Shown: piece by piece, positions 1-42,632 of the stretch
Position numbering within the stretch: position 1 is the first letter of the stretch
How the letters are laid out: the number at the start of each line of letters is the position of its first letter
DNA from: a virus
Virus record (IMG/VR): IMGVR_UViG_3300043640_000226
Coordinates: 1 to 42,632 of that record
Reading direction: 5' to 3' (one strand)
Length of the DNA stretch: 42,632 bases
The notes under the pieces: model-generated
What the model saw: only the letters and a program-made list of their open reading frames with translations
What the model was told of the DNA's origin: nothing
Database searches by the model: none
Position numbers and translations under genes: made by a program

Positions 1-23
1 GCGTACCAGCCAAACTTCTTCAT
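1..23 (-). CDS. Start of a gene cut by the window edge
   Basis: An ATG at 21-23 is preceded by a G-rich stretch (AGGGGTGGGG) that can act as a ribosome binding site. It begins a reading frame whose first residues are MKKFGWY before the window ends. It follows the terminal gene of the helicase segment and a promoter-like element at 79-108, which makes a real start plausible. Too little is visible to propose a function. Confidence 0.35.
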
Positions 24-44
24 GTCCCCACCCCTAAACACGTC

Positions 45-74
45 GGGAGGCCCGGCCGGGTGACCGGGCCTCCC
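45..74 (-). terminator. Strong GC hairpin (terminator or mRNA 5' stem-loop)
   Basis: A perfect 11-bp inverted repeat (GGGAGGCCCGG / CCGGGCCTCCC) with an 8-nt loop. No U-tract follows. It could end the upstream gene pair, or form the 5' end of a transcript from the promoter-like element at 79-108, whose predicted start is near 72. Confidence 0.6.
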
Positions 75-78
75 AGGA

Positions 79-108
79 ATTGTACCACGGACAAGTTACC
101 TGCTTTGC
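79..108 (-). promoter_or_regulatory. Promoter-like element, weak -35
   Basis: TACAAT (79-84) is preceded by CTTGTCCGTGG, matching the conserved spacer end seen at other promoters here (compare 13580). The hexamer 18 bp upstream is GCAAAG, a poor -35. The element overlaps the stop of the Cys-rich gene and would drive the gene cut by the window edge. Confidence 0.45.
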
Positions 109-227
109 GGCAGGCTCATGCAACCAGGGTAGTGACCGCACTGGTCGCAGCAGGTGCCGCAGTCGCACATCGAGCTGCGGGTCTCGTGCGCCAGCAGCGT
201 GGCGAGTCGTCGGATGAGAACCTTCAT
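96..227 (-). CDS. Small cysteine-rich protein (43 aa)
   Basis: A 43-residue frame whose ATG (225-227) overlaps the TGA of the preceding gene, the usual translational coupling in this genome. The first 19 residues are basic (MKVLIRRLATLLAH). The middle carries six cysteines with nearby histidine in CDCGTCCDQCGHYPGC, spacing typical of a small metal-binding knuckle. No known family was recognised. A 66-residue frame starting with TTG overlaps it, but the ATG and coupling favour this one. Zinc binding is an inference from spacing. It is the last complete gene before the window edge. Confidence 0.65.
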   Translation of the reverse strand: MKVLIRRLATLLAHETRSSMCDCGTCCDQCGHYPGCMSLPQSR

Positions 228-457
228 CACTCAACGTCCTTAGTGATCACGATGGCCTGGCCGTTGTCGAGGCCGTCCATCAGTTTGATGACCAGGGTGG
301 CGGCTGCCAGCCACTCGTCATAATCGAACGATTTGAACTTGTCGTCGCTGCGGTAGTGCTTCAGCAGCGTTTCCGGAATCTTGACCTCGTCCAGCGTTCC
401 CCACTCGTTCGAGGACGTCTCGGTAGGCGTGGTCTGCCAGACGTTGATGTAGCTCAC
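227..457 (-). CDS. Hypothetical protein (76 aa)
   Basis: A 76-residue acidic protein starting MSYINVWQTT at a GTG (455-457) with AGGAGG four bases upstream. It lies just below the hairpin at 475-501 that ends the helicase gene and is coupled to the Cys-rich gene through a shared TGATG. The centre is rich in charged and aromatic residues (FKSFDYDEWLAAA) and there is no membrane segment. I do not recognise a family. The good ribosome binding site and conventional codon use make it a confident gene of unknown role. Confidence 0.8.
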   Translation of the reverse strand: MSYINVWQTTPTETSSNEWGTLDEVKIPETLLKHYRSDDKFKSFDYDEWLAAATLVIKLMDGLDNGQAIVITKDVE

Positions 458-474
458 GTTGCCTCCTGTGGTTG

Positions 475-501
475 GGGGGCCGACCAGGTTGGTCGGCCCC
501 C
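475..501 (-). terminator. Terminator after helicase gene
   Basis: A perfect 11-bp hairpin (GGGGGCCGACC / GGTCGGCCCCC, 5-nt loop) begins nine bases after the helicase stop. No U-tract, which is common for actinobacterial terminators. Confidence 0.7.
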
Positions 502-509
502 GGGGGGTG

Positions 510-2357
510 CTACTTCGAGAACTCGGCCAGGTGCGTTGTCATCTGGTTGGCCTGCCAGCGCTGGCCCTTGGCGCGACTGTCGGCGATGAACACCAGGCCG
601 CTGTCCTCGGTCGTGCGCACCAGTCGGCCGATACCCTGGGTGAGAACGGTCAGCATCGCGTCCCAGTAGGTCTGTTTGCCGTGGATGCGCTCGACCGCTT
701 TGGCCTCCAGCGTAGGAACGCCGTAAGGCATCTTCCAGAGGCAGACGTTCCGCAGGGCCGGGCCGGGGATGTCCAGGCCGGTGAACAGGGAGCGCACGCC
801 AGCCAGCACCGCGTTGCCGTTGGCCCGGAACTCCTCGACGTCCTGCTTGAGGCTGGCCGGGTCTTCCTTGGACTGAACGTAGACCTCGGCCGCGATCTCC
901 GGCCGGAGTTCGTAGTTGATCAACGGCATGACCTCCTCAAGGTCCTTCCAGGAGGTGAACAGGATCAGGGCGCCACCCCCCGTCGAGTTGATCGCGTTGG
1001 CCACCTGCTTGGCCCGCTGGTACGTCGAGTCGCGGTCGTTGCCCCGCAGGTTGGAGATTACCAGTCGGGACTTGGAGTAGTCGAATGGGTGGCCCACGTT
1101 GTCGATCTTGGCGAGGTCGCCCACGCCCAGCCGACGAGGGTCGGACGCCGGAATGGTGCCGGACACCAGGATCGAGGGCTGCCGGGTGAGCAGGTCACGG
1201 AACAGGAGCGCGGTGTCCACGCAGATTCGCCGCAGGTGCGACTTCGGGTCTTCGTACGGCGCGGTCGGCTGCAGCTCGATGGTCGAAATATGCTGCTCCG
1301 ACCCGCTGACGAAGTCCACGAACCGCATCAGTACCTTGGCCTCCTTCTGGTATTCCTTGGCCAGGCTCGGCTCCTGTCCGGCGGTCTCGGCCCGGGCCAG
1401 CAGCTCGTCGGCCTCGGCCTTGGCTTCCCGAGCCAGGCTGATGATATGGTCGTCCCGACCCAACAGGCCCTCGGTCTGCTTGTTGTTGAACATGGCCAGG
1501 GTGGCGTTGTCGACCCACTCGCGCAGTCCGTTGACCAGGTCGTAGACCTTGGACCCAGGCTTAATTTCGTCCGACTGGCAGGCTCGGCCGACCGCCTCGA
1601 CCTCGTGGCACTCGTCAATGAGAAGCGCCCCGGCCGTCGGCAGTAGCTGGACCTGGCCGCCGGTGAACGACTGCACCAGGTAGTCCCACACGAGCACGTG
1701 TGCGTTGGTGATAACGACGTCGGCCGTCTGCGCCTTGCGCTTGGCCTCGAACGCTCCGCAGTAGAATTTGCAGGAACAGTATGGCTTGGGCCCCTTGCAG
1801 TCGCACTCCCAGGGCTTGCCAGTCTCGGTGCAGCCGCGCGAGTGGCCAGAGTGGACGTCGCAGCTGGGGTTCATCACCCAGGCGTTGTCGGGGGTGCAGT
1901 CGAGAGCACCCGGGCAGCCGTAGGTGTAGTCGAGGCCGTGGTCAGCCCACTCGACCTTGCCTCGGGCGGTCAGGCGGTCGTACTCGTCGCGGGCGTGCTG
2001 CTCTCCGCCGTTCTCCTGAAGCGCGCGTGCCTGCGTACACAGGTAACGGGAGCGCCCCTTGACGTAGACGAACTTGCCGCCAGCGGCCTTGGCTACCCGG
2101 GGCGCGTCCTTGAGAACGTACTGATCGATCAGGCTGTTGTTGGGGCAAACCACGATCGACGGCTCGCCGGTGTCCAGGGCGGCCTCCAGGGCGGTGGTCA
2201 GGATGGCGAACGATTTGCCGGTGCCCGTGCCCGCCTGGACGAACTTGACGCCGCCGATCTTGTTGTTCTGGCGAATGATGTCGACCAGCTTGGACTGCTG
2301 CGGTCGGGGCAAGAGCCCCATCGACTCCATTGCGTTCTCGAAAATCTCGGCCCCCAT
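510..2357 (-). CDS. DinG/XPD-like superfamily 2 helicase
   Basis: A 615-residue helicase that should unwind DNA during replication or recombination. Seen: Walker A GTGTGKS at about 43-49, a DECH box at 248-251, a late LVSGTIPASDP segment, and motif VI QGIGRLVRT near 574-582. Between motifs I and II, where DinG/XPD helicases carry a four-cysteine iron-sulfur domain, there are ten cysteines (about 107, 148, 154, 166, 176, 185, 187, 194, 196, 200), an expanded cluster. The start is ATG 2355-2357, seven bases after AAGGAAG; an upstream in-frame start would include the predicted transcript 5' stem-loop. It has its own promoter at 2411-2440 and ends at the hairpin 475-501. Family assignment is firm; the function of the extra cysteines is unknown. 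Confidence 0.9.
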   Translation of the reverse strand: MGAEIFENAMESMGLLPRPQQSKLVDIIRQNNKIGGVKFVQAGTGTGKSFAILTTALEAALDTGEPSIVVCPNNSLIDQYVLKDAPRVAKAAGGKFVYVKGRSRYLCTQARALQENGGEQHARDEYDRLTARGKVEWADHGLDYTYGCPGALDCTPDNAWVMNPSCDVHSGHSRGCTETGKPWECDCKGPKPYCSCKFYCGAFEAKRKAQTADVVITNAHVLVWDYLVQSFTGGQVQLLPTAGALLIDECHEVEAVGRACQSDEIKPGSKVYDLVNGLREWVDNATLAMFNNKQTEGLLGRDDHIISLAREAKAEADELLARAETAGQEPSLAKEYQKEAKVLMRFVDFVSGSEQHISTIELQPTAPYEDPKSHLRRICVDTALLFRDLLTRQPSILVSGTIPASDPRRLGVGDLAKIDNVGHPFDYSKSRLVISNLRGNDRDSTYQRAKQVANAINSTGGGALILFTSWKDLEEVMPLINYELRPEIAAEVYVQSKEDPASLKQDVEEFRANGNAVLAGVRSLFTGLDIPGPALRNVCLWKMPYGVPTLEAKAVERIHGKQTYWDAMLTVLTQGIGRLVRTTEDSGLVFIADSRAKGQRWQANQMTTHLAEFSK

Positions 2358-2385
2358 GGGGAAACTTCCTTCTTGTGAGAATGAC

Positions 2386-2403
2386 CCGGCCGGGTGCGGC
2401 CGG
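2386..2403 (-). other. mRNA 5' stem-loop of the helicase transcript
   Basis: A 7-bp stem (CCGGCCG / CGGCCGG) with a 4-nt loop that would begin at about +2 of the transcript from the promoter at 2411-2440. Similar stem-loops follow seven other promoters of this family. Confidence 0.55.
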
Positions 2404-2410
2404 AAGTACC

Positions 2411-2440
2411 AGTGAATCATGGAATTTGCTTGGGGTACAA
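2411..2440 (-). promoter_or_regulatory. Promoter for helicase gene
   Basis: -35 TTGTAC (2435-2440), 18-bp spacer with GCAA and ending ATGA, -10 TTCACT (2411-2416). It matches the family motif of this genome although the -10 is weak. Predicted start near 2404. Confidence 0.6.
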
Positions 2441-2513
2441 GTGCGCCCCCGCCACCCCCGCCGTCGGGTCGCTCACAGCAACAGTTGGCGTGGTTAACGA
2501 GGGCGGGGACTTG

Positions 2514-2837
2514 TCAGACTGCGAACATGTCCCACCAGATCAGGAAGCCGCAGATCAGGATGCCCAGGGCGAGACCCGAGCCGAGGACGATGCCGACAAC
2601 TGCAGGCCAGATGTCGTCCCAGCGGACCAGCTGGCCAGCGCGCCGCAGCCCCGTCCTGGCGCTCCGTGCCATCTTCCGCAGCCTCTCGCGGCGGGTGGGG
2701 GCCGGAGGACTGGAGGGCTCCTGGGAGGCCCTCCGGATGGCACGCCGGACTCGGCGCATCTGCAAGGTGTCGTCGTGGGCGGGAAAGGTCGGGAGGTTGG
2801 GTTGGGTTTCATCGCTGAGGAGCATTGAGCGACTCAT
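2514..2837 (-). CDS. Small membrane-anchored protein (107 aa)
   Basis: The N-terminal two thirds is hydrophilic and very arginine-rich (for example RRVRRAIRRAS), and the C-terminus holds one hydrophobic segment (AVVGIVLGSGLALGILICGF) followed by LIWWDMFAV. It is probably a membrane protein with a positively charged cytoplasmic face. I chose ATG 2835-2837; a GTG at 2867 opens the same frame further upstream but lies upstream of the predicted transcript start (near 2861). The ribosome binding site is weak (AGAGA). It sits between origin-like copy A and the helicase and has its own promoter. No family recognised. Confidence 0.6.
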   Translation of the reverse strand: MSRSMLLSDETQPNLPTFPAHDDTLQMRRVRRAIRRASQEPSSPPAPTRRERLRKMARSARTGLRRAGQLVRWDDIWPAVVGIVLGSGLALGILICGFLIWWDMFAV

Positions 2838-2867
2838 TCTCTGGAAGGCCGGAAGGGCAACGATCAC

Positions 2868-2897
2868 ATCCTATCACGGTACTTGCCTGGCACACAA
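2868..2897 (-). promoter_or_regulatory. Promoter next to origin-like copy A
   Basis: -35 TTGTGT (2892-2897), spacer containing GGCAAGTACCG and ending TGA, -10 TAGGAT (2868-2873); spacing 18. It reads into the small membrane protein gene and lies within about 15 bp of the iteron block. Confidence 0.7.
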
Positions 2898-2906
2898 ACC
2901 ACGGGG

Positions 2907-3112
2907 GGGTAACACCACCGGGAGCACGAGAGGCACGATGTAGAGAAAAATCACAAGCTGTGATAGCTCTCCACTCCCTGAGCCGCGCAGCTTCCGGGGT
3001 GTTACCCCTGTTACCCTTATATATAATTAATTAATGTCTTGCGAAAAATGACGAAGTGAGAGGCTATTACTGCTAAGTAACTTGCGTCTTCGTCATGGTA
3101 ACGCGGGTTGGC
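2907..3112. repeat. Origin-like iteron block, copy A
   Basis: Imperfect long direct repeat of 42396-42612. It holds a tandem GTTACC pair (GTGTTACCCCTGTTACCC), a 19-nt all-A/T run (3017-3035), then the 20-mer AAAAATGACGAAGTGAGAGG (3044-3063), identical in copy B, then AGTAACTTGCGTC. Including flanks to 3235 there are seven GGTAAC/GTTACC sites plus two variants. A perfect ATCACA-AGC-TGTGAT dyad sits at 2950-2964. Iterons beside an A/T-rich box, adjacent to the PrimPol-helicase gene, suggest a replication origin; an operator array is the alternative. No gene is convincing in 2907-3370. Confidence 0.65.
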
Positions 3113-3370
3113 TGGGGTAACGTACCCATTCCCCCCTCTGAGGCTGTTACCCCCCCAGGTTGCGCGGGAAGCAAGCTCACTCTCTGTTACTGTTCCCACG
3201 GGGGGTAACAGCCCCGGGAACATACCTCGTGGTTCCCCCCCGGGAGCCGTCCAGCAGGCACCGCCGGAGCGGGCCAGGAGAGCCCACGGGAGCCCCCGGG
3301 AGACCGCCGCCGGTACCAGGCGCCCGGCAGGCCGTGCCAGCCGCTCCCGTGCCCGCCGGAGACACAGGGG
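3113..3370. other. GC-rich non-coding stretch beside copy A
   Basis: No reading frame with a ribosome binding site is seen. The first 120 bases continue the GGTAAC/GTTACC sites (GGGGTAACG, TGTTACCCCC, GGGGGGTAACAG). The rest is very G/C-rich with short CCGG-type repeats and no evident structure apart from the terminator that follows. Confidence 0.5.
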
Positions 3371-3399
3371 AGCCCCCGCCATGGGAGGTGGCGGGGGCT
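3371..3399 (-). terminator. Terminator after PrimPol-helicase
   Basis: A perfect 11-bp hairpin (AGCCCCCGCCA / TGGCGGGGGCT, 7-nt loop) about 24 bases beyond the primase stop. Confidence 0.75.
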
Positions 3400-3422
3400 A
3401 ATCGCGGGGCGGATGGCGCGGG

Positions 3423-5912
3423 CTACTCGACGTCGTCCATCGTGGCACCGACGCGGTCCATGACCAGAGTGGCGAGCGCCCCCTCAAGCGAGCAGTAACG
3501 AGCCTTGGTCCCGCTGTCGCCGGAGCGGAAGGTCCACTTCGGCTTGCCTCGGGTGTCGACGTCGTTCGCTTTCAGCTCAGCGCGGATGGCGTCCTCGGTC
3601 CCGAGCTGCTTCTCTCGGGCCGACAGGCCGCCGCGCGCGCGCCAGGCATCCGCCAGCTTGGCCGGACTGACCCACACGGTGTCCGCCTTGCTGTCGTAGA
3701 ACGCTGCGATGTGGCCCTTGGCCGACGTCGGAATCAGGTTGGAGCGAAGGAACCACGGCACGATCTCGCCGATCGCGTAGTTGATGCTTCCCTCGTCCTG
3801 CTGCAGCCGACACCAGGAGTCGACCCGATCGATGTGGGTCGGGTCGTCGGTGACCGCCGCGATGATGCGAGCGCCCATCCGGATGATCGCCATCTTGTCG
3901 CCGTGTCGGCCATTGGTAGTCCGCAGGTTCTTCAGCTCCGCCAGCATCGGCGCTTGCTGATGCACCAGGCCGACCAGCGTTCCCGCCACCTTGCTCATGG
4001 CCTCCGGCTTGCCGTCGTCGCTGTACTTGCCGAGCATGTCCTGAATGTCGTCCCACTGCGGTCGGCTGGGGTCCTTGGTGGACTTCCGACCCTTGGGCGA
4101 GGTGACCTCCAGGGCGATGGCGCGGTCCCTCATGGCCTTTTCCGACATTACCGAGCCGAGGCCTTCGCCGGAGACCACCAGGGGGCACAGCAGCTGAACC
4201 GTCTCAGTCTCCCGGCGGTCCATGCCCTTTTTGGACCAGTGACCCTCAGCGGTGAGCTGCCGGATCATGTCCTGCAGGTCGCCGATCTCGGTCATGTCGT
4301 CCAGCCAGGTGATGCCGTTGCGGTGTCCGGCCAGCGCGTCTCGGAACGCCGGTGCGGTGTAGCGGCCGTGACCGTTGGTGTTGCCCGCGAGGGCGACCAT
4401 CATAGCAAAGAAGCCGGTCGACTTGCCCGACTCCGAGGGTGCCTCGATCGACATGAACGGGAACTGCGAGGTCTGGAACCTGCCCTTAAGCAGTGCCATC
4501 GCCCACCAGGCCGCGAACACAGACGTGACGTTCTCGTCCTGGTAGGTCAGAACCTCGCGCAAGACCTCGGCTGCCTGGGCCGAGTCAACCATGCCGTAGA
4601 AGTACGGGGCCCAGGACGCCAGGATCGGGTCCGGAACCGAGCCGTCGTACGGCCGGAGGCTGAGGTTGACGTTGTCTACCACTCCCTCATGTGTGATGAA
4701 TTCCTTCAGGTCGCTGTTCCACCCCAGGAACCGCACGGCGTTGGACGAGTCGGCCTTTTGACTCTTCAGGTACTTCGCCAGCCGCGTGCGGTGCGGGTAT
4801 CCGCTGTACTTGTCGAACGGAACGGGCAGGATGGTGGCGCCCCGGATCGCCAGCCACTGGGACAGCTTGGAGTCGGTGGCGAACACCGCCGGGTCGAGCT
4901 GCACGCCCTCGTAATCGTGGTTGTCGGTGTGCAGGTCGACCGTGTACACCAGGGTGCCATCGCTGGCCCTGGTGATCGACCGCACTCTGATGTCGAAGTC
5001 GGCCCACTCGCCTGGCACCAGCTTCTTCTCGTCGCCCGAGCCGATCTCGCACTGGGTGAACAGCCGGGCCCCGTCGCCGATCAGCCAACCGTTGTCCTGG
5101 TTGTGCGTCTCCGGCTTGTTGTGTTCTGAGTTCCAGATGCTCTCGACCGTCTTCATCAGCGCGCTCTCTTCGATCGGGTCCGACGACGCCCAGTTGATGT
5201 TGAGAACGAGGGCGACGTACCGATCGTAGTAGCGCCGTTCCGATTTGGCCAGGTACCCCGCCACCCTGGCCAGCCAATTGTTCCCTCGACCTGGGTCGTC
5301 GGGCGGGAGCATTAGCTCTTTGGCCAGCGTGGATCCGGTCGACGTTCCGCCGTTCTCGCGGGCACTCTGCTGTTGCGGCTGGTTCTCTTTGCGGAGGATG
5401 TCGGGAGCGTCCTGCAGCTCGCCCCCCAGCCACTCGTACACCCGGCCGGTCTTGTGGACCGACGGAGGCATGACCACGCCACCTCCGTCGCCCCGGAAGT
5501 CGAACCCCACCTGCTCGTCGGAGTGACCGGGCCAGGGGCGCGTGTCGTCCGCGCGGATTCGGAAGTGCAGATGCTTTCCGCGACCGGTGGTGACCTTGAG
5601 CGCGGTGTTGAACACCACCTCGCCCAACTTGTCGCGCCAATAGGTCTCGGACTGCGGCGTGTCCAGGTCGAGGACAACGCGCTTGGACACCTGGCCAGTG
5701 GCAAGCCACAAACCGTAGGTGCCTGTCTCGTAGGTGTCGGCGAGCTCAGGGAACGTCGCCCGGCCGACCTGGACCCACTCGGACTGCCAGCGGATGCCGA
5801 AGTCCGTCCCCGGGTTCTTCCCGCCCTTCTTCAGCGGAAATACCGTGAGGCCGTCGGCCGCGTACTCTCGCCAGATCGTGCGGATGTTCGTGTCTACTGC
5901 TAGTCGAACCAT
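3423..5912 (-). CDS. PrimPol primase-polymerase fused to P-loop helicase
   Basis: An 829-residue replication protein expected to make primers and unwind DNA at the fork. N-terminal bifunctional primase/polymerase signatures: LDLD at about 81-84, TTGRGKHLHFR at 108-118, and FDFRGDGGGVVMPPSVH at 137-153, which carry the acidic and histidine residues of PrimPol-type active sites. The C-terminal half holds Walker A APSESGKST near 491-499 and a Walker B-like WLDDM near 536-540, typical of phage primase-helicase fusions. The start is ATG 5910-5912, seven bases after AAGGAG; an in-frame extension upstream overlaps the hairpin 5934-5970. It is downstream of the ssDNA-binding protein and its 3' end faces origin-like copy A. 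Family is firm; the exact helicase superfamily is not settled. Confidence 0.9.
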   Translation of the reverse strand: MVRLAVDTNIRTIWREYAADGLTVFPLKKGGKNPGTDFGIRWQSEWVQVGRATFPELADTYETGTYGLWLATGQVSKRVVLDLDTPQSETYWRDKLGEVVFNTALKVTTGRGKHLHFRIRADDTRPWPGHSDEQVGFDFRGDGGGVVMPPSVHKTGRVYEWLGGELQDAPDILRKENQPQQQSARENGGTSTGSTLAKELMLPPDDPGRGNNWLARVAGYLAKSERRYYDRYVALVLNINWASSDPIEESALMKTVESIWNSEHNKPETHNQDNGWLIGDGARLFTQCEIGSGDEKKLVPGEWADFDIRVRSITRASDGTLVYTVDLHTDNHDYEGVQLDPAVFATDSKLSQWLAIRGATILPVPFDKYSGYPHRTRLAKYLKSQKADSSNAVRFLGWNSDLKEFITHEGVVDNVNLSLRPYDGSVPDPILASWAPYFYGMVDSAQAAEVLREVLTYQDENVTSVFAAWWAMALLKGRFQTSQFPFMSIEAPSESGKSTGFFAMMVALAGNTNGHGRYTAPAFRDALAGHRNGITWLDDMTEIGDLQDMIRQLTAEGHWSKKGMDRRETETVQLLCPLVVSGEGLGSVMSEKAMRDRAIALEVTSPKGRKSTKDPSRPQWDDIQDMLGKYSDDGKPEAMSKVAGTLVGLVHQQAPMLAELKNLRTTNGRHGDKMAIIRMGARIIAAVTDDPTHIDRVDSWCRLQQDEGSINYAIGEIVPWFLRSNLIPTSAKGHIAAFYDSKADTVWVSPAKLADAWRARGGLSAREKQLGTEDAIRAELKANDVDTRGKPKWTFRSGDSGTKARYCSLEGALATLVMDRVGATMDDVE

Positions 5913-5933
5913 CGGTTTGGCTCCTTGAAGACG

Positions 5934-5970
5934 GGCCAGCCCCCGCACCCTGTCGGGTCGGGGGCTGGCC
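5934..5970 (-). terminator. Terminator between ssDNA-binding protein and primase
   Basis: A 12-bp perfect stem (GGCCAGCCCCCG / CGGGGGCTGGCC) with an extra inner ACCC/GGGT pairing. It may be partly read through, since no promoter of the local family is seen before the primase. Confidence 0.75.
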
Positions 5971-5998
5971 GTTCACAGCGTGGAGGTGTTGATCCGAC

Positions 5999-6481
5999 CT
6001 AGAACATCGGCTCGTCGTCGGACTTGCCGCCCTTGGTGGCGGAAGCCGTGGCCGAGGCCGCCGCGTCCTCGACCTCGGTGTTCAGCGGGAGGAGGTTGCC
6101 GATCTCGTTGCCGAGCTGTCCCTGGCGGGCACCGCCGTTGATGGTCTTGATGGTGACCATCGCCTTGACCCGCCTGCCGACGAGGTCTTCGGTGTCGGTG
6201 TCGACCGGGACGCCGAACGCCTCGAACGTCTTCTTCAGCATGAAGTACGCCTGCTCGGAGAGGCTGGTGTTCGTCCAGAAGCGACGACCGGCGAACTCCT
6301 GCTCGACGCCCTCGTGCTCCTTCGGGACCTCGAACGTCCAGCGCCAGTACGGGCCCTTCGCGCCTTCCTTGACGTCCACGTCCTCCATCAGCTGGACGAT
6401 GTAGACGCCGTCCGGAACCGGCTTGAACCCGTCCTCGGCGCTGTCGACGGCCTTGGCGGTTGCGGTGTTGAGCTTCGGCAT
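5999..6481 (-). CDS. DUF669-like ssDNA-binding protein
   Basis: A 160-residue protein with the features of phage DUF669 proteins: an N-terminal lysine/alanine stretch, a beta-rich core (VPDGVYIVQLMEDVDVKEG, YWRWTFEVP), and an acidic tail ending KSDDEPMF, much like the tip single-stranded DNA-binding proteins use to recruit partners. In phages this family usually sits beside a Sak4-type ATPase, as here (gene 6655-7542). It likely coats single-stranded DNA during replication and recombination. ATG 6479-6481 follows GAGG seven bases upstream. Transcribed from the promoter 6612-6641 with a leader of about 120 nt. Confidence 0.8.
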   Translation of the reverse strand: MPKLNTATAKAVDSAEDGFKPVPDGVYIVQLMEDVDVKEGAKGPYWRWTFEVPKEHEGVEQEFAGRRFWTNTSLSEQAYFMLKKTFEAFGVPVDTDTEDLVGRRVKAMVTIKTINGGARQGQLGNEIGNLLPLNTEVEDAAASATASATKGGKSDDEPMF

Positions 6482-6570
6482 TTTCTTACCTCGTTCTGTG
6501 TGGGTTGTGCTTGGCAATCTGTCTGCCCCGTGACGGCTGGGCATCGCCGGTGTTGCTTTGCTGGCGGAAA

Positions 6571-6594
6571 CCGGGCGGTTGTGACGCCGCCCGG
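6571..6594 (-). other. Leader stem-loop before ssDNA-binding gene
   Basis: Perfect 8-bp stem (CCGGGCGG / CCGCCCGG, 8-nt loop) starting around +12 of the predicted transcript. It lies about 90 bases before the start codon, so it could be a 5' protective structure, an attenuator, or the terminator of the upstream Sak4 gene. Confidence 0.6.
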
Positions 6595-6611
6595 CCCCCT
6601 ACTGCCCTACT

Positions 6612-6641
6612 ACCATACCATAGGGCTTGTTTGGCGCGCAA
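6612..6641 (-). promoter_or_regulatory. Promoter for ssDNA-binding protein gene
   Basis: -35 TTGCGC (6636-6641), 18-bp spacer with ACAAG and ending TATGG, -10 TATGGT (6612-6617). One of the best matches to the family motif. Predicted start near 6605. Confidence 0.75.
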
Positions 6642-6654
6642 GTCAGAGCGGGTT

Positions 6655-7542
6655 TCAGCCGATCGCAGCGGTCTCGAAGTTGATCTTCTCGACCTTCTGA
6701 TCCTCGGACGGGAGTTCGCCGATGCGAACCAGCCGCTGCCTGACGTACGGGTCCAGGGCAGCGTGCGCCTCCGGGTCGTCCGCCCGCACGTACTCGACCA
6801 TCCGGTCGAAGGTGGGGTTGGGGAAGATCTCGGGAGTGGACCCGGTTCGGTCCTTGCCCCGGAACTTGCCGACCGGCCGCGTGATCGCGGTGAATCGGCT
6901 CCGGTCCTTGGAGTCGCCCTCCTGCTGCTCGGTGTACGCGACCACGTCGACGTATCCGGCCAGGTCGCTGGCGAACGCAGGGGTGAGCGCGGGCCGGTAG
7001 AAGACTTCGCCACTCCCCTCCTTGTCCACGTCCCGCTTGGCCAGGCAGACGAACGCGGTGTGGCACGGCAGGTCGCGGAATCGTCGGCAGATGCGCCGAA
7101 CCATCTCGGTCATCTTGCCGTACTCGTCGCGGCCGACGTCGAACGGGTCGTCCGGGTTGGTCGCGCCGGAGGCCCTGGCCAGCCGTTCCGCCTTGGCGTG
7201 CCTGGCGTCCACGAGGGACTCGATCAGCTTCTTCTGGATCTCGGTCATCGAGTCGAAGACCGCGCCCGCGAAGAACGTCGGGTCGTCGTCCAGCTTTTCC
7301 TTCATCTGCCAGTACAGCGCGTCGAGGTCGTTGTAGCTCTCGACCGTGTAGGGCAGGATGTTCTCGGTCGGTACGCCCAGGCGTTGCAGCGGGCGCTTCT
7401 TCAGACCGGCCTCGGCGTCGATCACGACGACCTTACCGAGCAGCGCCATGTGGATTGCTGACGTGGTCTTGCCCGAGCCGGGATCGCCGTAGTACATGGC
7501 GTTCACGAACTCGTCGGTCTCATCCAGGGATTGCAGCGGCAT
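6655..7542 (-). CDS. Sak4-like AAA ATPase / single-strand annealing recombinase
   Basis: A 295-residue RecA-fold ATPase. Walker A GDPGSGKTT at 19-27, then VVVIDAEAG, and Walker B-like FAGAVFDSM at about 91-99. The size and motif order match the phage Sak4 / AAA_24 group, which promotes single-strand annealing together with a phage ssDNA-binding protein; that partner gene is directly downstream. The charged middle (VDARHAKAERLARASG) and TAFVCLAKRDVDKEG fit a RecA-like core. ATG 7540-7542 follows GGGAGA. Upstream lie a terminator and a tRNA-like minihelix, so its mRNA probably comes from read-through or processing of the tRNA-Glu transcript. Confidence 0.85.
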   Translation of the reverse strand: MPLQSLDETDEFVNAMYYGDPGSGKTTSAIHMALLGKVVVIDAEAGLKKRPLQRLGVPTENILPYTVESYNDLDALYWQMKEKLDDDPTFFAGAVFDSMTEIQKKLIESLVDARHAKAERLARASGATNPDDPFDVGRDEYGKMTEMVRRICRRFRDLPCHTAFVCLAKRDVDKEGSGEVFYRPALTPAFASDLAGYVDVVAYTEQQEGDSKDRSRFTAITRPVGKFRGKDRTGSTPEIFPNPTFDRMVEYVRADDPEAHAALDPYVRQRLVRIGELPSEDQKVEKINFETAAIG

Positions 7543-7603
7543 ATGGTTTCTCCCAATCTCTCTGACCCGTTCGGCCAGTTCGGCCAGGCTGAGTCGAGCC
7601 CAG

Positions 7604-7644
7604 TGGCGAGGTCAGGAATCGAACCTGTGCGCCAGTACCTCGCC
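7604..7644 (-). ncRNA. tRNA-like minihelix lacking D and anticodon arms
   Basis: A 41-nt element with a perfect 7-bp acceptor-type stem (GGCGAGG 7638-7644 / CCTCGCC 7605-7611), an unpaired A in the discriminator position (7604), and a T-arm with the classic loop (CAGG-TTCGATT-CCTG). About ten bases replace the D and anticodon arms. It is either a deleted tRNA or a minihelix that RNase P and RNase Z could recognise. It lies between a terminator and the Sak4-like gene. Confidence 0.5.
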
Positions 7645-7654
7645 TTGCTTTGAT

Positions 7655-7695
7655 GTGGGGCGGGCGGGTTCACCGCCAAGTGTCGCCCGCCCCAC
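7655..7695 (-). terminator. Terminator before tRNA-like minihelix
   Basis: A perfect 12-bp stem (GTGGGGCGGGCG / CGCCCGCCCCAC) with a 17-nt loop, 35 bases after the stop of the 42-residue gene. Confidence 0.75.
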
Positions 7696-7729
7696 GTGCC
7701 ACCTTGCGGCCGGGGTGTGGCGCCCCGCC

Positions 7730-7858
7730 TTAGCTCGGTTCCTCCCAGGTCCCGAGAGCCGCATTCAGTTGGTTGTGCGACGCGATTCCGTCGTGTGGAC
7801 CGGAATTCGCGCCAAGCTGTTGTGTGTCGGGGTACCCTCCCGACTCCCAGTCCTTCAT
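7730..7858 (-). CDS. Small hydrophilic protein (42 aa)
   Basis: A 42-residue frame from ATG (7856-7858) preceded by GGGTGG, ending TAA at 7730-7732 just before a strong terminator. The product begins MKDWESGGYPDTQQ and ends GTWEEPS. It is acidic and polar with no cysteines or membrane segment. Codon choice looks like that of the neighbours. It sits in the tRNA-Glu transcription unit. No family recognised; small size keeps confidence moderate. Confidence 0.5.
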   Translation of the reverse strand: MKDWESGGYPDTQQLGANSGPHDGIASHNQLNAALGTWEEPS

Positions 7859-7950
7859 CTACCACCCGAGCTGTGCGTGGACGACACGTGGACCGTATGA
7901 CAAACGACCCGCCCGGGCGCTGGCCCGTCTTCAGCTATGCGACCATTGAC

Positions 7951-8157
7951 TTAAGGTTCAGGCTGGTCGCCCACCTCGCGAGACTCCTGCCGGAGTTGTC
8001 CTCGCGCTAGCTCTTCCCTACCACCCTGCGCAGGGGCCGAGGGCGGGGTGAAGCCGCCTTCGGTGTACTCCAGGTCCGACACGGGAAGCAAGTGCAGGGG
8101 ACCTGAACCCTGGTCCGTACGGTGATCTGGTCCCGGGAGAGCCGCAACGCGGGTCAC
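7951..8157 (-). CDS. Possible small protein (68 aa)
   Basis: A 68-residue GTG-started frame between tRNA-Glu and the 42-residue gene. The C-terminal two thirds (from VSDLEYTEGGF onward) looks protein-like and acidic, but the ribosome binding site is poor and no family is recognised. It is the only frame on the transcribed strand that explains this 200-base stretch. It could equally be spacer RNA downstream of the tRNA. Confidence 0.3.
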   Translation of the reverse strand: MTRVAALPGPDHRTDQGSGPLHLLPVSDLEYTEGGFTPPSAPAQGGREELARGQLRQESREVGDQPEP

Positions 8158-8214
8158 CTGGACTTGGCCTCACCGTACCCGTTGCACGCCCGGGGTGGCG
8201 CGCTGGCACTGCCG

Positions 8215-8286
8215 TAGCATCAGCGGGGATCGAACCCGCGTCTTCGCCTTGAGAGGGCGACGGCCTAACCACTAGCCGATGATGCC
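8215..8286 (-). tRNA. tRNA-Glu (anticodon CUC)
   Basis: A 72-nt cloverleaf: acceptor GGCATCA / TGATGCT (first pair G-U), D stem GGCT/GGCC, anticodon stem TCGCC/GGCGA with loop CTCTCAA (anticodon CUC, reads GAG), 4-nt variable region, T arm GCGGG-TTCGATC-CCCGC, discriminator A. The 3' CCA is not encoded. It follows the promoter at 8359-8388. GAG is the dominant glutamate codon in these genes, so the tRNA may support late translation or survive host tRNA damage. Confidence 0.92.
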
Positions 8287-8293
8287 TGGTGTC

Positions 8294-8328
8294 CGGCGCT
8301 CGACCGGGGGGTAATCGATCGAGCGCCG
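8294..8328 (-). other. Hairpin just upstream of tRNA-Glu
   Basis: A perfect 10-bp stem (CGGCGCTCGA / TCGAGCGCCG) eight bases before the mature 5' end of tRNA-Glu. It may guide 5' processing or insulate the tRNA fold. Confidence 0.55.
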
Positions 8329-8331
8329 AAC

Positions 8332-8351
8332 CCGGCGAGCGTCCTCGCCGG
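8332..8351 (-). other. mRNA 5' stem-loop
   Basis: A perfect 8-bp stem (CCGGCGAG / CTCGCCGG, 4-nt loop) starting at about +2 of the transcript from the promoter 8359-8388. Confidence 0.6.
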
Positions 8352-8358
8352 TAGAACC

Positions 8359-8388
8359 ATTCTATCATACCCCTTGCTCGGAGCGCAA
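8359..8388 (-). promoter_or_regulatory. Promoter for tRNA-Glu unit
   Basis: -35 TTGCGC (8383-8388), 18-bp spacer with GAGCAAG and ending ATGA, -10 TAGAAT (8359-8364). A strong match to the family. Predicted start near 8352. Confidence 0.75.
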
Positions 8389-8399
8389 GCTCCGGGTGG

Positions 8400-8816
8400 T
8401 TACCGGGCCTTGAACGAGTTGCAGCCCTTGAAGGTGACCACGCCGTCTTCCTTGGCGAGGGTGATCAGGACCTGGTCACCCGAGTTCGCGGTCTTCACCT
8501 GGGGCAGGGTGCTCGAACTGGTCGGCTTGGTGGTTACCGTGCACAGATCGAAGACCCCCTTCTTGGCGCCAGACGACCGGTACGTGCCCGCCGGGATGTC
8601 CTTGCCGACCTGATAATCGCCGTCCCCATAGGTGTCCATCTTCTGGGGAGCCTTGGTGCGCTTGGTCGGCGTGACCTTGGCCGCCGATTTGCTGGGCGAG
8701 CTGGACGCCTCGTGCTTGGAATCGGTCGACGCCGAGGTCGTGTCAGGTCCGCACGCTGCGAGCCCAACGAGGGCGGTGGCGGCAATGACTCCGGCGAGGA
8801 TGCTGCGAACCTTCAT
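8400..8816 (-). CDS. Secreted lipoprotein
   Basis: A 138-residue precursor. MKVRSILAGV begins a lipoprotein signal peptide, and LAAC is the lipobox, so the mature protein would be anchored by a lipidated cysteine on the outer face of the membrane. A Ser/Thr/Lys-rich linker follows, then a folded domain with YQVGKDIPAGTYRSSG and two cysteines (DLCTV, KGCNSF) that could form a disulfide; DIPAGTYR domains are common in actinobacterial secreted proteins. ATG 8814-8816 follows AGGGGAAATAAACAC; an in-frame extension upstream lacks these features. It has its own promoter (8878-8907). Phage surface lipoproteins often block superinfection; that role here is an inference. Confidence 0.8.
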   Translation of the reverse strand: MKVRSILAGVIAATALVGLAACGPDTTSASTDSKHEASSSPSKSAAKVTPTKRTKAPQKMDTYGDGDYQVGKDIPAGTYRSSGAKKGVFDLCTVTTKPTSSSTLPQVKTANSGDQVLITLAKEDGVVTFKGCNSFKAR

Positions 8817-8848
8817 GTGTTTATTTCCCCTAATTGGTGTGGCCTTCC

Positions 8849-8868
8849 GGCCGAGGTTGTCCCCGACC
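8849..8868 (-). other. mRNA 5' stem-loop of lipoprotein transcript
   Basis: An 8-bp stem (GGUCGGGG / CCUCGGCC, including G-U pairs; ACAA loop) starting near +4 of the transcript from the promoter 8878-8907. Confidence 0.55.
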
Positions 8869-8877
8869 AGAAAGGCC

Positions 8878-8907
8878 ACTCTACCATGCGGTTTGTCCCG
8901 GGCGCAA
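8878..8907 (-). promoter_or_regulatory. Promoter for lipoprotein gene
   Basis: -35 TTGCGC (8902-8907), 18-bp spacer ending GCATGG, -10 TAGAGT (8878-8883). It lies just past the stop of the nuclease gene at 8914. Predicted start near 8871. Confidence 0.7.
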
Positions 8908-8913
8908 GCTGGA

Positions 8914-9867
8914 TCAGTGACGCCTGAAGTCCTGTCGGAAACCCAGGTCCTTTAGGAACACCAACTCGCGTTCCGGCGACGTCTTTCGACCCATCAGGCA
9001 GGCCTCGGTGTAGTCGCAGCGCCACTTGCACGTGTCCGTGTTGGTGTGCCGCTCTGCGCGATTGCCGGGCCCGTACATGGTTTCGGCTGTAGCCAACGCG
9101 TCCTGCTCGATGGTGTCCAGCTCGCGGTCCGTCCGAGACATCAAGAAGCGGTCGAACCGAGCGTCTAGCGGCTGAGGTTCAGGGCGCTTGGCCTTGGTCT
9201 TGCCCTCGGCCAACGCCGACTCCCACTTGGCCAGCTCCTCCGGCTTATCGCCCTTATTGCGTTGGGTGCGCGCGGTGTTGTAGATCGAGCCGAACACGCT
9301 GTGCCCCAGCTGGCGCAGGCCCCAAGTGTACAGCCCAAACTGATCATCCAGTTCGAGGTCTCGGTCCTTGGGCAAGTAGGCGTGGCTCTTGTGGTCTACC
9401 AGCCACACCTTGCCGTTGATGTAGCTGCGTACAACCAGGTCGACGATCATCTTCAGGTCGAACCTGGACAGCTCGCCGTCCGCGTAACGCAGAGGAACGA
9501 TGACCTTGTGCTCGACCCGGAGCACCTGCCACTCGTCGTCGTTGCCCCACATCTCGACGTAGCCGTCGTACATCCAGGCCAACAGGTCGCAGGTGTCCGA
9601 GTCCTTGCCCAGGCTGCGGAACCGGGCCAACTCCTGCTCGACAGCAAGCCGAGGCACCTCACGCCGCTTGATAGCGGTGTAATGCGCATCCATGAGCTTG
9701 TGCCAGAGCGTGCCTCGCCCGGCCGCCGTGGTCTCGTCCTTGCTGGTCGTCCAGCGCTGAACATAGCTCAAGTCGTGTTTGTGCGGGCACTGCTTGAACG
9801 CGTCCAGCTCGGAGAACGAGACCACGATGCGGCCGGAAGGGTCTACGGGCGCGGCCGTGGTGGTCAC
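8914..9867 (-). CDS. Cas4/RecB-like PD-(D/E)XK exonuclease
   Basis: A 317-residue nuclease of the Cas4/RecB C-terminal type. Seen: an N-terminal SFSELDAFKQCPHKHDL with the first cysteine, a helix with GTLWHKLMDAH, acidic residue in SRFDLKMIVDLVV followed by VWLVDHKSH (the D...DxK core), and a C-terminal TCKWRCDYTEAC giving three more cysteines for an iron-sulfur cluster. Such proteins resect DNA ends and fit with the Sak4-like and ssDNA-binding proteins in recombination. GTG 9865-9867 overlaps the stop of the DUF4236 gene and follows GGAG. Family assignment is confident. Confidence 0.88.
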   Translation of the reverse strand: MTTTAAPVDPSGRIVVSFSELDAFKQCPHKHDLSYVQRWTTSKDETTAAGRGTLWHKLMDAHYTAIKRREVPRLAVEQELARFRSLGKDSDTCDLLAWMYDGYVEMWGNDDEWQVLRVEHKVIVPLRYADGELSRFDLKMIVDLVVRSYINGKVWLVDHKSHAYLPKDRDLELDDQFGLYTWGLRQLGHSVFGSIYNTARTQRNKGDKPEELAKWESALAEGKTKAKRPEPQPLDARFDRFLMSRTDRELDTIEQDALATAETMYGPGNRAERHTNTDTCKWRCDYTEACLMGRKTSPERELVFLKDLGFRQDFRRH

Positions 9868-10064
9868 TCGCCGCTCCTGCGCCTGCTCCGGGTCGATCGG
9901 TAGCCGAACGGACCCGGTAGGTCGGCCGACGTGGTAGTCCGGCCGGTGGTCGACCAGGTGCGCTTGAGCCCCTTCGGACCAACCGACACGCTGGCCGACT
10001 TTTTGCCCAGGTTGAGGTACACACCGGGCAGCAGCTTGATGCGCTTGCGGAACGTGATTCCCAT
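9864..10064 (-). CDS. DUF4236 family protein (66 aa)
   Basis: A 66-residue protein with the DUF4236 pattern: FRKRIKLLPGVYLNLGKKSASVSVGPKG and a later TTGRTTTSADLPG. The usual second half (TVGLPGTGLSY) is diverged and replaced by an arginine-rich tail. ATG 10062-10064 is coupled through TGATG to the preceding gene, and its own stop overlaps the nuclease start. The function of DUF4236 is not known; the coupling suggests it works alongside the nuclease. Confidence 0.75.
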   Translation of the reverse strand: MGITFRKRIKLLPGVYLNLGKKSASVSVGPKGLKRTWSTTGRTTTSADLPGPFGYRSTRSRRRSGE

Positions 10065-10567
10065 CAGCCGTTCACCTTGCCCTCGAACTTGGCCTTCAGC
10101 TTGTCGGAGCAGCCGATCTTGGTCATCTCGGCCAGCGCGTCCTCAAGCGTGACCGTTCTGGCGCGGACCGAGGTCAGCAGCCGACTGAGCAGCTTGCTGT
10201 CGTGGCCCGGCCGGAAGAGGCCGCCGGACGGCTCTCCGCAGCCACAGCCGCAGGGGGTCTGGGCTCCGGTGGCCACCCGGGGGCGCGAGGGCCGGGGAGA
10301 TGCCACGGAAGGCCGGGACGAGGGCTCCGGGGAACCAGGCTCCGGCACGCCGTACTTCTTCTCAAGGGCGTTCTGCTTCTCGGCGTGCAGCCGGGTGTTC
10401 TGGTACGCGGCCGACGGACTGGCGTTGGACTGCCCCAGGTAACCGCACCGACACCTACACTGGAACATGTTGCCAGTGGGATCGGGCGAACCGGGGGCGT
10501 GGCGCAGGTCGGCATCCCAGCTGAACGCCTTAACTGCGGGGGTCATCTCGACTGCGGGTGCAGTCAT
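10064..10567 (-). CDS. Cys-rich putative zinc-binding protein (167 aa)
   Basis: A 167-residue protein with two cysteine clusters: FQCRCRCGYLG near residue 36-46, and CGCGCGEPSGGLFRPGHDSK near 105-124, followed by a leucine-rich helix. The second cluster resembles a C-G-C...PGHD-K motif seen in several actinophage proteins. A basic Ser/Pro linker (SRPSVASPRPSRPRVA) separates them. ATG 10565-10567 has an excellent GGAGGAGG upstream. Transcribed from promoter 10601-10630 and coupled to DUF4236 and the nuclease. Nucleic-acid or metal binding is inferred from the cysteines. Confidence 0.75.
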   Translation of the reverse strand: MTAPAVEMTPAVKAFSWDADLRHAPGSPDPTGNMFQCRCRCGYLGQSNASPSAAYQNTRLHAEKQNALEKKYGVPEPGSPEPSSRPSVASPRPSRPRVATGAQTPCGCGCGEPSGGLFRPGHDSKLLSRLLTSVRARTVTLEDALAEMTKIGCSDKLKAKFEGKVNG

Positions 10568-10600
10568 GACGCCACCTCCTCCATGATCGTTCTTGGTACC

Positions 10601-10630
10601 ACCATATCATGTACCTTGCTCAGCAGACAA
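10601..10630 (-). promoter_or_regulatory. Promoter inside the 3' end of the HNH gene
   Basis: -35 TTGTCT (10625-10630), 18-bp spacer with GAGCAAGGTACATGA, -10 TATGGT (10601-10606). The -35 and spacer lie within the last codons of the HNH gene and the -10 is just past its stop. Drives the Cys-rich, DUF4236 and nuclease genes. Confidence 0.7.
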
Positions 10631-11491
10631 CTTGGCCTTGGACCATATTCGAGTTACCGTCGACGCGCTCACGCCGAACTCGGCGGCAACCTCGGTCCCG
10701 AGCTGCTGGCCGCTACGGTGGAGGATGGCGTTGATCGCGTCAGCGGATAGCTGCCGGTACTTGGGCTCGCGCTTCTCTGCCTTGGTGAACTGGGACCAGG
10801 TGTCGCCCAACCATATAGACCGCACGGTATGTCGGCTTACGCCAAACTCCTCCGCCACCTGCTGCAGTGTGCGGCCGGTGTCGATGTGCTGGTAGATGGC
10901 GATAGCCCGATTGGCGGTCATCTTGGGGGGCGCTTTCGGGTCGGTGTGCCCGGTGACACTGCGCCACCTCCCCCCGCTCCATATCCGGTTCACGGTCGAC
11001 AGGTGCACATTGAACTTGGCAGCTATCTCGATCGCGGTGGCCTCGGACCGGAGCGCGTACACCTCGCGGACCTGGTCGGGGGTCAGCCGGACCTCCGCAC
11101 CGTTGATGCCCTGGAGGGTGGATCGGGAGCGGTGCAGCGGGTTGATGCACAGCTTGTTGCCGCAGGTCACGGAAGTCTGCGCGTGAGCAGCCAGCGGGAT
11201 GTCAGGGAACCACTCGCGCATCATCCATGAGAACGCGGAGCGGGTGGCGTTGTCCGGGGAGGTGGCGCGGTTGTGATAGAAACCCGGGTTCAGGTGACCC
11301 TTCGGTCCCTTCAGCACGGGCCCGGTCCACAGCCAGCAGCCGCCCGGCTGGCGGTCCACCCGCCGGAGGAAACTCAGCTGCTTTTGCCTGAGCTGCTCGC
11401 GTCGTCGGGCGTGAGTGTATTTTTGGCGCGCCGGAGCGGCGGACTGGAGTCGCCCCCAGGCCGCCGCCTCGCGCTTGGCTTCGTCTGCCAT
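10607..11491 (-). CDS. HNH-like protein with three C-terminal HTH units
   Basis: A 294-residue protein. The N-terminal half has GCWLWTG near 50-56 and TCGNKLCINPLHRS near 108-121, the Cys and His positions of HNH_3-type endonucleases. The C-terminal half has three similar units of about 45 residues, each with a helix-turn-helix and a following IW: AKFNVHLSTVNRIW, EEFGVSRHTVRSIW, AEFGVSASTVTRIW. It should bind a long DNA site and perhaps nick it; homing endonuclease and packaging or repair nuclease are both possible. ATG 11489-11491 is coupled through TGATG to the upstream gene, which argues against a freshly inserted mobile gene. Confidence 0.8.
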   Translation of the reverse strand: MADEAKREAAAWGRLQSAAPARQKYTHARRREQLRQKQLSFLRRVDRQPGGCWLWTGPVLKGPKGHLNPGFYHNRATSPDNATRSAFSWMMREWFPDIPLAAHAQTSVTCGNKLCINPLHRSRSTLQGINGAEVRLTPDQVREVYALRSEATAIEIAAKFNVHLSTVNRIWSGGRWRSVTGHTDPKAPPKMTANRAIAIYQHIDTGRTLQQVAEEFGVSRHTVRSIWLGDTWSQFTKAEKREPKYRQLSADAINAILHRSGQQLGTEVAAEFGVSASTVTRIWSKAKLSAEQGT

Positions 11492-12306
11492 CAGATCTTG
11501 TCCTTGCAGATCGGGCCCAGGCCCCGGTCGATCGACTTCTCGTCGGTCAGCGCCAGGCCGCAACGGCAGCAGGTCCCGTAGAGCTTGCCCCACTCGGCGG
11601 CCTCGTCGGCCGTCATCCGCATTTCGGCGGTCAGCTTCCGGAGCGCCCCGGCCTCGTAGGCGAATTCGTGGGTGCGAACGCCCTTCTTCAGCTCGCGCGG
11701 CTCGGCCAGCTCGACCAGCTTCTTGGCGTAGATCCGGCCGGATCCGTAGATCGCGGTCTGGATCTTGTAGATCTCGCCGTCCGGGGTCCGGTACATTCCG
11801 TCCGCCAGGTCCGCCGAGATCGTGGCCTTGGCGGGCGCCAGGGTCCGGATCTCGGTCCGGGCCGGTCGCGGGAGGTCCAGGAGGGCGGTGATCAGGTCGC
11901 TCGCGGCCCTAGACTCCACGGCAGATCCGGCCTGGATCTGGTCCAGGGTCCGGCGGAGCCGGGGGGCGAGATCGGCCAGGTCCCGCTCTTCGGCCAGGCG
12001 GCCGATGAGGGCGGTCTGCTTCTCGCTGGCCGCCCTCTTGACGGGGGCCGATCCGTGGCCGGATCCAGATCCGGCCGGGCGAGCGGGGCGCTCGGTCTCG
12101 ATCTCCCGGCCGTTTACGCTGGTGGATCCGATCCGACCCTGGGTGAGATCCATCTGGGTCTGTACGTTCCGGCGGGCGGTGCACGGGTTCTCGGCGGTGC
12201 AGCAGCGGACCCCGTTCTCGTCGGCCTCGTGGTACGCAATCGCGTCGTTCGCCATCACCAGCAGGAAGTCGGTCTCGGTCTTCCCGGAAGCTGCGATTAC
12301 GTTCAT
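11491..12306 (-). CDS. DUF6011-domain protein (271 aa)
   Basis: A 271-residue protein. The C-terminus carries CCRCGLALTDEKSIDRGLGP followed by CKDKI, the four-cysteine pattern of DUF6011, which resembles a zinc ribbon. The N-terminus holds HEADENGVRCCTAENPC, another cysteine group. The middle is an Ala/Arg/Leu-rich helical region with a basic linker. ATG 12304-12306 follows GAGGAG. It is first in a two-gene unit with the HNH protein and has the promoter 12352-12381. DUF6011 proteins are common in actinophage early regions; function unknown. Confidence 0.8.
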   Translation of the reverse strand: MNVIAASGKTETDFLLVMANDAIAYHEADENGVRCCTAENPCTARRNVQTQMDLTQGRIGSTSVNGREIETERPARPAGSGSGHGSAPVKRAASEKQTALIGRLAEERDLADLAPRLRRTLDQIQAGSAVESRAASDLITALLDLPRPARTEIRTLAPAKATISADLADGMYRTPDGEIYKIQTAIYGSGRIYAKKLVELAEPRELKKGVRTHEFAYEAGALRKLTAEMRMTADEAAEWGKLYGTCCRCGLALTDEKSIDRGLGPICKDKI

Positions 12307-12326
12307 TGTGGGCTCCTCAGTATCTC

Positions 12327-12341
12327 GGGCGGGTCCCGCCC
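12327..12341 (-). other. mRNA 5' stem-loop
   Basis: A 6-bp stem (GGGCGG / CCGCCC, 3-nt loop) starting near +5 of the transcript from promoter 12352-12381. Confidence 0.5.
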
Positions 12342-12351
12342 TTCTGATACC

Positions 12352-12381
12352 ATTAAATCACCCAACTTGCTCGCGGCGCAA
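12352..12381 (-). promoter_or_regulatory. Promoter for DUF6011-HNH unit
   Basis: -35 TTGCGC (12376-12381), 18-bp spacer with GAGCAAG and ending GGTGA, -10 TTTAAT (12352-12357). Predicted start near 12345. Confidence 0.75.
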
Positions 12382-12449
12382 GCCCCTGTCTCAACATGCG
12401 CGTGACCGCCCTCCGGGATTCGGCAGGGCGGTCGGTCGTGCGGGTGTGA

Positions 12450-12704
12450 TTAAAACTGGCCAAGCTCGCGGAGGGCGTGGTTAGTGCCACCGCTCCAGTA
12501 TCGGTTGATGAACTCGCCGACCACGGACTCGTACAGCCCCAGGTTGGCCGACTCGCCCCAGCCCGGAACCAGCTGCTTGGCCGTGGTGCCAGACTGCGCC
12601 CCGGTGATCATCGCCAGGTACGCGGCCTCGCGGACTGACATCCGGACGGTGACGAACAGCGGATCGCCCTCGTCGTCAAGCTCGATCTTCGTGACTGCTG
12701 CCAT
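12450..12704 (-). CDS. Hypothetical protein (84 aa)
   Basis: An 84-residue protein, MAAVTKIELDDEGD at the N-terminus, then VRMSVREAAYLAMITGAQSG and a mixed C-terminal half. The VREAAYLAMI segment reads like an amphipathic helix. ATG 12702-12704 is coupled to the stop of the preceding gene and follows GGGGG. No family recognised. Part of a two-gene unit from promoter 12907-12936. Confidence 0.75.
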   Translation of the reverse strand: MAAVTKIELDDEGDPLFVTVRMSVREAAYLAMITGAQSGTTAKQLVPGWGESANLGLYESVVGEFINRYWSGGTNHALRELGQF

Positions 12705-12871
12705 CAGGCCGCCACCCCCGCTTCCTCGGTCTTCTTGATCCGAATGTCCATGGTCGAGAACGCCTGATCGGCCGGGTCGAAGTCGTGCCGCATCGCGGCC
12801 AACTCGGCGTCGGTCGCCTTGACGTGCGGGTACCCCGGGTTTGTGTCGGCCTGGCTGGCCTTGGATTCCAT
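12704..12871 (-). CDS. Small hypothetical protein (55 aa)
   Basis: A 55-residue frame from ATG 12869-12871 with GGGAGGTGG eight bases upstream. The product (MESKASQADTNPGYPHVKAT to KKTEEAGVAA) is hydrophilic and charged, with a central DAELAAMRHDFDPADQAF helix-like stretch. An overlapping 88-residue frame in another phase lacks this ribosome binding site and has an arginine/threonine-rich, shadow-like composition. It is the first gene after promoter 12907-12936. Function unknown. Confidence 0.7.
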   Translation of the reverse strand: MESKASQADTNPGYPHVKATDAELAAMRHDFDPADQAFSTMDIRIKKTEEAGVAA

Positions 12872-12906
12872 CGGGCCACCTCCCGTAGTCTCGTTATCGT
12901 ACTACA

Positions 12907-12936
12907 AGAGTAGCATGGTAATTGCCGGGCGCGCAA
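12907..12936 (-). promoter_or_regulatory. Promoter for two small genes
   Basis: -35 TTGCGC (12931-12936), 18-bp spacer ending CCATGC, -10 TACTCT (12907-12912). Predicted start near 12900. Confidence 0.65.
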
Positions 12937-12959
12937 GTCCACAGGAGGCCGGACAAGCC

Positions 12960-12996
12960 AAAGCCCCCGTGGCGACTGGGTGTCGACGGGGGCTTT
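12960..12996. terminator. Bidirectional-type terminator
   Basis: A perfect 11-bp stem AAAGCCCCCGT / ACGGGGGCTTT, with A/T at the stem base on both sides. It ends the regulator unit 16 bases after the stop at 13012. Confidence 0.8.
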
Positions 12997-13011
12997 GGCT
13001 GGTTGCTCTGT

Positions 13012-13305
13012 TCAGTTAGGGGGGAAGATCCGGTCGAAGCTGCTGTCATCACCGGCTTCGCCGCGTAGCTTCAGGTCGTAGTCCGGCCGCTCGCCTCCGC
13101 GAAGGTAGATCCGGACTCGGCCCTCGCCGTACGAGTAACCGGTCTCGACGCACTTGCCGGACGCTACGTGTCGCCAGCGTGCGGGCTTGACTGACTCGAA
13201 CTCGCCGCTCGACCGGAGTCGAACAACGATCGCGCCGAGTTGCTGATCTGCCAACTCGGCACGTTCACGTGAGGTGCGCTCACGCGGCTCGATGACTGAC
13301 GTCAT
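13012..13305 (-). CDS. Hypothetical protein downstream of HTH regulator (97 aa)
   Basis: A 97-residue protein with an N-terminal basic helix (RERTSRERAELADQQLG) and a beta-rich C-terminal half (WRHVASGKCVETGYSYGEG, VRIYLRGG). Start ATG 13303-13305 is eight bases from AGGGGA; an in-frame ATG at 13309-13311 is also possible. It overlaps the last codons of the HTH gene by about 25 bases, so the two are translated together. No family recognised; an accessory to the regulator is an inference from coupling. Confidence 0.7.
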   Translation of the reverse strand: MTSVIEPRERTSRERAELADQQLGAIVVRLRSSGEFESVKPARWRHVASGKCVETGYSYGEGRVRIYLRGGERPDYDLKLRGEAGDDSSFDRIFPPN

Positions 13306-13573
13306 GTGCATCTTCCCCTGTCTCGTCGGTGGAGTCGGTAGCGGCCTCGAAAATCCTGTCCCTCAGGTACTCGCCGAACTGCTCCGGCGTGCCCTCGGTG
13401 AAGATCCGGAAAGCTTCCTCCCGGTCAAGGCCGTACCCCTCAACAATCCGCCGAAGAAGTCGCCTTCCCGGCATCCTGTGACCTGCCCTGAGCCGGGATG
13501 CCGTTGTGAAGTGGCACCCGACCCGGGCTGCGAACGCTTCAAGCGTAACGGCGTGTCCCGTGCTCGTTTCCAT
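13280..13573 (-). CDS. HTH transcription regulator, probably leaderless
   Basis: A 97-residue DNA-binding protein. An HTH spans roughly residues 10-45 (TLEAFAARVGCHFTTASRLR), like small phage repressors of the Cro/cI type, followed by a helical tail ending in acidic residues. ATG 13571-13573 lies exactly 7 nt after the -10 TACAAT at 13580-13585, so the mRNA would begin with the start codon. No Shine-Dalgarno is present, which fits. An inverted repeat GGCAC-TTGC-GTGCC (13590-13603) in the promoter spacer is a candidate operator for self-regulation. It could be an immunity repressor or an early/late switch; no integrase is in view. Confidence 0.75.
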   Translation of the reverse strand: METSTGHAVTLEAFAARVGCHFTTASRLRAGHRMPGRRLLRRIVEGYGLDREEAFRIFTEGTPEQFGEYLRDRIFEAATDSTDETGEDAHDVSHRAA

Positions 13574-13579
13574 AGAAAT

Positions 13580-13609
13580 ATTGTACCACGGCACTTGCGT
13601 GCCACGCTA
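13580..13609 (-). promoter_or_regulatory. Promoter with operator-like dyad for HTH gene
   Basis: -10 TACAAT (13580-13585), 18-bp spacer, weak -35 TAGCGT (13604-13609). The spacer contains the perfect dyad GGCAC-N4-GTGCC at 13590-13603. Predicted start coincides with the A of the ATG. Confidence 0.65.
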
Positions 13610-13645
13610 GTTCTACGGAATGGCGTGTTCCGCTACGCGGCGTGA

Positions 13646-13924
13646 TCAGGGCTTGGCGTGCCGGGCAGCGGGCTCCGGGTATTCCGGCCGCCGAGCGTAC
13701 CCGAGCAGTACGCCGAATATCTTCTCGGGTGCGCCGCCCTCCGGGGATACTCTCTCCAGCAGCCGGAACACCAGGTAGTACGCGGCCGAGAATCCGGCCG
13801 TGACTACTGACGTGACCGTGGTCGAACTGAAGTCGACGCCGAGGCCGGTGAGGAACGTGAGAACCCACCCTGCGACGATGGGGACGACCGTGCGGGAGAG
13901 CGAGGGGAACAGGGAGAACGTCAT
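13646..13924 (-). CDS. Holin-like membrane protein (92 aa)
   Basis: A 92-residue protein with two hydrophobic segments (about 12-30 and 38-54), then LLERVSPEGG and a FGVLLGYARRPEYPEP tail. The YYLVFRLLER...LLGYARRP pattern is widespread in small membrane proteins next to actinophage endolysins and is often annotated as a holin. ATG 13922-13924 follows AGGAGG. It is immediately downstream of the endolysin gene and probably helps form the membrane lesion. Whether this or the protein at 14852-15187 is the true holin cannot be told. Confidence 0.8.
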   Translation of the reverse strand: MTFSLFPSLSRTVVPIVAGWVLTFLTGLGVDFSSTTVTSVVTAGFSAAYYLVFRLLERVSPEGGAPEKIFGVLLGYARRPEYPEPAARHAKP

Positions 13925-13941
13925 GCTGGGTGACCTCCTGG

Positions 13942-14859
13942 TCAGACGTTGGGAACCTGGAGCTTGGCCCACGAGGTTTCGCCGGGCCAGCCGTCGGCGT
14001 CGGTGCCGGTGTAGCCCAGGTGTTGCTGCCACTTCTTGTAGGAGGCACGGTCTACGTCGGTCCACTGGGGGCCGGGCCCGTCCTTGTACGCGGAGCAGCC
14101 TACCGCCACGAGCCGCTTGCCCATCGCGGTGACGACGGCCGACTTGGGCTCTTTCTTGAACCAGGCCGCACCCGGGAACGGTTCGAGCTTGGGCTTGGCC
14201 GGAGAACTGGCGGGCGGCGTGGACGCGGGGGGAGTGGCGGAACCGGCCTGCTTCAGGATCTCGGCCATCGGGAACGACCCGGGGTCGCCGTGGTAGTTCT
14301 CGGTCACGTGCTGATGGCCGCAGTGCCCCTTGAAGGACTCCCACTTGCTGGCCGACATCCGCACACCGTTGCTGGTGCCGTAGGACGAGGGGTACGCCTT
14401 GAAGGTGACGCCTGAGGTGAGCGGCACCTTATGGTTGACGTTGGCCCACTTGGCGAACGCGGCCAGGTCGCGGACGACCCAGTCCGGGAGGTCCGGCATG
14501 TACAGATGCTGGGTTGAGGCCCACTTCTTGTGAGAGGTCGGGTCGCAGGTGCCGACCACCTCTATCTGGCAGACGTTCAGGGTGTTGGTCTCGACGCCAC
14601 CCGCGCTGTTGACCAGGGCACGAGACGAGGTGTCGAAGTCGAAGTGCTGAACCCACTTGATCTTCTTGGCCGAGAAATCCGGTACGGCCGTGAAATTGGG
14701 GGCCTCGGACCCGCCGGAGTAGGTCGGCAGGCTGGTGCCCTCGGTCGAGTGCCACACGATGACGTTCGACTCCATCGAGTCGCCACCAAAGTTGTCCTGA
14801 TACCAGGACGAGCCGGAGGCCGTAGCGCCGGGGTACTTCTGGGGGCCTGTCTTAGCCAT
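13942..14859 (-). CDS. Endolysin: amidase with peptidoglycan-binding domain
   Basis: A 305-residue lysin. N-terminal Amidase_2-type domain: NVIVWHSTEGTSLPTY with the first metal-ligand histidine, QHFDFDTSSRALVN, CQIEVVGTC, and a later GHCGHQHVTENYHGDPG carrying further histidines. A Pro/Ser/Ala linker (ATPPASTPPASSPAKP) joins a C-terminal peptidoglycan-binding-like region (DRASYKKWQQHLGYTGTDAD). It should cut the amide between muramic acid and the stem peptide at the end of infection. ATG 14857-14859 has a strong AAGGAGG. No signal peptide, so release depends on the holin. Confidence 0.92.
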   Translation of the reverse strand: MAKTGPQKYPGATASGSSWYQDNFGGDSMESNVIVWHSTEGTSLPTYSGGSEAPNFTAVPDFSAKKIKWVQHFDFDTSSRALVNSAGGVETNTLNVCQIEVVGTCDPTSHKKWASTQHLYMPDLPDWVVRDLAAFAKWANVNHKVPLTSGVTFKAYPSSYGTSNGVRMSASKWESFKGHCGHQHVTENYHGDPGSFPMAEILKQAGSATPPASTPPASSPAKPKLEPFPGAAWFKKEPKSAVVTAMGKRLVAVGCSAYKDGPGPQWTDVDRASYKKWQQHLGYTGTDADGWPGETSWAKLQVPNV

Positions 14860-15187
14860 TGTTAGAACCCTCCTTGCGGCTGTGACGCCGCTTGATCTGG
14901 ATGCGCACAACACGGACGGTCTGGAATATCATTACTATTCCGATCGCCGCAACCACAACGATCCGGATCACACGCAGCACGGTGGATTCCGGAACGATGT
15001 GGACGACCGCGAAGGTGTACGCCGACAACGCCATGATGGCCGTTGCCGTGGTCATCATGATCCGGCCCTCGTACGACACCCACCAGCGGGCGAGGGCGGC
15101 GTAGGTCGCGATGAAGGCAAGGCAAGCGATGGCGGTTGCCAAGCTTACCCAGGCGTTCAGATCTACTAGGTTATCAAGTTTGCTCAT
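14852..15187 (-). CDS. Putative holin (111 aa, three membrane segments)
   Basis: A 111-residue protein with three hydrophobic segments (about 15-34, 44-64 and 72-92) and a basic tail ending KRRHSRKEGSNNG, the layout of a class I holin. It overlaps the endolysin start by 8 bases and the previous gene by 14, giving tight translational coupling. ATG follows GGGGGG at a longish distance. It most likely makes the membrane holes that release the endolysin. Confidence 0.75.
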   Translation of the reverse strand: MSKLDNLVDLNAWVSLATAIACLAFIATYAALARWWVSYEGRIMMTTATAIMALSAYTFAVVHIVPESTVLRVIRIVVVAAIGIVMIFQTVRVVRIQIKRRHSRKEGSNNG

Positions 15188-15431
15188 CTGGCGAGCCCCC
15201 CATTGCAGCTCTTATACCATCGGCGAAGTGGTTTCGCCTGCGTATCTCAGCGAGTGACGATACCACGCTCGTCACTGCCCCCCGCTGCTGTGTGGCCTCG
15301 TCGAATCTTGCGGCCGACTCGCGGTTGGCTGTCTCAGCCTCGCGCTGCTCTTCCAGGTTGTCCGGCTTGATCAGCCGTACTCTGTTATGCCGCTTACCTC
15401 GAAACCACACCACTGCCTGTACTCCCGTCAT
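15174..15431 (-). CDS. Small lysis-cassette protein (85 aa)
   Basis: An 85-residue protein with a basic N-terminus (WFRGKRHNRVR), a charged helix (LEEQREAETANRESAARFDE) and a closing EIRRRNHFADGIRAAMGG. The RNHF-A segment is typical of a small protein family found beside holins in actinophages (resembles DUF7620). ATG 15429-15431 follows GGAGGGG and overlaps the previous gene by 38 bases. The molecular role is unknown; location implies involvement in lysis or its timing. Confidence 0.7.
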   Translation of the reverse strand: MTGVQAVVWFRGKRHNRVRLIKPDNLEEQREAETANRESAARFDEATQQRGAVTSVVSSLAEIRRRNHFADGIRAAMGGSPDEQT

Positions 15432-15729
15432 CTGCTACATCCCCTCCGCCAGCAGGAAGGGCACGCAACACATGGTCGGCAGTTCGAGCCACCTCCATGA
15501 GGGTGCTAACCTGCCGGACCAATTCTTGATTGGTGTTGATCTGATGATCGTAAGCAGACTTCCACAAGTCGACCTCTTTTTGCTTCTCCGCCAACCGGGA
15601 ATCCCGGTCCTCCCGAGTGTCCTGCAGTGACCGCCTCGGAATGATCATGCCCATGCAGAACAGCAGGAACACGACCCCAAGGAGGGCAGTGGCGGAACCG
15701 GTGGCAAAAGGTATCTTGCTGAAGTCCAT
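15394..15729 (-). CDS. Membrane protein with coiled coil (111 aa)
   Basis: A 111-residue protein: one N-terminal membrane segment (ATALLGVVFLLFCMGMII), then PRR, then a long charged helix (EDRDSRLAEKQKEVDLWKSA) and VARTADHVLRALP. This topology recurs in actinophage lysis cassettes. It may be a holin partner or spanin-like tether for the Gram-positive envelope. ATG 15727-15729 follows AAGGG. It is the first gene of the lysis group after the terminator at 15811-15840. Confidence 0.75.
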   Translation of the reverse strand: MDFSKIPFATGSATALLGVVFLLFCMGMIIPRRSLQDTREDRDSRLAEKQKEVDLWKSAYDHQINTNQELVRQVSTLMEVARTADHVLRALPAGGGDVADDGSTGSGVVSR

Positions 15730-15810
15730 GCTCGGACCCTTCTAATGTCTGACTGTCGTGCGGTCGGGTCGTCTTGGTCCGTCCACGTTTCCTGCCTCTT
15801 TATACGGACG

Positions 15811-15840
15811 GAGGCCACCGGCAGTATCTCCGGCGGCCTC
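15811..15840 (-). terminator. Terminator ending the structural operon
   Basis: Stem GAGGCC/GGCCTC extended by CCGG/CCGG around a short loop. It separates the tail genes from the lysis cassette. Downstream a TATAAA (15799-15804) could be a -10 but has no clear -35. Confidence 0.6.
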
Positions 15841-15874
15841 TCGTGGCTGCTCCGGCCCGGGGTGCCAGGGACGG

Positions 15875-16126
15875 TCAGGTCTGGTCTTCGGTGCCCTCCG
15901 GAACGCTCACGCTGGGCGCCCCCCAGGTAGCTTGCACAACCAGCTGGGTGTACCGAAGCGCGGTCTCTCGCGAGGGGGTGTCCTCGAAGTTATTGCGGAT
16001 GAATTTGCCCAGGTCCTGGGCGCGCTGCGCCACCTGCTGCATGTTTGGGTCTGATATCGCGCCGGGGTCGGTCTCACCCGTGATCGGCGCGTCGACCGGG
16101 CTGTTGATTACCGGGTTGTCGCTCAT
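15875..16126 (-). CDS. Small tail-region protein (83 aa)
   Basis: An 83-residue protein with an acidic, proline-rich N-terminus (MSDNPVINSPVDAPITG) and a helical C-terminal half (MQQVAQRAQDLGKFIRNNFE). ATG 16124-16126 overlaps the stop of the preceding minor tail gene. It is the last gene of the head-tail operon, just before the terminator. No family recognised; a baseplate accessory is plausible from position. Confidence 0.7.
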   Translation of the reverse strand: MSDNPVINSPVDAPITGETDPGAISDPNMQQVAQRAQDLGKFIRNNFEDTPSRETALRYTQLVVQATWGAPSVSVPEGTEDQT

Positions 16127-16866
16127 GTCGCCGGGCTCTGCCTTCCTACCATCGAGAACGGAGCAAACTTGAGGGTGCCGGTGCCCGAAACGATCCGTCC
16201 TTGGATCTGAACTGTGGCAGGGATGGGGACTCCCTGCCATTCCCAGCTGGGCACGGGAAACACGTCGTCTATCGGCTCGCCGCTGGCCACGAAGGCATCT
16301 TCACCGTTGATCACTACTTTGATCTCACCAACAGCAGTTCCCGTGAACAGATACCCGACGTTGGCGTACAAGTACGGGTGCTGCAAGAACGCTAGTGCGC
16401 TGTGGCCCACGGTGAACGCGCTGCCAGAGGCCGCCGACACCCAGTTGGGGTGCGTGATGCCGACGGGTTGAGGCAACGGGAGTGGCACCCAGGGATTGGC
16501 CAGGCCGCCGTTGGCGATGTCGTCCGCGAAGACGATCCAGCCGCCCTTGTCGAAGATGCGTACGGGCTGGAGGCCGGTGCCCTCGCTGTTCCAGATGGCG
16601 AACGCCAGCGAGCCGTCCATCCGACGCATCACCACGCCCTGCTGGGTGGCTCCGTCTAGGTCCGGGTTCTGCTGTCCTACACGGAACAAACCCGTCCCGT
16701 CGGAATCTTCGACGATCAGCTGCCCGCCGCCCTTGACGCTAACCGATCCACCCACGATGGTGTTGAGGGCTGGCCGGATGTTCATCCGGCCGGACAGGTC
16801 GCGCACCAACCGCTCCAGTTTGCTGATGCGGTCGATCAGGTCCTGCGGCGTGTTGGGCGATGGCAT
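16123..16866 (-). CDS. Minor tail protein / possible receptor binder (247 aa)
   Basis: A 247-residue protein with a short N-terminal coiled coil (LIDRISKLERLVRDLSGRM) typical of trimeric tail fibres, then beta-rich segments (VGGSVSVKGGGQLIVEDSDG, FDKGGWIVFADD) and a C-terminal jelly-roll-like region. ATG 16864-16866 is coupled to the preceding gene through TGATG. Order in the tail module (after the hub protein) suggests a baseplate or tip fibre that touches the host surface. Confidence 0.75.
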   Translation of the reverse strand: MPSPNTPQDLIDRISKLERLVRDLSGRMNIRPALNTIVGGSVSVKGGGQLIVEDSDGTGLFRVGQQNPDLDGATQQGVVMRRMDGSLAFAIWNSEGTGLQPVRIFDKGGWIVFADDIANGGLANPWVPLPLPQPVGITHPNWVSAASGSAFTVGHSALAFLQHPYLYANVGYLFTGTAVGEIKVVINGEDAFVASGEPIDDVFPVPSWEWQGVPIPATVQIQGRIVSGTGTLKFAPFSMVGRQSPAT

Positions 16867-17972
16867 CAGTCGGTCTCCTCCAAGAAGAGCTGGGCAGTCT
16901 CCGGCTTGCCTCGCTCCGGTGGGGTGACCTTGAACCCGATGATCCGGTACCGGAAACTGGCACCCTCACTGTACCAGATGTCCTTTATGCGCACGCGCGC
17001 GGTAGTACCCAGGAGCGCGGGAGTCACGTTGTCGCCCAGCAGGATCGTGATGTCCGGGATCACCATCGGCCTACGGTACCGTTTGATGTCCGCCACCGCG
17101 TGCGTGTTCAGGGTGGCCAGGTCGGTCACCGTGTTGTAATCGCTGGACCCGTCCATCCGTGGCCAGCCGGTGTCGAGGTCGTCCGGGAACACGTACTGTT
17201 GGGACATCAGCGGGATCGAATCCTCGGACGCGTCCTGGTTGGTCGTTGCGCCTCGGGACTGCCAGAAGTTGGCGGTGGTCGTTCCGTCTGTCGGCAGTGA
17301 ATAGGTCAGGATGTGGCCAGGCGAGGTTAGCACCAGGTCGTTGGACCCGACCTCGATCTTGGGGTAACCCAGCTGCATCTCGCGTACGCGTCGGCCGTCA
17401 CTGCTGGAGTACGCCCGGATCCTCCATTCGAAGCCGCCGTCCACCTGACTCAGCAGGTCTAGCTGGTCCCGAACGTTCATCAGGTCGTAGCTCAGGTAGG
17501 TGCGGTCGCGGCCGACCAGGGAGAACGTCTCCTCGTAGGTCACGCCGATGTCGCCGCCGGTTTGGTTCTGGGCGTAGTCCAGGAGTTTGCGGGCGATTTC
17601 GAGCTGATCCTCGCCGACGAACGTGAGGGTTTCGAAAATCAGGCGGTGCGCGAAGTACGAGTCGAACGTGGACGCCTGGAACTGCAGGTTGACGAAGCCT
17701 CGGCCGTCCGTGGAGGGGGTGGCGGTCCACAGAATGCCGCCCCACCACACGTCCCGTCCGCGCACGATGTACACGGCCGTCCGTGCGGGGACGACGTTGG
17801 CACGCATTCGGGCAGCCACCCTGGCGTCAGTGACCTCAATGGTGCCCGAACACGTGCCCGTCTTGCCGATGTAGTCGTCGAACGAGAGGCCGGTCACCGG
17901 CAGCACGTCGAGCAGTTGGTCCGACCGCAGGTCGCAGATGATCACTCGATACGCGCTGTTGCTTACCGGCAT
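16866..17972 (-). CDS. Baseplate hub / tail-associated protein (368 aa)
   Basis: A 368-residue protein following the distal tail protein and two minor tail genes. The N-terminus (YRVIICDLRSDQLLDVLPVT, FDDYIGKTGTCSGTIEV) and VWWGGILWTATPS are typical of siphovirus Tal/gp27-like hub proteins that link the tube to the tip. No peptidase or lysozyme motif is evident. ATG follows AAGGAG. Confidence 0.8.
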   Translation of the reverse strand: MPVSNSAYRVIICDLRSDQLLDVLPVTGLSFDDYIGKTGTCSGTIEVTDARVAARMRANVVPARTAVYIVRGRDVWWGGILWTATPSTDGRGFVNLQFQASTFDSYFAHRLIFETLTFVGEDQLEIARKLLDYAQNQTGGDIGVTYEETFSLVGRDRTYLSYDLMNVRDQLDLLSQVDGGFEWRIRAYSSSDGRRVREMQLGYPKIEVGSNDLVLTSPGHILTYSLPTDGTTTANFWQSRGATTNQDASEDSIPLMSQQYVFPDDLDTGWPRMDGSSDYNTVTDLATLNTHAVADIKRYRRPMVIPDITILLGDNVTPALLGTTARVRIKDIWYSEGASFRYRIIGFKVTPPERGKPETAQLFLEETD

Positions 17973-17987
17973 CTCGTCGGCTCCTTA

Positions 17988-18446
17988 CTAGGCGGGGAGG
18001 AGAGCCAGGTACTCGCGCTCTTCCTGCATCAGGTCGATGATGGTCTCGTTGGCGCTGTCGACGCCAGCCTTGGCCCGCGCCATCTGCGCCTCGATCAGCT
18101 GACCGATCTGGTCCAGCCTGCTGAGAACCGGGCTGGCAGTCGGCGTACCGGGGTCGTCGGGTGCCTCGGGGTCGACACCAATGTCGCGCCAGTAGGGTTC
18201 CAAGAACCCGCCCTCGAACACGCCCTGGATGCGGTGGCTGACCGGATCTACAACGAGATAATAGCCGTTGTCCGCCGAGAAATGAGACCCGTCCGTGCCG
18301 TCTGCGGTAAAGTACCCGCCCTCGGTCGAGATAGTGTAGAAGCTCGTGTCGACGTCGTTGCGGATCTCTTCCTCCAACTCCGTGCCGACGTAGCTGGAGT
18401 GCCAAAGGTACTGGTTGTAAACCTTGAATACAGGCTGAACGGCCAT
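17988..18446 (-). CDS. Minor tail protein (152 aa)
   Basis: A 152-residue protein with aromatic-rich beta segments at the N-terminus (FKVYNQYLWHSSYVG, GGYFTADGTDGSHFSADNGY) and a C-terminal helix (LSRLDQIGQLIEAQMARAKA). ATG 18444-18446 follows GGGAGA. It lies between two minor tail genes. No defined family; a structural baseplate role is inferred from position. Confidence 0.75.
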   Translation of the reverse strand: MAVQPVFKVYNQYLWHSSYVGTELEEEIRNDVDTSFYTISTEGGYFTADGTDGSHFSADNGYYLVVDPVSHRIQGVFEGGFLEPYWRDIGVDPEAPDDPGTPTASPVLSRLDQIGQLIEAQMARAKAGVDSANETIIDLMQEEREYLALLPA

Positions 18447-18467
18447 GCGTGCGTCTCCCTGCTGTGG

Positions 18468-19592
18468 TTACTGGATGAAAGTGAACTGGATTCGGAGATT
18501 GGTGCCGGACGAGCCGTTGATGGACGCGGTGGTGGTGCGGACAGACACCAGGCCGTCAGTACCCAGAACCATGCCACCACACGCGTTGCCGTCGTCCCAA
18601 AAGCCCACGGTGGGGTTGATAACGGGTCGCCAGGCGGCGTTGACCGTGCCCACCTGCACATCGATCAGGGTGATGCCCAGGGTGGAGCCCCCGCCGTCGC
18701 TGTTGCTGAACACAGCCGGAAGCAGTGTGCCGCTTCGGGTGATCGACATGTTCAGGGTGGTGACGCCGTTGGTTCGACGGAATACCAAAGGGGCAGTGGG
18801 GGAGAACGACCAGCCGCTTTGCAGGGCGAACATGCTGGTGGCGGTGGTCTGCTCGATTTCCGACTGGAACACGTTGGGCGTGACGATCAGGTTGGTGCCG
18901 CCGCGCTGGAACTCGACGTCGCCGATGGCCAACGCACCGCTGCTCTCCACCCGGAAGGTAGAGTCCCAGACGCTGCCGTTGAAACGGCTCAGGCTGCCCG
19001 AGGCTCCGCCGGAGTCGCGCCACTGCCCTGCGTAAGCCCCGAACGTGGTGGTGCCGACCGAGATCCCGCCGACGGCCACCGTGTAGTCGCGGACGTCCTC
19101 GACGTCGCTGTCCCAGTCGATCCCGCCACCTCCCGCGCTGACTCCCGCTCGCACGGTGACGTTCCACAGGCGGAGACTGGAAGCGGTGGGGAGTTCCGGT
19201 GGGGCCGGGTTGGTGCCCGCTACGCCTCGCACCAACTCGATGATGACCGAGGTCTCGCTGCTGGTGTCGTACAGGTCGTCTCGGACGACGATGCACACCG
19301 AGTCGATGCGGGCTTGAGAGTCGCCGTCCGAGAAGCCAACCGGTTCGGGTGCGGTGATCACTACCGGGTAACAGCCCTGGGAGTCCAGCCCCTGGACCAC
19401 CGCCCGGCCGATCTCGATCTGAGCCGACATTGAGCCCGTGCTGGTCAGGTTCATCGGGTTTCCGGCGGTGGGGATCACGCCGTTCCAGGTGGACAGCGCG
19501 GACGTACCGGAGGTCATTGTGCCGATCGGGGCCAGCCGGGTGTCCTCGCGCGTCTGATCGTTGTTGATGTGCCAGACGGATCGGATGGTCAT
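18468..19592 (-). CDS. Minor tail / baseplate protein (374 aa)
   Basis: A 374-residue, threonine/serine/glycine-rich, beta-dominated protein. It starts MTIRSVWHINNDQT at ATG 19590-19592 with GGAGG upstream; the same frame stays open far upstream but has a shadow-like composition there. Segments such as SVIIELVRGVAG and DYTVAVGGISVGTTTFG suggest beta-sandwich folds. It follows the distal tail gene, so it is probably an upper baseplate component or receptor-binding protein. Confidence 0.75.
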   Translation of the reverse strand: MTIRSVWHINNDQTREDTRLAPIGTMTSGTSALSTWNGVIPTAGNPMNLTSTGSMSAQIEIGRAVVQGLDSQGCYPVVITAPEPVGFSDGDSQARIDSVCIVVRDDLYDTSSETSVIIELVRGVAGTNPAPPELPTASSLRLWNVTVRAGVSAGGGGIDWDSDVEDVRDYTVAVGGISVGTTTFGAYAGQWRDSGGASGSLSRFNGSVWDSTFRVESSGALAIGDVEFQRGGTNLIVTPNVFQSEIEQTTATSMFALQSGWSFSPTAPLVFRRTNGVTTLNMSITRSGTLLPAVFSNSDGGGSTLGITLIDVQVGTVNAAWRPVINPTVGFWDDGNACGGMVLGTDGLVSVRTTTASINGSSGTNLRIQFTFIQ

Positions 19593-19606
19593 GTTGTGCG
19601 GTCCTC

Positions 19607-20491
19607 CTACCAGAACGCCGAGCGCCAGGTGACCGTTAGGGTCGACGCCGGATCGGGGGGTGAATCGGTCGAGCGGAACGACAGGGACGATGACCCGGGC
19701 GGGAAGACGAACGACCCTTCGGGGGTGCTGCGCGTTGTGGCCGTGTACAGGCGGTTGGCCTGGGTACCGTTCAGTGTAACAGTACCTGCGTTGGTGTCGA
19801 TGAACAGGGTGTCGGTGTCGCTCAACGTCAGGTCGTACTCTAGCAGGTCTCCTGTGTTGACGTTGGTGACGGAGGGCGTGGAGCACGGGCCCTTGATCGT
19901 GATCGTCGGGTGGGTGCCGGTGTCGCCCTCGTTGGTGGCGGACAGGCTGCCGGACGACCCAGTCTCGCCCCACGCCAGCGGGAACGCCAGCGGCCAGGAC
20001 AATCCGGCCTCCTGCTCCGGCAGGTGGGCCGAGGCCGAATTCTCGGCCAGGCTGTACCGCCGGGGGTCGGTGGCCAGGAACTGGATCGAGCCCTTGGTGT
20101 ACCCGACCCGGTTGGTACGGGTGACCGTGGTCGTCCGGCGGGTGCAGCGGGCGAACACCACCTCGGGTGCGTCGTCGTCCAACTGCACCACGAGCGGGAT
20201 CTCATCCATGAGATCTATTGTGCACGCCGCGTTCAATTCGCGGACCGCCGCCGTCATCTGGCCGGGCTCGGTCTTGATGATGGTCGACAACGTGATGGTG
20301 CGGGATTGGGCGTAGTGGACGCCGGGCCACGCGCCGTGGTCGCTGGCGCGCATGACCGTACCGGAGTCGATGGCCGGACTGTCCTCCCAGCCCTCCAGCG
20401 CGTCCCACTTGAACCGGGTGCCCGGCCCGAACAGGAAGTTCCCGTACTGGATGTGGCCGGGCCGAGACCCCAACCAGGAGATTGGTGCCAC
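19607..20491 (-). CDS. Distal tail protein (294 aa)
   Basis: A 294-residue protein immediately after the tape measure gene, the standard place of the distal tail (Dit) protein that caps the tube and starts the baseplate. It has a beta-rich N-terminal half (YGNFLFGPGTRFKWDALEGW, RTITLSTIIKT) and a galectin-like C-terminal half. Start is GTG 20489-20491; GAGGAGG, which overlaps the tape measure stop, lies at proper distance. A few extra in-frame codons upstream are not needed. Confidence 0.82.
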   Translation of the reverse strand: MAPISWLGSRPGHIQYGNFLFGPGTRFKWDALEGWEDSPAIDSGTVMRASDHGAWPGVHYAQSRTITLSTIIKTEPGQMTAAVRELNAACTIDLMDEIPLVVQLDDDAPEVVFARCTRRTTTVTRTNRVGYTKGSIQFLATDPRRYSLAENSASAHLPEQEAGLSWPLAFPLAWGETGSSGSLSATNEGDTGTHPTITIKGPCSTPSVTNVNTGDLLEYDLTLSDTDTLFIDTNAGTVTLNGTQANRLYTATTRSTPEGSFVFPPGSSSLSFRSTDSPPDPASTLTVTWRSAFW

Positions 20492-20496
20492 TGCGG

Positions 20497-23316
20497 TTAC
20501 CTCCTCGTCCTGGCGAGCCACTCCAGCTCGGTGGCTGTGTCGGACGCCGATCCGTTGTTGGATTCGTAGTAGTTCTCGATGGCCAGCCCTGCGCCACTCC
20601 CCCCGCTGCCAGCTGCAGCTACTGCTGAAGGTGCGGTCGATTGGATCGTGCCGATCGGGGTGTTGGCGTCGCCCAAGGCGAGCTGGTGTCGAGAGGCCGT
20701 GGCCATCGCGCCCTTGACCGCGTCGGACACCTGACCGGACCGCTGGTTGATGCCGGTGGCCATGGCCTCCATGATCGAGCGGCCGGAGTACAGTGTCCAG
20801 CCCTTGCCGGAGAACGGGCCCGTCTTGGCGGGCGAGAACGGCAGGAGCTTACGGGCCGAGCTGAGTACGCCCTTCACGGCCGAGGTCACGTTGCCTGCCA
20901 TGCCCTTGATGCCGTTGATCAGGCCCTGAATGATCGATTTTCCGGCGTTGACCAGCCAGGTGCCAGCGCCGGTGATCGCGGACTTCACCTTCCCGCCCAA
21001 GCCCTTGATCACGTTGACCACGCTGGAGATGGCGTTCGACACCGTGCTCTTCACTGCGTTGAACCCGGAGCTGAACGCGCTCTTGATCGTGTTGATGGCC
21101 GAGCTGACCGCCGACTTGGCTCCGTTGACCAAGGTGGTGATGGTCGATTTGATGGCTCCCCACACTGAGGAGGTGACGCTTTTGATCCCGTTCCAGGTCG
21201 TTGTGATCAGGGACTTCATTGCGTTGAACACTGCGGACACAACGGCCTTCGCGCCGTTCACCTGCGTTGTGATCACCGATTTGATGAAGTTCCAGGTCGC
21301 GGAGGCCGCCGTTTTGATGGCGTTCCACACTGCCAGGGTGGCCGTCTTCAGGGCTCCCCAGACGGCAGTCACGGTCGCCAGGATCGCGTTTACCACGACC
21401 ATTACGGCGTTCTTTACCACTTCCCAAGCGGCGGAGGTGGCGGATTTGATCGCGTCCCAGTGCGAGATGATCAGGCCGACCAGGGTCCAGTTCATGAACA
21501 GGTCGAGCAGGAACTGGGCGACTTCCTTGATCTTGTTCCAGACCCAGTCCCACGCGGCCAGCGTCCAGGACTTGATGGTGTCCCAGTTGGCGATGATCAG
21601 CGCAACCAGGCCGATCACCAGCGCGATGATGATCGGGATCGGCCCCATGGCCAGCAGCCACGCCGCCGCCATTCTCGCCGCTTGCAGCATCGCTTGTGCG
21701 CCCATGAGCACCCAAGCCGCAACCGTGCGGATGGCCGCTGCGGCGGCTGCCGCCCCCTGGGCCACCCACCCCGCGATGATCGTTATGTTTGAAACCACGA
21801 ATTTGGCGGCTGCGCTCACTGCCCCGGCCGCCTGCGCGGCGAATGCTGCCACGGACTTGGCTGCAGCGATGGTGGCCTGAACACCCAGCTGAATCAGGGT
21901 TGGCAGCATGATCGTTGTGATTATCGAGCCGATGGTGATGAACGCGGTCTTGTTGCGGTCGATGAACCCGGCCGCCGTCTGGAACGCGGTGGCCACCTTC
22001 TGTACGAAGCCGGGCACCTTCATCAGGATCGGGATGACCTGGTTGCCCATCACGTTCACCAGGCCCTGGGTGAGCGAACGCTTGAATGCCTCTACCTTCA
22101 CGCTGGCCGACGCCGACAGCTGCTTACCCATCTTGTCGGCAGCTCCACCGACTTTGCCGATGCCCTTGGCTGCGGTGCTCGGGTCCATCTTGTACAGCGC
22201 CGCGCCGAGGTCCTCGGCCTGGGTGCCGAACAACTTGGTCGCGGTGGCCGACTGCTTTACCGGATCCTTCATGTTGCGCAGTCGGTCGAGCGTCGTGTCC
22301 AGGGCTGCGGACGCCGACTTGCCGCCCTTAGAGAACTTCGTGGCCATGTCGGTAGCGTTGAGGCCCAGGGCCGCGAAGCCGTCCTTGGTGGTCTTTGACC
22401 CGTCGACCGCTCGGATCGAGAATTCCTTGATCGCATCGGCCGCGAGGTCGGAGTCTCGGGCACCGCCCTGGATGGCCTGGTTCATCAAGCCGACCGCCGT
22501 GGCGCCATCGAGCCCGGCTTTGCGGAATTGGGTACCGTACTCGTTGAACGTGTCGAGCAGGTCGTCAGCCTTGTTGGCAGAGGACTGGAAACCGACGGTC
22601 AGGATGTCCAACGCGGCCTTGGCGTTTGGTGCCAGGCCGGTGCGCAGCATCTGGCTGACCGCGTTGGTAACGCCGCCCAGGTCCTGGCCGAACGTGCTGG
22701 CCAGGTTGGACACGTTGCCCGAGATCGACTGGATCTGGGCGTTGGTAGCGGTGGGCGGGAGGAGGCCAGCCCCCATCGTCGCCGAGATCGCGTCGGCCGC
22801 GCTCTGGAAGTCCTCGGTGAGGCCGGTCGAGTAGAGCGAGCCCGCGATCTTGCCGTACCGCTGAGCAACGGCGGGGGTGGCGCCCATCTGCACGCCCATT
22901 TTGGCCACGATATTCTGCTGGTCCATGGCCTCGCCGAACGCCGCCATCAAGGCGCCACCCGCCGCCAAGCCCGCTCCGGCTATCCCGGTCTTGAGCTTGT
23001 CGAACTTGCTCTTGACGTCCTCGGACGCCTTCTCGCCGCCCTCGCTGGCGCTCGACTCCAGGCCCCCGCTGAAGCTCTCTCCGGCCTCGGTGCCAGCCGT
23101 AACCAGCTCGCCTTGGGCGTTGCGGAGTTGAGTTTCAGCGCCCTGGGCGATACCGTCGCCCAGAGCTGACCCGGCCGTCTCTCCGGCGGTTGTCGCGGTC
23201 CCGCTGATGTCAGTGCCGAGTTGCCGCATCTGGGTCTCGGCCCGGTTTAGACCGTCGTCCATTCCGGTCGTGTCCAGCGTGACCATGCCGACGAGTTCGC
23301 CGATGGTCAGAGCCAC
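20497..23316 (-). CDS. Tape measure protein (939 aa)
   Basis: A 939-residue protein that sets tail length and passes into the host during injection. It is Ala/Ser/Val-rich and mostly helical. Central hydrophobic segments (IPIIIALVIGLVALIIANW and nearby) are typical, followed by a long repetitive stretch with Trp spaced among WNAIK, WNFIK, WNGIK and WGAIK units. The C-terminal part has SARKLLPFSPAKTGPFSG, a motif common to many siphovirus tape measures. GTG 23314-23316 follows GGGGGG. At about 0.15 nm per residue a tail near 140 nm is expected. Confidence 0.93.
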   Translation of the reverse strand: MALTIGELVGMVTLDTTGMDDGLNRAETQMRQLGTDISGTATTAGETAGSALGDGIAQGAETQLRNAQGELVTAGTEAGESFSGGLESSASEGGEKASEDVKSKFDKLKTGIAGAGLAAGGALMAAFGEAMDQQNIVAKMGVQMGATPAVAQRYGKIAGSLYSTGLTEDFQSAADAISATMGAGLLPPTATNAQIQSISGNVSNLASTFGQDLGGVTNAVSQMLRTGLAPNAKAALDILTVGFQSSANKADDLLDTFNEYGTQFRKAGLDGATAVGLMNQAIQGGARDSDLAADAIKEFSIRAVDGSKTTKDGFAALGLNATDMATKFSKGGKSASAALDTTLDRLRNMKDPVKQSATATKLFGTQAEDLGAALYKMDPSTAAKGIGKVGGAADKMGKQLSASASVKVEAFKRSLTQGLVNVMGNQVIPILMKVPGFVQKVATAFQTAAGFIDRNKTAFITIGSIITTIMLPTLIQLGVQATIAAAKSVAAFAAQAAGAVSAAAKFVVSNITIIAGWVAQGAAAAAAAIRTVAAWVLMGAQAMLQAARMAAAWLLAMGPIPIIIALVIGLVALIIANWDTIKSWTLAAWDWVWNKIKEVAQFLLDLFMNWTLVGLIISHWDAIKSATSAAWEVVKNAVMVVVNAILATVTAVWGALKTATLAVWNAIKTAASATWNFIKSVITTQVNGAKAVVSAVFNAMKSLITTTWNGIKSVTSSVWGAIKSTITTLVNGAKSAVSSAINTIKSAFSSGFNAVKSTVSNAISSVVNVIKGLGGKVKSAITGAGTWLVNAGKSIIQGLINGIKGMAGNVTSAVKGVLSSARKLLPFSPAKTGPFSGKGWTLYSGRSIMEAMATGINQRSGQVSDAVKGAMATASRHQLALGDANTPIGTIQSTAPSAVAAAGSGGSGAGLAIENYYESNNGSASDTATELEWLARTRR

Positions 23317-23329
23317 TCCGCCACCCCCC

Positions 23330-23686
23330 TCATTTCTTCGTTCGTGGTTGTCTCTCGGGTGGGGCGAAGTGCTGAGCCGTTCGGCCTCGGTACACTCCGA
23401 GACAGCCGACGATCCGGGTGCGCAGCCACCGCCAGGAGCGGTTGGCCAACAGGTCCGGATCGCCGACGTCGATACCGAAGTACTGGTGCAGGTCCTGTTC
23501 GATCAGGTCCCACACCTCAAGCAGCTTGCCCCAGGTTATTTCTGGGGCGCCGGGCGGCGGCGGCCTTTGGTACCCCGGTTTCGGTTCGTACCACTCGTGG
23601 AGGCCCGTCCTCGGGTCGAGGTCTCCGCAGCCGATCCAGCCTGCTGCGCTCGCCGCGTCTCCCGATTCGGGGCCATCAATTCCGGG
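23330..23686 (-). CDS. Tail assembly chaperone, -1 frame extension
   Basis: The -1 frame relative to the upstream chaperone is open from 23686 to its stop at 23330. It reads like real protein throughout: GDLDPRTGLHEWYEPKPGYQ, RPPPPGAPEITWGKLLEVWD, then LIEQDLHQYFGIDVGDPDLL. Its first codons lack an independent start, so it is most likely made by ribosomal -1 frameshifting from the preceding frame, as in the gpG/gpGT pair of lambda. A stop (TAA, 23687-23689) sets the upstream limit of the slip; candidates are CCG-GAA at 23680-23685 and GCC-CCG at 23669-23674. The long form binds the tape measure during tail assembly. Confidence 0.8.
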   Translation of the reverse strand, partial: PGIDGPESGDAASAAGWIGCGDLDPRTGLHEWYEPKPGYQRPPPPGAPEITWGKLLEVWDLIEQDLHQYFGIDVGDPDLLANRSWRWLRTRIVGCLGVYRGRTAQHFAPPERQPRTKK

Positions 23687-24054
23687 TTACCAGCCGCCGC
23701 CCAGAATCGTTCGGCTGCCTGCAGGCCGGAACTTACCCACATCAGCACAGTGATCGAGACGTGACGCATCCAGACCCACTTGACGCCGTCAGCCACCATC
23801 ACGTCGTATACCGGGCCGAGCAGCGACCGGTAGAGGTCGATCTCCTCCTCGTCGTCCAGCAACTCGGTGTTGATGTTCTCGCCGCCGTTCGCCAGCTGCA
23901 CCGCGACGTTGGTCATGCGCTCGATCTGCAGACCGTCTTTGGCGCTGGGCGACTCGACCCGGTACATCTTGCGCTCCGTCTGTCCCGGAATCGGGACAGG
24001 CAACTCGATGGCCTCGTCAAGAAGCTCATCGAGTGCCTCGAACCTTCCTGGCAT
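23536..24054 (-). CDS. Tail assembly chaperone, short form (172 aa)
   Basis: A 172-residue protein between the tail tube and tape measure genes. The N-terminal 120 residues (FEALDELLDEAIELPVPIPG and later LLDDEEEIDLYRSLLG) are helical and acidic. The C-terminal tail becomes basic and low-complexity (TRGRASTSGTNRNRGTKGRR), the mark of a frame that runs on past a frameshift site. It should make the short chaperone form, with the longer form made by the -1 extension. ATG 24052-24054 follows GGAAG. Confidence 0.85.
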   Translation of the reverse strand: MPGRFEALDELLDEAIELPVPIPGQTERKMYRVESPSAKDGLQIERMTNVAVQLANGGENINTELLDDEEEIDLYRSLLGPVYDVMVADGVKWVWMRHVSITVLMWVSSGLQAAERFWAAAGNPELMAPNRETRRAQQAGSAAETSTRGRASTSGTNRNRGTKGRRRPAPQK

Positions 24055-24531
24055 TTAGCTTCCTGTGATCGGGTTGTCGATGATGGCGAGGGGGCCGTTG
24101 CCGGTCATCGTCGCGGAGACCTGGCCGAGCGCGGTGTACTCGCCACCCTGGTCTTCCCACTCGATGAGGCACTGACCTTCGTACGCCTCGGGCAGGCCGG
24201 TACGGTCGTAGAACCGCACGTGGACCTCGGAGGCCGAACCGGAGCCGAACGCGGCCAGTCGGATCGCCTCGTGCACGTCGTTGAAGACGAGAGTTTGGTC
24301 GTTGATCTTCCGGTTGAACGTGACGTCCAGCTCCCAGGACTGGCCCGTCTTGGTGTTCTCCATCCAGCCGTCCGAGTCGTAGGACGAGCTGTCCTCGATG
24401 TTGGGCGGGAAGGTGGGCTGGAACTCGGTGATGCCGATCATCGGCTGCCAGTCCGGTACGTCGCCGGTGCCCAGGTCGACTTCGAGCTTCCAGCGGCGGG
24501 CGAGAGCGGTGATGGGGGTGGGCGTAGACAC
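24055..24531 (-). CDS. Major tail (tube) protein (158 aa)
   Basis: A 158-residue protein just before the tail assembly chaperones. It has the beta-rich pattern of tube subunits (RRWKLEVDLGTGDVPDW, SWELDVTFNRKINDQTLVF, YTALGQVSATMTG). GTG 24529-24531 follows GGAGG. It polymerises around the tape measure to form the tail tube. Position and size make the assignment good. Confidence 0.85.
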   Translation of the reverse strand: MSTPTPITALARRWKLEVDLGTGDVPDWQPMIGITEFQPTFPPNIEDSSSYDSDGWMENTKTGQSWELDVTFNRKINDQTLVFNDVHEAIRLAAFGSGSASEVHVRFYDRTGLPEAYEGQCLIEWEDQGGEYTALGQVSATMTGNGPLAIIDNPITGS

Positions 24532-24549
24532 TGGTGACCTCCGGTCACA

Positions 24550-24987
24550 TCAGGCGAGTTGATGGGGTGCTGCTCGTTCGGCGTGCAGGTAGAAATTCTC
24601 CACGCGCTCTACGCGTTGGTTCTGGTCCTGCCCCATCCACGACCCGGACTGCCGCCAGGACAGCTCGATGTGGATCCCGTTGACGTCATACTGCGACCTG
24701 TTGTGCAGCAGGTCGTAAATCGAGTCCGAGATGTTTTCGACCTCTCGGGGGTCGCGACCTCCGCGAAACCGGATCTGGAACCCGGTTATCACGTTGGTCA
24801 AGTCCGTGTCTTCGACCGGGTAGCTCATCAGGGTGATGGCGCGGTCGGGTTGGTCGGGGGTCAACCCCAGGAAAATCGCGGTAGCTCCGGCCGGGTAGAC
24901 GCCCGAGGTATCGAACGAACCGATGCCGTTGCTGGCAAACAGCTGGGCGAACCCGGTCATGAGCCTAGCATTGTAGCCGTCGGTCAT
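24550..24987 (-). CDS. Tail terminator / minor capsid-like protein (145 aa)
   Basis: A 145-residue protein between the HK97-gp10-like gene and the tube protein, the usual position of the tail terminator. It has helical and beta segments (MTGFAQLFASNGIGSF, GFQIRFRGGRDPREVENISD, VNGIHIELSWRQSG). ATG 24985-24987 overlaps the preceding stop (ATGA). An in-frame extension upstream runs over the previous gene and is rejected. Confidence 0.8.
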   Translation of the reverse strand: MTDGYNARLMTGFAQLFASNGIGSFDTSGVYPAGATAIFLGLTPDQPDRAITLMSYPVEDTDLTNVITGFQIRFRGGRDPREVENISDSIYDLLHNRSQYDVNGIHIELSWRQSGSWMGQDQNQRVERVENFYLHAERAAPHQLA

Positions 24988-25337
24988 GCGAACCACTTTC
25001 TGATCTCGGCCGAAATCACCTGGGCGGCGGTGTCCCGATTGGCATTGACTGCCGTCTCCAGGAACTTGGCCTGCCTGCCGGACGCGTGTCGCCAGGTCAG
25101 CTCCTCGTGTTGGCGGACCGCGTATGGCGTGTTGTAGCTGACCGCACCGGACAGGGTGGCGGGGTCTATCGAGGTCGTGCCGGAGCGAACCAGCGTGCCC
25201 TCGTCCAGGGGGGTCAGCTTGTCGGATTCCTGTAGGATCAACTCCAACGCGAGCTGCAGACCGCGCGCCGCCCGCTGCTTGCCGCCGTTGGTCCACAACG
25301 TCCGACCGTTGTAGGTCAACTTGTAGCTCTGGGCCAC
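24984..25337 (-). CDS. HK97 gp10-like head-tail connector (117 aa)
   Basis: A 117-residue protein with the pattern of HK97 gp10 / tail completion proteins: a long helix (AARGLQLALELILQESDKLT), PLDEGTLVRSG, then VSYNTPYAVRQHEELTWRHA followed by GRQAKFLETAV. The PLDEGTLRRS...Y..Y...E...KFLE layout is typical. GTG 25335-25337 follows GAGGGGGG. Confidence 0.85.
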   Translation of the reverse strand: MAQSYKLTYNGRTLWTNGGKQRAARGLQLALELILQESDKLTPLDEGTLVRSGTTSIDPATLSGAVSYNTPYAVRQHEELTWRHASGRQAKFLETAVNANRDTAAQVISAEIRKWFA

Positions 25338-25350
25338 CGCGCCACCCCCC

Positions 25351-25668
25351 TCAATCGAGCGATACCTCGGTGTTGGCTGGCACGCTCATCTTCGGCCAGG
25401 TGGCGCGAGTTACCGAAATCACCTTACGGGCAACGCCGTCATCCAAGGTTACTCGGCTGTTCTCCGGCGGGTTGTGACCAGGTGCCGCGATGTAGCGGGA
25501 TGAGCTGCTGACGTCCTCGCCCTGGGCGTTGCGAACCATCTTGCTCTGCTCGACCAGCATGCAGGGCACCTCGTACGGGCGGCCGTAGACTTCGCCGACC
25601 GCGTTGGTGCCCAGGTAATTCTCGACCTGGACGTTGTGGCGCATCATGAAACCAGGTATTTGCCTCAT
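25351..25668 (-). CDS. Head-tail stopper protein (105 aa)
   Basis: A 105-residue beta-rich protein beginning MRQIPGFMMRHNVQVENYLG, with a closing VRKVISVTRATWPKMS-like strand region (read VARKVISVTRATWPKM). ATG 25666-25668 overlaps the connector stop (ATGA). Position, size and MMRHNVQVE fit head-tail stopper proteins (SPP1 gp16-like). A longer frame upstream is shadow sequence. Confidence 0.78.
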   Translation of the reverse strand: MRQIPGFMMRHNVQVENYLGTNAVGEVYGRPYEVPCMLVEQSKMVRNAQGEDVSSSSRYIAAPGHNPPENSRVTLDDGVARKVISVTRATWPKMSVPANTEVSLD

Positions 25669-26342
25669 CGCTGGTAGATCACTCCCGGAAGGATCCGCGC
25701 CCGGGTCAGTTCGCCCCAGGCTCTGGGTGGCAACTGGTTGGCGCGCACCTGGGTGGATTGCACGACGCCGCCGGGGCCAACGCCTCGGGTCACCAGGACA
25801 TCGCCAGCGCTGGCCGTCAGCCAGTCGCCGTCTGCGCCGATCGGGTCGCCGGTCTCGCCCCACCATTCGACTACCATGCAGCAGGCTTGCCGCAACGCCT
25901 CGCGCTGCTTCGGGGCGGCCGGGTAGCCGTCGTCGTCGGTGTAGTAGACCGCCGTCATCAGTGCGTCGTCCAGCACGCGGCTGGCCTCGCGCAGCAGATG
26001 TTCGGAGTCCAGCGGGGGCGCGGCCTGCAGATAGTTGGCCAGCTCAACGGTGTTGGCGTACACGCGGCGTGGCGTGGGGTCGACGTAATCCGGGCTGGGA
26101 GCAACCGAGATCTTCTCGAACTCGACCGATGCGCCTGTGCCCATCACGGTCCACTTGAACACCCAGATGCCTGGCAAGGTGTACTCGACTGGGGCGTTCC
26201 AGGTGTTGCCGCCGTCCTCGCTGAAAGCGACCGGCGTTTCGGACACGCCGTCCGGCGAGACCACTTCGAGTGTAGCTATTGTTGAGTCGTCGAATGGCTG
26301 CACCAGCAGGTTCGCGGTGACCAGGTCGCCAACATCGGTCAT
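25665..26342 (-). CDS. Head-tail adaptor with added N-terminal domain (225 aa)
   Basis: A 225-residue protein. The C-terminal half, from about residue 90 (RRVYANTVELANYLQAAP, LLREASRVLDDAL, PAAPKQREALRQACCMVVEW), has the helical pattern of HK97 gp6 / SPP1 gp15-like adaptors. The first ~85 residues form a beta-rich extra domain (ATLEVVSPDGVSETPVAFSE, LPGIWVFKWTVMGTG) resembling an Ig-like fold. ATG follows AGGAGG. It joins the portal to the stopper. Confidence 0.8.
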   Translation of the reverse strand: MTDVGDLVTANLLVQPFDDSTIATLEVVSPDGVSETPVAFSEDGGNTWNAPVEYTLPGIWVFKWTVMGTGASVEFEKISVAPSPDYVDPTPRRVYANTVELANYLQAAPPLDSEHLLREASRVLDDALMTAVYYTDDDGYPAAPKQREALRQACCMVVEWWGETGDPIGADGDWLTASAGDVLVTRGVGPGGVVQSTQVRANQLPPRAWGELTRARILPGVIYQR

Positions 26343-26343
26343 C

Positions 26344-29300
26344 TTAGCTGCCTCCTGTTGTGTGCGTCGCGACCAACGCGGGGGTTGTTGTACTCGCTCG
26401 TAGTGTGGGCCCGGTGACCCCTGGTACCAACGCAGGCCCTGTTGTGCTCGGGACCAACTGGTCGGCCGGGCGTTGGTGGGTCAGTGTGACCGGCCTGGCC
26501 ACTGTCACCGTTGCGGCTGCCAGCAGCAGGCGGTTCAGGTGGGGCAGCCGGGCCTCATGGGCCTCGACTACCTCGTGCGCCACACCGATCGACAGGCGTT
26601 TGCGCTGGATCGTGGGCCGACCCAGTTCTACTGCGCCACTGCCCCCCAGTGTCAACCGCCTGCTGGCGCGCTGTGGGTGGGCGACGTTGCGTTCGGCCGC
26701 CCTGCCCAGTTTGCCTTGGTGCTGGTCTTTCAGATCGCGGCCAGCGTCAACGGTGCGCGACAGGCCGAGATGCGCCGTCCGGCGGTGGGTAACTGGCCGG
26801 GCGGTCGCCTGGTCGGACGCCGCGCCCAATCTGCGCACCTTAGCGATGTGCAGCGCGCTGACCGCGATCTGTTCGGTGGCCTCGCCGAGCCGGAGAGTCG
26901 CTGACGAGACCACCGCCTCCACCTGGTCGATGGTCCGGGCAGGACCGACCGGGGAAGTTTTGAGGGCGGCGGTTGGCTGACCCGCCTCCTGCGTGGTCGC
27001 CGCACCAAGCCGGAATAGCTTGCTTGCGGTTGCCGAATTTGACTGGTCTTGTGTGTTGGCTGCCGACGACCCGTTGGTCTTGCTGGGCGTGACCCGGTGG
27101 CTACCGGCCGTTTCGGCTGCCAGTCCGAGCTGACCCTGGATCTTGACCGTGCCCGCGTGCGCGGTTTCCCGCACGCCAGCCGCGCCCAGGCTGCCCGTCT
27201 TCCGGGCCTCCGTGGTACCTCCGGCGGCCTGCTCCCGGGCCGGAGCCGCGTGGTACCGGCGGCTGTGCCCAAGGCCCTCCGCAGTGGTCTCCGTGGCCGC
27301 CGCGCCGATCGGGATTATGTGACCCGTGAACGTCAGGTGCGCCCGGTCGGCCGCGCTGGCCGATCCAATGTGCGCCAGCCTGCTGTGCCCGACCGCGTGC
27401 GCCGTGTCGACCGACCTGGCCGGGTCGATCTGCTCCGCATGGTCGTGCTCGACCTTGGTCGCCGACGACTTCTCGGCTGCCACCCCCAGCGGGTAGAACT
27501 GGAGGAACGTGACCGCATGCGCTTGGTCGGCCGTCCGTGCCGCGCCCGGGTGGGCGGCCTGCTCGAACGTGACCGCCTCGGTTACAGCGGCTTCATGCGC
27601 GGCCCCCAACGGGTAGAACTGCCGGAACGCGATGTCGTGTGCCGTTGTGGCTGTCGCTGCCGCGACCAGGTGCGCGGTGTGGTTGTGCGATACGGCCAAG
27701 GCCGCGTCGCCAGCCTGAGCAGCGGGCAGGGTGGCGGACTTCGACGTTGTGACCGCGTGTGCGGTCTCGCTGGCGGCCGAGCCGACCAGGTGTGCGGTGC
27801 TGCTGGCGACAACCTCGGTTGCCGACTCCTCGGTTCCGGAGATCAGCAGCGGATAGAACTGTCGGAAGGTGACCGCGTTGGCCTGGCTGATCGACTCTGC
27901 TAGACCCAGGTCGATAAGGCGGGATGGCGCCGCTCCCCCCGCGTGATCTGCCGTCTCTGCTCGACCAACTGTGACAACGCGACTGACGTCGAGTCCGTGC
28001 GCACTGGTCGTGGTTGCAGCGTGACCGAGCGTGTAGGTCTTGCGGCTGGCCAGCGCGTGCGCGCTCTCCCGGGTGGCCGCAGGCGCCAGGTGGCCGTCGC
28101 GGCGGTGCAGGACGGGGTGTCCGGCTGTCTTCTCCCCTGCCGGGGCCACTGAGGACCGGCGGCTGTGCGAGAGCGCCCGGGAGACGTCCTCCGTGGCCGC
28201 GCGCCCTATCGACGCGTGTCGGGAGTGCCCGACCGTGTGAACGGCCGACTCTTCCCGAGCCACGCCCAGGTCGACAACGGTGACCGCCGGTGCGAGCTGG
28301 TTGACGTTGTCGAACTCGGCGAAGTCGTCTGTGCCGCCGGTTCGGTGCGCCAGCAGGTGGATCGACAGGTCATTGTCGCCGACCCATGACGGGGAGGTCG
28401 CGGTGCGGCGGGTAGTCCAGGTGACGCCGTCGACCGAGGTCTGGAACGTGATGCTGCCGGACGACTCGGCGATTCGCCACCAGGCGTGGAGAACCGGGTC
28501 GTACACGACGCCAGCCTGGTCGGGGTCAGTGAACGCGCTGCGCACGGCCGTGAACAGCGTTCCGGTGACCGCGTCGCAGAACATGACCGCGTCGGTGCCT
28601 GACGTCGTGGTGGTGACCATCAACTGGGTGAATGCCTCGGTCGCCGCGCCGCCTTTGGCAGCGGGGAACACCTGGCAGCCGACGTGGCTGTTCTTCAGCG
28701 TGTACGCCGCGTCGGTCGAGAACTCGGGGAAGGTGGCGTCACACGGCACCCTGCCGCGCCCGCCGACCTGGGAGACGCCGCTGGCGTTCGGCCAGTTGTC
28801 CGCATCGATCGTGCCGCCGGTGAAGCCATCCACCAGGTCAGCCGTCGGGATGCCGGGTTCCTCGGGCGGCTCTACCGGCCCCGGCAGCCCGTTGTCCGTC
28901 GACCCGGTGCTGTCGTTGACCGCAATGTCATCGAAGTAGATGTCAGCCGTGGTCGGGTTGGCCATGCCGAACCGGGCGATGCCACCGTTACCCAGGCTGA
29001 CGCCTGTCAGCGAGCAGAACTGGACGCCGTCGAGAGAGCCCTTAAGTGTGCCTGCCGTGTCGTTGTAGTCCATCTCGACCATGTACCAACGGTTCAGCGC
29101 CAGCGCCGGGGAACTGGCGCCGCCCTCACTGCCTGCCGACGTATCGCCGGATGCCGCGCCGAACAGGGTGCGGTTGGCCGCCAACTTAAGGCAATAGAAC
29201 GATGATGCTGTGGTGCCTGGGTCGTCGTCCCAGACCACGACGCCGGTAGGACCGGCGGGCGCTGTGGCGATGTACATATAGCAGCGCAGGAAAACGTGCG

Positions 29301-29475
29301 CTGCTTTGTCTGTCGGGAATATTCGCTTGTTTACCGTCTGAGCCGACGAACTGGTGGGGTGGCAACGCAGCGAATGAGTGCCAGAGTTCGCTTGGGTGGT
29401 GACAACGGTGGGCGACCCGACGAACGCGTCCCACTCGGTTCCGGCTTCGAAACCGGTGGTCCATATGCGCGCCAT
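26344..29475 (-). CDS. Giant repeat fibre: two LamG-like domains + 30 x 20-aa repeats (1043 aa)
   Basis: Residues 1-190 and about 205-395 are two LamG/concanavalin-like sandwiches (RWYMVEMDYNDTAGTLKGSL, SVDGVTWTTRRT) that may bind sugar. Residues 403-1002 are thirty consecutive 20-residue units with no insertion or deletion; each begins LG or IG, has A at position 4, acidic residues near 6-8, AHAV near 10-13 and SR near 16-17. A short TTGPAL/VTGPTL tail ends the protein. It lies in the head module, between coat and connector genes, not in the tail module, so a capsid-attached fibre is likely. Similar LG-A-E repeats occur in other actinophage virion proteins. ATG 29473-29475. Confidence 0.85.
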   Translation of the reverse strand: MARIWTTGFEAGTEWDAFVGSPTVVTTQANSGTHSLRCHPTSSSAQTVNKRIFPTDKAAHVFLRCYMYIATAPAGPTGVVVWDDDPGTTASSFYCLKLAANRTLFGAASGDTSAGSEGGASSPALALNRWYMVEMDYNDTAGTLKGSLDGVQFCSLTGVSLGNGGIARFGMANPTTADIYFDDIAVNDSTGSTDNGLPGPVEPPEEPGIPTADLVDGFTGGTIDADNWPNASGVSQVGGRGRVPCDATFPEFSTDAAYTLKNSHVGCQVFPAAKGGAATEAFTQLMVTTTTSGTDAVMFCDAVTGTLFTAVRSAFTDPDQAGVVYDPVLHAWWRIAESSGSITFQTSVDGVTWTTRRTATSPSWVGDNDLSIHLLAHRTGGTDDFAEFDNVNQLAPAVTVVDLGVAREESAVHTVGHSRHASIGRAATEDVSRALSHSRRSSVAPAGEKTAGHPVLHRRDGHLAPAATRESAHALASRKTYTLGHAATTTSAHGLDVSRVVTVGRAETADHAGGAAPSRLIDLGLAESISQANAVTFRQFYPLLISGTEESATEVVASSTAHLVGSAASETAHAVTTSKSATLPAAQAGDAALAVSHNHTAHLVAAATATTAHDIAFRQFYPLGAAHEAAVTEAVTFEQAAHPGAARTADQAHAVTFLQFYPLGVAAEKSSATKVEHDHAEQIDPARSVDTAHAVGHSRLAHIGSASAADRAHLTFTGHIIPIGAAATETTAEGLGHSRRYHAAPAREQAAGGTTEARKTGSLGAAGVRETAHAGTVKIQGQLGLAAETAGSHRVTPSKTNGSSAANTQDQSNSATASKLFRLGAATTQEAGQPTAALKTSPVGPARTIDQVEAVVSSATLRLGEATEQIAVSALHIAKVRRLGAASDQATARPVTHRRTAHLGLSRTVDAGRDLKDQHQGKLGRAAERNVAHPQRASRRLTLGGSGAVELGRPTIQRKRLSIGVAHEVVEAHEARLPHLNRLLLAAATVTVARPVTLTHQRPADQLVPSTTGPALVPGVTGPTLRASTTTPALVATHTTGGS
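26470..28269 (-). repeat. Thirty in-frame 60-bp repeats within the fibre gene
   Basis: Coding repeats of exactly 60 bp, diverged at the DNA level but strictly in register. Three units contain near-identical FRQFYPL or FLQFYPL segments (units 7, 11 and 13), which suggests recent exchange between units. Confidence 0.85.
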
Positions 29476-29505
29476 CGGGTCACCGCCTCCTGCGTTGTGT
29501 TGTGG

Positions 29506-29871
29506 TTACGGCTTGTTGGGGTTGGGTCGATCGATCGCGGTGGTGCTTACCGCCGTGTTGCGATAACCGGGGTAGTCCGGGTCATCCGGTTCCGCAATCC
29601 AGCGATAGCTGGCCTCTTGTCCTCGGGCCAACACGTATCCCTGAGCCTCGAGCCCGGCGATCATGTCCCGAATGAACCACTCCCGGCGCTCCTCCGTTTC
29701 GCCGTCGCGGAACACCACGTAGGAGTACATGACGTGTTGGTTCTGCTCTGCCGAACCGGCGGTAGGAGCGACCCACCACTTCAGCTGATACATTGGGTAC
29801 GGGTTCTCTACCTCAACCGCCAGGTTCTGCAGCGGGTTAGGCTCCGGCGGGTCATCGGGAGGTGTGGACAT
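29506..29871 (-). CDS. Hypothetical head-region protein (121 aa)
   Basis: A 121-residue acidic, proline-rich protein (MSTPPDDPPEPNPLQ). The middle is aromatic-rich (YQLKWWVAPTAG, VMYSYVVFRDGETEE) and the C-terminal half contains GLEAQGYVLARGQEASYRWI. ATG 29869-29871 follows AAGGGG. It is in the head module between a structural gene and the fibre gene. No family recognised; a role in fibre attachment is only a guess. Confidence 0.75.
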   Translation of the reverse strand: MSTPPDDPPEPNPLQNLAVEVENPYPMYQLKWWVAPTAGSAEQNQHVMYSYVVFRDGETEERREWFIRDMIAGLEAQGYVLARGQEASYRWIAEPDDPDYPGYRNTAVSTTAIDRPNPNKP

Positions 29872-29879
29872 GTAACCCC

Positions 29880-30332
29880 TTACGCGTCGGACGAGGTGGC
29901 GAGGCCAGCCGCGTCGATCTGAACCGTGATGTCGGTGCCATCAGGCGAAACCGCGAAGTCGTGCATCGTCAGCGGAATGACGGCCGTGTCGTTGGCGCCC
30001 GCCGTGGTGTCCGGGTTGTAGCAGACGACCAGCTTGCCGGTAGCGTTGCCCGTGGCCGCCGTCCAGGTGACGTCAGCACAGTCGATCGACGCCGTGTTCG
30101 CGACGTCGTTCTGGGTGCTGGTGACGCTGGTCAGCGTCTTGCGACCCATCGTGGTCTGCTCGTTGCTGGCGCCCGCCAGCAGGAGCGACAGGTTGTCGTA
30201 GTCCTGCAGCGCGTCGTCCGATTCGAGGCCGGTGGCCTCCAGCACAACGGCGATGAGAGCGTCGTTGGTGGCCGGGAGGGTGGCGTAGTACGCGAACCGA
30301 CCCTTGCCGATGTTGGTGACCACGTTGGCCAT
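29880..30332 (-). CDS. Putative capsid decoration / structural protein (150 aa)
   Basis: A 150-residue Ala/Thr-rich protein (MANVVTNIGKGRFAYYATLP, TWTAATGNATGKLVVCYNPD, IPLTMHDFAVSPDGTDITVQ), beta-dominated. ATG 30330-30332 follows AGGAG. Proteins of this look are common after coat genes in actinophages and are usually called structural. Decoration of the capsid surface is an inference from position. Confidence 0.75.
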   Translation of the reverse strand: MANVVTNIGKGRFAYYATLPATNDALIAVVLEATGLESDDALQDYDNLSLLLAGASNEQTTMGRKTLTSVTSTQNDVANTASIDCADVTWTAATGNATGKLVVCYNPDTTAGANDTAVIPLTMHDFAVSPDGTDITVQIDAAGLATSSDA

Positions 30333-30344
30333 GACGTTGGGCTC

Positions 30345-30734
30345 CTAGCTGTAGATCTCGATGAGTTCGGGCTTGGTGAGTCGCTCGGCGTCCTCGCGGG
30401 AACAGCCGCCCTCGATTGCCCAGTTGACCCAGGCTTCCTTGGTTGCGCCCTTGGCCGGTCGGTTCTTCGGGTCCGGGCCGACAGGAGCGGTCTGGGACGC
30501 GGGCACATCCCAATCGGCATCCGGAGCAGGCAGGGTCGCACCACGCTCTTCGAGCGGAGTGTCGCCGACCTGGGGCTGGCCGAGCAGACCGCCGTTGCCA
30601 GCGGGAGCGGCCTCGGGCTCCGGCTCGCCGTCGACCAGCTTGTCCCAGTTCTGCAGGTATTCGAGACGCGCGTTGGGGCGCGAGTACTCGACGACCTCGG
30701 TGGTGTTCTTGTTGCGGTAACGGTGGCTGGTCAT
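30345..30734 (-). other. Internal start giving a separate 129-aa head protein
   Basis: An in-frame ATG at 30732-30734 (residue 233 of the fused glycosyltransferase gene) is preceded by GGAAGG at 7 bases. The product starts MTSHRYRNKNTTEVVEYSRP and ends with an acidic, helical AWVNWAIEGGCSREDAERLT followed by KPELIEIYS. Free-standing proteins of this appearance occur after coat genes in other actinophages. The gene may thus yield both a fused and a separate product. Confidence 0.5.
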
Positions 30735-31430
30735 CACGTAACCTTCCAGAGGAGTTGGGCAGAATTCCGAGATCAGGGCGCGCATCGCGGGCTGATTGCC
30801 CGCCGCCTGCTGGTACTGGCGGTAGCGCGCCCTACCCGCATCCGACCCAATTTCTCGGGACAGTCGTTCCTGCGGCTGGTGCCACAAGTGGGTCAACCAG
30901 GTGTTGCCCCGCCAAGCTGGTCCGGCGAGGGTGTTCAGGGCCAGCGCCCAGGATTCGTCCTCCTGGCCCCAGCCGCTGAACGCGGGGTCGATCGGGACGC
31001 CTTCGAGGACTTCGCGAGTGAGGACCGTCAGGCCGCCACCCTGCGTTGCAACGTGAACCTCCAGCGCGTTGCCGGGTCGCTCCAGCACGCGCGTGCCGTT
31101 CAGCAGGTCGGCCGTTGTCTTCTCGCTCAGGCGATGTACGGCCAGCTGCGGGACAGCCCACTTAGCTTGGCCTTGTTGCACGGCCACAACGGCGTCGGCA
31201 ACGCGGTCGCACCAGATGTCGGCGTCGGCAACGATCAGGATGTCGGCGTCGGTCTGCGACAGGGCGTCCTTGATGGCCTCGGCCTTGCGCCACCCGCCCT
31301 CGGTGCGATCCCGCCCGGTGAACACGGGCCAGTCTCGGTGGGCGACCTGCCAACGCTCCAGCAGGTACGCCCAAACCTGGGCGCGTTGTGGATCGCTGGT
31401 GTCGAACGGGACCAGAACGGCAACGCTCAC
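30345..31430 (-). CDS. Glycosyltransferase fused to a head-module domain (361 aa)
   Basis: Residues 1 to about 230 form a GT-A glycosyltransferase: LVPFDT at the start, GWRKAEAIKDAL, the DxD motif in IVADADIW (69-71), and FSGWGQEDESW, like the GWGxED acceptor-side motif of galactosyltransferase-type enzymes. From residue 233 onward the sequence changes to a separate domain starting MTSHRYRN with a Pro/Glu-rich linker and a helical end. It should transfer a sugar from an activated donor, probably to a virion protein. GTG 31428-31430 overlaps the stop of the methyltransferase gene. The fusion to a virion-type domain is unusual. Confidence 0.82.
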   Translation of the reverse strand: MSVAVLVPFDTSDPQRAQVWAYLLERWQVAHRDWPVFTGRDRTEGGWRKAEAIKDALSQTDADILIVADADIWCDRVADAVVAVQQGQAKWAVPQLAVHRLSEKTTADLLNGTRVLERPGNALEVHVATQGGGLTVLTREVLEGVPIDPAFSGWGQEDESWALALNTLAGPAWRGNTWLTHLWHQPQERLSREIGSDAGRARYRQYQQAAGNQPAMRALISEFCPTPLEGYVMTSHRYRNKNTTEVVEYSRPNARLEYLQNWDKLVDGEPEPEAAPAGNGGLLGQPQVGDTPLEERGATLPAPDADWDVPASQTAPVGPDPKNRPAKGATKEAWVNWAIEGGCSREDAERLTKPELIEIYS

Positions 31431-32074
31431 AGCAGGTCACCTCGCTGGAACACAACATCGCGAACTTCGCCGCCGGTGACCTTCTGCTGGCGATTGCCGC
31501 GCGCCCACTTGTTGACGAAGTCGTAATCCCGGACCCACCGGTCGACCTCGACGAATCCGTGCGTTGTGACGACCTCGGTCACCAGGTCGTACGGGCTGGC
31601 CATTGTGGAATCGTCCTCGGTGCACGACTCCACGATCAGCAGTTCGAGGCTGTCCCAGGGCGCGCCCTCCAGCACCTCAAGTTCGAGGCCCTGAGCGTCG
31701 ATCACCGCTACCTTGGCGTTGGGCGCGATGGCGTCAAGCCGTCGCGTCTGCACCAGGTAACTGTCGACCACTTGGTCGCGTGACTGTGGGGCCACCAGCG
31801 TCGACATGTTGGTTTTGGCCATCACGTGGAGCTGGGCCAACTCGTTGTCGCGGTCGGTGCACGCGGCCTCGACCACCTCGGTCATTGGGAACCGGGTGCG
31901 CAGCTGCCGAGCCAGGTCGGGGATGGGCTCCACCAGTGTGATGTTGGTGAACCCGGCCTCGTAGTAGTACGGCATCTCTTGGCCTTCGTGCGCGCCCACG
32001 TGGACGAGCTGGCCGGAGGGGTCGACCCCCAGGCGCCTAATCAGGCCCGGGAAGGCCGCCATCACGTTACCCAT
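31427..32074 (-). CDS. FkbM-family methyltransferase (215 aa)
   Basis: A 215-residue S-adenosylmethionine-dependent methyltransferase. SAM-binding motif VHVGAHEG at about 24-31, LVEP at 47-50, and the FkbM-type IDAQGLELEVLEGA at about 125-138. FkbM enzymes O-methylate sugars and small molecules. ATG 32072-32074 follows GAGGAC and overlaps the preceding gene by 13 bases; the stop overlaps the glycosyltransferase start. Context says it methylates the sugar added by the neighbouring transferases. Confidence 0.88.
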   Translation of the reverse strand: MGNVMAAFPGLIRRLGVDPSGQLVHVGAHEGQEMPYYYEAGFTNITLVEPIPDLARQLRTRFPMTEVVEAACTDRDNELAQLHVMAKTNMSTLVAPQSRDQVVDSYLVQTRRLDAIAPNAKVAVIDAQGLELEVLEGAPWDSLELLIVESCTEDDSTMASPYDLVTEVVTTHGFVEVDRWVRDYDFVNKWARGNRQQKVTGGEVRDVVFQRGDLL

Positions 32075-32751
32075 TGTTTAGTCCTCGTCGCCGGGTGCCG
32101 CTCGTAGTCGGCCGGGAAGTCGATGTCGTCGGTCCAATCGTTGATCTCGACGAACCACGGCTGGCAGACGATGTGCTCGTTGAGCGGCGTGCCCTGGATT
32201 GAGCGCAACAGCGTCCAGCCGTCACGCCTCTTGGATTCGCCATTGTGGAACGCCTGCACGACGCGGGCGAGATGGCGGTCTAGCATGTTGTGACAGTTGG
32301 GCCAGAACGACACGGCGAAGATCTCGCCGTACGGTGTGCCTGTCTGTTGTGACCCCATGTACCGGCCGAACACCCGATAAGTCTTGGCTGCCTGGTGATG
32401 TCCCCGGATCGCGCGCATTGCGCGGTCGGTGAAATAGACGTCGCCCAGCAGCAGGACAGTTGGACCGGTGGTCGACCACAGATCGCGGCTCGCCAGGTAC
32501 TCGTTGCCGAAGTCGCCTGGCGAGCGCTCGTGCGTGGCAACACCCGGCAGCCTGTACCGGTCGTCGCCTGGGGGCGCGGTGAGGTGCACGTCCGGGCCGA
32601 GCCTGTCAAAGGCCTGCCGGACTGTGCGGTGCAACAGCAGCTCCTTGCCGCCTGCCCGCAGTGGGTCGCGGACCGGAACCAGATGTGAGGGTACACCGAG
32701 GTGGTTTCCCCACTTGTGCTGGCTGCCGGATGCCGCGACGATCACCCGCAC
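32062..32751 (-). CDS. Nucleotidyltransferase/GT-A-like protein (229 aa)
   Basis: A 229-residue protein. The opening RVIVAASGSQHKWGNHLGVP followed by SHLVPV and ELLLHRTVRQAFD resembles the first strand, loop and acceptor region of sugar nucleotidyltransferases and GT-A enzymes, and LLLGDVYFTDRAM matches the acidic metal-binding strand. GTG 32749-32751 overlaps the end of the preceding gene. The canonical GxGxR loop is not intact, so donor activation is only likely, not shown. It belongs to the four-gene sugar cluster. Confidence 0.65.
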   Translation of the reverse strand: MRVIVAASGSQHKWGNHLGVPSHLVPVRDPLRAGGKELLLHRTVRQAFDRLGPDVHLTAPPGDDRYRLPGVATHERSPGDFGNEYLASRDLWSTTGPTVLLLGDVYFTDRAMRAIRGHHQAAKTYRVFGRYMGSQQTGTPYGEIFAVSFWPNCHNMLDRHLARVVQAFHNGESKRRDGWTLLRSIQGTPLNEHIVCQPWFVEINDWTDDIDFPADYERHPATRTKQWVT

Positions 32752-33668
32752 TGGAACACGACCTCTTGAATCTGTTGCAACCGGTGGATGAACAGATGTC
32801 GATCGCGCACCAGGTCGAGGGCGTTCTGCCGCATCGTTGTGCGGTCGTGGTCGGTCAGTGCGGACAGCTGGTCGCCGAGTCCGGCGAAGTCGAAGCGGTC
32901 GAACAACACCGCCACTTCCCCCGTTATCCCTTGACCCTCGAATCCAACAGTGTTGGGGTGGGCCAGCAGGCCGCCGCGACCGAGCACCGAGGGCACCCGG
33001 TCCGACCAGTATCGGTCGGCCGGGGCGCTGTCCCCCAGCACGGTTCGGGTGGACGCGCACAGGTGGCTGAGGTCAGCGCCCCACACCTGGGTCATGCCGC
33101 CGAACATCCGGAACGACCGACCCCATTTGGTGGTGGCCCAGTCGAGCAGCTGCCGCCGGTGCTCGCCGTGTATGGCCCGGAGGTTGGAGCCGGTGAACAC
33201 CGCGTCCAGCGCGCCGAATGCTGGGCTAGGTCGGCCAGCCCCCAGCCAGCGATGGCCGAGAGCGGGCGGCATCCAGTAATGGTTGACCCCGCGCGCCGCG
33301 AATTCGGCCTGGTGCCCGCCGTCCGCAGTGAACACGAACTGGTGGGACCACCAGGGGTCGACGCCGATCTGGTCTTCCCGGGTGCCCAGGCCCCAGTACA
33401 GGTCGAAGTGCACGCCGACCGTTGGGGTGCCTGAGTCCTCGATCCGGCGGAGCATGCCGTGGAGGTCGCCCTCCGGGTAGTGCCCGTGGGTGCGCGCCCA
33501 GATGAACAGGTCGCACCCGGCCGAGACCCGAACCACCTGGTCGGTGGTCAAGCCCCTGGCCGGTAGATGCAAAACGTCCCAGCCCAGCGCCACCCCCGCC
33601 TCTGCCATGTCGTCTTTCCAACGATTCAGGTGAAGAGGCCGGGGCGCGCCGAGTAGGACGACTCGCAT
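32742..33668 (-). CDS. CgeB-like GT-B glycosyltransferase (308 aa)
   Basis: A 308-residue protein of the CgeB / glycosyl transferases group 1 type. MRVVLLGAPRPLHLNRW begins the N-terminal Rossmann-like domain; DLFIWARTHG and FTADGGHQAEFAARGV lie in the middle; and the C-terminal domain has VPSVLGRGGLLAHPNTVGFE, then EVAVLFDRFD, the donor-side signature of CgeB proteins. The ATG (33666-33668) shares bases with the coat protein stop (TGATG), so its synthesis is tied to coat synthesis. It probably glycosylates the coat or another virion protein. Confidence 0.82.
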   Translation of the reverse strand: MRVVLLGAPRPLHLNRWKDDMAEAGVALGWDVLHLPARGLTTDQVVRVSAGCDLFIWARTHGHYPEGDLHGMLRRIEDSGTPTVGVHFDLYWGLGTREDQIGVDPWWSHQFVFTADGGHQAEFAARGVNHYWMPPALGHRWLGAGRPSPAFGALDAVFTGSNLRAIHGEHRRQLLDWATTKWGRSFRMFGGMTQVWGADLSHLCASTRTVLGDSAPADRYWSDRVPSVLGRGGLLAHPNTVGFEGQGITGEVAVLFDRFDFAGLGDQLSALTDHDRTTMRQNALDLVRDRHLFIHRLQQIQEVVFQCG

Positions 33669-34594
33669 CAGCTGCCCGCAGGGCCCTGGATGAGGACCGC
33701 ACGGTTCGGGTCCAGAACCTTGGTGCCGTACAGGCAGTCGATCGAGACGACGTCCTGCTTCTTGTCCACGTCGTAGTCGTACACGACGCGCAGGCCGAAG
33801 CCCTTGTAGTTGGCGATAGCCGCGTTGGCTGCGCCCCTGGGGAGGGCGAGCGGGCGGAACGCCAGGGCCAGCGCGGTCTGGTGGAACGCGATGCCCGTCT
33901 CGGTCGAGGAACCGCCGACGCCGGGGGCCGGAACGTTCTGCGACTGGTACGCGTCGAAGCCGTACACCCGCCGACCGAGGTTGGCCTCACGCAGGCCCTC
34001 GGTGTCGCCGCGCGTGTCCGCACGGATGAAGAACGGGTCGCCCATCCACGAGGCCGTGGTGATCGGGCCGAGAACCAGGCGGCGGCCGGTGATCGGCACG
34101 TTGCGCTGGGTCAGGACACGACCGGCGTCGATCGCGGCCTTCGGGTCGTCGTAGCGCCAGCCGTTCTCGCCCGGGAGCGGGGAGTTCGTACCGTCGACCA
34201 CGCCGACCGTCTGGCTGATGTCGGCCGACAGCGCCATGATGTCGCGGTCGATCTTCTGGCTGATGGCTTCCATCGCCGGGTTCAGCAGCTGCTGGCCGAA
34301 GTCCAGCACGTTCAGGGTGAGGTCCTCGGACGTGACCGCGAACGACACGTCGGCGAAGTGGTTCAGCGTCAGAGGAACGCCGGTCTCCGTCGCGTTCTGA
34401 ACGTTGATACCGGCAGTGCGGTTGTACTCCTGCGCGGTGAACGTGGTGGGCTTCCGGATGGTGATGGTGTCGCCGACCTGCTGGAACTCCTGCTCGTAGT
34501 CCCGGTAGACGAGTCCGGCCATGACCGTGGTCTCGTACAGGGTGGCGAGCGCAGCGCGCGCGATGATGTCAGGGGTAAGGAACGTGTTGGCCAT
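33668..34594 (-). CDS. Major capsid protein, P22 coat-like (308 aa)
   Basis: A 308-residue coat protein. MANTFLTPDIIARAALATLY, EFQQVGDTITIRKPTTFTAQ, and SEDLTLNVLDFGQQLLNPAM match the P22 coat-like group of HK97-fold proteins. ATG 34592-34594 follows GGAGG. It comes after the scaffold gene and forms the icosahedral shell. The stop is coupled to the first glycosyltransferase. Confidence 0.92.
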   Translation of the reverse strand: MANTFLTPDIIARAALATLYETTVMAGLVYRDYEQEFQQVGDTITIRKPTTFTAQEYNRTAGINVQNATETGVPLTLNHFADVSFAVTSEDLTLNVLDFGQQLLNPAMEAISQKIDRDIMALSADISQTVGVVDGTNSPLPGENGWRYDDPKAAIDAGRVLTQRNVPITGRRLVLGPITTASWMGDPFFIRADTRGDTEGLREANLGRRVYGFDAYQSQNVPAPGVGGSSTETGIAFHQTALALAFRPLALPRGAANAAIANYKGFGLRVVYDYDVDKKQDVVSIDCLYGTKVLDPNRAVLIQGPAGS

Positions 34595-34615
34595 CGCTGG
34601 CTAACCTCCGTTTGC

Positions 34616-35515
34616 TCAGGTGTTGTTCCGGCGCATAGCCCGGAAATCGTCGATAGACATGGACGAAAGGTCCGTGTTCCGTCCACCGGGTCCACCGGCA
34701 AACGTGCCGCCCGGGGGGGCGACAGGAGGTGTGGCCGCAGGAGCGGCCGGGGGCGTTGCGGGCGCCGCCGGGTCAACCGGGGGCGCGCCCTGGGGAGCGG
34801 CCGTAGGCGCGGTTGCCTTCAGCCAGGGGTTGGCCTCGACAGCAGCCGCGATGGCCTCGCCGATCTTTTCATGGTCACCCGGGTCGATCTCCTTGACAGC
34901 GTCGAGGAACGACCGGGAGTCGAGCAACGCCGAAGCGTTGAACTGGCCAGAGGTGGCGGCCTTGAATACGGCCAGCTCGGTGCGCGCCATCTTGGTCGAG
35001 GTGCGCTCTCCGGACAGGAGTTCTTGGAGCTGCTCGGGGGTGAGCTGCTCCTCCGGCGGGGTGTCGTCGGTGATCAGACCGAGCGCCCGGCCGATGTCCT
35101 CGGTCACTTTCTTCGTGGCCGCCACTGCCGCATCTTCGGCGGCCTTGGCCTTGGCGTCCACCCGGGTGCGGGCGGCCTCCTCGCGCGTGTCCTTGATCAG
35201 CGTCTGTGCCCACTCGGGCAGGTCGGTGATCTCGGGTCGTGCGGCGGGGGCCGCGCCAGCGGCCGGGTCGGTAACCACCGGGTCAGCCTGCCCTGACGGG
35301 GTGGAGGCAGGCTGACCCGGAGTCGCGAAGCCGGGGGCGGTTCCGTCCAGCGCGCGGCCGGACACCATCACGCCGTCCGGGAGAGCGGTCCCGCTGGGGT
35401 CCGGAGAGCCTGCGGGAGCGGCCGGGGGCTCCGGGGCCGGGGCGGCTGTCCCAGGCTCGCCCGTGAGCGCGGGGAGGTCCGGTGCGGCGGCTGCGGGCTC
35501 GATCGGAGTAGACAT
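34616..35515 (-). CDS. Scaffolding protein (299 aa)
   Basis: A 299-residue protein with Ala/Pro-rich ends (APDLPALTGEPGTAAPAPEP; PAAPAATPPVAPPGG) and a central charged helical region (TLIKDTREEAARTRVDAKAK), the usual form of phage scaffolds that guide coat assembly. ATG 35513-35515 follows AGGAGG. An in-frame extension upstream lacks these features. It lies directly before the coat gene. Confidence 0.88.
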   Translation of the reverse strand: MSTPIEPAAAAPDLPALTGEPGTAAPAPEPPAAPAGSPDPSGTALPDGVMVSGRALDGTAPGFATPGQPASTPSGQADPVVTDPAAGAAPAARPEITDLPEWAQTLIKDTREEAARTRVDAKAKAAEDAAVAATKKVTEDIGRALGLITDDTPPEEQLTPEQLQELLSGERTSTKMARTELAVFKAATSGQFNASALLDSRSFLDAVKEIDPGDHEKIGEAIAAAVEANPWLKATAPTAAPQGAPPVDPAAPATPPAAPAATPPVAPPGGTFAGGPGGRNTDLSSMSIDDFRAMRRNNT

Positions 35516-35579
35516 TGTTTGCCTCCTGGGAGCGTCCCGCCCCCGGGTCGTCGCCGGAGTCAATCCGGCTGGAAGTAGG

Positions 35580-35672
35580 TCAGTTGGTGGGCGTTACGCC
35601 CAGGAACATCAGCAACACCAGGATGAAGGTTGCCAGGAGCAGCAGGAACGAGACGTTCAGGTTGTCACGCAT
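35580..35672 (-). CDS. 30-residue membrane peptide in the head module
   Basis: A 30-residue frame: MRDNLNVSFLLLLATFILVL then LMFLGVTPTN. Almost all of it is one membrane segment. ATG 35670-35672 follows GAGGTGA, which overlaps the MuF stop. Its tight packing between MuF and scaffold genes supports reality. Function unknown; it could anchor procapsid assembly or a toxin-like peptide to the membrane. Confidence 0.65.
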   Translation of the reverse strand: MRDNLNVSFLLLLATFILVLLMFLGVTPTN

Positions 35673-35677
35673 GGAAG

Positions 35678-36766
35678 TCACCTCGTACCGTCGTGTCGTT
35701 CACGGTTGGTCTTGCGTGGCAGCTTGGTCTTGGCCACGTGCTCCTTGATCGCTGCCTTGTACTGTTTAACCTTGTCGTCGGCCAACTTTCGTTGGTCGTC
35801 GTCTAGCGCCACTGCCTTGCGTCGGTCCCACTTTCGGGCCTGTCGTTCGAGAGCGCGCTGCTTCTGGGTGTCCTCGTACGTGACACCCTTGTTACCGGTC
35901 TTGGCGGCCGGAGTGGAGTGGCCTGGCAGGTAGCCCGTTGTGTTGTGTCGGCAGTTGGGGTGAAACAGACCATTGGACCGCGCTTCTTCCAGCGAGCCGT
36001 CTACTGTAACCTTGACGTCCTCGCTGCCGACCCGCATTGTCACGGTGTGCTTGCCCGATTTGCCGCCGACCTCCAGGAGCTTTCCCTCCCAGGGTTTGCA
36101 CAAAGGGCACTCGTACGGGGCCTCGCTGACCATGACCACGGTGACCCCGGCCTCCGCAAGGCGGTCGGTGTGAGCCGCCACCATGGTGTTCATGACCTGG
36201 GTTCGGACTGCCATTTCGACGTAGGTCGCGATTTCCCAGTTCCGCCCGGCCTTGTCCACGAAACCGGTGATTCCGGCGTTGGCGAATTTGGCCAACGCCC
36301 TGCCCGCCGCACCCAGTCGGTTACTGGTGCCCGCCTCGACCGCTGCGCTCACCTCGGTGATGACGAGTTGGTAGGCGTTCATGGTCTGGCTGAGCATCGC
36401 CTTCTCGACCGGAGCCAGCGCGTCGTTAAGACGCTTCGAGCCGTTGCTGGCCGCTTTGCTCGTGTCGGCCGCAGGCAGATCGTCGGCCAAGCCGCCCAAC
36501 TCCTGGTCGGCCGATGCAGCGCCCAGGTCGGCCGCTTTCTTGGTCGCCTTGGCTCCGGCCTTGCGACCTTTGCTGAGCAGTTTGGACGCCAGAGACGCTA
36601 TTGTGCGTCGGACGAATCCTGACCCGCTTCGATTTGACAAAGACCAGTTGCCATCGTCAAGTTTAGAGCCCAGGAAGGTTGCAATCCTGCCGAGCAGCGT
36701 GGTCTCGGCCTCGGTGTAAGCCGCCACTACCTCGTCGGCCAGCCCCTCCCCGTCCTCGGGGTTCAC
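35678..36766 (-). CDS. MuF / SPP1 gp7-like head morphogenesis protein (362 aa)
   Basis: A 362-residue minor head protein. The C-terminal half has ECPLCKPWEGKLLEVGG and HPNCRHNTTGYLPG, the Cys-rich and PNCRH motifs of the MuF domain. The N-terminal helical part contains LASKLLSKGRKAGAKATKKA. GTG 36764-36766 overlaps the portal stop. It binds the portal and is injected or packaged with DNA in related phages. Confidence 0.88.
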   Translation of the reverse strand: MNPEDGEGLADEVVAAYTEAETTLLGRIATFLGSKLDDGNWSLSNRSGSGFVRRTIASLASKLLSKGRKAGAKATKKAADLGAASADQELGGLADDLPAADTSKAASNGSKRLNDALAPVEKAMLSQTMNAYQLVITEVSAAVEAGTSNRLGAAGRALAKFANAGITGFVDKAGRNWEIATYVEMAVRTQVMNTMVAAHTDRLAEAGVTVVMVSEAPYECPLCKPWEGKLLEVGGKSGKHTVTMRVGSEDVKVTVDGSLEEARSNGLFHPNCRHNTTGYLPGHSTPAAKTGNKGVTYEDTQKQRALERQARKWDRRKAVALDDDQRKLADDKVKQYKAAIKEHVAKTKLPRKTNRERHDGTR

Positions 36767-38376
36767 CGGACCGGTTCCGCAGCGGGCTCAGCGGGTTCGT
36801 CGGTGTCAGCCGCGTCGGTCATCTCGGGCTCGTCGAATTGGTCCGCCCCGTTGGGCACGTCGACCGCAATGGTCGCCTCGCCCTCGATCAGCTCGATCTC
36901 TTCCTGCACCTGGCCGGTGTCCCACTGCGGGTGCACCATCTCGATCTTGGTGCGCGAGCTGACAGCCTTCGCCGCATCCAGCATCTGGACCACCTTGCTC
37001 GTGGTCTCCATGTCGGTCTGAACGCCGTCCGGCCATTCCAGGTTGGGGTTCTCGCTGACGTCGCCAGCGTCACTGCCGAAGAACGCCTTGTCCATCTGCA
37101 GCGCCACCCTGGCCAGTCTCGCGATCGCCGGTCGCTGGTAGCCGATCTTGCGGTCCCGCGTAGTGTAGCTGCGGCTCTCTCGGGCCTGGATCTCGGTGGC
37201 CGTGGCCGGGCCGGACTGGTCGCCCTCGCCGAACGTCTGGGCGCTGTATCCCGCACCTCGGAGCGCTTGAGCCGCCAGCATCCGCGCACTGGCCAGGTGT
37301 TCGTCCACACGAATGGTGAACTGCACCTGTTCGATGCTGACGCCCTCGTTGTCCGGCATGGCCTTGACCGGGGTGAACAGCTCGCGCTCAGCACTGAACC
37401 TGGCTCCTCGGCCGACGCCGTTGGACTCCAGGTAGCTCTCGGGGACGATCAGACGGGATTTGCCCAGGCGGACGTCCCGCATCAGGCTCGACCACACCTC
37501 GTCAAGCGCGTCCATCGTGGCTTCGATGCCCTGGTAGTCGCTCCGGCCGAACGGGCTGCCCTTCATGACCCGGTTAGGCCGCATGTTCGGGATGTACTCG
37601 GCCGTGAGGCCGTCGGAGAACGTCTCGACAAACCCGGCCTCGCCGACGATGTCGAAGTACTGGGAGGTCTCCTCCATGGCCCGCAGGTCGATCCGCTCGC
37701 CCAGGGCCTCGTCCGACCCCTGGTACAGGCCGTGCCACACTCGGCCGACCTCGTGCAGCTCCAGATGCCGGAAGACCGAATTCTCGATCTGCCCGACCTT
37801 GCGCCAGAAGATGACCGCCTGCAGCCTGCCGCTGCGGAACATCGGCACGGCCGACTCCGGCGGGATCACATCGAACAGCGGCGTGTTGGCCATGTCCGGG
37901 TCTACCGTGAGCCGAAGGTAAACGCCGCCCATGGCGGACGCCACCTCCGCCGACTCCAGCAGCGCGGGAATCATGCCGTTGTCGACGATCTTGTCGAGCC
38001 TGCCCTGGGTGCGCTCCGCGCCGATCAGGTCCTCGACCACGGTGAACGCGGGCGGTTCGGTGTACAGCAGGTCCGCGCTGGTGCTGGCGATGTCGCCAGC
38101 GAGCGGGATGTGCAGCTTGCCGTCCCGAATGTTGCCCTGCTCCGGCGGGTTGCCCCAGAAGAATTTGCTGATCTGGTCCAGCAGGTTGTTCGCGCTGTCC
38201 GGGTACTGCTTCGGGTCGATCAGCGCGCCGAAGCCGTTGCTGACCTGGTAGTACTGGCGGAGCTGCTGCGGGTCGCCGGAGAACCACGCGCCCCACTCGT
38301 CGTAATGCTTCTTCGCCTCTTTACACTCCTGCGGGGGCCACAACACGTTGCGATCCGGCAAAGGCACTTCCGCCAC
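36763..38376 (-). CDS. Portal protein, SPP1 gp6-like (537 aa)
   Basis: A 537-residue portal of the SPP1 gp6 group. Seen: YYQVSNGFGALIDPKQYPDS near the N-terminus, DLLYTEPPAFTVVED, and late LEWPDGVQTDMETTSKVVQM, with an acidic C-terminal tail. GTG 38374-38376 sits in GGGGGGAGTGGCGG, where the G run is the ribosome binding site. The same 15-bp sequence is repeated elsewhere in the window. It forms the dodecameric DNA entry ring and is followed by MuF. Confidence 0.9.
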   Translation of the reverse strand: MAEVPLPDRNVLWPPQECKEAKKHYDEWGAWFSGDPQQLRQYYQVSNGFGALIDPKQYPDSANNLLDQISKFFWGNPPEQGNIRDGKLHIPLAGDIASTSADLLYTEPPAFTVVEDLIGAERTQGRLDKIVDNGMIPALLESAEVASAMGGVYLRLTVDPDMANTPLFDVIPPESAVPMFRSGRLQAVIFWRKVGQIENSVFRHLELHEVGRVWHGLYQGSDEALGERIDLRAMEETSQYFDIVGEAGFVETFSDGLTAEYIPNMRPNRVMKGSPFGRSDYQGIEATMDALDEVWSSLMRDVRLGKSRLIVPESYLESNGVGRGARFSAERELFTPVKAMPDNEGVSIEQVQFTIRVDEHLASARMLAAQALRGAGYSAQTFGEGDQSGPATATEIQARESRSYTTRDRKIGYQRPAIARLARVALQMDKAFFGSDAGDVSENPNLEWPDGVQTDMETTSKVVQMLDAAKAVSSRTKIEMVHPQWDTGQVQEEIELIEGEATIAVDVPNGADQFDEPEMTDAADTDEPAEPAAEPVR

Positions 38377-38406
38377 TCCCCCCGCTGTGAGTTGCCCACG
38401 GCAACC
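38370..38406 (-). repeat. 37-bp repeat at the portal gene start
   Basis: CGCCACTCCCCCCGC (within 38370-38385) plus GCCCACGGCAACC (38394-38406). The same two blocks with the same 8-base gap occur at 41239-41275. On the coding strand the first block supplies the portal ribosome binding site and start. The second block can form GTTGCC-GTG-GGCAAC. Confidence 0.7.
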
Positions 38407-38426
38407 TGTGGTCGTCTGTATTGTGG

Positions 38427-39716
38427 TTAGGCGGCGGCTGCCAAGTTGTTGACGTCCTTAAGCAGGCCGTGCCAGATCGGACGGGTTGTGAAGACCGCGT
38501 AGCGGGCTGCGTCGAGGCTGTGGTCGTCCGCCTTGACGGGGACGTCCTTGCCGTCGTTCGACTGCTTCTCGTCCCAGCTGTACGCGGGCGCTTCGGAGAT
38601 GAAGCCAGTGCACGACCTGTGCACCTTCAGGCGGTCGGTTGCCAGCAGGGAGCCCAGGGTGTTGATGCCGGACTTAACCTCGTTGTTGGCCAGCCGCGCG
38701 GTGACGCCGTCCTCGTAGAGCTGGACTCGGAACGAGGCCGCCGAGGGGTCGACAATCCACCAGTCGGGCGATACGCCCTTCAGCCTGCTGCCTGGGATCG
38801 GGTGCTGCAGGAGGAAGCTGCGGACCTGCTTCGAGTACTCGACGTCGGTGAGCTGCCTCTTGCTCAGCTTGCTGTCGTACCGGTACTCGCCGGTGAGGTA
38901 CAGCCGCCGGTCGGCACCCAGACCGAGCACGAGGCCGCTGAATGGGTTGGTAGTGCCGTAGTCGATGCCGATCGCCAGCCACTTGGTCATCAAGGGCAGG
39001 ACGTCGACCACGTGGCGGTCGGGGTCCCACATCTCGTAGACCGCGCCCTCACTCTGCACCCAATCGCCCAGGATGAACCGCTTGTACCACAGGCCGGTGT
39101 ACTCGGCTTTGAGGTCGTTCACGTAGCGGGGGTTGAGCGACGGGTTGTCGTCGAGGCCGAACTGCCAGTGCGCCAGGTTCAGCTCGCCCTGCCGGGAGAT
39201 GAAGTTCTTGCGGAGCCAGTGCGACGGGTTGTCCGGGTTGGTGGTGGCGAACAGCTGCGCGCCAGCCACGCTCATCCGGCCGAGCAGCTGCTTCCAGAAG
39301 TCCTCGGGGAGCAGCGTCGCTTCGTCCACGTACACGAGGGCGACCGTGGAGCCTCGGATCTTGCCCTCGGACCGCTTGTCGTTCGCGCCCACCAGGTGGA
39401 CCGTCCGGCCGAGGATGACAGCCACGCTCGCGCCCGGGGTCCACTTGACCTGGGAGGCCAGCAGCTTGCCCATCACGCCGTCGTCGGTCATCGGGCCGAG
39501 GATGTTCCGGCCGATGGTGTCGAGCGTCCGGCCGCAGATCAGGATCAAGCCCTCGTTGGGCGTTTGGACCAGGGCCATCAGGAAGGCGACGATCGAAACG
39601 AACGTCTTGCCGGACCGGATCGAGCCGTGCCAGACGTTGATTCGGGCGAAACTGTCGACCAAGCTGATGGCCTGCTTCACGCTGAGCCTGTCGGCCAGCT
39701 TTTCGAGGACGCTCAC
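38427..39716 (-). CDS. Terminase large subunit (429 aa)
   Basis: A 429-residue packaging motor. ATPase: Walker A HGSIRSGKT at 30-38 and Walker B VALVYVDEA at 125-133. Nuclease: GIDYG near 250-254 and ADDHSLDAARY near 396-406, holding the catalytic aspartates. This is the Terminase_3/XtmB type. GTG 39714-39716 overlaps the small-subunit stop. It pumps DNA through the portal and cuts it. Confidence 0.93.
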   Translation of the reverse strand: MSVLEKLADRLSVKQAISLVDSFARINVWHGSIRSGKTFVSIVAFLMALVQTPNEGLILICGRTLDTIGRNILGPMTDDGVMGKLLASQVKWTPGASVAVILGRTVHLVGANDKRSEGKIRGSTVALVYVDEATLLPEDFWKQLLGRMSVAGAQLFATTNPDNPSHWLRKNFISRQGELNLAHWQFGLDDNPSLNPRYVNDLKAEYTGLWYKRFILGDWVQSEGAVYEMWDPDRHVVDVLPLMTKWLAIGIDYGTTNPFSGLVLGLGADRRLYLTGEYRYDSKLSKRQLTDVEYSKQVRSFLLQHPIPGSRLKGVSPDWWIVDPSAASFRVQLYEDGVTARLANNEVKSGINTLGSLLATDRLKVHRSCTGFISEAPAYSWDEKQSNDGKDVPVKADDHSLDAARYAVFTTRPIWHGLLKDVNNLAAAA

Positions 39717-40300
39717 GAAGCGCCCTCCGACACCACCTCGCCCGGGATGGTCACCGGGCCGGGGGCGGTGTCTTCTTCGGCCGCGCGAGGGTTGGTCTCG
39801 TAGTCCTCGCGAGCCTCGGTCAGCTTGTCGTGCAGGTCGACCAGGAAGTCTCGGGCCTGCTGGGTCGAGCCCTCGCCTGCGGTGTCCAGCGCTTCGAGCT
39901 TGAAGTAGGAGTCGAGGGCGACGCCGATCGACCGGTAAGCCGCCTGAACCTCAGGCAGCGGCGGCAACTCGGCGTGCAGCGACTCGATGCCCTCGCGGGT
40001 GACGACCTCTTTGGACCAGGGCGACCAAGCCCGCACGCGGAGGCGCTCGACGTCTCCAAGCAGCTCCTCTTTGATCTGCTGGCGGCGCTCGTGGGTCTGG
40101 ATCGCGCGAGCCTTGTTGGCGGTGGCCGTGATGTCGTTGCCCCTGCTGGGGTCGAGGCCGTGGTCTCGGGCAATACCCGTAACAGTGGCCCGGCCGATGT
40201 AGTTCCGGCGGGCAATCTCGTTACGGCCGTACAGGCCGGACTGCAGGTCGGCAACGACCGCGTCAACGACCTCGGGCGCAAGCGCTTGAAACGATGGCAT
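39713..40300 (-). CDS. Terminase small subunit (195 aa)
   Basis: A 195-residue protein with an N-terminal HTH (YGRNEIARRNYIGRATVTGI) and a helical, charged middle (LLGDVERLRVRAW), ending in an acidic tail. Its position before the large subunit is standard. ATG 40298-40300 follows GGAG and overlaps the HTH gene by 38 bases. It recognises the packaging site. Confidence 0.85.
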   Translation of the reverse strand: MPSFQALAPEVVDAVVADLQSGLYGRNEIARRNYIGRATVTGIARDHGLDPSRGNDITATANKARAIQTHERRQQIKEELLGDVERLRVRAWSPWSKEVVTREGIESLHAELPPLPEVQAAYRSIGVALDSYFKLEALDTAGEGSTQQARDFLVDLHDKLTEAREDYETNPRAAEEDTAPGPVTIPGEVVSEGAS

Positions 40301-40502
40301 CCGTCGGCTCCAGTTTCTTCAACGGAGGAGCGTCGCCAGGGCCATCGTCGGTTCTCGGGTTCAGCTCGTTCAGATCGAACCGAGTGCCGGAGCCTGTCCG
40401 GTACTTCTCGATGCGGCCATTTTGAGCCCAACGCCAGATGGTTGCCCTTGAACGTCCAGTCCAAATGACAGCTTCTTCTATCGTGATCAACACGAGTCGC
40501 AT
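40263..40502 (-). CDS. Excisionase/MerR-like HTH protein (79 aa)
   Basis: A 79-residue protein: LITIEEAVIWTGRSRATIWR then WAQNGRIEKYRTGSGTRFDL is a winged-helix HTH of the HTH_17/excisionase type, ending with a short acidic tail. ATG 40500-40502 follows GGGGGGA; a longer frame upstream runs through the leader hairpins. It is first in the long structural operon, so a regulator of late genes or a packaging helper is likely. Confidence 0.8.
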   Translation of the reverse strand: MRLVLITIEEAVIWTGRSRATIWRWAQNGRIEKYRTGSGTRFDLNELNPRTDDGPGDAPPLKKLEPTDAIVSSACARGR

Positions 40503-40528
40503 GCAATCCCCCCGGGTTAAACATGCAT

Positions 40529-40578
40529 GAGGGCGGCTCCAGTCGGCGTGTTCGAACGCCGCCGAGGAAACCGCCCTC
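40529..40578 (-). other. Large leader hairpin
   Basis: GAGGGCGG / CCGCCCTC with an inner CGGCG/CGCCG pairing, lying between the predicted late transcript start and the HTH gene. Could be an attenuator or antitermination site for the long operon. Confidence 0.6.
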
Positions 40579-40583
40579 ACGAA

Positions 40584-40601
40584 CTGGTATTTTAAAACCA
40601 G
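40584..40601 (-). other. mRNA 5' stem-loop of late transcript
   Basis: CTGGT / ACCAG (5 bp) around an A/T-rich loop, starting at about +1 to +2 of the transcript from promoter 40609-40638. Confidence 0.5.
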
Positions 40602-40608
40602 CGAACGC

Positions 40609-40638
40609 AGTCTAGCATCTCACTGGCCCGCCGCACAA
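40609..40638 (-). promoter_or_regulatory. Promoter for the structural operon
   Basis: -35 TTGTGC (40633-40638), 18-bp spacer ending GAGATGC, -10 TAGACT (40609-40614). It is the only family-type promoter seen ahead of about 24.7 kb of head and tail genes. Predicted start near 40602. Confidence 0.7.
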
Positions 40639-40658
40639 ATCCCGTCGGGAACACGGCT

Positions 40659-41162
40659 TTACCTGCGCCCCCGAAGCCACCCGGAACGCCTGCTGACGAC
40701 CTCGCCGGAAATGATCCGGCCGACCGTCTCGGCGTTCTTCTTGTGGGTCTTGGAGAACATGAAGACCACCGACATTGCGATGATCGCGAGGAGGCCGATG
40801 GACGCGACGATCGCGACCAGGCTCACCACGGTGAGCGCCAGCAGCGGCGCGACCAGCGGAATCAGGACCATCCCGCACACGGTGACCATAGCCATCAGGA
40901 TGGCAACCGGTACGACCTGGTCGATGAGGGGCCGGGGCTTGCGCTCCGGCGCCATGGACACGTTCACCCCAACGCGGTCGTCATACCAGCCAGGGCAGCG
41001 GGCGCAGGCGCAGCCGGGAACGTGTCCGGTCACGGCATTCACCCTTCCTGCCAGCTGGTTGCCTTGCCGGGGGGCGGGTGCCTCCCAGCTGCGGGGGTTG
41101 TTGGCGACCTCGCGGGAGGCTTGCGCCTGCTCGTCGGCCTGCCAGTCGTAAAATGAAGGCAT
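40659..41162 (-). CDS. Membrane protein with Cys motif (167 aa)
   Basis: A 167-residue protein. The N-terminal half is soluble and carries HVPGCACARCPGWYDD, a possible metal site. Two long hydrophobic segments follow (about 83-105 and 108-133: AILMAMVTVCGMVLIPLVAP and VVSLVAIVASIGLLAIIAMS), then a basic tail. ATG 41160-41162 follows GAGGAGG. It has its own promoter. Possible roles include membrane anchoring of replication or an exclusion function; no family recognised. Confidence 0.75.
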   Translation of the reverse strand: MPSFYDWQADEQAQASREVANNPRSWEAPAPRQGNQLAGRVNAVTGHVPGCACARCPGWYDDRVGVNVSMAPERKPRPLIDQVVPVAILMAMVTVCGMVLIPLVAPLLALTVVSLVAIVASIGLLAIIAMSVVFMFSKTHKKNAETVGRIISGEVVSRRSGWLRGRR

Positions 41163-41194
41163 TCTGTCACCTCCTCTTCTTGCCTTACAACACC

Positions 41195-41224
41195 AGTAAA
41201 CCACGTAACTTGTCTCTGGCGCAA
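41195..41224 (-). promoter_or_regulatory. Promoter for membrane protein gene
   Basis: -35 TTGCGC (41219-41224), 18-bp spacer with GACAAGTTACGTGG, -10 TTTACT (41195-41200). Predicted start near 41188. Confidence 0.75.
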
Positions 41225-41238
41225 CCCCTGGTCGGGCC

Positions 41239-41275
41239 CCGCCACTCCCCCCGCACAGCTCCGCCCACGGCAACC
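41239..41275 (-). repeat. 37-bp repeat, second copy
   Basis: Same two blocks and gap as at 38370-38406, here in a non-coding stretch just upstream of promoter 41195-41224. No gene begins at the GTG it contains: the frame runs across the promoter. Confidence 0.65.
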
Positions 41276-41314
41276 AGGTTAGTGGTCGACGCGGGCGGGT
41301 TGGCTGGCCTCGGG

Positions 41315-41695
41315 CTAGAGGGCGGTCAGCTTGTAGAGCTTGCCGGACACGAGGCCCCTGACGATGACGTCCTCCCCAGCGGTCTGGCCGACCGTTTCGA
41401 AGGCCGCATCGACACCTGCCGTCCGGCTGGGCCGGGATTTGGCGACAACACGCGGCCTGCCGACGACCACGGACGGCTTGGCCTCGACCGGCGGTAGCGC
41501 GTAGTGCCAGACGTGACCCGGGATGACCACTGTGATGCGGTCCTGGTGGTCCTTGGCCAACCTGACCATGGTCTGCTGAACCTGGCGCTCGGTCTTGTCG
41601 GACTCGATAGCCAGTTCGCGCAGGCTGACGTCGACGCCAGCGAACGACTTCAGAGCCGCGAAGACGTCGGGTGCTACGTTTTCACCACGAGGCAT
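41315..41695 (-). CDS. Putative winged-HTH protein (126 aa)
   Basis: A 126-residue protein. The N-terminal 60 residues (APDVFAALKSFAGVDVSLRE, LAIESDKTERQVQQTMVRLA) read as a winged helix-turn-helix. A basic linker (VVVGRPRVVAKSRPSRTAGV) leads to a C-terminal beta region (GEDVIVRGLVSGKLYKLTAL). ATG 41693-41695 follows GGGGGAGG. A DNA-binding regulator of the early region is inferred. Confidence 0.72.
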   Translation of the reverse strand: MPRGENVAPDVFAALKSFAGVDVSLRELAIESDKTERQVQQTMVRLAKDHQDRITVVIPGHVWHYALPPVEAKPSVVVGRPRVVAKSRPSRTAGVDAAFETVGQTAGEDVIVRGLVSGKLYKLTAL

Positions 41696-41733
41696 TGGGT
41701 TCCTCCCCCAAAAGGTTGTTGCTTACAGGACAA

Positions 41734-41763
41734 AGTAAACCATGGTTGTTGCTCCTGGCGCAA
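41734..41763 (-). promoter_or_regulatory. Promoter for winged-HTH gene
   Basis: -35 TTGCGC (41758-41763), 18-bp spacer with GAGCAACAACCATGG, -10 TTTACT (41734-41739). Predicted start near 41727. Confidence 0.7.
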
Positions 41764-41781
41764 GTGACCGGTGCTGGCCTC

Positions 41782-41800
41782 CCGGGGGCCTCGTCCGGCG
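41782..41800 (-). repeat. 19-bp repeat upstream of promoter (copy 1)
   Basis: CCGGGGGCCTCGTCCGGCG, identical to 42200-42218. Each copy lies upstream of a promoter, and surrounding bases are also partly similar. The stretch 41764-41878 otherwise shows no gene. Confidence 0.6.
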
Positions 41801-41878
41801 CGGCGGGCCTGGAGGACCTGCGCCCGCTCCCAGGCCGTCCGTAGTACCGTCCCGCCCCGTCCTGGGGCCACACACGGC

Positions 41879-41909
41879 TGCGCCCCCCGGCGGGTGGCCA
41901 GGGGGCGCA
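41879..41909 (-). terminator. Terminator after 54-aa gene
   Basis: A perfect 9-bp stem (TGCGCCCCC / GGGGGCGCA, 13-nt loop) 15 bases after the stop at 41924. Confidence 0.7.
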
Positions 41910-41923
41910 GGCTGGAGAGGCTG

Positions 41924-42088
41924 TTACTTGCCCGAAACCGGGATCGAGGTGACCACGCTGCGGACCGTGACGCCCTCGCGGTCGGCAATCTCGGCCTTGG
42001 CCTTCTTGATGGCGGCCTGGCCGGAAGCAGCGGAGACGCTGATGCGGGTTCCGTCGCTCAGGAGGGCGGAGAACGTCTTGAGGGCCAT
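41924..42088 (-). CDS. Small basic protein (54 aa)
   Basis: A 54-residue frame from ATG 42086-42088 with GGGAGA upstream, the same context as the Sak4-like gene. The product runs MALKTFSALLSDGTRISVSA, then a lysine/alanine helix (GQAAIKKAKAEIADREG) and VTVRSVVTSIPVSGK. It resembles small DNA- or RNA-binding proteins but has no recognised family. It is the first gene after origin-like copy B and ends at a clear terminator. Confidence 0.7.
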   Translation of the reverse strand: MALKTFSALLSDGTRISVSAASGQAAIKKAKAEIADREGVTVRSVVTSIPVSGK

Positions 42089-42110
42089 TTGGAATCTCCC
42101 AATCTCGGGA

Positions 42111-42128
42111 CCGGGGTTTAGCCCCCGG
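42111..42128 (-). other. mRNA 5' stem-loop
   Basis: A 6-bp stem (CCGGGG / CCCCGG, 6-nt loop) starting near +6 of the transcript from promoter 42140-42168. Confidence 0.55.
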
Positions 42129-42139
42129 CCGGTAATACA

Positions 42140-42168
42140 ATTAAATCACGAGCTTGCGTTGACCGCAA
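42140..42168 (-). promoter_or_regulatory. Promoter for 54-aa gene
   Basis: -35 TTGCGG (42163-42168), 17-bp spacer with CGCAAG and ending CGTGA, -10 TTTAAT (42140-42145). With CTTGCG as -35 the spacing is 18. Confidence 0.7.
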
Positions 42169-42199
42169 GTAGGTTAGGGCACGCTGTCTGGCAGGGTCT

Positions 42200-42218
42200 C
42201 CGGGGGCCTCGTCCGGCG
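42200..42218 (-). repeat. 19-bp repeat upstream of promoter (copy 2)
   Basis: Identical to 41782-41800. The region 42169-42390 shows no convincing gene; it also holds another copy of the 15-mer CGCCACTCCCCCCGC at 42293-42307. Confidence 0.6.
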
Positions 42219-42395
42219 GCTGGGTCGTCCAGTGCCGCCCCCGCCCGCCCAGGCTCTCCGTGATGCCATCCTGGGCCGGGACGAGGGTACTCCGCCACTC
42301 CCCCCGCAAGAACGCCCTCGCGCGCGAGGGTGGACTGGTTCATCGTGTGCTGCAGGTCGTGTTGGGTTGGGTTTTCGGGAGGTCTCTCTCATGGG

Positions 42396-42612
42396 GGGTA
42401 ACGGGGGTAACAGTCTCCGGAGCACGAGGCAGAACGATGGGGGAAAAACTTCTAACTGTGACAAAGAGTGACCTGTCTCTCCCCACCTGAGCCACTCGGT
42501 CCAGGAGGTGTTACCCCTGTTACCCCTATATATATTATTATTAATGCTCTGAAAAAATGACGAAGTGAGAGGGGGTTTACCTATGGTAACTTGCGTCCTC
42601 GACAACGGTAAC
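42396..42612. repeat. Origin-like iteron block, copy B
   Basis: Homologous in the same orientation to 2907-3112: tandem GTGTTACCCCTGTTACCC, a 19-nt all-A/T run (42527-42545), and the identical 20-mer AAAAATGACGAAGTGAGAGG (42553-42572), then GGTAACTTGCGTC. Seven GGTAAC/GTTACC sites lie between about 42390 and 42632. The dyad of copy A is not preserved. The block runs close to the window end, so its full extent is unknown. Confidence 0.65.
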
Positions 42613-42632
42613 AGACCCGGTAACAGAACCAT

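Follow-up and report, generated by a model that had tools for sequence, protein, structure and literature searches.

A predicted virion-glycosylation cassette behind the coat gene of a soil Streptomyces phage, with a glycosyltransferase fused to a head protein

Results

The window analyzed here, the whole 42,632-bp stretch of an IMG/VR virus record from a soil Streptomyces phage, very probably carries a phage-encoded virion-glycosylation cassette, the acceptors of which would be the C-terminal serines of the coat and tail-tube proteins. All genes concerned lie on the minus strand, in the order coat, GT-B glycosyltransferase, nucleotidyltransferase (NTase)-like protein, FkbM methyltransferase, GT-A glycosyltransferase, p150, p121, a 1043-aa protein, and the head-to-tail adaptor. 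A first-pass annotation had described a coat gene, four sugar-modifying genes, and these three further genes ahead of the adaptor, and Pfam, PHROG, and NCBIfam matches bear it out. The start/stop overlaps reported behind the coat gene are also there, the junctions of the cassette being, in gene order, TGATG, GTGA, a 13-nt overlap, and GTGA. The neighborhood search proposed at that stage found the order coat-GT-NTase-FkbM-GT-A again in several Streptomyces prophages (ca. 45 to 60% protein identity), so that it is not due to chance.

The coat protein (positions 33668 to 34594; 308 aa), the predicted glycan acceptor, is of the P22 type (Pfam P22_CoatProtein, 4.3e-41; PHROG 283, major head, 7e-69). 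In about 30 related phages compared, the coat ended in Ser in all 11 that carry the GT-A cassette and in none of 12 relatives without it (Fisher, 7e-7), and the tail tube did so in 9/9 cassette phages versus 0/13 without (Fisher, 2e-6); the comparison of C-terminal residues was post hoc, the groups being known beforehand and the test unplanned. The window coat ends in ...QGPAGS (Gly-Ser codons at 33671 to 33676), and its major tail (tube) protein (24055 to 24531; 158 aa; ortholog of the Keanu major tail protein gp18) ends in ...NPITGS (codons at 24058 to 24063). This split between phages with and without the cassette was absent from 15 other virion protein families. The coat tree calls for at least 4 gains or losses of the cassette, and the Ser end tracks the cassette row for row, the closest contrast being that of L073, with the cassette (...GADVAS), versus Galactica, without it (...GADVA).

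Ser is also the last residue of every coat that adjoins this glycosyltransferase in other phages. The set of Ser-ending coats, including those of Che8, Firecracker, and Kradal, comprises 30 coats (18 clusters at 70% identity) and spans at least 5 families without detectable mutual similarity; in Che8 and Firecracker, both coat and tail tube are Ser ended. The Ser ends do not require exactly this glycosyltransferase, since they are also found on coat and tail tube in the Rooney group, where the GT-B, NTase, and FkbM genes lie beside a tail-fiber gene and profile A3 detects no GT-A, and in Che8, which has no match to that profile. The last residue of the Yara tail tube is not Ser. These comparisons strongly support glycosylation of the coat protein by enzymes of the phage, with the C-terminal Ser as the predicted acceptor, and the tail tube is likely a second acceptor. 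The capsid glycan proposed earlier is thus supported for the coat, through the C-terminal correlation and the homology of the GT-A to the mycobacteriophage system (see below), while the tail tube as a second likely acceptor had been missed.

Directly behind the coat gene, the CgeB-like GT-B glycosyltransferase (32742 to 33668; 308 aa) matched Glyco_trans_1_2 of Pfam (5e-7) and PHROG 28745 (glycosyltransferase; 2.4e-121). The next gene, the GTG start of which overlaps the GT-B stop, encodes a 227-aa relative of MobA-like NTP transferases (32062 to 32745) that matched PHROG 33187 (unknown function; 4e-76) and had no Pfam match itself, PF12804 included. Its homolog in L011 (alignment A4) matched NTP_transf_3 (PF12804) at 1.8e-8, with 35.2 bits versus a cutoff of 27, and Rooney gp32 reached 18.9 bits against the same cutoff. 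In the alignment, the Lys of the phosphate-binding PK motif is absent from the window protein: the site reads PSH there and in L027 and L006, SSH in Rooney, and PKH only in L011 and L012. Profiles of this protein and of the GT-A gave only marginal matches among PDB sequences. The FkbM-family methyltransferase (31427 to 32074; 215 aa) passes the curated cutoffs of PF05050 (6.7e-8; 33.3 versus 22.7) and TIGR01444 (2.2e-12; 47.7 versus 37.7), retains the SAM motif (VHVGAHEGQE), and belongs to most full cassettes, being absent from L011 and L012; O-methylation of the phage glycan by this enzyme, with the sugar as the presumed methyl acceptor, is plausible. Fusions in relatives, NTase-FkbM in L006 and NTase-GT-head protein in L011 and L012, point to one pathway.

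The fourth sugar-modifying gene (30345 to 31430) is an in-frame fusion (alignment A3). Residues 1 to ca. 230 form the GT-A domain, with DAD and GWGQED motifs (PHROG 1721, galactosyl transferase, 6e-16), and residues ca. 233 to 361 form a head protein (PHROG 2322, matching at 295 to 360, 1.4e-10). The GT-A assignment made at first was therefore correct for the domain but overlooked the fusion. Here, a small head protein carries the GT-A enzyme as its N-terminal extension; in relatives, the head protein has a free gene of its own (ca. 125 aa) directly behind the coat gene. The head-protein part begins at an internal ATG (30345 to 30734), a start shared by standalone homologs (MIRYRNHNTGD...), with the Shine-Dalgarno sequence GGAAGG 7 nt ahead of it (30742 to 30747; CTGGAAGGTTACGTG followed by ATG). 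Other fusions, except the divergent L082, have GGAGGG or AAGGG and a start codon at this site, and free head protein is probably also made from the internal ribosome-binding site. Among 394 Streptomyces genomes, 7 matched the GT-A/head-protein profile, 2 of them via the head-protein part only.

Beyond the fusion lie p150 (29880 to 30332), p121 (29506 to 29871), and the 1043-aa fiber-like protein (26344 to 29475; PHROG 14065, 2e-98), and the slot ends with the adaptor (25665 to 26342; PHROG 541, 2e-8; ortholog of Keanu gp14). The 1043-aa protein has beta-sandwich domains at residues ca. 4 to 190 and ca. 208 to 395, mostly of high AlphaFold confidence and with Foldseek matches to lectin, laminin-G, and CBM folds, and an exact repeat of 20 residues present in ca. 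30 copies (at lags 20 and 40, the autocorrelation is 0.49 and 0.66, against a maximum of -0.24 in shuffles); the repeat region, tried as a one-chain solenoid, had an AlphaFold pLDDT of ca. 28. The small, beta-rich virion protein p150 (pLDDT 84) has 44 relatives in viral contigs, and a related fiber gene adjoins in most. It had no PDB match by sequence or fold; in a viral library, its best fold matches were uncharacterized proteins and a virion protein of phage 7-7-1 (E, 5e-4), followed by weaker ones to tail-collar fiber proteins. The modeled fold says that p150 is fiber associated, without telling head from tail. The orphan p121 had no family match in Pfam or PHROG, and its only relative was in a near-identical contig.

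The p150-fiber pair is found behind the coat gene in many relatives; in Pseudanabaena phage Pam4, p150 sits in the tail module, after a baseplate gene, so that the 1043-aa protein may belong to either head or tail. Both L056 and L067 carry the whole cassette and lack p150 and the fiber, and eight relatives have the head protein, p150, and fiber and lack the cassette. The idea that fiber and glycan make up one decoration system is not supported, because cassette and p150-fiber pair occur without each other; on this gene content, the pair is best described as an independent, swappable virion module sharing the slot. The fiber was also considered as a necessary glycan target and rejected, since the cassette exists without it and a C-terminal Ser on the fiber does not track the cassette.

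Discussion

Experimentally, phage virion glycosylation is known from a few mycobacteriophages. Freeman et al. 2023 reportedly described virion O-glycosylation in mycobacteriophages (Che8 and the cluster O/Corndog group). Two other sources report mycobacteriophage glycans at the C termini of the coat and tail tube (PMC12619734, PMC11600133). The likeness to our phage lies in a homologous GT-A domain and in Ser-ended coat and tail-tube proteins, both Gly-Ser here, a likeness of sequence signature only. Firecracker gp35, annotated as a polypeptide GalNAc-transferase, aligned with the GT-A domain by hhalign (96%; E, 1.5e-9) and blastp (1.4e-9), both E values applying within a four-sequence set and not database-wide. 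In cluster O, too, the enzymes lie within the head gene block together with a methyltransferase. However, they are placed there between portal and protease and not behind the coat gene, the glycosyltransferase of our phage is fused to a head protein, and the partners in cluster O are gp33 (an O-methyltransferase), gp34, and gp36 instead of the CgeB-like GT-B, MobA-like protein, and FkbM, which showed no significant similarity to these three. We would thus regard the locus as a variant of mycobacteriophage-type glycosylation because its accessory enzymes are unlike those of cluster O.

Two groups of Streptomyces phages each share a part of the locus. The Hiyaavirus phages Keanu, Hiyaa, and Galactica have coat, head protein, p150, fiber, and adaptor in the same order but are without the GT-B, NTase, and GT domain; their FkbM gene is short, with a decayed SAM motif, and their coats end in Ala and their tail tubes in Pro or Ala. 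Conversely, the Rooney, Gibson, Yara, and Dryad group shares the trio of GT-B, NTase-like, and FkbM genes, order included (ca. 47 to 56% identity), but carries it beside a tail-fiber-like gene after the endolysin and has no GT-A fusion.

In the proposed mechanism, the GT-A domain would start the glycan on coat and tail tube by linking a sugar to the hydroxyl of their C-terminal Ser, an acceptor strongly indicated by the sequences and a chemistry that is predicted. From family membership and constant linkage, the GT-B would extend the glycan, the MobA-like protein would probably supply the activated sugar, and FkbM would probably cap the glycan by O-methylation. With the GT-A as an extension of the head protein and free head protein probably added from the internal ribosome-binding site, the fusion may keep some of the GT-A at the head while it assembles. 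Tethering to the head leaves the access of the enzyme to the tail tube unexplained.

That the cassette decorates coat and long fiber as a single capsid-decoration system, with the fiber on the head, is improbable. Gene order and the many relatives with the p150-fiber pair behind the coat gene suggest it, and elongated virion proteins are known as capsid fibers or spikes in phi29 (gp8.5), SPP1 (gp12), and phage 7-7-1, those of phi29 and SPP1 binding cell surfaces (PMC7602432). Our candidate, a putative head fiber by gene position, differs from these in its lectin-like N-terminal domains and 20-aa repeats, and the p150 fold is also tail-collar-fiber-like; the separate occurrence of cassette and fiber, the independence of the fiber's terminal Ser, and the tail-module position of the Pam4 p150 all stand against the single-system reading. 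A role at the host surface (receptor masking or superinfection exclusion), the position being merely a permissive slot, is very improbable. Phage glycosyltransferases are able to change host serotypes in lysogeny (PMC12619734), and the three-gene part is located elsewhere in the Rooney group, but the genes here belong to a late structural operon with 1- to 13-nt overlaps starting at the coat gene, no flippase or polymerase was seen within the cassette, and a host-surface role would not account for the Ser ends of coat and tail tube.

For the fusion itself, a merely accidental loss of the stop codon, with translation from the internal start providing the head protein and the enzyme-fused head part being inert, is unlikely but deserves some weight. 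The internal Shine-Dalgarno sequence and start are conserved, and the GT-A domain is unfused in most other phages that have it. Nevertheless, the frame has stayed open and the fusion has been kept in about nine lineages of ca. 50% sequence divergence, the distant L082 is fused too, and no second head-protein copy was seen in the fusion-bearing loci. In the nested head genes C and Nu3 of lambda, a head protein is likewise made from an internal start within a longer in-frame enzyme gene, the pair there being protease and scaffold and here glycosyltransferase and head protein.

Separating the cassette from the p150-fiber module sets right a misreading that the gene order invites. It is quite possible, if short of likely, that terminal -(Gly/Ala/Leu/Val)-Ser is a portable glycosylation tag acquired together with one GT-A family by unrelated coats and tail tubes and that here, with the enzyme built into a head protein, the virion or an assembly intermediate carries its own glycosyltransferase. 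The two-part signature, this GT-A family together with Ser as the last residue of coat and tail tube, would predict, from sequence, glycosylated virions, the proteins modified, and the likely residue, and would extend virion glycosylation to phages of Streptomyces, to prophages, and to many uncultivated phages whose coats are unrelated. Fusing the glycosyltransferase to a head protein would be a novel means of bringing a modifying enzyme to the capsid.

Gene cassette behind the coat gene

The window, a 42.6-kb IMG/VR virus record, belongs to a Streptomyces siphovirus that is kin to Hiyaavirus, with its structural gene block on the minus strand from the terminase (40.3 kb) to the endolysin (14 kb). 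Every gene named in the first-pass annotation was present where it had been placed. Behind the coat gene (P22_CoatProtein, 4e-41), and overlapping by 1 to 13 nt at the cassette junctions, are genes for a CgeB-like GT-B (Glyco_trans_1_2, 5e-7; PHROG glycosyltransferase, 2e-121), a nucleotidyltransferase (NTase)-like protein, an FkbM methyltransferase (PF05050, 7e-8; TIGR01444, 2e-12) and a GT-A (PHROG galactosyl transferase, 6e-16). For the NTase-like protein, the homologue in L011 (L-numbers denote related phage or prophage loci) scored above the NTP_transf_3 cut-off, but the window protein had no Pfam match of its own and has another residue in place of that family's PK lysine, so a plain nucleotidyltransferase role is uncertain.

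Elsewhere, the sole tRNA gene found in the window (tRNA-Glu [CTC], 8214-8286, minus strand) adjoins a gene for a small secreted lipoprotein-like protein (8400-8879, minus strand), which has a lipobox (LAAC) after a signal-like start and weak PHROG matches of unknown function, and which could be a superinfection-exclusion lipoprotein.

Terminal serine as predicted glycan acceptor

We compared C-termini because citing papers describe the capsid and tail-tube subunits of mycobacteriophages as carrying their glycans C-terminally (PMC12619734), report C-terminal virion glycans in cluster O (PMC11600133) and locate those of Che8 at the capsid C-terminus (PMC11256854). In this post hoc comparison of groups already known, with a few dozen sequences mostly found via this GT or via p150 (a small protein encoded near the fibre), the coat ended in Ser in 11/11 phages with the GT-A cassette versus 0/12 relatives without it (Fisher, 7e-7), and the tail tube in 9/9 versus 0/13 (2e-6). 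No such split was found in the 15 other virion or packaging families compared. The coat tree required at least four cassette changes, on well-supported branches, and the Ser end tracked the cassette at each, which argues that the pattern is not a single inherited event. Ser also ended coats of other families in further phages with the same GT domain, some of the GT domains being called by similarity alone. Counted with the coats of Che8, Firecracker and Kradal, these made 30 coats (that of L083 identified by gene position) in 18 clusters at 70% identity, and they spanned at least five families with no detectable similarity to each other. The Rooney coat also ends in Ser. The coats of D29, R4, Kromp and Zuko lack the Ser end, and those of L006 and L044, with partial cassettes devoid of the GT-A domain, end in Ala. 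Moreover, Firecracker gp35, which is annotated as a polypeptide GalNAc-transferase, is a homologue of the window GT-A. Taken together, these observations indicate that the glycan most likely sits on the terminal Ser of the coat and tail-tube proteins, and the correlation and the gp35 homology support, at the sequence level, the glycan on the coat proposed initially. Part of this terminal-Ser rule may already be known.

The GT-B, NTase-like protein and FkbM would extend the glycan, supply sugar and O-methylate, respectively. Their genes travel together, including to the Rooney/Yara/Dryad group, where they adjoin a tail-fibre-like gene. In L006, NTase and FkbM are fused and the cassette is flanked by portal/protease on one side and by a coat of a different family on the other, while in L072 a third coat family precedes GT-B, FkbM and NTase-GT. 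At L044 (1530-4062) and L046, a PHROG 2263 coat without the Ser end is followed by FkbM and p150, with no GT at the locus.

A GT-A/head-protein fusion

The fourth cassette gene had been read as a GT-A glycosyltransferase, which is right for residues 1 to ~230 (a GT-A domain with DAD and GWGQED); residues ~233 to 361 are a fused head protein, the last 66 matching PHROG 2322 (head-tail connector protein). In cassette-less relatives this second part is a separate gene of ~125 aa that overlaps the coat stop codon by 1 to 4 nt in four of them (L014, L016, L018 and L025), and it is therefore a head protein by position. Both parts share a single open frame in the window, L027/L057, L055, L056, L058, L059, L060, L067, L011 and L012 (with the NTase part also joined in the last two) and, more distantly, in L082. 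In all fusions except L082, the joint contains a Shine-Dalgarno-like stretch together with a start codon (for example, CTGGAGGGATCACCG|ATG) at most 3 bases from the expected start of the free head-protein gene. GGA and TCA are frequent there, although across these genes they account for just 7% of the codons for Gly and Ser, respectively; this suggests either DNA-level selection or recent common descent. We infer that the fusion gene would give two products, a GT-head protein and a free head protein.

L082 (2585-9158) carries a still larger glycosylation block than the window, in which several small glycosyltransferase-like genes and then the fusion come after a P22-type coat, before the adaptor.

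The fibre and its neighbors

The 1043-aa protein, encoded behind p150, combines two beta-sandwich domains of the lectin/laminin-G type with ~30 exact repeats of 20 residues. The proposal that cassette and fibre form one decoration system was not supported by the comparison: in L056 and L067 the cassette is followed directly by the adaptor, and eight relatives (L010, L013, L014, L016, L018, L019, L022 and L025) lack the cassette but carry genes for the head protein, p150 and the fibre, so the two are separable in both directions. p150 has 44 relatives in viral contigs, the majority adjoining a related fibre gene. In many actinophages the coat gene is followed by the p150-fibre pair, while in L030 p150 is a few genes behind the tape-measure gene. 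The 121-aa p121 (29506-29871, minus strand), whose gene separates those of p150 and the fibre, had no detectable relatives beyond a near-identical contig.

A striking cross-phylum case of this fibre-associated protein is found in a cyanophage, Pseudanabaena phage Pam4 (L053, 10001-10447), whose p150 homologue shares 58% identity with a protein from a Streptomyces phage and is encoded after the baseplate gene and before a polysaccharide-lyase gene. L017 (4408-16108) and L040 (3863-15469), of a phage type whose head genes are unrelated, have p150 and fibre-like genes between an FtsK/SpoIIIE-like gene and the terminase gene.

Comparison with Hiyaavirus

In Hiyaavirus (L001, 6857-7785), two small proteins, gp8 and gp9, possibly capsid decoration proteins, fill the place of the cassette behind the coat gene. 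Whereas the window has the GT-A cassette, Hiyaavirus has no GT domain, its FkbM is short with a decayed SAM motif, and its coat ends in Ala; for these reasons, Hiyaavirus looks like a relic.
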